In this document: positions 1 to 36,991 of the stretch, piece after piece | How the letters are laid out: every line of letters starts with the position of its first letter | Position numbering within the stretch: position 1 is the stretch's first letter | Source of the DNA: Phycisphaerales bacterium | Lineage (GTDB): Bacteria > Planctomycetota > Phycisphaerae > Phycisphaerales > SM1A02 | NCBI GenBank assembly: GCA_009692015.1 | Contig: SIAB01000007.1 | Coordinates: 1 to 36,991, forward strand | Length of the DNA stretch: 36,991 nucleotides | Direction: 5' to 3' | Position numbers and translations under genes: made by a program | The notes under the pieces: model-generated | What the model was told of the DNA's origin: nothing | The model's database searches: none | Seen by the model: only the letters and a program-made list of their open reading frames with translations

Positions 1-1704
1 CAATCCAGATTCGCGCAGGGTTCGCATCCCCCGCTTGCGCGACTCGTTCTGTAGCACCGCGGTCGAGGCCTGTTGCATCACGAGTTCCCGCAACTCGTCA
101 TCCATGAGCATGATTTCAAAGAGAGCCATGCGCCCCTTGTAACCCGACTTGGTGCAGGCATCGCACCCTCGTCCGCGAAAGAGGTGTCGACCCTGAACAT
201 CCGCGGTTCGCAAATTCAATTCCATCAGATGCTCCTCGGATGGAACGAACTCCTCCTTGCACTTGGTGCAAATCCGGCGAACGAGTCGCTGGGCGACAAT
301 CGCCTCGATCGTCGCCGTCAAGAGAAACGACTCAACGCCGAGGTCGAGCAATCGCAGGATCGAACTCGGCGCATCATTGGTATGCAGCGTTGCAAACACC
401 AAGTGACCGGTCAGACTCGCTTGGATCGCGATCTGTGCCGTTTCGAGATCGCGGATTTCACCGACGAGAATGATGTCAGGATCTTGGCGCAGGAATGAGC
501 GCAGCAAGCGGGCAAAGGTGAGTTCCTGGTCGAGGTTGATCTGGCACTGGATCATGCCATAGATGTCGTACTCCACGGGATCTTCTGCCGTGAGAATCTT
601 GGTATCGATCTGATTCAATTCGCGAAGCGCCGCGTAGAGCGTGGTCGTCTTTCCAGAGCCGGTCGGCCCGGTCACGAGGACGATCCCGTTGGGCTTGTTG
701 ATGATGTTGCGCATCTTCGCCAACTCATCCTCGCGCAACCCGATGCGATCCAATTCCAACTGGACCGCCGAGCGGTCGAGTACCCGGAGCACCACGGATT
801 CGCCGTACATCGTTGGCAGCACAGCAACGCGAAGGTCAATGGGCTCGCGATCGGCGGAGAGTTGGTAACTGATTCGGCCGTCCTGGGGAAGTCTCCGCTC
901 GGCGATATCCAGCTTCGCGAGAATCTTGACGCGACTCACGATCGCCATCGCGATTTCCTTGGGCTGGGTCTTCATCTCATACAACACGCCGTCGATGCGA
1001 TAGCGCATCTTGAACTCATCCTCGAATGGTTCGAGGTGAATGTCCGACGCCTGATTCGCAATCGCCTGGGCGAGCATGTTGGTCACCAATCGAACCACTG
1101 CATTGTCGCTGGCGACATCTTCGAGCGAGGCGACATCGATCGAATCGCCGCGTCCTTGTAAGTTCTTGACCGCTTCGGATCGATTGACTTCGGCGAACAA
1201 CTCTCCCGCATCAGCCTTCTTGGAATACTCGCGGCGGATGACCTCGTCGATATCCGCGGGTGCTGTCACGATAACGGTGATCTCGTACCCCGGAAACATG
1301 TTCATCCGCAGGTTGTCGACCGCCTGAAAATTGGCGTGCGAGCCGACGGCGACGGTGATCGTCTTGGCAGTCGGGTTGATCTCGAGCGGCACGATGCGCA
1401 TGACATTGGCGGCCTCCGCAGTGAGTGCGCGGAGTGTCTCTGGAGGGATGACCAACCCAGTCAGACGCTTGAACCGCAACCCCCGCTGACCGGCAAGAGC
1501 GACCGCAATGTCGTCGGCTGTCACCAGCCCCATTTCCAGCATCAGCTCACCAATTTTTTTCTTGGACTTCGTCGGATCGTTCGTCCGCAGTTCGAGCGCG
1601 GCGTGAACCTGCTCGCGCGAGACCTTTCCCAACTTGGTGAGAATGCGCCCAAGCTTTCTGTTCTTGAGTTGCGAGGGATCAAGTTCGACGGCAAGTTCGG
1701 CCAT
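1..1704 (-). CDS. PilB/GspE-type secretion or pilus assembly ATPase, 3' end cut by window edge
   Basis: This is a hexameric cytoplasmic ATPase of the type that powers type IV pilus extension or type II secretion. The reading frame is open from ATG at 1704 to the window edge, giving 568 residues with only a short C-terminus missing. The N-terminal part matches the GspE/PilB N-terminal domain (K-K-I-G-E-L followed by V-T-A-D-D). The catalytic half has Walker A GPTGSGKT at residues 346-353, an Asp box, Walker B (D-I-I-L-V-G-E-I-R-D), the TGHLVFATLHTNDA segment and a four-cysteine zinc motif (C-T-K-C and C-D-A-C). It lies 115 bases downstream of pilT on the same strand and is the second PilB-like gene in the locus. 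There is no clear Shine-Dalgarno sequence; a possible promoter ends 13 bases before the start. PilB and GspE cannot be told apart from sequence alone. Confidence 0.93.
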   Translation of the reverse strand, partial: MAELAVELDPSQLKNRKLGRILTKLGKVSREQVHAALELRTNDPTKSKKKIGELMLEMGLVTADDIAVALAGQRGLRFKRLTGLVIPPETLRALTAEAANVMRIVPLEINPTAKTITVAVGSHANFQAVDNLRMNMFPGYEITVIVTAPADIDEVIRREYSKKADAGELFAEVNRSEAVKNLQGRGDSIDVASLEDVASDNAVVRLVTNMLAQAIANQASDIHLEPFEDEFKMRYRIDGVLYEMKTQPKEIAMAIVSRVKILAKLDIAERRLPQDGRISYQLSADREPIDLRVAVLPTMYGESVVLRVLDRSAVQLELDRIGLREDELAKMRNIINKPNGIVLVTGPTGSGKTTTLYAALRELNQIDTKILTAEDPVEYDIYGMIQCQINLDQELTFARLLRSFLRQDPDIILVGEIRDLETAQIAIQASLTGHLVFATLHTNDAPSSILRLLDLGVESFLLTATIEAIVAQRLVRRICTKCKEEFVPSEEHLMELNLRTADVQGRHLFRGRGCDACTKSGYKGRMALFEIMLMDDELRELVMQQASTAVLQNESRKRGMRTLRESGL

Positions 1705-1717
1705 GGGTGTCCGAAAG

Positions 1718-1747
1718 TCTATACGGCGGTTTCTGCGATCTTGTCAC
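1718..1747 (-). promoter_or_regulatory. Candidate sigma70-type promoter for the downstream PilB-like gene
   Basis: On the minus strand GTGACA (1747-1742) and TATAGA (1723-1718) are separated by 18 bases. The predicted start of transcription would leave only about 7 bases before the ATG at 1704. An overlapping TAGACT (1721-1716) resembles the TAG-type boxes found before other genes here. This is pattern matching only. Confidence 0.3.
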
Positions 1748-1819
1748 TAAAACGCTGATTTTCGTTCTGACAGTTAGTTATCGAAGCGATCAGCATCCGG
1801 TCTGGCTCGCTTGAGTCTT

Positions 1820-2974
1820 TCAATGCGAGTCGACATCTTCTTCGTCCCACTCCGCTCGTCCGATCTTGCCACCAGCCTTGTGCACCTTATCCCGCAGGGC
1901 TCCAGGATTCTTACCCTTGTCGATCATTTCCTCGGCAGTGATCCGGTTCTCGGAATACAACCGCCAGAGATGGTCGTCGAGCAGTTGCATACTGAACCGC
2001 TTTCCAGTTTGGATCGCCGAGTCGATTCGGAAGGTCTTGTTCTCGCGGATGAGGTTGGAAATGGCCGGGGTCACCATGAGGAACTCGTAGGCGGCGAGCC
2101 GCCCGGGTCGATCGGCCCGAACGAGCAGAACCTGACTCAGGACGGCAATCAGGGCCACCGAAAGTTGAACGCGAATCTGCTCCTGCTGGTTGGTCGGGAA
2201 GGCGTCAATGATTCGGTTGATTGTTCCCGCCGCACCCGTCGTGTGCAGGGTTCCGAAGACCAAGTGGCCAGTCTCGGCTGCGCGGATCGCCGCTTCGATC
2301 GTTTCGAGGTCGCGCATTTCACCAACGAGGACAACATCGGGATCCTGGCGCAGGACGCGCTTGAGCGCTTCCGTAAAGGTTGGAACATCCTCGCCCACTT
2401 CCCGCTGATTCACGATGGACTTCTTGTGGTGGTGATAGAACTCGATTGGATCTTCGACCGTCACAATGTGCCGCTCGAGCGTGTTGTTGATTTGATCGAT
2501 CATCGTGGCGAGCGAGGTCGACTTTCCACTCCCGGTCGGCCCAGTCACCAGAAACAACCCACGCGGTCGACGAATGAGTTCGTGGCAAATCTCGGGAAGG
2601 CCGATCTCCTCAAATGTCATGAGACGATTGGGGATCTGCCGCATCACCATCGACACGGCACCGCGTTGCTTGAAGATCGAGCAGCGAAATCGCGCCGCAG
2701 TGCCGAAGGCGATGCCGAAATCTGACCCGCCGCGCTCTTGCAACTCTTGCTGGTTCTTCTCGGGTGCAATCTGCTTCATCAGCGACATCGTGTCGCCGGG
2801 CCCGAGCACCTTGGTGGCGAGCGAACGCAATCGTCCGTGCAATCGCAGCGTGGGCGGGCGCCCCACGGTGACGTGAAGGTCGGACGCGCCTTGGCGAACA
2901 ACTGTATCGAGCAGCCGATCAATCTGCATCGTGCTCTCTTCAACTTTGGATGGGGTCACTTCACCACCAGACAT
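1820..2974 (-). CDS. pilT: PilT-type twitching motility (pilus retraction) ATPase
   Basis: PilT is the hexameric ATPase that retracts type IV pili. Visible are the N-terminal S-D-L-H-V segment, Walker A GPTGSGKS near residues 145-152, Walker B D-P-D-V-V-L-V-G-E-M-R-D, the TGHLVFGTLHT box, and the PilT-specific A-I-S-N-L-I-R-E motif in the C-terminal part. The zinc-binding cysteines of PilB are absent, as expected. Two ATGs lie close together. AAGGAG at 2987-2982 is only 1 base from the ATG at 2980 but 7 bases from the ATG at 2974, so I chose 2974 (384 aa, a little longer than the usual 340-370). It follows the upstream PilB-like gene by about 36 bases and is probably cotranscribed with it. 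Confidence 0.93.
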   Translation of the reverse strand: MSGGEVTPSKVEESTMQIDRLLDTVVRQGASDLHVTVGRPPTLRLHGRLRSLATKVLGPGDTMSLMKQIAPEKNQQELQERGGSDFGIAFGTAARFRCSIFKQRGAVSMVMRQIPNRLMTFEEIGLPEICHELIRRPRGLFLVTGPTGSGKSTSLATMIDQINNTLERHIVTVEDPIEFYHHHKKSIVNQREVGEDVPTFTEALKRVLRQDPDVVLVGEMRDLETIEAAIRAAETGHLVFGTLHTTGAAGTINRIIDAFPTNQQEQIRVQLSVALIAVLSQVLLVRADRPGRLAAYEFLMVTPAISNLIRENKTFRIDSAIQTGKRFSMQLLDDHLWRLYSENRITAEEMIDKGKNPGALRDKVHKAGGKIGRAEWDEEDVDSH

Positions 2975-3010
2975 TGGCATACTCCTTGGAAAACTGAGAC
3001 GTGGACAGGC

Positions 3011-4771
3011 TCACGAGGAGACATCCGACTGGGCAAACTTGGCAACTTCGTCGGCGGTCGTCATTCCATTCAGCACCTTGATCTTTCCGTCACCGAGCAG
3101 CGTGCGCATTCCGGCACGAACCGCCGCGCCACGGATTTTCGAGACCGTCGCCCGCTGAAAGGCGAGATCGCGAATCTCTGGATTCATGATCATCATCTCA
3201 TACACGCCGCGCCGACCGTGGTAGCCCGTGTGCGAGCATTTCTCGCAACCAACGGGCTTCATCAGCGTCCCGCGCTCCAATTCTTCCGCGGTGATCCCGA
3301 CCAGCCGCATCCAATTGAGATCCGGTGTTTCGTCGCGCACCTTGCATTCTGAGCAGAGAATGCGCGCGAGCCGCTGTGCCAAGACAGCTTGGATCGAACT
3401 GGCGACAAGGAAGGGCTTCACCCCCATGTCGACCAGTCGGGTGATGGCACTGGGGGCATCGTTGGTATGCAGCGTTGAGAAGACCAAGTGCCCGGTGAGC
3501 GCCGCCTGAATCGCGATGTCGGCCACCTCCCGGTCGCGAATTTCTCCCACCAGAATAATGTTCGGCGCTTGGCGCAACATCGACTTGAGGATGACTGGAA
3601 AGGTCAAGCCGATCTGCTCACGCACCTGGACCTGATTGATTCCCTTGAATGAAAACTCAACAGGATCCTCGGCGGTGATGATCTTTTTGTCGGGACGATT
3701 GAGATCGTTGAGCGCCGAATACAGAGTCGTCGTCTTGCCCGAGCCCGTGGGACCAGTCACCAGGAAAATCCCGTTGGGACGGCGAATCACCTTGTTGAAC
3801 TTGTCGAGCGTGTCCTGCTGAAGACCAAGATTCAGAAGTCCAATGCGCGCCGACTCGGGGCGCAAGATGCGCAGGACCATGCTCTCGCCCCAAATGGCTG
3901 GGCAGGCGCTCACCCGAAAGTCGATTGCCGATCCATCGACGGTGAACTTGATGCGGCCGTCTTGCGGAATGCGTCGTTCTGAAATGTTGATCCCCGCCAT
4001 CAGTTTGAGTCGAGCCAGGACCGACCCCTGCAATTTCTTCGGAATTGGCGGGGTAATGTCGATGCACGAACCGTCAATCCGAAAGCGCAACCGCACGAAT
4101 TCCTTCATCGGTTCGACATGAATATCGCTGGCGCGGTTGGTGACCGCCTTGATGATCATGCGATCAACGATCTTGACCGCTCCCTCCTCGATCCGCTGAA
4201 TCTTGTCGCGGTCGATCGAGGCGTCTTGCGACTTATCCTGGCTCGATCGATCCTGACTGCTGTCCTTCGTTCGGTCGTGCGTTCTCGTGACCGAGTCGGT
4301 AACGACATCATTATTGTTCAGCAGTCCCTTGGTCGACTTCGCCCCTTCAACATAGTTTCGCAACTGGGTTCGACTGGTGATCAACTTTTCAAACTGGCAA
4401 TTCAAACGAAACTGCAGGGCGGTCAGGGCATCGAGATCCATCGGGTCGTGGATCAGGATCTTCATGGTGTTCCCCACCTTCTCGTCGAGCGGAAGGATGA
4501 GGTACTTCTTGATGACATCGTCACCGAGCAGTTTCTTGTTCACCCGATTGGAACCCTCGGGGCGTTCCAGGTTCACAAATTCAAGCCCAAACTGGCGCCC
4601 GAGTGCCCGGGCGACATCTTCATCCGAGCAGGTCTGGTTCTCGACGAGAACTTCGCCGGTGCGCTTGCGCGAGCCCTTGCCCGACGCGACCGCCTCCTCA
4701 ACCTGCGCTGGCGTCGCGACGCCAGCCTCGATCAACAACTCTCCGATTTTTTTTCGTTCGCGTCGTGCCAA
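3011..4771 (-). CDS. PilB/GspE-type secretion or pilus assembly ATPase (complete copy)
   Basis: This is a second PilB/GspE ATPase of 586 residues. It begins with the same kind of N-terminal domain (K-K-I-G-E-L-L-I-E-A-G), has a low-complexity linker rich in Ser, Asp, Gln and Lys around residues 165-190, then the ATPase core with Walker A GPTGSGKT from residue 340, Walker B (N-I-I-L-V-G-E-I-R-D), TGHLVFSTLHTNDA and paired cysteines (C-S-E-C, C-E-K-C) of the zinc site. The start is TTG at 4771, supported by GGAG 6 bases upstream; there is no nearby in-frame ATG. A run of eight A residues on the coding strand falls at codons 6-9. It heads the minus-strand cluster PilB-PilT-PilB. Whether it serves a pilus or a type II secretion system cannot be decided, since no pilin, PilC or secretin gene lies in the window. 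Confidence 0.94.
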   Translation of the reverse strand: MARRERKKIGELLIEAGVATPAQVEEAVASGKGSRKRTGEVLVENQTCSDEDVARALGRQFGLEFVNLERPEGSNRVNKKLLGDDVIKKYLILPLDEKVGNTMKILIHDPMDLDALTALQFRLNCQFEKLITSRTQLRNYVEGAKSTKGLLNNNDVVTDSVTRTHDRTKDSSQDRSSQDKSQDASIDRDKIQRIEEGAVKIVDRMIIKAVTNRASDIHVEPMKEFVRLRFRIDGSCIDITPPIPKKLQGSVLARLKLMAGINISERRIPQDGRIKFTVDGSAIDFRVSACPAIWGESMVLRILRPESARIGLLNLGLQQDTLDKFNKVIRRPNGIFLVTGPTGSGKTTTLYSALNDLNRPDKKIITAEDPVEFSFKGINQVQVREQIGLTFPVILKSMLRQAPNIILVGEIRDREVADIAIQAALTGHLVFSTLHTNDAPSAITRLVDMGVKPFLVASSIQAVLAQRLARILCSECKVRDETPDLNWMRLVGITAEELERGTLMKPVGCEKCSHTGYHGRRGVYEMMIMNPEIRDLAFQRATVSKIRGAAVRAGMRTLLGDGKIKVLNGMTTADEVAKFAQSDVSS

Positions 4772-4791
4772 GTACTGCTCCGTGTGCCGAA

Positions 4792-4810
4792 TTCGGTTGG
4801 GTCAACCGAA
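4792..4810. promoter_or_regulatory. Perfect inverted repeat in the divergent pilB/gnd intergenic region
   Basis: TTCGGTT (4792-4798) and AACCGAA (4804-4810) form a 7-bp perfect dyad around GGGTC, in the 137-base region between the divergent starts of the PilB-like gene and gnd. It could be an operator for a dimeric regulator or a leader hairpin of the minus-strand gene. No regulator is encoded nearby. I see no convincing promoter in this gap. Confidence 0.35.
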
Positions 4811-4908
4811 GATGGGAAATAGTAGCAAAGGGATCACGGCCTGATTCGCGCTCATCTATGCTCCGCGACTGAACTTTAGACCTCGATGACTGGAAAGGAA
4901 GGACTGCG

Positions 4909-5931
4909 ATGCAACTTGGAATGATTGGACTCGGACGGATGGGGGCAAACATGACAATTCGGTTGATTCGCGCGGGACATCAGGTGGTGGTCTTCGACCG
5001 AACTGCCGCGGCCGTCGCCGACCTCGTCAAACAGGGTGCCGTGGGCGCGACCAGCCTCGCCGATCTGGTTAGCAAACTTTCTGGCCCCCGCAATGTCTGG
5101 CTGATGATCCCAGCCGCGTTCGTCGACAGCACGATCACGGCGCTCCTGCCGCTCTTGCAGAAGGACGACACGATCATCGACGGCGGCAACTCTTACTACA
5201 AGGATGACTTGCGCCGAGCGAAGGCCCTCGCTGCGGCGGGCATGCACTATGTGGATTGCGGAACCTCTGGTGGCGTGTGGGGACTCGACCGCGGCTACTC
5301 GCTGATGATCGGTGGCGACAAGGTTGCCGTTGGACGCCTCGACTCAATTTTTTCGGCGCTCGCGCCTGGCCGCGGATGTGCCGCGCCAACTCCGGGGCGA
5401 ACATCCAAGTCGACCGCCGATCAGGGATACCTGCACTGCGGCCCTTCCGGCGCGGGACACTTTGTCAAGATGGTGCACAACGGGATCGAATATGGAATGA
5501 TGGCCGCATACGCCGAAGGACTCAACATCCTGCGACATGCCAATGCGGGGATGACCCAGCGGGCGAATGACGCGGAGACCACCCCCCTGCGTGACCCGAG
5601 CGAATACATGTACGAATTCGATCTCCCGGAAGTCACAGAGGTCTGGCGCAGAGGAAGTGTCGTCGCGTCGTGGCTCCTCGATCTCACGGCGCAAGCCTTT
5701 GCCGGTGATGCTGAATTGAAGACCTACGCTGGGCGCGTCTCCGACTCGGGTGAGGGTCGCTGGACGATCCTTGCCGCAATCGAAGAGGGTGTACCCGCGC
5801 ATGTCTTGAGCGCCGCGTTGATGGATCGCTTTGAAAGCCGCGGAGAATCGGAATTCGCAAACAAGGTGCTTTGCGCGATGCGCATGGGATTTGGCGGTCA
5901 CCTCGAAAAGGCGGAAGAGAAGAAGGGGTAA
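4909..5931 (+). CDS. gnd: 6-phosphogluconate dehydrogenase, decarboxylating, short form
   Basis: The enzyme oxidises 6-phosphogluconate to ribulose 5-phosphate and CO2 in the oxidative pentose phosphate pathway. The N-terminal Rossmann motif is G-L-G-R-M-G (residues 7-12). G-G-N-S-Y-Y-K-D-D, the TSGGVWG substrate loop and the catalytic segment H-F-V-K-M-V-H-N-G-I-E-Y around Lys187 and Glu194 follow. At 340 residues it belongs to the short class (roughly 300-340 aa), not the 470-aa E. coli type. Asp30 follows the second beta strand, which in this class often goes with NAD rather than NADP preference. About a dozen extra residues sit before the GYLHCGPSGAGH segment. AAGGAAGGA lies about 6 bases before the ATG. 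zwf follows after 6 bases, so the pair is an operon. Confidence 0.95.
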   Translation: MQLGMIGLGRMGANMTIRLIRAGHQVVVFDRTAAAVADLVKQGAVGATSLADLVSKLSGPRNVWLMIPAAFVDSTITALLPLLQKDDTIIDGGNSYYKDDLRRAKALAAAGMHYVDCGTSGGVWGLDRGYSLMIGGDKVAVGRLDSIFSALAPGRGCAAPTPGRTSKSTADQGYLHCGPSGAGHFVKMVHNGIEYGMMAAYAEGLNILRHANAGMTQRANDAETTPLRDPSEYMYEFDLPEVTEVWRRGSVVASWLLDLTAQAFAGDAELKTYAGRVSDSGEGRWTILAAIEEGVPAHVLSAALMDRFESRGESEFANKVLCAMRMGFGGHLEKAEEKKG

Positions 5932-5937
5932 TCAGCA

Positions 5938-7329
5938 GTGGCAACCCGCACTCCAGCTGATGCCTTTGTGTTTTTCGGCGCCACCGGCGACCTCGCACAC
6001 AAGAAGACCTTCGCCGCTTTGCAGGCCCTCGTTCGCAGAGGTGTCTTGACAGTTCCGATCATCGGAGTCGCCAAGAGCGGGATGACCCTCGACCAACTCA
6101 AGGATCGCGCCCGCGATGGGATCACGAGATTCGGGGGCGGAGTCGATGAAGACGCCTTCGCCAAGATGTGCCAACTGCTGCGCTATGTCGATGGCGACTA
6201 CGCGGATCCAGCGACATTTGCGAATGTCCGCAAGGAACTCGGTGCTTCCCAGCATCCGCTGCACTATCTCGCAATTCCGCCGGTTCTCTTTGGACCGGTC
6301 TCTTCGCATTTGGCGAGCGCTGGTTGTGCCGAAGGGGCGCGGGTCATCGTCGAGAAACCATTCGGTCGCGATCGGAAGTCGGCGATCGCGCTCAATGCGC
6401 TGCTGCACGCGGTCTTCGATGAGTCGTCCATTTTTCGAATCGATCACTACCTCGGAAAGGAAGCCGTTCAGAACACGCTCTACTTTCGCTTCGCCAACGC
6501 ATTTCTTGAACCGTTGTGGAATCGCCAGTATGTCAATCAGATTCAGATCACGATGGCCGAGTCCTTCGGCGTCGAGGGTCGCGGCAAGTTTTACGATGAG
6601 ACTGGCGCGCTGCGCGATGTGATCCAAAACCATCTGATGCAAGTGATCGGGTTCCTCTGCATGGAGGCGCCGAATTGGGAAGACACCGAGCGAACGCGCG
6701 ATGAGCAGGTCAAACTTTTTCGAGCTGTCCGCTCACTCGAGCCGACCGACATCGTCCGCGGACAGTTTCGCGGATACCTGCAAGAGCCGGGGGTGAGCCC
6801 CAAGTCGACCACCGAGACCTACGCCGCGGTGCGCCTGCAAATCGACAACTGGCGCTGGTCTGGAGTGCCGATCTATGTGCGTGCCGGGAAACATATGCCA
6901 GTCTCTGGCACCGAAGTGCGCGTGGGGTTCCACCGACCACCACAAGTTGTCTTTCGTGAACCCGTTCCACCCAGCCACAATTTCTTGCGATTTCAAATCA
7001 ACCCAAGGATCGAGATCGGACTCAACGCGCAAGTGAAGGCTGATGGTGAACGGATGGTCGGCGAGCAAATCGAGCTGCTCGCGATCGATCAACAGCCCGA
7101 CGAGATGACACCATACGAACGACTCATCGGCGACGCACTGCGCGGCGACGGAACATTGTTCGCGCGACAAGACAGTGTCGATGAGTGCTGGCGTATCGTG
7201 GATTCCGTACTCGGCAATGTGGTTCCTGCATATCCGTACGAACCAGGCACATGGGGTCCAGAAGCTGCGAATGATGGCCTGCTCCCAAGCGGCGGATGGC
7301 ATTCGCCCCGCATTGCGTCACCCCAATGA
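5938..7329 (+). CDS. zwf: Glucose-6-phosphate 1-dehydrogenase
   Basis: This enzyme catalyses the first step of the oxidative pentose phosphate pathway, oxidising glucose 6-phosphate to 6-phosphogluconolactone with reduction of NAD(P). The nucleotide-binding motif [10 protein letters not shown] starts at residue 14, and the family signature R-I-D-H-Y-L-G-K-E is at residues 167-175, including the substrate-binding His170 and Lys174. The length, 463 aa, is slightly below the usual 480-510. The start is GTG at 5938, only 6 bases after the gnd stop. The purine-rich end of gnd (AAGAAGGGG) supplies the ribosome binding site, so translation is probably coupled. No 6-phosphogluconolactonase gene is present between or beside the two genes. 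The 3' end meets the convergent RDD gene. Confidence 0.96.
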
Positions 7330-7331
7330 GC

Positions 7332-7349
7332 CTCAGCGGCGGCGCTGAG
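7332..7349. terminator. GC-rich hairpin at the convergent zwf / RDD-gene 3' ends
   Basis: CTCAGCG (7332-7338) and CGCTGAG (7343-7349) pair perfectly over 7 bp with loop GCGG. The dyad begins 2 bases after the zwf stop and includes the stop codon of the opposing gene. It could act in both directions, but there is no T-tract on either side, so a classical intrinsic terminator is not supported. Confidence 0.35.
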
Positions 7350-8796
7350 CAACAACCGTTTTCGAAAGCGTCTCGGGCAGTCCCTGCTGCAGCGGATGGA
7401 CGAAGGCGAGAAAGCCGAGTGCTGGTGCGAAAAGCACAACACACTTGAGAATCGCGCGCAAGGCGGCGCGATGGAATCCCGCGCGCATATCCGCTGTGCC
7501 ATCGGGCGCGCGAACCACCCTGCCCCCGAAGATGAATTTTCCGGGTGTCGCTCGAAGCGTGACTTCAAACGCGAAGCACCACACCCCCGTGAAGCCGATC
7601 ATGATCGCGGCGGGCGCTGCGGTGGTGAGTTCCGGCGTCCAAGACGGCATTGACATGAGTTCACTCAATCGAGCACCGGTGATCCAGAGTGCGAAGATCG
7701 CTCCGGGAATCATGTCAATCGCCAGCGCATTGATCCTGCGGAACATGGGAAAGACATCCCATCCCGCGGGCATCGGGAATTGAGGTTCCATCGGCGGCCG
7801 CAGAATGAAGCCCGCCATGAGCATTCCGATGGTCAGCGCACCAAGGAGTGGAAGGTGGATCCAATCGCCCGTTGGCGTGAGCGCTGGGGTCAACGCTTGA
7901 GCGGGACCGATCGCGCCTGAGAGTGGATCGACCAGAGCGAGGTGCAGGGCCCGTTCTGCATCGATCCAAGTGATTGCGAATCCCTCCCCCCACCCGACAA
8001 TCGTCCAGGATTCGGCGGGCGGCGTGATCTCGCCAAGTTTGCGAAGTCCGGTTGCTGTGGCGTAGGAAATTGTCATCAGACCAGCGGGGCCGCGCGAAAG
8101 GACGGCGGGCCGCATCGATCCGGGAATCACCATCTCCAAGTCGAGAGCCGCACGCGGCCAGATGGTCTGGCTCCAACTGGTCGCTGATTCACCCCCGGGA
8201 TACTCCCAGGCGACCAGGTCCGTTTCGTCGATCGAACAGACCGCCCAGTCTCTCGCGCCACCGCTCGACCACGCAGTCAGAAAGGGCGAAGGACCGAGCG
8301 TCTGCGGCAGTGGAAGTTCCGACCACCCGCTCACAGTGGACTGCACAAGTCTGGGGTGCGCTCCGCCGATCCATGCAAGTGGTCCCGAATCGCTGGCGAC
8401 GAAATTTGAAACATCTCCAAAACTTTGAATGCTCGGGAGGACTGCCAGTCGACCAACCGGTTGGTAGACCCATGAACCGGTCGCCGGATCGCGCCCTGCC
8501 CGCAATCCGTAGACAGCGCTCGATATCGGCGAGCCCGCTGGCGGCATGAGGATGGCGAGTTCACTGGCGTGGGCCGCCAGCGCCGCCGGAAGTTCCGGGA
8601 GCACCGCAACATCGCTGCAGAATGGACCACCCATTTCGATTGCGTGATGCAGGATCCGACACCCCGAACTGGTCGCGATGGCGACCCAAAGGTGCTTCCC
8701 TGAACTCGCGGCCACGAGCGAAGGAGTGGCCGTCTGCGTCCAAGCAACACTGCAGAGCAACGCGGGCAGACCGAGGGAGAAAACCGCGAAGTTCAC
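7333..8796 (-). CDS. Membrane protein: exported N-terminal region plus C-terminal RDD domain
   Basis: This is a 487-residue protein. An N-terminal hydrophobic stretch (residues 4-20) looks like a signal peptide. The following 280 or so residues are rich in Gly, Trp, Ser and short beta-like segments (for example G-K-H-L-W-V-A-I and G-P-L-A-W-I-G-G), which could be a repeat-built extracytoplasmic domain such as a propeller; this is only an impression. A membrane helix near residues 308-325 is followed by an RDD domain from about residue 352: R-R-I-N-A-L-A-I-D, two further helices and the typical T-P-G-K segment with G-G-R-V-V. RDD proteins are poorly characterised membrane proteins. The start overlaps the stop of the preceding lipoprotein gene by 4 bases (ATGA), so it is the last gene of a coupled three-gene operon. 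Confidence 0.85.
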   Translation of the reverse strand: MNFAVFSLGLPALLCSVAWTQTATPSLVAASSGKHLWVAIATSSGCRILHHAIEMGGPFCSDVAVLPELPAALAAHASELAILMPPAGSPISSAVYGLRAGRDPATGSWVYQPVGRLAVLPSIQSFGDVSNFVASDSGPLAWIGGAHPRLVQSTVSGWSELPLPQTLGPSPFLTAWSSGGARDWAVCSIDETDLVAWEYPGGESATSWSQTIWPRAALDLEMVIPGSMRPAVLSRGPAGLMTISYATATGLRKLGEITPPAESWTIVGWGEGFAITWIDAERALHLALVDPLSGAIGPAQALTPALTPTGDWIHLPLLGALTIGMLMAGFILRPPMEPQFPMPAGWDVFPMFRRINALAIDMIPGAIFALWITGARLSELMSMPSWTPELTTAAPAAIMIGFTGVWCFAFEVTLRATPGKFIFGGRVVRAPDGTADMRAGFHRAALRAILKCVVLFAPALGFLAFVHPLQQGLPETLSKTVVAQRRR

Positions 8797-9701
8797 GGCT
8801 TGAGACCTTCGATAACTTCTGGACGCAGCGCGGCGCGAACATCATCCCAGTTGAAAAGCTGCGGGCGCATTCGATCGGTTCCGAATGAAGGCTCTTGCGC
8901 CGCGAGTGCCAATTCGCCCGATGGGGGTCCATCCCCTTCGCATCGCCCCTGCGACCAAATCGAAAATCGAATCCGTGTGGCGACGAGTGGCTGCACCGCC
9001 GCCGGCGGACTTCCGACCGGCCGTTCGCCACGGATCCACTCAAATCCCTCGAGCGTGCAGCTCGCCAGAACTTTTCCAAGCGCGTTCGTCCAATTGCATC
9101 CGACGGGCAGCAAGCTCTCACCGCGCGCGAAGATGACTCGACCGGGAAGTTCGAAGGACCACCCCCCCCGTCGTTCATCCCACGCGATCTGCTTGATCGC
9201 AGCCGAATCAATACGGGAGAGACCAAGAGCCTCCATCATTCGCCCCGGCTCGAGCAGACTCTCGATTCCGCCGAGTTCAAGGCCATCGAGCGCTGCGCCG
9301 CGATCGCCGCCATCCGTCCACCTCCTCAAGATCGCCCGTGTCGGACTCTCGCGGGGAAAGATCACCCACGCTTGCCCACCGCCACCGCCGACCCATAAGA
9401 ACTTCTCGCCAAGCTTGCTGAGGCGCAGGCTGAGTTCAACGGGCGGCCGCGCGATAAAATCGAAGTCGCCATCATCGAAGTGCCCACCACGCCCATCGGT
9501 CCACTGCAATGCTGCATGACCGCGCAGCGCGAGTGTTGGGATCGCCAGCAACCGCTGCTCCTGCGCCCGCTGAAAGTCTGCCGCTGTCGGGATAGCACCG
9601 GGCGGTTGCGGGACGCGCACGACCTGCGGCGGACAACCCGCGGCACACAGCACCAAGGCGACGACCCAGATCGCGACGCAAGCCGCACGCGCCCGGATCA
9701 T
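8793..9701 (-). CDS. Probable lipoprotein of unknown function
   Basis: This is a 302-residue protein. Residues 1-23 form a signal peptide with a hydrophobic core ending in L-C-A-A-G-C, which resembles a lipobox although position -3 is Ala. A Pro-rich stretch after Cys23 (V-P-Q-P-P-G) would tether the mature domain. The rest, with segments such as L-A-L-R-G-H-A-A-L-Q-W, F-D-F-I-A-R-P-P and K-F-L-W-V-G-G-G-G-G, recalls the LolB/LolA-like fold of outer membrane lipoprotein-carrier proteins; this is a fold-level impression, not a family match. It overlaps the genes on both sides by 4 bases (ATGA), so its function is probably tied to the RDD membrane protein and the 176-aa protein. Confidence 0.8.
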   Translation of the reverse strand: MIRARAACVAIWVVALVLCAAGCPPQVVRVPQPPGAIPTAADFQRAQEQRLLAIPTLALRGHAALQWTDGRGGHFDDGDFDFIARPPVELSLRLSKLGEKFLWVGGGGGQAWVIFPRESPTRAILRRWTDGGDRGAALDGLELGGIESLLEPGRMMEALGLSRIDSAAIKQIAWDERRGGWSFELPGRVIFARGESLLPVGCNWTNALGKVLASCTLEGFEWIRGERPVGSPPAAVQPLVATRIRFSIWSQGRCEGDGPPSGELALAAQEPSFGTDRMRPQLFNWDDVRAALRPEVIEGLKP

Positions 9702-10228
9702 GCGTCGGCGCGAATGATCTCGCCAAGTTGGTCAGCGAGTTCACGCACTTCCTCTTCGCGCACACCGGGATTCACAATTCGGATCGCCATCGACTCGGGA
9801 GGGGCACCGCGCGGGCGAAACGCCCAACTCTCGACATCCGCCTCGTGCACGATGCCATCCAATTTGAGCACTTTTCTTCGCAAGAGCACCAGGGCGAGAA
9901 TCCAGCGGAATGCACAGCGTCTTGGATCCGTTTCGCCATCCATCCGCTGCAGCATCTCGAGCAAGGTCTCGTCGTCCACGAAGGCGGTGCGCTTCTCGCC
10001 GGGCTTGGGAGCAATCGAACGCCAGAAGCAGACCAATCCATCCGGCCGCGCACCACCATCCCACGCGCCGAGTGAAAAGTCGAAGCGACGCAGAAGCGAT
10101 CGACCCTCTTCGTCCGTCCAGTCCGCGAGGGCCGCGACGAATGAGTCGCTCGCTGCAATGGGTTCCTGCGAATGGGCACACGCGCCAGTAAACCGTCCGA
10201 GTTCAAATGTTCCTGCGCTCACAGCCAT
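9698..10228 (-). CDS. Conserved small protein of unknown function (planctomycete-type)
   Basis: This is a 176-residue soluble protein without a signal peptide. From memory it resembles a small conserved family in planctomycetes with the pattern C-A-x-S-x-x-P-I near the N-terminus, F-S-L-x-A-W, C-F-W-R, a D-D-E-T-L-L-E segment, an R-W-I-L-A-L-V-L-L-R-R-K helix and a final V-N-P-G. No function is known to me. It is the first gene of the three-gene operon. The start ATG at 10228 has no Shine-Dalgarno sequence. Instead a TAGGCT box ends 7 bases before it, preceded by a hairpin. Confidence 0.82.
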   Translation of the reverse strand: MAVSAGTFELGRFTGACAHSQEPIAASDSFVAALADWTDEEGRSLLRRFDFSLGAWDGGARPDGLVCFWRSIAPKPGEKRTAFVDDETLLEMLQRMDGETDPRRCAFRWILALVLLRRKVLKLDGIVHEADVESWAFRPRGAPPESMAIRIVNPGVREEEVRELADQLGEIIRADA

Positions 10229-10235
10229 GAGCCCA

Positions 10236-10241
10236 AGCCTA
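10236..10241 (-). promoter_or_regulatory. TAGGCT -10-like box immediately before the ATG at 10228
   Basis: On the minus strand TAGGCT is followed by 7 bases and then ATG. With the usual distance from a -10 box, transcription would begin at or one base before the start codon, giving a leaderless mRNA. No good -35 element is visible. It is one of several such boxes in the window. Confidence 0.35.
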
Positions 10242-10245
10242 GCAG

Positions 10246-10266
10246 GCTGCTGAAAAACTCAGCAGC
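10246..10266. repeat. Perfect 8-bp hairpin, possibly an insertion sequence end or regulatory dyad
   Basis: GCTGCTGA (10246-10253) and TCAGCAGC (10259-10266) pair perfectly around AAAAC. The wider string CAGGCTGCTGAAAAACTC resembles terminal sequences that I associate with some bacterial insertion sequences (IS1182-like ends, from memory). No transposase gene and no matching opposite end were found nearby. Being directly upstream of a gene start, it could instead be a regulatory dyad. Confidence 0.4.
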
Positions 10267-10361
10267 GCAAGGGATCGGAATGCTGGGGTTACGGGAAAAG
10301 ATCATCGCTTCCAACCGCGTGGATTCAACTGGTCAACGCAACGATCATGATCAAGGGCATG

Positions 10362-10385
10362 CTCAAGATCAAGATCAAGATCGAG
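10362..10385. repeat. Short hexamer tandem repeat (ATCAAG units)
   Basis: Four consecutive 6-base units, CTCAAG, ATCAAG, ATCAAG and ATCGAG, follow a GATCATGATC palindrome ten bases upstream. In one reading frame this gives alternating Asp-Gln, in the opposite strand Leu-Asp. It lies in the gene-free stretch, so it is more likely a noncoding repeat than protein-coding. Confidence 0.6.
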
Positions 10386-10651
10386 ACAGTGTGAACGCTG
10401 CGGAATCATCTGCTCGGGGCTCAGACAGTCCTCGCCTGAATTCCAGCGCGCCATCCGGCGCGCGCTCAGACAAGCGGCGCAGACTTGCTCGGCTGCGGAA
10501 CTCGCCCGAGCAGCGATTCCTCCGCTTTCACGCGGGCGAGAAGCTGGCTTGAAATGTTGAAAACTGGTCCACCGTCTCGGAACCATCTTCTGGGCGAGTA
10601 TGCAAGCCGAGCCGGAGTCCGCGACAGTCGGTGGGCAAGAAGACTTCCCGA

Positions 10652-11932
10652 TCAACGCGCAAAGTGGGCAACAGCCCAGTTTCGCTTGCCGCGCCGCACG
10701 AACGCCAGCGATCCATGCAGCAGCGACGCTGCCGTGATGCGACTTTCAAGTGAGGCTCGTTCACCATTCACCATCACCGCACCCGACTCGAGAAACTCGC
10801 GCGCCTCGCGCTTGCTCGTCGCCAGACCAGCTTCGAGAAGAAGTTCGCTCACCAACTTTCCTTCTCCGGTGAGTGCCGCCCGCGGCAATCGCGGGCCGGG
10901 CAGATCGGCCGCGACATCCAAGGCAGACTGCTGGTCGAGCGCGCGAACATCCCCGCCGAACAAGGCATTTGAGCAGAGTGTCGCCCGCTTGGTTTCTGCT
11001 TCGCCGTGAACCATCGTGGTCAGTTCATCCGCCAGCGCTCTCTGAACAGACCGCGCTGCGGGATCCATTGCGTGCGACCGTGAAAGTTCCTCGACTCTTT
11101 CCTGGGACGCGAAGGTGAACCAACGCATGAATTTCAGGGCATCATCATCCGCCGCATTCAACCAATACTGATGGAATCGATAGGGACTCGTGCGCGCTGG
11201 GCTCAAGTAGATCGCACCTGACTCTGACTTTCCGATCTTGGACCCATCGGACTTGGTCACCAGCTGATTCGTGATTCCGTAGGCGTCTCCACCGGCGATC
11301 CTGCGAATCAGGTCGATGCCCGAGCAGATGTTGCCCCACTGATCCGCCCCACCGAGCTGCACCGTGCATCCCTCCGTTCGATGCAGATGCAGGAAGTCAT
11401 AGGCCTGCAGGATCATGTAACTGAATTCGGTATAGGAAATTCCCTGCTCGCGCGCCGACAAACGGTTCGCCACAGAATCGCGTGCCACCATTTGATTCAC
11501 CGAAAAGTGTTTGCCGATATCGCGCAGCATGTCGACGAACCCAATCTTCAAGAGCCAGTCTGCATTGTCGACAATGCGTGCCGCGGTCGGTCCGTCGAAG
11601 TCGAGCAACCGCGCAAAGATCGGGCGCTGGCAGTTGATGTTGTGGCGAACCTGCTCGGCACTGATCAGTTGTCGTTCATCGCTCTTGCCGCTGGGATCTC
11701 CAATCAGTCCGGTCGCCCCGCCCATGAGCACCAGTGGTTGGTGCCCCGCCTGCTGCCACCGCGCGAGCGCGACGATCGGGAGCAGGTTGCCGATGGTGAG
11801 CGTGTCAGAAGTCGGATCGAATCCGCAGTAGGCGATCCGCCCCGGCGTCGCAAGGTGGTCCACAAGCTGCTCGGAGGTGACCTGGTGCAATAATCCACGC
11901 CACTTCAGATCGTCGAGAAGGTCGCAAGCCAT
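10652..11932 (-). CDS. tyrS: Tyrosyl-tRNA synthetase
   Basis: This class I aminoacyl-tRNA synthetase attaches tyrosine to tRNA-Tyr in the cytoplasm. It has 426 residues, the normal length of bacterial TyrRS. The HIGH-like motif is T-I-G-N (residues 46-49), after Y-C-G-F-D-P-T. The tyrosine-binding region includes G-G-A-T-G-L-I-G-D-P-S-G and Q-L-G-G-A-D-Q-W-G-N. The KMSKS-like loop is K-I-G-K-S (232-236), and the C-terminal S4 RNA-binding domain covers about residues 355-426. It is transcribed away from the ribosomal protein operon. The ATG at 11932 is preceded by TAGGAT with a 6-base gap; AGGA within this box could also act as a ribosome binding site. Confidence 0.97.
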   Translation of the reverse strand: MACDLLDDLKWRGLLHQVTSEQLVDHLATPGRIAYCGFDPTSDTLTIGNLLPIVALARWQQAGHQPLVLMGGATGLIGDPSGKSDERQLISAEQVRHNINCQRPIFARLLDFDGPTAARIVDNADWLLKIGFVDMLRDIGKHFSVNQMVARDSVANRLSAREQGISYTEFSYMILQAYDFLHLHRTEGCTVQLGGADQWGNICSGIDLIRRIAGGDAYGITNQLVTKSDGSKIGKSESGAIYLSPARTSPYRFHQYWLNAADDDALKFMRWFTFASQERVEELSRSHAMDPAARSVQRALADELTTMVHGEAETKRATLCSNALFGGDVRALDQQSALDVAADLPGPRLPRAALTGEGKLVSELLLEAGLATSKREAREFLESGAVMVNGERASLESRITAASLLHGSLAFVRRGKRNWAVAHFAR

Positions 11933-11938
11933 GGGCGA

Positions 11939-11944
11939 ATCCTA
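11939..11944 (-). promoter_or_regulatory. TAGGAT -10-like box 6 bases before the tyrS ATG
   Basis: On the minus strand TAGGAT, 6 bases, ATG would place the transcription start on the A of the start codon. The same box with nearly the same 6-base spacer occurs before the gene at 24130. The AGGA within it could alternatively be a Shine-Dalgarno sequence at about 8 bases. Confidence 0.4.
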
Positions 11945-12043
11945 TAAAGACTCTCGCCGCGGGTTGCGGCGCAGTCCTGCCAGCCCGCGCTTTGGTCGCG
12001 CGGGGGTTGTAAGACCCTCCCCCGGAAAGACCGGATGGATCGC

Positions 12044-12072
12044 TTGCATGATTCCGCGCCACTTGCTAGCCT
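12044..12072 (+). promoter_or_regulatory. Candidate promoter of the rplK-rplA-rplJ-rplL operon
   Basis: TTGCAT (12044-12049) and TAGCCT (12067-12072) are separated by 17 bases, in a T-G-C-TAG context. Transcription would start near 12079, leaving a leader of about 100 bases before rplK. The leader has a short hairpin (GCTCC/GGAGC, 12140-12154) just upstream of the ribosome binding site, which might be a site for feedback control, but no L1-binding consensus could be confirmed. Confidence 0.42.
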
Positions 12073-12178
12073 CCTGCGCTCTTCAATCGCAGACCGTACG
12101 AACTACTTGATTGCGCTGGATCTTGGCTGAAACAGCATCGCTCCTCGTCGGAGCCAATCAGGTGGGAGGTTCAAAACT

Positions 12179-12604
12179 ATGGCCAAGAAAATAACAAAGC
12201 AGTTCAAGATTCTCGCCCCGGGTGGCAAGGCGACACCCGCTCCACCACTCGGACCGGTTCTCGGCGCAAATGGCGTCAATCCTGGGCAGTTCATTTCCAA
12301 GTTCAACGAAGCGACCCGTGAATTCAACGGCCGCGTGGTGGGCTGCATCGTCACGGTCTACGCCGATCGGTCGTTCGACCTCGAAATCAAGAGCTCGCCC
12401 TCTTCGGTGTTGATCGCGGCGGCGCTCAAGATCGAAAAGGGTTCGGGCAAGCCCAATACCGAAAAAGTTGGCAAGCTCTCGCAGGTTCAACTTCGCAAGA
12501 TTGCCGAAGAGAAGATGAAGGATCTCAACGCCGGCAGCGTCGATGCAGCCATGCGCGTGATCGCCGGGACAGCGCGTTCGATGGGCGTAACGGTGGAGGC
12601 ATAA
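12179..12604 (+). CDS. rplK: 50S ribosomal protein L11
   Basis: L11 binds the GTPase-associated centre of 23S rRNA and is needed for factor-dependent steps and the stringent response. It has 141 residues, the standard length. The flexible N-terminal domain carries the hallmark P-P-L-G-P-x-L-G-x-x-G motif (residues 22-32), and the C-terminal rRNA-binding domain has S-V-L-I-A-A-A-L-K and V-I-A-G-T-A-R-S-M-G. GGGAGG lies about 9 bases before the ATG. It begins the ribosomal operon. Unlike in many bacteria, nusG and secE are not directly upstream; tyrS is divergent instead. Confidence 0.98.
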   Translation: MAKKITKQFKILAPGGKATPAPPLGPVLGANGVNPGQFISKFNEATREFNGRVVGCIVTVYADRSFDLEIKSSPSSVLIAAALKIEKGSGKPNTEKVGKLSQVQLRKIAEEKMKDLNAGSVDAAMRVIAGTARSMGVTVEA

Positions 12605-12609
12605 TTCCA

Positions 12610-13308
12610 ATGGCAATCAAAGAACCAACAATCATCGGGCACAGCAAGCGGGTGCGTGGCAACCAAGCGTTCATCGTCAAGAGCGCGCTCGCCCCCGCGG
12701 ATGCGATCAAGTCGCTCCGCAAGTTCAAGGCTGCCAAGTTTGACCAGACGGTCAATGTGGTCGTGCATCTGGGCATCGACCCCAAGGTCGCGGATCAGGC
12801 GCTGCGCGGCGCCATCTCTTTTCCCAAGGGTGTTGGAAAGACGGCGCGCGTCATTTGCTTCTGCAATAGTGACAAGGCCCCAGCGGCACGGGCTGCGGGT
12901 GCCGTCGAAGTCGGTGCAGAAGACCTCGTCGCGAAAATCGAAGGTGGCTGGATGGATTTTGAAGTCGCCGTCGCGAGCCCCGACATGATGCGCATCGTCA
13001 GTCGCCTCGGGAAAGTGCTCGGTCCCAAGGGACTGATGCCATCTCCCAAGGCTGGAACCGTCACTGCGGATGTGGCCACCGCCGTGCGCGAATATGTGGC
13101 GGGCAAGGTCGAGTATCGAAATGATGATGGCGGCAATGTCCACTGCATCGTTGGAAAGTTGTCATTCAGCGACGAGGATCTTGTGGCGAATCTCGAGCAC
13201 TTCATCGCAGTCATCCAGAAGGTGAAGCCCGCTTCATCCAAGGGGCTTTACATTCGCAAGTGCGTGGTGAGCGCATCCATGAGCCCGGGCGTCCAAATCG
13301 CAGTCTGA
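12610..13308 (+). CDS. rplA: 50S ribosomal protein L1
   Basis: L1 binds the mobile L1 stalk of 23S rRNA, and in many bacteria also its own mRNA. It has 232 residues, the usual size. Typical segments are T-V-N-V-V-V-H-L-G-I-D-P-K, the G-K-V-L-G-P-K-G-L-M-P-S-P-K-x-G-T-V signature of the second domain, and the G-K-V-E-Y-R region near the end. It follows rplK by 5 bases, and its ribosome binding site GGAGG lies inside the last codons of rplK, consistent with translational coupling. Confidence 0.98.
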   Translation: MAIKEPTIIGHSKRVRGNQAFIVKSALAPADAIKSLRKFKAAKFDQTVNVVVHLGIDPKVADQALRGAISFPKGVGKTARVICFCNSDKAPAARAAGAVEVGAEDLVAKIEGGWMDFEVAVASPDMMRIVSRLGKVLGPKGLMPSPKAGTVTADVATAVREYVAGKVEYRNDDGGNVHCIVGKLSFSDEDLVANLEHFIAVIQKVKPASSKGLYIRKCVVSASMSPGVQIAV

Positions 13309-13335
13309 TCCGCACGATCTCCACAAGGTGAACCT

Positions 13336-13884
13336 ATGAGCAAACCAATCAAGAACATGATCGTCGGCGAGTACAAGAAACGATTCGCTGATGTCGAGGG
13401 AGCCGTGCTGATCGAGATCCGCGGCATCCCCGCCAAGGCGACCACGCAGTTGCGGGCTCAATTGCGCGCCACCGATGTCCGTGTCACGGTTGTCAAAAAC
13501 ACACTCGCCAAGCGGGCCTTCATTGGCACCCCGCTGGCCCCGCTCGCCGCCGGACTCAACGGTCCCCGTGCCATCGTGTACGGGAAAGCAAGCGTGGTCA
13601 CGATTGCCCGCCAACTGGTGAAGTCGGCCCGAGACAATGACAAGCTCGCGCTGATGGGTGCTTGCCTCGACGGTGCCTGGTTCGAAGGCAAGGACGGCGT
13701 GACCCGCCTGAGTAAATTCCCAACGCGCGAGGAAGCGCATTCGCAGTTGATCACGCTCGTTCTCTCCCCGGCGCGCAAGGCAGTTGCCGCGGTGAAGGGT
13801 CCCGGCGGCCGGCTGCTGGGAATCGTCAAAGAGATTCAATCGCGCCTCGAGAAGGGTGAATCCATTTCCGCGAGGGCAAACTGA
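13336..13884 (+). CDS. rplJ: 50S ribosomal protein L10
   Basis: L10 forms the base of the L7/L12 stalk. It has 182 residues. The N-terminal rRNA-binding part shows the usual start (M-S-K-P-I-K-N-M-I-V), I-R-G-I-P-A-K and V-V-K-N-T-L-A-K-R-A, and the C-terminal helix that binds L12 dimers lies beyond residue 140. AAGGTG precedes the ATG by about 5 bases. Only 27 bases separate it from rplA, too little for the long L10-binding leader known upstream of rplJ in Escherichia coli and Bacillus. Any L10 autoregulation must use another site. Confidence 0.97.
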   Translation: MSKPIKNMIVGEYKKRFADVEGAVLIEIRGIPAKATTQLRAQLRATDVRVTVVKNTLAKRAFIGTPLAPLAAGLNGPRAIVYGKASVVTIARQLVKSARDNDKLALMGACLDGAWFEGKDGVTRLSKFPTREEAHSQLITLVLSPARKAVAAVKGPGGRLLGIVKEIQSRLEKGESISARAN

Positions 13885-13929
13885 CTGATTTCGTAGAACG
13901 CACTCCACTGGTCCCTCACGGGATGAAAT

Positions 13930-13945
13930 GACGCCTCGTGGCGTC
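13930..13945 (+). other. Hairpin in the rplJ-rplL intergenic region
   Basis: GACGCC (13930-13935) and GGCGTC (13940-13945) pair perfectly with loop TCGT, 35 bases before rplL. No T-tract follows, so it is not an intrinsic terminator. It may be an RNA processing or stability element helping the higher synthesis of L7/L12; this is inference. Confidence 0.35.
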
Positions 13946-13980
13946 GCCTATGGAGAGCAATAATTTGAAGGAGTATCGCA

Positions 13981-14379
13981 ATGTCTGACGCAAAAACATT
14001 TGAAGCAAAGATCACGGCCATGGGTGATTCCATCGCCGCCCTCACCCTCAAGGAGGCAGTCGATCTGGCTGACTACATGAAGGACAAGTACGGGATCGAA
14101 CCAGCCGCAGGCGGCGGGGTCATGATGGCGGCAAGCGATGGCGGCGGCGCCCCTGCTGTTGTCGAGCAGACCGATTTCACGGTCATTCTGGAAAACTCGG
14201 GAGCTTCCAAGATCAATGTGATCAAGGTTGTGCGCGAGGCGACCGGATTGGGTCTCAAGGAGGCCAAGGACCTCGTCGATGCCGCTCCCAAGGCAATCAA
14301 GGAGCTCATTCCAAAGGAAGAGGCCGACAAACTCAAGGCTGCGCTTGAGGCAGCTGGCGGAAAAGTCACTCTCAAGTGA
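13981..14379 (+). CDS. rplL: 50S ribosomal protein L7/L12
   Basis: L7/L12 is the multicopy stalk protein that recruits translational GTPases. It has 132 residues. An N-terminal dimerisation domain (about 1-38) is followed by an Ala/Gly-rich hinge with a G-G-G-V-M-M-A-A stretch, and the conserved C-terminal domain contains [28 protein letters not shown] and final G-G-K-V-T-L-K. A strong AAGGAG is placed 7 bases before the ATG, the best Shine-Dalgarno sequence in this operon, in keeping with its higher copy number. A terminator follows 38 bases after the stop. Confidence 0.98.
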
Positions 14380-14417
14380 CTTGATCCGGGCGCTAAGCCA
14401 TCGATTTTGTTTCTCTC

Positions 14418-14443
14418 GCCCCGCCACTCGGCGGGGCTTTTTT
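14418..14443 (+). terminator. Intrinsic terminator between rplL and rpoB
   Basis: GCCCCGCC (14418-14425) and GGCGGGGC (14430-14437) form a perfect 8-bp GC-rich stem with loop ACTC, followed directly by six T residues. This is the strongest terminator in the window. Its position corresponds to the rplL-rpoB attenuator of Escherichia coli, which lowers polymerase gene expression relative to the ribosomal proteins; partial read-through is inferred. Confidence 0.88.
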
Positions 14444-14700
14444 GTCCCTTGAGCCCAAGTCTGAGGCACAGCGCAGGCGGCCAACCACGACGCCATCAAA
14501 CTTGCAAAAACAACCAAGAAAGTTCCAAACGCCCCTTGCGGACTCTTTGCTGACGGTGATACTCTTCGGGACTTGGCGCGCGCTCCCGTATCTGTTCGCA
14601 AATCCATCAAACATCGACCCAAGCGAGTGACATCGCGTGGGGCGATGCTGGCGGACAACGGGAACGCATTGGGTTGGAACAAGAATTTTCAGAGGTGACT
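14444..14700 (+). other. Gap between the rplL terminator and rpoB
   Basis: No gene is seen in these 257 bases. They hold one promoter-like sequence (see 14536-14565), which would leave an untranslated leader of about 130 bases before rpoB. An in-frame TTG at 14674 could extend RpoB by 9 residues, but the ATG at 14701 has the better ribosome binding site. Confidence 0.5.
14536..14565 (+). promoter_or_regulatory. Candidate rpoBC promoter (extended -10)
   Basis: TTGCGG (14536-14541) and TACTCT (14560-14565) are 18 bases apart, and TG is present one base before the -10 box (T-G-A-TACTCT), as in an extended -10 promoter. Together with the terminator just upstream, it would let rpoBC be expressed separately from the ribosomal genes. 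It is based on consensus matching only. Confidence 0.4.
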
Positions 14701-17700
14701 ATGACCACGAGAAACGTCCGTGACTATTCGAAGCGCGGCGACGCGATCCCCGTCCCAAACTTGACCCGCGTGCAGCAAGCTGCCTACGAGCGCTACTTGC
14801 AGAAAGATGTGCTCCCTGAATCGCGCAAGGGGCACCTCGGGCTGCAGTCACTTCTGCAGGAGATTTTTCCGATCGAGAGTTACGACGGTCAGATGAAACT
14901 CGAATTCATCTCCTACTCATTCGGTGAACCACAACACACCGAAGCAGAGTGCCGCGAACTGCGACTCACCTACGGCTATCCATGGCGCGTCAAGATGCGT
15001 CTGCGTCGCGAGGGTTCGACGGATGTCCTCGAAGAAGATATTTATCTGGGGGACATTCCGATCCTCCTCGGCGGTGGCGAGTTCGTCGTCAACGGTTCTG
15101 AGCGGGTGATCGTCAGTCAGTTGCATCGCTCACCGGGCGTCGACTTTTCGATCGCATCGAGCGTGGCCGATCGGCCGCTGCACAGCGCCCGCATCATCCC
15201 AGAGCGCGGATCGTGGATCGAACTGGAAGTGACCAAGAAGGATGTGCTCGCCATGCGCATCGACCAGTCCACCAAGCTCGCGGCGACCACCTTCCTGAGG
15301 GCGATGGACGAGAAATTCGCCGACTCTGAGAAGATTCTTGAACTCTTTTATGAGGTCGAGGATGTTCGCGTGGAGAAACTGCGCCCCGAGCATTACTCGG
15401 CAGAGCTGATCATCGATCAGGACACCGGAGAGGAACTTTGCAAGATCGGCATGCCCTTTGGCGACAAGGTCGCGACCATTCAGGCCAGTCCGCTCAAGAC
15501 GGTTCGGGCGATCTGCAACCCAGGCGATCCGCTCATCCTCAACACACTCAGCGAAGAGAAACTGGACTTCCTCGCCGAGGCGACTGAGCATGAGGCGGCG
15601 CTCCTGCGCCTCTACGCCCGGCTTCGACCAGGCAATCCACCGCAGGTCGAGAAGGCCAAGGATCTCTTCGCCGAGAAGTTCCTCGACACGAATCGCTACC
15701 GACTCGGACGGGTCGGTCGGTTCCGCGTCAACCGCAAGTTTGCCGATGATCCGCAGTACAAGCAGGTCGGCGAGTCCGCGCAGCATTTGCGCGCCGAAGA
15801 CTTCCTGGCGGTCATTCGCTACATCATGGAACTGCGCCGCCCCAACGATCCGAATCGGCGATCGCGCGCGCATGTCGATGACATCGATCATTTGGGTAAT
15901 CGTCGCCTGCGAACACTCGATGAACTTGCTACCGAAGAAATGCGCAAGGGATTCCTCAAGCTCAAGCGCACCGTTCAGGAACGCATGAGTGTGAAGGATC
16001 CAACCGATCACTCCTACAAGATCGCTGACCTCGTCAACTCGAAGTCCATTTCGAGCGCCATCGAGTTCTTCTTTGGTCGAAGTGAGTTGTCGCAGGTTGT
16101 GGATCAGACCAACCCGCTGTCGATGCTTGTCCACGAACGCCGACTTTCGGCACTCGGACCGGGCGGACTCAATCGCAAACGCGCTGGATTCGAAGTGCGC
16201 GATGTGCACATCTCGCATTACGGGCGCATCTGTCCGATCGAAACGCCTGAAGGTGCGAACATCGGTCTGATCGCCAGCTTGGGCATCTATTCCGGCGTCG
16301 ATGACTACGGATTCTTGTTGACCCCCTACCGCGAGATCAAGAACGGGAAGACCACCGGGAAGAGCGTCAGTCTGCGCGCCGATGAAGAACTGAAGAGCGT
16401 GCTGGCCCCGAGCGAGACATTGGATCAGGCGGGGATGATCAAAGAGCCGCTGGTCCTGGTCCGCAAGGGCGGCGAACTCGTCACCGCTGAATCATCCGAA
16501 GTGCAGTTTGTGGACATCAGTCCCAAGCAGACGGTCGGAGTTTCCGCGGCTCTCATCCCCTTCCTTGAACACGACGATGCCAATCGCGCACTCATGGGAT
16601 CGAACATGCAGCGCCAGGCGGTCCCACTCGTCAAGGTCGATCCACCCCTGGTGGCGACTGGAATGGAACGGGTGGTCGGACGATCGAGCGGCATGATCGT
16701 GCGCGCTGAACGAGCCGGAACCGTGACCTTCGTCGACGCCGAGCGCATCATCGTCGACAATGCCGACGAGTACGTCCTTCGCAAGTTCGTCGGTCTCAAT
16801 GAAAAGACCTGCCAGAACCAGAAGCCAATCGTGCGGCTCAACCAGCGGGTGAAGAAGGATGAGATTCTCGCTGATGGCGCCAGCACGAGTCAGGGCGAGT
16901 TGGCGATCGGCAAGAATGTGCTGGTCGCCTTCAACACCTTTGACGGCTACAACTTCGAAGATGCAATCGTGATCAGCGAACGCTTGGTGAAGGATGACAC
17001 CTTCACATCGATTCATATCGAATCCTTCGATGTCGAAGTACGCGAAACGAAACTCGGGAAGCAAGAGTTCACGGCCGATATCCCAAATGTCTCCGAGCAG
17101 GCACTTCGCAATCTCAACGAGCACGGAGTTATCCGCGTCGGGGCGCGCGTCTCGCCGGGCGACATCCTCGTTGGAAAGGTGAGCCCGAAATCCAAGAGCG
17201 AGCTCTCGCCGGAAGAGAAGTTGCTCCACGCGATCTTCGGTCGCGCCGGAGAGGATGTCAAGAATGACTCCCTCGATGTTCCGGCCGGAACCGAAGGCGT
17301 TGTGATTGGAACCAAACACTTCAGCCGACGACAGCATCAGACTGACGAGCAGAAACGACAATTGCGCAAGGACATCGCGAGTTTCGAGCAGTCGATGGAT
17401 GCCAAGGCCATTCAACTCTTCCGCCAGATGGCGGGCGAGATCAACCGGATCACGGGAACTGAGATGGTCGATCCATCGACCCGACAACGGGTCGGCGCCA
17501 GCGACATCCCCGATGTCATCCTCGAACAGATCGAGGGCTTCGGCGAGAAGTGGATCAAGGGATCGAAGGAGTCACGCGAGCAGGCACTGGTAACGCATGG
17601 TCAGTTCTGGCCGCGCATCAAGACCTTGATGCAAGAGAAGGAACGACGCGTCAATCACATGAAGCGCGGCGACGAACTGCCTTCGGGTGTCTTGGAAATG

Positions 17701-18525
17701 GTCAAGGTTTATCTCGCGACCAAACGGCAGTTGTCGGTTGGTGACAAGATGGCTGGTCGCCACGGAAACAAGGGCGTCATCGCCCGGATCGTTCCCGAAG
17801 CGGATATGCCTTTCCTCGCAGACGGCACGCCGGTCGAAATCCTCCTCAATCCACTCGGTGTGCCCAGCCGCATGAATGTGGGTCAGATTCTTGAAACGCA
17901 TCTGGGCTGGGCCGCTCGCGTCTTGGGATTCCAGGCCGTGACGCCCGTCTTCGATGGCGCGCGGGAGTCTGAGATTTTCGATGCAATCCGTGAAGCGAAC
18001 ACCCATGTCAACCAGCGCGTTTCGTCGTTTGAATCAACTGGCGCGAACCCCGGAACGCCGACCGAATTGCTGGCGCTCATGCCCGAGGATGGCAAGGTTC
18101 AGTTGTACGACGGTCGAACTGGCGAAGCGTTCAATCAGCGCACCTCAGTCGGCTCCATGTACCTCTTGAAGCTCCACCACTTGGTCGACGACAAGATCCA
18201 CGCCCGATCAACTGGACCATACAGTCTGATCACCCAGCAGCCGCTTGGTGGCAAGGCTCGTACCGGAGGGCAGCGATTCGGCGAGATGGAAGTCTGGGCG
18301 CTCGAGGCCTACGGCGCGGCGTACATGCTTCAGGAACTTCTGACCGTCAAGAGTGACGACATTGAAGGTCGCCAGAAGATTTACGAATCCATGGTGAAAG
18401 GCGACAACACGCTGCAGGCCGGAATGCCGGTGGTTTTCGATGTGTTGTGCCAGGAAATCAAGGGATTGTGCCTGAACATCCAGCTTGAGAAGGTTGGCGG
18501 CGAAGCGGCCGCGCCGGTGATCTGA
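14701..18525 (+). CDS. rpoB: RNA polymerase beta subunit
   Basis: This is the catalytic beta subunit of RNA polymerase. It has 1274 residues from the ATG at 14701, chosen because GAGGTGA lies just upstream; a TTG 27 bases earlier is less likely. Conserved blocks include G-S-E-R-V-I-V-S-Q, the rifampicin pocket at about residues 461-485 (E. coli positions 509-533), E-T-P-E-G-x-N-I-G-L-I, [22 protein letters not shown] and the C-terminal [14 protein letters not shown]. Asp468, His478 and Ser483 match the rifampicin contacts D516, H526 and S531, while Val466, Val467 and Thr470 differ from E. coli. It is slightly shorter than the 1342-aa E. coli protein. rpoC follows after about 43 bases. Confidence 0.98.
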
Positions 18526-18568
18526 TTCGGTCCGATTCGAACTCTGAATACTTTTGGAAAGATCCACT

Positions 18569-23047
<4,479 letters not shown>

Positions 23048-23095
23048 GTTGACCCCGTTCTGTGTGGTTCGTGCTTCTGCTGTCGAAAGTGACCG

Positions 23096-23569
23096 ATGAC
23101 CAAAGCACAAGGTGAACCTTGGTTCAAGAATGGTTTGCGGTTCTCGTGCACCCAGTGCGGCAATTGTTGCACAGGTGGCCCCGGCGCCGTTTGGTTCACC
23201 CCAGCAGAGGGTGGTGCGATGGCAGCAGCCCTCGGCATGACCGAGGAGGAGTTCACCGCCAAGCACACCCGCGTGATCGCGCAGCGACGATCGTTGAACG
23301 AGTCCGAAACGACTCATGGATTTGACTGCACATTTCTCGATCGCACGACTGATCCTGGCCGCGCTCTCTGCCGTGTCTATCAGGCCCGTCCGGCGCAGTG
23401 CCGAACCTGGCCTTTCTGGCCTGAGAATATGAGCACGCCACAGGCATGGAAGGATGCCAAGGCACGCACCCCCTGCCCGGGAATGGGGCAAGGGCAACTC
23501 ATCACAATCGAAGAAATTCGCATACTCCGCGATCAGGATGCGGCCGACAATTCGACGGCGCCTTGGTAG
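23096..23569 (+). CDS. YkgJ-type cysteine-cluster protein
   Basis: This is a 157-residue soluble protein with the Cx2Cx2CC signature at Cys18, Cys21, Cys24 and Cys25, and further cysteines at 78, 92, 102 and 127, the last ones in a C-R-V-Y-x-A-R-P-x-x-C-R-x-W-P segment. This is the pattern of the YkgJ/UPF0153 family, proteins thought to bind zinc or an iron-sulfur cluster; their function is not firmly established. It starts 48 bases after rpoC with no terminator in between, so it may be read from the rpoBC transcript. Its 3' end overlaps the probable TTG start of the next cysteine-rich gene. Confidence 0.88.
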   Translation: MTKAQGEPWFKNGLRFSCTQCGNCCTGGPGAVWFTPAEGGAMAAALGMTEEEFTAKHTRVIAQRRSLNESETTHGFDCTFLDRTTDPGRALCRVYQARPAQCRTWPFWPENMSTPQAWKDAKARTPCPGMGQGQLITIEEIRILRDQDAADNSTAPW

Positions 23570-24120
23570 CCCAGTCGGGATGCGCTCTGAATCCATTTCT
23601 TCCTGAACATCCGCCAGATGATCTGACTTTGAAGACTTGGTGGATCGCGGCGCGCGATCCCGCAATCGATGGCGCCCTGCGTGCGCTCCACGAGCACGCT
23701 GCGACCGTTGCCGCGCTGAACCGCCCAGTTTGTCTGGCATCGGGTCGGTGCTGCCAGTTTGCAGAGCACGGACACATGCTTGCTGTCACGGGTCTCGAGG
23801 CGCTCTGGGTTTGGCAGCAGACTTCGGCTCGTCTTTCGACCGCGTCGGCCCAGATCGCGCAGGCGATCGGCCAGTGCGGTTTTCTCGATGGCAAACTCTG
23901 CTCGATTCATCCCAACCGTCCAACGGGTTGCCGCACATACTTCTGCGATCGTGGCGATGGGCAGTGGCAGTCATCGCTCGGTGAGTCGCTCCACCAAGCC
24001 CTTCGCGCCCTCCATACAGAGCACCAACTTCCCTATCTCTGCGCCGAGTGGACATGGCTCCTGACCGTGCTTGCCCGCGCAGAATCGCGGGGGGTTTTTC
24101 CCGCAGTGCCGCTACCCTAG
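23563..24120 (+). CDS. Second cysteine-cluster (YkgJ-like) protein, start uncertain
   Basis: This is a divergent relative of the preceding gene. About 185 residues can be read from TTG at 23563, which overlaps the previous stop by 7 bases. The frame is open further upstream to an ATG at 23446, but that part lies inside the previous gene and looks like a frame shadow. The core has Cys57, Cys63 and Cys64 (C-x5-C-C), Cys105, Cys113, and a C-R-T-Y-F-C pair at 123 and 128 preceded by H-P-N-R-P-T-G. This Cys order and the R-P-x-x-C-R-x-Y motif match the YkgJ pattern. No function is known. The pair may act together, for example as partners in the same metal or cluster-binding role; this is inference. 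Confidence 0.75.
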   Translation: MVAQSGCALNPFLPEHPPDDLTLKTWWIAARDPAIDGALRALHEHAATVAALNRPVCLASGRCCQFAEHGHMLAVTGLEALWVWQQTSARLSTASAQIAQAIGQCGFLDGKLCSIHPNRPTGCRTYFCDRGDGQWQSSLGESLHQALRALHTEHQLPYLCAEWTWLLTVLARAESRGVFPAVPLP

Positions 24121-24123
24121 GAT
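24118..24123 (+). promoter_or_regulatory. TAGGAT -10-like box 6 bases before the ATG at 24130
   Basis: TAGGAT overlaps the TAG stop codon of the preceding gene and is followed by TCACCG and then ATG, almost the same arrangement as before tyrS. It would give a leaderless transcript. A ribosome binding site role for AGGA is an alternative. Confidence 0.33.
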
Positions 24124-24129
24124 TCACCG

Positions 24130-25092
24130 ATGCGCGAGTATGAGTTGCGACATGACCTCAAACGATCCGAGGTGGCGGGCTACCAGTTTCCACTAGGGAT
24201 TGAACCCATCTCCTTGCCTGCTCCCAAGCAGGGCTACACCTTGGAGTACACCCCCGGCGAGGATGGCGACCCCGACACATACGCCTTTCATATCGTCCTG
24301 AGCCACGATCGCCTCGGCGCAGTGATTCGAGATGCCTTTGACTTTCTCCCCGAGGAGGTCATTCCAATCGTCGAGATTGGATCCCGTGATGCATATCGGG
24401 CGCTGGACATCTATCTCGGTGCAGAGCCGATCGCCACAACGGACTTCTTCAAGGTGTGGAAACGATTCGAACCACTGCTGCTCGAGGATGGATCGATCGG
24501 CGCGGGCGCGAACGCAGAGCAACCCTTCGTCGAGATCTTCCTCGACACATGGAAGGGACTCTTGATCAATGTCCCAATCAGCATGCGCCGCGAGGTCGAA
24601 CAGATGCTCGCTCGTCATGGACTGCGCGAGGTGTTGGAAACATGGCCACACGATTTGGATCACTCACCCGAACCGCCCTCACAATTGCGCGATGTGCTCG
24701 CCACGGAGGATGATCAAAGCCCCGATCTCGACGAGATTCTCTTGCAACTGCGCGAAGCGTGGGACTTGGAGCTCGATGTCGATCCCGAAGTGAACGTCGA
24801 TGAGAGTGGTCGACGACTCGGTCTGGTCTTGTGGCACGCGATCGTGCTGGCCGTTCGTCAAGATCGCCGCGGCAAGGGGGCATACATCACGGTCTGGGCG
24901 ACGGCGGGAAGCCTTGCCGAGATGGAACGAATCGTCAACGACCATGTCGAAGAGAAAATGCCAGAGTGGAGTTTTGAGGGCTTTTTCTCGCTGGATCGTG
25001 TGGCCTTTGACGAACGCCCCGAAGAACTTTCGGACCTCACCATGCGGCGAAACCAACCGCAAGTTCATCTGACTTCGATCGACGCCTGGTGA
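24130..25092 (+). CDS. Protein of unknown function, 320 aa
   Basis: I do not recognise this protein. It is soluble, strongly acidic, with no signal peptide, membrane segment or cysteine cluster. It looks alpha/beta with long charged helices (for example around residues 150-180 and 200-225) and a conserved-looking stretch V-P-I-S-M-R-R-E-V-E-Q-M-L near residue 150. The C-terminal third (Y-I-T-V-W-A-T-A-G-S-L-A-E-M) could be a separate small domain. It follows the second cysteine-cluster gene by 9 bases and uses similar codons, so it is a real gene and may belong to the same operon. Its stop codon touches the stop codon of the convergent livF. Confidence 0.8.
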   Translation: MREYELRHDLKRSEVAGYQFPLGIEPISLPAPKQGYTLEYTPGEDGDPDTYAFHIVLSHDRLGAVIRDAFDFLPEEVIPIVEIGSRDAYRALDIYLGAEPIATTDFFKVWKRFEPLLLEDGSIGAGANAEQPFVEIFLDTWKGLLINVPISMRREVEQMLARHGLREVLETWPHDLDHSPEPPSQLRDVLATEDDQSPDLDEILLQLREAWDLELDVDPEVNVDESGRRLGLVLWHAIVLAVRQDRRGKGAYITVWATAGSLAEMERIVNDHVEEKMPEWSFEGFFSLDRVAFDERPEELSDLTMRRNQPQVHLTSIDAW

Positions 25093-25809
25093 TCATTCGC
25101 CGAGGTAGGCGCTCTTGATTCGATCGTCGTTGAGCAGGTCGCTCGACTCTCCTGAAACGGTGACGGCGCCGGTCTCGATGACATAACCGCGCGACGAGAG
25201 TTTCAGAGCGCCGCGCGCGTTCTGCTCCACAAGTAACACAGTCAATCCATCTTGATTGAGTTCACGAATCGCAGCGAAAATGCGGGTCACAAGAATCGGG
25301 GCGATTCCCATCGATGGTTCGTCCATCATGAGCAGTCGCGGACGACTCATCAACGCCCGACCGATCGCAAGCATTTGCTGTTCGCCGCCGGAGAGTGTTC
25401 CAGCGAGCTGCGATTGCCGTTCCTTGAGAATCGGGAAGAGATCATGCACGCGGTGCATCTCGCTCACGACCGCGTGACCATCACTGTGCAAGTATGCCCC
25501 GAGCGTCAGGTTCTCGAGGACAGTCATCCGCGCAAACACACGCCGACCCTCGGGCACCTGCACGAGACCGCGCGCGACAACCTCATCGGGCCGCAATCCC
25601 AGCATGGACTCGCCACAGAAGCAAACGACTCCCGCCGTGGGTCGAATCACCTGATTGATCGCCATCAGCGTGGTGCTCTTCCCCGCGCCATTCGAGCCAA
25701 TCAAGGCGACGATCTCCCCAGCTTCGACCCGCAGAGAAACCCCCCGCAGCACCTCGATGGGCCCGTAACCGCAGCGCAGTTCTGAGACTTCCAACATCGA
25801 ATGACTCAT
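25093..25809 (-). CDS. livF: Branched-chain amino acid ABC transporter ATPase LivF
   Basis: This is one of the two ATP-binding subunits of a LivFGHM-type importer for branched-chain amino acids or related compounds. From the ATG at 25809 it has 238 residues, the normal length. Walker A is G-S-N-G-A-G-K-S, followed by the family motif V-P-E-G-R-R-V-F-A-R-M-T-V, the signature L-S-G-G-E-Q-Q-M-L-A-I-G-R-A-L, Walker B L-L-M-M-D-E-P-S-M-G and the H-loop replaced by the LivF-type V-L-L-V-E-Q-N. The start is set by the ATGA overlap with the livG stop; an upstream ATG at 25845 would extend into livG. It is the last gene of the operon. Confidence 0.95.
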   Translation of the reverse strand: MSHSMLEVSELRCGYGPIEVLRGVSLRVEAGEIVALIGSNGAGKSTTLMAINQVIRPTAGVVCFCGESMLGLRPDEVVARGLVQVPEGRRVFARMTVLENLTLGAYLHSDGHAVVSEMHRVHDLFPILKERQSQLAGTLSGGEQQMLAIGRALMSRPRLLMMDEPSMGIAPILVTRIFAAIRELNQDGLTVLLVEQNARGALKLSSRGYVIETGAVTVSGESSDLLNDDRIKSAYLGE

Positions 25810-26840
25810 CCGTGGCTCTCCGTGCCGAGGTAGGCCTCGACACACGCTGAATTTGCGCGGATTTCGGCGGGTGTGCCCTCTGCGATTTGTTTCCCGTATT
25901 GAAGGACGAGAATCCGATCGGAAACGCCCATCACCAGCCGCATATGGTGTTCAATGAGCACGACGGTCGTTCCAGCATCGCGAACCCGACGAATGAGTGC
26001 CATGAGATCGACCACCTCGGATGGATTCATCCCAGCTGCTGGCTCGTCGAGCAGGATGAGCTTTGGCTTCCCGGCGAGGGCGCGGGCGATCTCGAGCCGA
26101 CGCCGATATCCGTAGGGAAGACTCCCTGCGGCCGAATCTGCGCGGTCTGCCAGCCCAACAAACTCGAGGAGTTTCTCTGCTTCGGCGTGAAACCGCTCGC
26201 GCTCAGAAAAGAACAGCGGCAGGCGCAGCAGCGCGCTCCAGAATCCTGCCTTCATCCGGTAATCCATGCCAACGAGAACATTTTGCACGAGGCTCAGTTC
26301 ATTGAAGAGGCGGATATTCTGGAAGGTGCGCGCGACTCCGCTGCGGGCAATCACATCGGGGGTACGGCGCGACCGCCACCAGAGAATCAGCGTCGTTGCC
26401 GCGCCCACGCATCCCCCGATGCACCCGGTCGCGATCCCGGCGGAGAACGGCAGTTCGGCGAGCGCGCGGAAGAAGTCACCCGCTGCTTTTCCCCAGGGAA
26501 ATGGCTGCAAATAGACATAATTCGCATTGATCACCCGCGTCCAGAGCGATTCGACATTGATGGCGACAACCGCGGTGCAACCAATCAGCACAAACGCCAG
26601 GGCGATTCGCGCGATTGTCAGCGCAGTCCATCCCAGGCGCACCTCTCGTCCTGAAAACTGCACAACGCCCGAAGTTGGTTCGTAAATCCCAGTGATCGCG
26701 TTGAAGAGTGTGGTCTTTCCAGCACCATTGGGACCGATCACCGCGAAAATTTCTCCTTCCTGCACGGTCAGCGAGACATCTTGGACTGCCACGAGTCCGC
26801 CGAATCGCATGGTCATTCCCTGCGCCGAGAGCACACTCAT
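25806..26840 (-). CDS. livG: Branched-chain amino acid ABC transporter ATPase LivG with a membrane-type insertion
   Basis: This is the second ATPase subunit of the transporter. From the ATG at 26840 (ATGA overlap with livM) it has 344 residues, about 90 more than the usual 250-260. All ATPase motifs are present: Walker A GPNGAGKT (36-43), Q-loop R-T-F-Q (Gln174), signature L-P-Y-G-Y-R-R-R-L-E (241-250), Walker B L-I-L-L-D-E-P (261-267) and the H-loop His298. The extra length lies between residues 68 and 158, exactly between Walker A and the Q-loop. It contains two strongly hydrophobic stretches, about 74-94 and 134-155, which look like transmembrane helices, joined by about 38 polar or aromatic residues. 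Two crossings would leave both halves of the ATPase in the cytoplasm. The frame is uninterrupted, so this is not an assembly fusion visible as a frameshift. Confidence 0.94.
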   Translation of the reverse strand: MSVLSAQGMTMRFGGLVAVQDVSLTVQEGEIFAVIGPNGAGKTTLFNAITGIYEPTSGVVQFSGREVRLGWTALTIARIALAFVLIGCTAVVAINVESLWTRVINANYVYLQPFPWGKAAGDFFRALAELPFSAGIATGCIGGCVGAATTLILWWRSRRTPDVIARSGVARTFQNIRLFNELSLVQNVLVGMDYRMKAGFWSALLRLPLFFSERERFHAEAEKLLEFVGLADRADSAAGSLPYGYRRRLEIARALAGKPKLILLDEPAAGMNPSEVVDLMALIRRVRDAGTTVVLIEHHMRLVMGVSDRILVLQYGKQIAEGTPAEIRANSACVEAYLGTESHG

Positions 26841-27853
26841 CGCATGCTCCGCTCGATGCGCGGTGGAAGGAGACCGTCGGGTTTGAGCCGCACGGCAAGC
26901 ACCAGCGCCAAACCAAAGATCAGGTACTTCCAATTGTTTGGCGAAAGCAGGACATTCCCCTGTCCGCCGATCCCCAGCGCAGCGAGTGCCGCCGCGGCTT
27001 TCACGAGCACAATCGAATTGAGTCCGACCATCACCAGGGCACCCACCAGCACGCCGGCAATTCCGCCGATTCCTCCCACGATCACGATGCAGAGCGCGAG
27101 AATCGATACTTGAAAGTCATAGTTGCTCGGCTCGCCAGTTGAACTCAAGACGCTTGCCGAAAGCCCGCCAGCGAGCGCGGCGATCGCAGCCCCCGTCGAG
27201 AACGCGAGCATCTTGACGCGCTCGACACGAATCCCCATCGATCGCGAAGCCAATTCATCTTGACGAATGCTGAACCACGCTCTGCCGAGGCGCGAGCGTT
27301 CCAGATTTCGCACGAAGAGCACCACGATCACCAGGACCGCAAGGAGCAGGTAGTACCACTTGTACTCATCGCTGGCCGTCCAAGCTTCGCCACCGAACGA
27401 GGGAGATGGAAGCGGATTGATCCCTTGGGTGCCTTTGGTCACCGTGTCGAGATTCTTGAGCAGATCCTGCACAATCTCGCCGAACCCGAGGGTGACGATC
27501 GCCAGGTAATCACCGCGCAAACGAAGAGTCGGCGCGCCCAGCACAAATCCCGCCAGCGCGCCAATGGGAAGTGTCAGAAGAATCCCAGGCCAGAAGCCGA
27601 CCTGAAAGGGATAGATCTCGCAGGTCAGAATCGCGAAGGCATAGGCGCCAATCGCCATGAACGCGGCGATTCCGAGATTCAAGAGTCCTGCATAGCCAGA
27701 GACCACATTGAGACCCAGCGCCAGGATGGCATAGAGAAAGACGCCGCGCACTGCTTCGCTGATGCGCAGTGATTCGGGCAGCGCCAGATCGACGATCGGC
27801 ACGACCGCAGCACAAGTGAGAATGATCGTGATCGCGCCGAATCTCCCGCGCAT
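26837..27853 (-). CDS. livM: Branched-chain amino acid ABC transporter permease LivM
   Basis: This is one of two membrane channel subunits of the Liv importer. It has 338 residues from the ATG at 27853, which is preceded by GGAGAAGGTG and lies 2 bases after the livH stop. The family segments are visible: A-L-G-L-N-V-V-S-G-Y-A-G-L-L-N-L-G, L-R-L-R-G-D-Y-L-A-I-V-T-L-G-F-G-E-I, and the last hydrophobic helices around G-I-A-G-V-L-V-G-A. About eight to ten membrane helices are expected. The longer reading frame starting at 27949 would run back into livH and is not used. Confidence 0.95.
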   Translation of the reverse strand: MRGRFGAITIILTCAAVVPIVDLALPESLRISEAVRGVFLYAILALGLNVVSGYAGLLNLGIAAFMAIGAYAFAILTCEIYPFQVGFWPGILLTLPIGALAGFVLGAPTLRLRGDYLAIVTLGFGEIVQDLLKNLDTVTKGTQGINPLPSPSFGGEAWTASDEYKWYYLLLAVLVIVVLFVRNLERSRLGRAWFSIRQDELASRSMGIRVERVKMLAFSTGAAIAALAGGLSASVLSSTGEPSNYDFQVSILALCIVIVGGIGGIAGVLVGALVMVGLNSIVLVKAAAALAALGIGGQGNVLLSPNNWKYLIFGLALVLAVRLKPDGLLPPRIERSMR

Positions 27854-27855
27854 GT

Positions 27856-28812
27856 TCACACCTTCTCCCGCCGGGTTGTACCGAGGAGACCGCTGGGACG
27901 GAAGATCAAAATCATCACCAGCATTCCGAAGACGATGGTGTTGGTCCACTGCGTTTCGAGATACTGGTCGCTCATCGCCCGCACGAGCCCGATCGTCAAT
28001 CCGCCGAGGACTGCGCCGGGCAAACTACCGATCCCGCCAACCACTGCCGCCGTGAAGGCGTCCATGCCAGCGCGGTATCCCATCTGAAACCCAATCGTGT
28101 TGTTGTAGAGCGCGTAGACGACACTCGCGAATCCGCCCAGCGCTCCACCGATGAAGAAGGTGATGCCAATGACCCGGTCGACCGGAATTCCCATGAGCGC
28201 CGCGGCCGTGGCATCCTGCGCCACCGCCCGCATCGCCCTTCCCATACGGGTGCGATTCACCAAGAAGACCAGCCCGATCATGAGTGGCACGGTCACCACA
28301 ACGACCGCGATGTCAGCTGGGGTGATGCGAATCGCACTCGCACCAAGCAGGTTGGTTTGCGGGATCAACTGTGGAAAATCTTTCGGGGCCGCGGCGGCGA
28401 CACCACCGGCAAAGACTTCCATCGGGACTCCGCCCCAGAAGAGCCCCAAGTTTGTGCAGATGAATGAGCAGCCGATCGCAGAAACGAGCAGCGAGAGTTT
28501 CGAAGCGCGACGTAATGATCGATAGGCCACACGGTCGAGGGTCCAGTTCAAGCCACCACAGAAGAGCGCACTTCCAACCAGCATGATCGCCACGCCTCCA
28601 ATGCGCCAGGTCGGCGACCATGCTTCCATTCCCAGCACACCCAAGAGAGTCAGCGCCAGAAATGCTCCCAACATAAAGACATCACCGTGCGCGAAATTGA
28701 TCAATTCGATGATGCCATAGACCATCGTGTAGCCCAAGGCGATCAGCGCGATGATCATGCCGTTGGAGAGCCCCGTGATGAGTTGTTGGAGAAAGACCTC
28801 GTGGGGCTGCAT
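27856..28812 (-). CDS. livH: Branched-chain amino acid ABC transporter permease LivH
   Basis: This is the partner permease of LivM. It has 318 residues, close to the usual 290-310. The typical N-terminal part (L-I-T-G-L-S-N-G-M-I-I-A-L-I-A-L-G-Y-T-M-V-Y-G) and I-N-F-A-H-G-D-V-F-M-L-G-A are present, as is the R-A-V-A-Q-D segment and A-V-V-G-G-I-G-S-L-P-G-A-V-L-G-G. About eight membrane helices are expected. A slightly longer loop with G-G-V-A-A-A-A-P-K-D lies in the middle. It follows the binding-protein gene by 22 bases and precedes livM by 2 bases, so the whole cluster is one operon. Confidence 0.95.
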   Translation of the reverse strand: MQPHEVFLQQLITGLSNGMIIALIALGYTMVYGIIELINFAHGDVFMLGAFLALTLLGVLGMEAWSPTWRIGGVAIMLVGSALFCGGLNWTLDRVAYRSLRRASKLSLLVSAIGCSFICTNLGLFWGGVPMEVFAGGVAAAAPKDFPQLIPQTNLLGASAIRITPADIAVVVVTVPLMIGLVFLVNRTRMGRAMRAVAQDATAAALMGIPVDRVIGITFFIGGALGGFASVVYALYNNTIGFQMGYRAGMDAFTAAVVGGIGSLPGAVLGGLTIGLVRAMSDQYLETQWTNTIVFGMLVMILIFRPSGLLGTTRREKV

Positions 28813-28834
28813 CAGATTCTCGCGTCTGTCGCCC

Positions 28835-30058
28835 TCAGTCTCCGAGAACCTTCACGAACTCGAACTTGCCATTCTTGACAGTCTGCCCACTCATGACCTT
28901 GCTCGAGGTGTCACCGTTGGCATCGAATGACCACTTTCCAAGCACGCCATCGAAGTCGACTGTCTCGGCAACGGCGGCGAGCACGCCAGCACGATCCTTG
29001 GTCTTCGCCCGCGCGATCGCATCCAAGAGGACACGCGCCGCCTCATATCCATACGCTGCATATGCCTCGGGATCGGATCCGTAGCGCTTGTGATAGGCCT
29101 CACGAAACGTCGCGCCGCGACCGGTCAGTTTTTCGGCCGGCAGTCCGCCGAATGTGATGTAGGTCTTGTCGTTGAGATTGGAATCCCCTGCCGCTTCGAT
29201 GAACGCTTGTTCGAAGCAACCATCGGGAACCATGTACAGCCCCTCGTAGCCACCGGCGCGCAAGTCTTTGGCGATCTGCCCGGCATTGCTCTGCGTCGTG
29301 CCTCCGAAGTAGACAAGGTCAGGACCGACCGCTTTGATCTTGGTGACGAGCGGCCGGTAGTTCGACGCCTTGGCATCGGTTCCTTCGAACCCAACGACTT
29401 CCATTCCAATTTCCTTGGCGCGCTTCTGAAAGACATCCGCAATGCCCTTGCCATAGAGCTCGCGGTCATTCAAGATAAAGACCTTTTTCGCACCGAGCGA
29501 CTTCGCCCAGTTTGCCGCCTGCGTCCCCTGCAAGTCGTCAGCCGGAACGACGCGAAAATAGTTGATCTTTCCGGTCGGCCGGTAAACCATTGGCTCGTTG
29601 GCCTCGCCCGTGCCTGGCTTGGTCAATCCCGGATAAGTATTCGCCGGGCTCACCATCACAAGTCCTGCGCGATTCAGGATCGGCATCGCGACTTTCGCGG
29701 CGCCCGAATTGAAGGTGCCGATGTATCCGACGCACGAACGGTCCTTCGCCGCTGCGTTTGCGTTCTGCGCCTCGACCGTGGGATCCCAGTTGCCGCGCTG
29801 CGGGCTGGCATCGTCGAGATCCTGATAGGTGATCGTCCATCCATCGATCTGCCCATTCACCTCTTCGATGGCCAGTTTGATTCCGTTCACCATGGTCGAT
29901 GTCTGGGCGTTGGCGCTACCTGTCCGCGGCAGACTCGAAACCAAGTGCAGTGTGCCCTTGCTCGACTCGCTCTGCTGCGCCGCCGTTGCGGCGAAGCTCG
30001 CGAAGAGACCAAGAGATGCGATCAAGATGAATGTGATGGTCGGCAGTGTGTTTTTCAT
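28835..30058 (-). CDS. livJ: Periplasmic substrate-binding protein of the Liv-type transporter
   Basis: This 407-residue protein has a signal peptide (about residues 1-27, cleavage after A-T-A-A) and the type I periplasmic binding fold of the Leu/Ile/Val-binding family. Segments such as G-I-K-L-A-I-E-E-V-N-G, S-P-A-N-T-Y-P-G-L-T, Y-F-R-V-V-P-A-D-D-L-Q-G and D-R-E-L-Y-G-K-G-I fit that family. The substrate cannot be told from sequence: it may be a branched-chain amino acid or another small organic compound. It is the first gene of the livJ-H-M-G-F cluster and follows lpxB by 55 bases on the same strand. A TACGAT box 28 bases before the ATG could be its own -10 element. Confidence 0.93.
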   Translation of the reverse strand: MKNTLPTITFILIASLGLFASFAATAAQQSESSKGTLHLVSSLPRTGSANAQTSTMVNGIKLAIEEVNGQIDGWTITYQDLDDASPQRGNWDPTVEAQNANAAAKDRSCVGYIGTFNSGAAKVAMPILNRAGLVMVSPANTYPGLTKPGTGEANEPMVYRPTGKINYFRVVPADDLQGTQAANWAKSLGAKKVFILNDRELYGKGIADVFQKRAKEIGMEVVGFEGTDAKASNYRPLVTKIKAVGPDLVYFGGTTQSNAGQIAKDLRAGGYEGLYMVPDGCFEQAFIEAAGDSNLNDKTYITFGGLPAEKLTGRGATFREAYHKRYGSDPEAYAAYGYEAARVLLDAIARAKTKDRAGVLAAVAETVDFDGVLGKWSFDANGDTSSKVMSGQTVKNGKFEFVKVLGD

Positions 30059-30113
30059 GGGTGTTCTCGGGCCGAAGCGGCAACGGATCGTAGCGAATTC
30101 GATTCTGAACCGT

Positions 30114-31262
30114 TCAACTACGGGGATGCGCTTGCGCCACGCGCGCGATCACTTCTGCTGACTCGCGCCCAGGATCGTGGCCTTCGAAACAGCGGGCGAT
30201 TTCGCGCAGTCCAGTTGTGATCTCGGCGCGCCAGTGCGGTTCACTCGCCATGCGCAGAGCCGCGGCGATGATCGGCGCTGACGATCCGGACCAAGGCACA
30301 AACTCGGGCACGAGGCAACGCTTTGCCAAAATGTTTGGGAGCAACCGCTGTGGAGTCCGCAACATGAAATTGGCCCCAATCCGAGCCAGCGCGCTCGTCT
30401 GGTAGATCCCAATCATCGGCTTCGCGGCGCGCGTCAAGTCCAGACTCACCGTGCCAGAAACCCCCACTGCGAAATCACACCAGGCCACGGCGCGATCGAT
30501 CACACCAGTCATCAGAGTCGCATTGCGGGGGATCGATCCGACGACTTCGACAAATCGTCGCGCGATGCTCGGACTCGCTGCGCAGATCACTGCCGCTGTG
30601 TTGGGGTACCGCCCTGAAATCGAGGCGAGTACTTCAAGCAAGAGCTTGCTGTTTCGATTCACTTCAATCGTTCGAGAGCCCGGCAGAATCAGAACCCGTG
30701 GCGCGCCCGCTTCGGGTTCCTGCCAGAGGTCACCCGACTCAGCACTGTCGTGCGCATCACCCATCACTGGATGACCAACAAATGTGGCGGGGACACCCCG
30801 CGCGCGAAACCATGCCTCCTCGAAGGGCAACAGACAGATGACATGATCGGTCAGCCGGCGCAGTTTTCGAATACGCCAGGGTCCCCAAGCCCAGATCTGC
30901 GGCGCCACGAGATGCACGACCCGAGCTCCACGGCCCTTCATCCGCTTGCACATCGGAAAATTCGCGGCCGGAGAGTCAACTGGCACATGCACCGCAACGG
31001 GATTCTCTCTCCCGAATCGATCAATCTCCCCGGCGATTCGCCGAATCGACAAGATCTTGTCGAGGGCTGGAACACCCATCGTTCCATCGTCGGCGGTGCG
31101 CCCCATCATCTCGGCGCCAGCTGCTTCCATGCGCCGTCCGCCCCACGCGACCAGCCGCCAGGTTGGGTGCGCGCCGCGCAGTGCTGCGATCACTGGGGCA
31201 GCGTGCGCATCGCCCGATGGTTCGAAGGCGGTGAAGAGAATGAGCGGCGCTCTGCGCGACAT
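30114..31262 (-). CDS. lpxB: Lipid-A-disaccharide synthase (LpxB-like glycosyltransferase)
   Basis: LpxB joins UDP-diacylglucosamine and lipid X to form the lipid A disaccharide at the inner face of the inner membrane. This 382-residue protein has the family landmarks: E-P-S-G-D (Glu14 to Asp18), A-P-Q-I-W-A-W (120-126), L-L-P-F-E-E-A-W-F and F-V-G-H-P-V. In the region corresponding to (I/V)-D-x-P-D-F of the proteobacterial enzymes it reads V-D-S-P-A-A-N-F: the first Asp (96) is kept, the second acidic position is Ala. The C-terminal sugar-nucleotide part contains L-P-G-S-R-T-I-E-V-N-R. The gene suggests a lipid A outer membrane. The ATG at 31262 has TAGCCT 6 bases upstream and no Shine-Dalgarno sequence. 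Confidence 0.9.
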   Translation of the reverse strand: MSRRAPLILFTAFEPSGDAHAAPVIAALRGAHPTWRLVAWGGRRMEAAGAEMMGRTADDGTMGVPALDKILSIRRIAGEIDRFGRENPVAVHVPVDSPAANFPMCKRMKGRGARVVHLVAPQIWAWGPWRIRKLRRLTDHVICLLPFEEAWFRARGVPATFVGHPVMGDAHDSAESGDLWQEPEAGAPRVLILPGSRTIEVNRNSKLLLEVLASISGRYPNTAAVICAASPSIARRFVEVVGSIPRNATLMTGVIDRAVAWCDFAVGVSGTVSLDLTRAAKPMIGIYQTSALARIGANFMLRTPQRLLPNILAKRCLVPEFVPWSGSSAPIIAAALRMASEPHWRAEITTGLREIARCFEGHDPGRESAEVIARVAQAHPRS

Positions 31263-31268
31263 TCGCTA

Positions 31269-31274
31269 AGGCTA
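31269..31274 (-). promoter_or_regulatory. TAGCCT -10-like box 6 bases before the lpxB ATG
   Basis: On the minus strand TAGCCT, six bases and ATG would place the transcription start on the first base of the start codon. It lies in the 84-base divergent gap between lpxB and aspS. No clear -35 element is seen. Confidence 0.4.
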
Positions 31275-31346
31275 ACCGCATCGGTTCACGACGCTCCGCG
31301 AGGCGATCGCTACCATCCGAAACCCTCGAGCGACAAGAGAAGCGAC

Positions 31347-33161
31347 ATGCTGAAGCGAACACATTATTGCGGACAACTCCGCCCAGCCCACGCTGGGCAG
31401 ACCGTCACACTTTGCGGCTGGATCAATACCTACCGCGAGCAAGGAAAGGGCTTGTTCTTCGTCGACTTGCGCGACCGCGAGGGGCTCGCCCAAGTGGTCT
31501 TCGGCATCGAATCCTGCCCCGCCGCCCTTGTCGAGCAAGCGCGCATGCTGCGCCGCGAGGATGTCGTCGGGGTGCGGGGCACGGTGCGACTTCGCACCGG
31601 CGGTGCCAATCCCAAGCTCGCCAGCGGCGAGGTCGAAGTCGTTGCAGAGTCGATCGAGATTTTCAACAAGGCCGAAACGCCACCCATTCTCCCCGATGAG
31701 TATGAGGCCGACAAGATCAGCGAGGAAACCCGTCTCAAGTATCGCTACATCGATCTACGCCGGCCGCGCATGCAGAGCATCTTGAAGACCCGCTCGCGGA
31801 TCACCAAGTTCACCCGTGACTACTTTACAAATCATGGTTTTCTTGAAATCGAGACCCCCCTGCTGATCAAGAGCACGCCAGAAGGCGCGCGCGATTTCGT
31901 TGTTCCAAGCCGCTTGCACGCGGGACAGTGGTATGCCCTTCCCCAAAGTCCTCAGTTGTTCAAGCAGATTCTGATGGTGGCCGGCTGCGACCGATACTTG
32001 CAGATCTGCCGGTGCTTGCGGGACGAGGATCCGCGGGCCGACCGACAGGCCGAGTTCACGCAGATTGATCTCGAGATGAGTTTCGTCGAGCGCGAGGACA
32101 TCATGGAGATGATGGGCGGCTTCGTCGCTGGACTCTGGCAGGAGTTGTTCGCGCACGAGGTGGGCGCGATTGAGCGGATCACCTGGGCACAGTCGATGGA
32201 GAAGTACGGCATCGATCGCCCCGACACCCGCTTTGAACTCTTTGTGCACGATGTTTCAGACATCGCTGCCAAGAGTGACTTCCAAGTCTTCGCGAATGCG
32301 CTGGCAATGCGCAGTCCCACGGGGCGCGCCGGTGTTGTGAAGTGCATTCGGGTCCCAGGCGGGGCGGACAAGCTCACCCGCAAGATGACCGACGGTTACA
32401 GCGAGTGGGTCAAGACTTTCCGCGCCGGCGGTGTGCCAGTCGTCAAGTACACCGCCGCGGGATTCGAGTCTGGCATCGCGAAGTTCATCGGACCCATCGC
32501 CGAAGACCTGAAGACCCGTCTGGCTCTCGAGCCTGGGGACACGGTTCTGTTTGCAGCGGATTCGTGGGAAGTCGCCACCAAGACCATGGGAGAACTTCGT
32601 TTGCGGGTCGCGCGCGACCTCGGTTTCATTCCGCAGGGCAAATGGAATTTCGTCTGGGTGGTCGATTTCCCGATGTTCGATCTTGACGAGGAAAACAAGC
32701 GTTGGGTCGCGCTGCATCATCCATTCACGAGTCCCAATCCGGACCAGTTCGAGATCTTGCAGACCAATCCCGGGGCTTGTCTTTCTGCGGGATATGACCT
32801 GGTTCTCAATGGCAGCGAGATCGCCGGTGGATCGATTCGTATGCACCGCATGGATGTCCAGCAGAAGGTCTTTGAGCTCATTGGACTCTCACGCGAAGAG
32901 GCGCAGTCGAAGTTTGGATTCCTGCTCTCCGCGCTGCGCCACGGGGCACCACCCCACGGTGGAATCGCGTTCGGCCTCGACCGACTGGTAATGCACATCG
33001 TTTCAACCGACAACATTCGCGATGTCATCGCCTTCCCAAAGACTCAGTCCGGTGGCGACCTGATGATCGACGCGCCAGGTCCAATCAGCGCAGAGCAACT
33101 GCGCGAATTGCATGTTCGCAGCACGGTCGCGCCATCACCTGCGCGTGAAACCACCGCTTAG
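31347..33161 (+). CDS. aspS: Aspartyl-tRNA synthetase
   Basis: This class II synthetase charges tRNA with aspartate. From the ATG at 31347 it has 604 residues, normal for the bacterial type with the GAD insertion domain. The N-terminal anticodon-binding OB fold contains C-G-W-I-N-T-Y-R and F-V-D-L-R-D-R-E-G. Motif 2 is C-L-R-D-E-D-P-R-A-D-R-Q-A-E-F-T-Q-I-D, and motif 3 is G-I-A-F-G-L-D-R-L near the C-terminus. The frame is open for about 600 bases further upstream, but that part is antisense to lpxB and lacks AspRS features. The ribosome binding site (AGAGAAG) is weak. Whether it is discriminating for tRNA-Asp or also charges tRNA-Asn cannot be decided here. Confidence 0.97.
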   Translation: MLKRTHYCGQLRPAHAGQTVTLCGWINTYREQGKGLFFVDLRDREGLAQVVFGIESCPAALVEQARMLRREDVVGVRGTVRLRTGGANPKLASGEVEVVAESIEIFNKAETPPILPDEYEADKISEETRLKYRYIDLRRPRMQSILKTRSRITKFTRDYFTNHGFLEIETPLLIKSTPEGARDFVVPSRLHAGQWYALPQSPQLFKQILMVAGCDRYLQICRCLRDEDPRADRQAEFTQIDLEMSFVEREDIMEMMGGFVAGLWQELFAHEVGAIERITWAQSMEKYGIDRPDTRFELFVHDVSDIAAKSDFQVFANALAMRSPTGRAGVVKCIRVPGGADKLTRKMTDGYSEWVKTFRAGGVPVVKYTAAGFESGIAKFIGPIAEDLKTRLALEPGDTVLFAADSWEVATKTMGELRLRVARDLGFIPQGKWNFVWVVDFPMFDLDEENKRWVALHHPFTSPNPDQFEILQTNPGACLSAGYDLVLNGSEIAGGSIRMHRMDVQQKVFELIGLSREEAQSKFGFLLSALRHGAPPHGGIAFGLDRLVMHIVSTDNIRDVIAFPKTQSGGDLMIDAPGPISAEQLRELHVRSTVAPSPARETTA

Positions 33162-33169
33162 CGTTCGGC

Positions 33170-34153
33170 TCAGTGAATCCCGCGCGCGCCGAGCCAGCGC
33201 TCACATTCGAGCGCGGCTTGGCATCCCATACCAGCTGCGGTGACCGCTTGGCGATACTGCGAATCTGCGACATCGCCAGCAGCGAAGACTCCGTCGATGT
33301 TTGTGGCACTCGATCGCGTCGCGAGCGCGACATATCCATGGTTATCGAGGGTGATCCCCGATCCCTGCAAGAAGCCCGTGGCTGGCGAATGCCCAATCGC
33401 GACAAAAAGGCCGGCTACGGCGAGCGTGGATCGCGCGCCAGAGACGGTGTCCTCCAGTTCGACTGCCTCGATGCGCTCGGCGCCGACCACATTCACCAGC
33501 CGTTTGTTCCAGACAGCCACTGCGTTGGGTGCCGAGAAGAGTCGATCCTGCATCACGCGCGAGGCGCGAAAGGAATCGCGGCGGTGAATGACATGCACCT
33601 TGGAGGCGAACTTGGTGAGATAGGTCGCCTCTTCCATGGCCGTGTCACCGCCGCCGACAACTGCGAGTTCCTTGCCGCGGTAGACCGGTAGCGCGCCATC
33701 ACAGACCGCACACGCGCTCACCCCACCACCTGATTGAGCGAGCCGAAGTTCATTGGGTACACCGACCCAATTCGCAGTCGCGCCCGTGGCAATGATCACG
33801 CTGTGGGCGTGAAGGGTCTTGCCACTGGCCAGTTTCACCGCGAGCGGACGCGATTGAAAGTCACACGAGACCACATCGTCTTCACAGATGCGTGTGCCAA
33901 ATCGCTGGGCTTGCCTCTGAAAATGGTCCATCAACTCGGGACCGGTCACACCCTGTGGAAACCCCGGATAATTCTCGACTTCCGTGGTGAGCATCAATTG
34001 ACCACCCGGCAAGACCGGCGCGGGATCGGACCGCGGGACTCCGATGACGCAGAGCGGCGAAAGATTGGCGCGCGCCGCGTAGATCGCAGCGGTCCAACCA
34101 GCCGGTCCCGATCCGATGATCAGGACGCGCTCAACTGCGCTGCCTTGTGTCAT
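33170..34153 (-). CDS. trxB: Thioredoxin reductase (NADPH)
   Basis: This flavoenzyme passes electrons from NADPH to thioredoxin. It has 327 residues. The FAD-binding motif G-S-G-P-A-G is at residues 14-19, the redox-active C-A-V-C-D-G at 148-153, and the NADPH-binding G-G-G-D-T-A at 167-172 with H-R-R-D-x-F-R-A downstream. The second FAD motif G-V-F-A-A-G-D-V lies near the C-terminus. The ATG overlaps the stop of the upstream secreted-protein gene by 4 bases, so both are made from one transcript. The 3' end is 8 bases from the convergent aspS stop, with no room for a separate terminator and none visible. Confidence 0.96.
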   Translation of the reverse strand: MTQGSAVERVLIIGSGPAGWTAAIYAARANLSPLCVIGVPRSDPAPVLPGGQLMLTTEVENYPGFPQGVTGPELMDHFQRQAQRFGTRICEDDVVSCDFQSRPLAVKLASGKTLHAHSVIIATGATANWVGVPNELRLAQSGGGVSACAVCDGALPVYRGKELAVVGGGDTAMEEATYLTKFASKVHVIHRRDSFRASRVMQDRLFSAPNAVAVWNKRLVNVVGAERIEAVELEDTVSGARSTLAVAGLFVAIGHSPATGFLQGSGITLDNHGYVALATRSSATNIDGVFAAGDVADSQYRQAVTAAGMGCQAALECERWLGARGIH

Positions 34154-35622
34154 TTCAGCAGACCTTCAGTTCGGGCGAGTGCGCGGACGGGTGGCCATAC
34201 CACCAGGTCGCCGACCGACCCATCTTCGGAATGTGCAGCGGCGCCATCATCTTCGTGATTGGCGCCCAGTGCCCAGACCATGCAGCCAGTCGCCCAGACC
34301 CGACCGAGTGGCGTGTCGATGGCCTGTCGCGCTGACAAGGCGCGGTACTGAAATCTTCCCGCCTTCTTGTCAAAGGGATCGAAGTCGAATCGCTTCTGGA
34401 AGAAGACCGCGTAGGCCCGTTCGCGATCCCTTGGCCAGGTGTTCTTGAACTCGCGGTAATAACCGCAGAGGCCCGCTGCCATCACCGTTCCATTCACTTC
34501 GGCGATGACCACATTTCGCCAGACGAAGGCCACGTCGAGATCACCCAGCATGGCCATCACACCCCCGTACTTGATGGGATTCGTGCGGGAATACTCGGTC
34601 GCCATCTGGTGAATGGTCGTGAAGGGACGGATTTTCCATCGTCGCCACCAGTCGTCATAGACCTGCGCCAACTTCTCGTTACTTGCCTCGAGCGACCCAT
34701 GCACGCCCGCAACGCGTCGCCACATTTCTTGCGACGAAAAGTTCTGGAGCGCTCCGCCGCCCACGCCTTGGGATCCAATCACTTCGGCGAATTGTGCCGG
34801 ATCAACACTGCCGGTTGCAGCAGAAACGGTCAGCGCCCTCTTGAGGACCGCAGCGGCGATGATCTGGTCCCCCTCGGGCATCTGCAATCGTCTCAGTTTC
34901 TCGTTGTCAGAGGGCTTGAGGAATGTGTACTCCTTCAGCGCAACTTTCTGCATCGCCTCGACCGGCAGTCGATCGAGATACTGCCACATGAAATCGCGGT
35001 GGATCGATAGCGACTCCGCGAGGTTCTGCAATCCAAAGAGCTTCTCCCTCAGCATTCCCTGTTCGCAGATCTGGCGCAGAAATCGGGCGTAGCCGATCCC
35101 AACGGAAAATGCAGCATCGAATTGCCCCGCCTCTCCGAGCCGGTACATCTCGGCAGCCGCATAGGCGCCGATCGTGCGCACGGCCGGAAAATAGTCGTAT
35201 CGCACGAGTCCGACCGTTGCTCCATCGCCAATGGAGATCGTCAGCCCCGCCTTCACCCATGCTGGGTTTGAGTCTTTGACGCCGTACGGCAATCCGAATG
35301 CAGTCGCGAACTGCGCGCCAATCAGCGCCTCGCCCATGTGCGAATTGGCCTCTGCCCATTTCGAAACCTCATTCCAGCGCGCCATCGTTGGCCACACCGT
35401 TGCCTGATTGAAGTCGTCACCAACTGCCATCGGAGGGGTACTCAACTTGATGTAGGCATCAAAGACCTGTTTGGCGCTGCGGTTTTTCTCGCTCACATCC
35501 TTGAGCGGGGAATTCAGCGCGGCGACCACCGCGGCGTCCTCAGCGTGCAACTGGGTCGTCGGGAGAACTGGCATCAAGACCAGGCACAAGATCAAGTGAA
35601 CGCGAAAAAGAGGCGTGCGCAT
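34150..35622 (-). CDS. Secreted protein of unknown function
   Basis: From the ATG at 35622 the product has 490 residues with a good signal peptide (R-T-P-L-F-R followed by a hydrophobic core, cleavage likely after L-H-A). A longer frame from 35703 adds 27 residues before this signal and is rejected. The mature part is rich in helices, with segments such as N-Q-A-T-V-W-P-T-M-A-R-W and F-S-S-Q-E-M-W-R-R-V, a motif V-Y-D-D-W-W-R-R-W-K, and only three cysteines. I do not recognise a domain. It overlaps trxB by 4 bases, which suggests common expression rather than proven functional linkage. A TAGCCT box lies 11 bases before the ATG. Confidence 0.83.
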   Translation of the reverse strand: MRTPLFRVHLILCLVLMPVLPTTQLHAEDAAVVAALNSPLKDVSEKNRSAKQVFDAYIKLSTPPMAVGDDFNQATVWPTMARWNEVSKWAEANSHMGEALIGAQFATAFGLPYGVKDSNPAWVKAGLTISIGDGATVGLVRYDYFPAVRTIGAYAAAEMYRLGEAGQFDAAFSVGIGYARFLRQICEQGMLREKLFGLQNLAESLSIHRDFMWQYLDRLPVEAMQKVALKEYTFLKPSDNEKLRRLQMPEGDQIIAAAVLKRALTVSAATGSVDPAQFAEVIGSQGVGGGALQNFSSQEMWRRVAGVHGSLEASNEKLAQVYDDWWRRWKIRPFTTIHQMATEYSRTNPIKYGGVMAMLGDLDVAFVWRNVVIAEVNGTVMAAGLCGYYREFKNTWPRDRERAYAVFFQKRFDFDPFDKKAGRFQYRALSARQAIDTPLGRVWATGCMVWALGANHEDDGAAAHSEDGSVGDLVVWPPVRALARTEGLLK

Positions 35623-35633
35623 AGGAATCCACA

Positions 35634-35639
35634 AGGCTA
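35634..35639 (-). promoter_or_regulatory. TAGCCT -10-like box before the secreted-protein gene
   Basis: On the minus strand GC-TAGCCT is followed by 11 bases and the ATG at 35622. Transcription would start about 5 bases before the start codon. It lies in the 104-base divergent gap with purD and has the same sequence as the boxes near lpxB and rplK. Confidence 0.38.
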
Positions 35640-35726
35640 GCAGACCGCCAATTCTCGGCGCACCGATACACTCGCCGACCCCACACGCCTCACCCATTTC
35701 CAACCGACTCCCCCGAGAATTTCACC

Positions 35727-36991
35727 ATGTCAGCCCTTCCAATCCCAAGCAAAGTCAATGTGCTTCTCGTCGGCTCTGGAGGCCGCGAGCACGCGCTCGC
35801 GTGGAGACTTTGCCAATCACCCCACCTTGGAAAACTCTGGGTTGAACCGGGTGCCAACGCGGGACTTCTCGAACTCGCCTCGGCCTGTCCCGAGGAGTTC
35901 TCGCTCAAGCGGCGCTATTACCTCGAACGCTGGCTCGAACGAGAAAACATTGGGTTCATCATCATCGGCCCAGAGGGACCGCTGGCCGAAGGAATGGCAG
36001 ATGCGCTGGCAACCGAGAAGCGACCAGTCTTTGGTCCCTCCAAGGCGGCGGCCCGACTTGAGTGGGATAAGGCCTACGCCAAGTCGATCATGCGACAGAC
36101 TTCGATCGCGACTCCAGAGGGTCGGGTGTGCACGACACTCAGCGCAGCACTCGCCTATGTCACCGAGCGCGACGAACCCTGTGTGGTCAAGGCAAGTGGA
36201 CTCTGCGCTGGAAAGGGCGTCACGGTCTGCAGCAACACGGCCCAAGCGATCGCCGCGGTGCGGCGGTGTATGGAAACGCGCGAGTTCGGTGCAGCTGGTG
36301 ATGTCGTGGTCATCGAGGAGCGAGTCGAAGGACAGGAGGTTTCTGTGCTCGCGCTGGTCGATGGTCGCACGATCACCCTGCTCGATACCTGCCAAGATCA
36401 CAAGCAAGTTGGCGAAGGAGACACCGGGCCAAACACAGGCGGAATGGGTGCGTTCTGCCCGACTCCCTTACTCAGCGACGCTGATCTTCAGGCAATTTCG
36501 CGCGATGTGTTCGTCCCGGCGGTTGATGGACTTCGCCGCCAAGGGATTGAATTTCGCGGGGTGTTGTTTGCGGGACTGATGATCACGCCCGCTGGACCCA
36601 AGGTGCTCGAGTTCAACTGCCGGTTTGGCGATCCGGAAACACAAGTCTTGATGGCGCGGTTTCAGGGCGATCTCCTGAAAACTCTCTGGCTCACGGCGAC
36701 TGGTCGGCTCGATGAGGCAGAATTCAGTTTCGACAAACGCACCGCTTGCTGCGTTGTGGTTTGTAGCCAGGGATATCCCGGTGCGATCAAGAAGGGATGC
36801 ATCGTGAATGGACTGAGTCCGATCGAAACTTCTGACGCGGCGACGGGCGACTGCTGGATCTTCCACGGCGGAACGAAGCGGCAAGGTCCATCCCGCATCG
36901 TCACAAATGGCGGACGCGTTGCTGGAGTGACTTGCCTTGGTAGCGACCTCCAAGCCGCGCGGAGTGCTGCGACTGCGAAAGCGGGCTCAGT
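35727..36991 (+). CDS. purD: Phosphoribosylamine-glycine ligase, 3' end cut by window edge
   Basis: PurD (GAR synthetase) ligates glycine to phosphoribosylamine with ATP, the second step of purine synthesis. From the ATG at 35727 the frame is open for 421 codons to the window end, almost the full usual length of about 425-430. The N-terminal domain starts with V-L-L-V-G-S-G-G-R-E-H-A-L-A-W. The ATP-grasp domain has V-V-K-A-S-G-L-C-A-G-K-G-V, D-H-K-Q-V-G-E-G-D-T-G-P-N-T-G-G-M-G-A and L-E-F-N-C-R-F-G-D-P-E-T-Q. The ribosome binding site is weak. The sequence before the ATG, GAGAAT then TTCACC, resembles the TAGGAT-6-ATG pattern seen before other genes but starts with G. No other purine gene lies nearby. 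Confidence 0.95.
   Translation, partial: MSALPIPSKVNVLLVGSGGREHALAWRLCQSPHLGKLWVEPGANAGLLELASACPEEFSLKRRYYLERWLERENIGFIIIGPEGPLAEGMADALATEKRPVFGPSKAAARLEWDKAYAKSIMRQTSIATPEGRVCTTLSAALAYVTERDEPCVVKASGLCAGKGVTVCSNTAQAIAAVRRCMETREFGAAGDVVVIEERVEGQEVSVLALVDGRTITLLDTCQDHKQVGEGDTGPNTGGMGAFCPTPLLSDADLQAISRDVFVPAVDGLRRQGIEFRGVLFAGLMITPAGPKVLEFNCRFGDPETQVLMARFQGDLLKTLWLTATGRLDEAEFSFDKRTACCVVVCSQGYPGAIKKGCIVNGLSPIETSDAATGDCWIFHGGTKRQGPSRIVTNGGRVAGVTCLGSDLQAARSAATAKAGS

Follow-up and report, generated by a model that had tools for sequence, protein, structure and literature searches.

The window, the whole 36,991-nt stretch of DNA that was analysed, carries a complete operon of an ABC importer on the minus strand, with the gene order SBP-livH-livM-livG-livF. 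The genes code for a periplasmic substrate-binding protein with a Peripla_BP_6 domain (28835..30058), the permeases LivH (27856..28812) and LivM (26837..27949, with the likely start near 27853), the ABC ATPase LivG (25806..26840) and a second ATPase, LivF (25093..25845). A sequence-only reading made earlier had placed livG correctly, leaving its strand unstated. The gene starts at 26840, its stop codon takes up positions 25806-25808, and its 344-aa product has a predicted transmembrane insert; LivF has no insert. The coding sequence of livF probably begins with the ATG at 25809, which overlaps the stop codon of livG; as judged from the sequence, the livM/livG and livG/livF overlaps are a few bases long.

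The ATPase motifs of LivG, which had been described as intact, were confirmed in an alignment of 23 LivG sequences. These motifs, all on the minus strand, are Walker A (residues 36-43, 26712..26735), the Q-loop Gln174 (26319..26321), the ABC signature LPYGYRRRLE (residues 241-250, 26091..26120), Walker B with the catalytic Glu266 (residues 261-267, 26040..26060) and the H-loop His298 (25947..25949). Walker A, Gln174, DEP (265-267) and His298 were invariant across the alignment; the signature varied at its second, fifth and sixth residues. The more distant LivG proteins of the alignment had LPYGxQRRLE, and Arg in place of Gln was common to most rows of the same family.

LivG scored 103.5 bits against the Pfam model PF00005 (ABC_tran, cut-off 25), and its C-terminal part scored 32.2 bits against BCA_ABC_TP_C (PF12399, cut-off 25.5). 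The best NCBIfam model was NF008449, the E. coli LivG equivalog, with 280.7 bits in two matched stretches; the curated cut-off of 362 bits was not reached and the protein is not filed as this equivalog. Judging by its ATPase motifs, the BCA_ABC_TP_C domain and the operon, the window LivG is a predicted member of the LivG branch of the HAAT-type ABC importers. It departs, by its predicted hairpin, from the usual LivG trait (not a curated criterion) of being soluble and free of membrane helices. The family is one of amino-acid-type importers, and the substrate class, branched-chain or other amino acids or amides, is putative. The genome is a fragmented draft of 98 contigs. The next best LivG match in it scored 72.6 bits compared to 756 for LivG itself, therefore this is apparently the only LivG of the genome, which is 85.8% complete.

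Several other ORFs of the window deserve mention. Two overlapping ORFs in different frames (23096-23569 and 23446-24120) each matched a CxxCxxCC metal-binding domain, while the 320-aa ORF facing livF (24130-25092) had no Pfam or NCBIfam match. At 30114-33161, an lpxB-like minus-strand ORF overlaps the mechanical start of a plus-strand class II tRNA synthetase ORF, whose true start is probably further in.

The insert and its predicted membrane topology

Walker A and the RTFQ motif were 130 residues apart in the window LivG compared to 41 in ordinary LivG proteins (131 and 42 by the other counting rule). Therefore, the window LivG has about 89 extra residues, in agreement with the earlier count of about 90. 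The insert delimited by this distance and by the alignment (residues 66-158, 26367..26645, minus strand) is flanked by the beta-strand next after Walker A and by the short helix that precedes the Q-loop.

An AlphaFold2 model, built from an alignment of 30 proteins (the window LivG and database loci), had a mean pLDDT of 92.9 and a pTM of 0.82. The insert was modelled as a confident helical hairpin with helices at 73-94, 96-107, 116-128 and 132-157 (block pLDDT 84-95). The outer two are the predicted transmembrane helices 1 (residues 73-94, 26559..26624) and 2 (residues 132-157, 26370..26447, with R158 next); the boundaries of the latter also agree with the alignment. The two short helices belong to the loop between them (residues 95-131, 26448..26558), predicted to be extracytoplasmic from the alignment, the model and a charge count. 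All three parts are read on the minus strand. In the model the links to the ATPase are short, one from the end of the preceding strand (residue 62) to the start of helix 1 (73) and the other from the end of helix 2 (157) to the start of the pre-Q-loop helix (161). The Kyte-Doolittle peaks (19 residues) fell at 76-94 (mean 2.47) and 135-153 (1.66), and thus the two long hydrophobic stretches noticed earlier were found both by the scan and in the AlphaFold2 hairpin.

The sequence-only reading had also proposed that the insert arose by a local duplication of its flanks, which was not supported here. The 5/11 identity of the flanks in the window fell to 1-4/11 in 17 other genes, and the second flank aligns with a stretch before the Q-loop that ordinary LivG proteins also have. 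Within the window LivG, an identity of 5/11 was reached by 21 of 52,326 pairs of 11-mers.

For comparison, we used 252 distinct LivG-like proteins sorted by motif into those with a stretch of ordinary length (166), mid-length (24) and long (62); 35 loci gave no protein and loci L002-L010 had been excluded beforehand. A Kyte-Doolittle peak of at least 1.5 in the corresponding stretch was observed in none of the 166 ordinary-length and none of the 24 mid-length proteins. Among the 62 long ones, a cut-off of 1.2 gave two segments in 56, four in 3, three in 1, one in 1 and none in 1. The protein with zero segments was an Oscillospiraceae LivG (L043:4986-5987), whose insert at this site, ~75 residues long, is soluble. 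With a cut-off of 1.5, the numbers were 49 (two segments), 2 (four), 1 (three), 8 (one) and 2 (none). Hence two or four segments were present in 59 of the 61 membrane-insert proteins at 1.2, the laxest cut-off, and in 51 of the 61 at 1.5. With an even number of crossings, both ATPase halves stay inside.

On the Wimley-White octanol scale, the scan of the window LivG additionally flagged 98-116, 172-190 and 194-212. The 61 membrane-insert proteins had from one to five segments on this scale, with two or four in 29, and one segment was flagged in 67 of the 190 insert-free proteins. The octanol scan is too unspecific, and the even-number parity was not reproduced on it; the parity of insert segments depends on the scale and the cut-off.

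In 54 of the 56 proteins with two segments, the density of lysine plus arginine was higher in the cytoplasmic flanks than on the side of the loop (36/38 in Planctomycetota, 10/10 in Chloroflexota, 8/8 in Armatimonadota), many of which are near kin and therefore not independent. This count did not include L225 and L279, and the three proteins with four segments were listed without being scored. The Planctomycetota count bears out the earlier suggestion that both ATPase halves are cytoplasmic. Taken together, the mostly even crossings, the charge pattern and the intact ATPase argue for a predicted in-in anchor combined with a working motor.

Distribution, conservation and origins of the insert

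We searched 61 genomes of near relatives: the own genome, 18 of its genus, 18 of other genera of the family and 24 from the rest of the order. Near full-length matches across the insert were found in 22 genomes, i.e., in 18 of 19 in the genus (own included), in 4 of 18 in other genera of the family and in none of the 24 from the order outside the family. The 19th genome of the genus had only a contig-end fragment matching residues 2-56. In addition, genome G006 of the genus carries a second liv operon, also complete, with a 259-aa LivG that lacks the insert (L229:3927-4703).

In the phylum sample, LivG-like matches at E <= 1e-50 were present in 101 of 392 genomes; in 15 of the 101, own included, the match covered the whole profile. 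We retrieved as loci 79 of 88 further match places. Among loci L120-L229 (n=110, L229 being from G006), of which 13 could not be sorted by motif, long inserts were present in 14 of the 15 whole-profile loci and in L225; in the other sorted loci the stretch from Walker A to RTFQ was 31-70 residues long and had no hydrophobic peak. The same kind of insert was observed in Gemmata, Fimbriiglobus, Pirellulales and Planctomycetota MAGs (L041, L042, L067, L064). The search of relatives proposed earlier thus found the insert both in the genus and in other Planctomycetota lineages.

The gene neighbourhood was largely the same in the relatives. LivH, LivM, LivG and LivF were encoded side by side in 20 of 21 loci, with the 21st cut before LivH. 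All five genes, the one for the binding protein included, were present in 7 of 10 insert-bearing loci with long flanks. Of the other three, L062 had no separate LivM match, as its LivM-like and LivG parts share one open frame, and L047 begins inside LivM, at the end of a contig. In L067:1-9353, the insert-bearing LivG stood alone; neither LivF nor LivH nor LivM was detected in these 9.35 kb.

Three Planctomycetota LivG proteins of 420-581 aa (L064:3160-4902, L065:4968-6284 and L067:3094-4353) had much longer extracytoplasmic loops than the others, the longest loop of the two-segment set having 278 residues. By eye, a short W-x-V...G motif occurs one to three times in these loops, and their Pfam matches, searched at E up to 1, were all below threshold. 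The model of the L067 protein, of modest confidence in the loop (blocks 58-80), showed a small domain of three strands and a helix there and a helix 2 of 49 residues; therefore more may be exposed outside the membrane in some lineages. Locus L065 is recorded as Candidatus Kuenenia stuttgartiensis; its 68% GC is unlike that species, and the label may be wrong.

All 18 genes compared at the codon level (the own gene, 16 of the genus and one of another genus, with L028 absent) had 344 codons and no indels. Residues W100 and F114 in the loop, G142 and G146 in helix 2 (a GxxxG spacing) and R158 were invariant in 23 chosen Planctomycetota sequences; two that were found afterwards, L132 and L133, differ by eye at W100 or in the PFPW stretch. 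The pN/pS ratio was 0.60 for the insert compared to 0.28 and 0.21 for the ATPase, with synonymous sites near saturation; by part, it was 0.72 for helix 1 and 0.51 for the loop. Constraint on the insert is therefore looser than on the ATPase, as expected for a part in contact with lipid. In helix 1, it is mainly the hydrophobicity that is conserved, as would suit a lipid anchor; this speaks against many specific contacts.

Membrane inserts of two or four helices at the same LivG site were found in Planctomycetota, Chloroflexota, Armatimonadota and SAR324 (the last three names rest on records L084, L062 and L054). Each phylum was searched with its own query, so that inserts unlike the query would escape. 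With this scope, matches over the insert were observed in 10 of 251 Chloroflexota genomes (165 had any LivG-like match; one further match, L251, was cut by a contig end), in 9 of 151 Armatimonadota genomes (76) and in 2 of 52 SAR324 genomes (9). In the phyla sampled, the majority of genomes that had a LivG-like match showed no such insert, and thus it is dispensable for import as such. For example, SAR324 genome G436 had nine LivG-like matches and one insert; the other eight open frames, of 239-278 residues, are too short to contain it. Four helices were predicted at the site in two SAR324 genomes (L054:4992-6176 and L302) and in one planctomycete (L134). Soluble inserts of ~24 residues were frequent among the retrieved clostridial loci and were seen also in two spirochaete MAGs (L050, L100).

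Kinship between the insert sequences of the four phylum sets was not detected (hhalign probabilities 0.1-0.6%), although short membrane segments are ill suited to this kind of comparison. In a tree built from 95 ATPase cores after removal of the insert, 47 of 92 inner branches were poorly supported and the trait needs 7 changes. All four clade tests were made on this one quick tree. A single origin, with all 46 insert rows in one clade, was rejected (p-AU 0.0011), and a clade of the main Planctomycetota set plus Armatimonadota was weakly rejected (p 0.0355). On the other hand, Planctomycetota plus Chloroflexota as one clade was not rejected (p 0.501), and the main Planctomycetota set of 25, named after the tree was seen and with L134 and L225 dropped, was compatible with one clade (p 0.587). 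These tests support at least two origins; four or more are only likely. The occurrence of membrane inserts unlike in sequence at the same spot in distant groups suggests that the anchor is useful.

Proposed role and known ABC transporters

In textbook ABC importers, the ATPases are peripheral and are held through coupling helices, and the region before the Q-loop faces the permease. In the maltose importer, passages of PMC3150292 describe a helical sub-domain of MalK that docks the coupling helices and a tail of MalG that reaches the Q-loops. We propose, with a probability of about 0.6, that livG makes a membrane-anchored ATPase whose predicted hairpin staples LivG to LivH/LivM. The in-in hairpin would sit beside the permeases, so that LivG would always be in place and correctly paired with the insert-free LivF. 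Since the end of helix 2 is about 16 residues away from Gln174 and the link is short, movement of this helix could be coupled to the Q-loop. The transporter itself is expected to act as an ordinary ATP-driven importer.

A more far-reaching reading is tentative. ABC ATPase domains might be integral membrane proteins, with several phyla having separately placed an even number of helices at one LivG site, and the hairpin might be a new working part tied to the Q-loop that senses the state of the permease or the binding protein within or outside the membrane.

Other explanations assign different roles to the insert, or none. The loop could be a signal receiver that touches the binding protein or its ligand, with helix 2 passing the state to the Q-loop and tuning ATP hydrolysis. 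The invariance of W100 and F114, the lower pN/pS of the loop than of helix 1, and the far longer loops of L064, L065 and L067, with the extra small domain in the L067 model, would fit such a function. Still, the loop of that model is of modest confidence, and the insert loops of Chloroflexota and Armatimonadota have only 2-18 residues, which makes the membrane hairpin and not the loop the shared feature; we consider a receiver unlikely. A neutral or nearly neutral insertion, at a site that tolerates any insert and where hydrophobic ones persist as lipid-facing passengers, we judge to be rather improbable. The soluble clostridial and spirochaete inserts (~24 residues, one of ~75) indicate that the site does tolerate insertion, and the insert changes faster than the ATPase. 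Conversely, its length is fixed in all 18 near kin, it keeps invariant residues over the 23 Planctomycetota sequences, and membrane inserts with mostly even crossing numbers occur in several phyla.

If the hairpin replaced transmembrane helices lost from LivH or LivM, it would be clear why an ATPase gained helices; no result of the analysis backs this idea, and the permeases speak against it. The mean number of hydrophobic segments was about the same with and without the insert, 8.25 (n=8) compared to 8.06 (n=17) per LivH and 8.12 (n=8) compared to 8.14 (n=14) per LivM, a weak comparison given the small groups and some cut ORFs. We regard such a replacement as very improbable. An assembly error or frame artefact might be suspected in a fragmented draft, but it is already refuted by the same insert in 18 of 19 genus genomes and in L041 and L042 of other genera, and we give it practically no credence.

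If an ATPase with its own anchor apparently evolved repeatedly at one site, the anchored LivG would stand for a second way to link motor and permease, next to the coupling helices. It would also offer a natural handle on which ATPase pairs with which permease and on how Q-loop motion is transmitted.

Among titles and abstract openings, preprints and most subscription papers apart, we found no description of membrane helices inside an ABC ATPase domain; within this scope, the earlier view that such a LivG had not been described stands. A Foldseek search of PDB returned ordinary ABC ATPases, such as LptB and MJ1267, and among the best 50 of 1,694 matches no title named a membrane hairpin inside the ATPase, which titles need not show. 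The top fold matches of the ATPase part were LptB chains (PDB 6mbn, 4p33). These serve lipopolysaccharide export and, at 226-241 residues among the matches listed, are too short for the insert.

Of two soluble inserts in ABC ATPases, the 'LivG insert' of MJ1267 is situated after the Q-loop and the regulatory insertion of CFTR before Walker A. Both are, like the hairpin, inserts in ABC ATPase domains, but they have no membrane part. According to a passage of PMC3776845, the MJ1267 insert is the structural equivalent of the sites that bind the coupling loops in other ABC ATPases. The clostridial LivG proteins with a soluble 24-residue insert (L044 and others) share the insertion point with the window LivG, whereas no hydrophobic segment was present in the 24 mid-length proteins. 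The closest known proteins are those of the LivG/BraF type, represented by E. coli LivG (NF008449) and by MJ1267 (PDB 1g6h), the best solved sequence relative (alignment A2). The window LivG resembles them in its motifs, C-terminal BCA_ABC_TP_C domain and operon, and differs from them in the ~89 extra residues, the two predicted membrane helices and a score below the NF008449 cut-off of 362.
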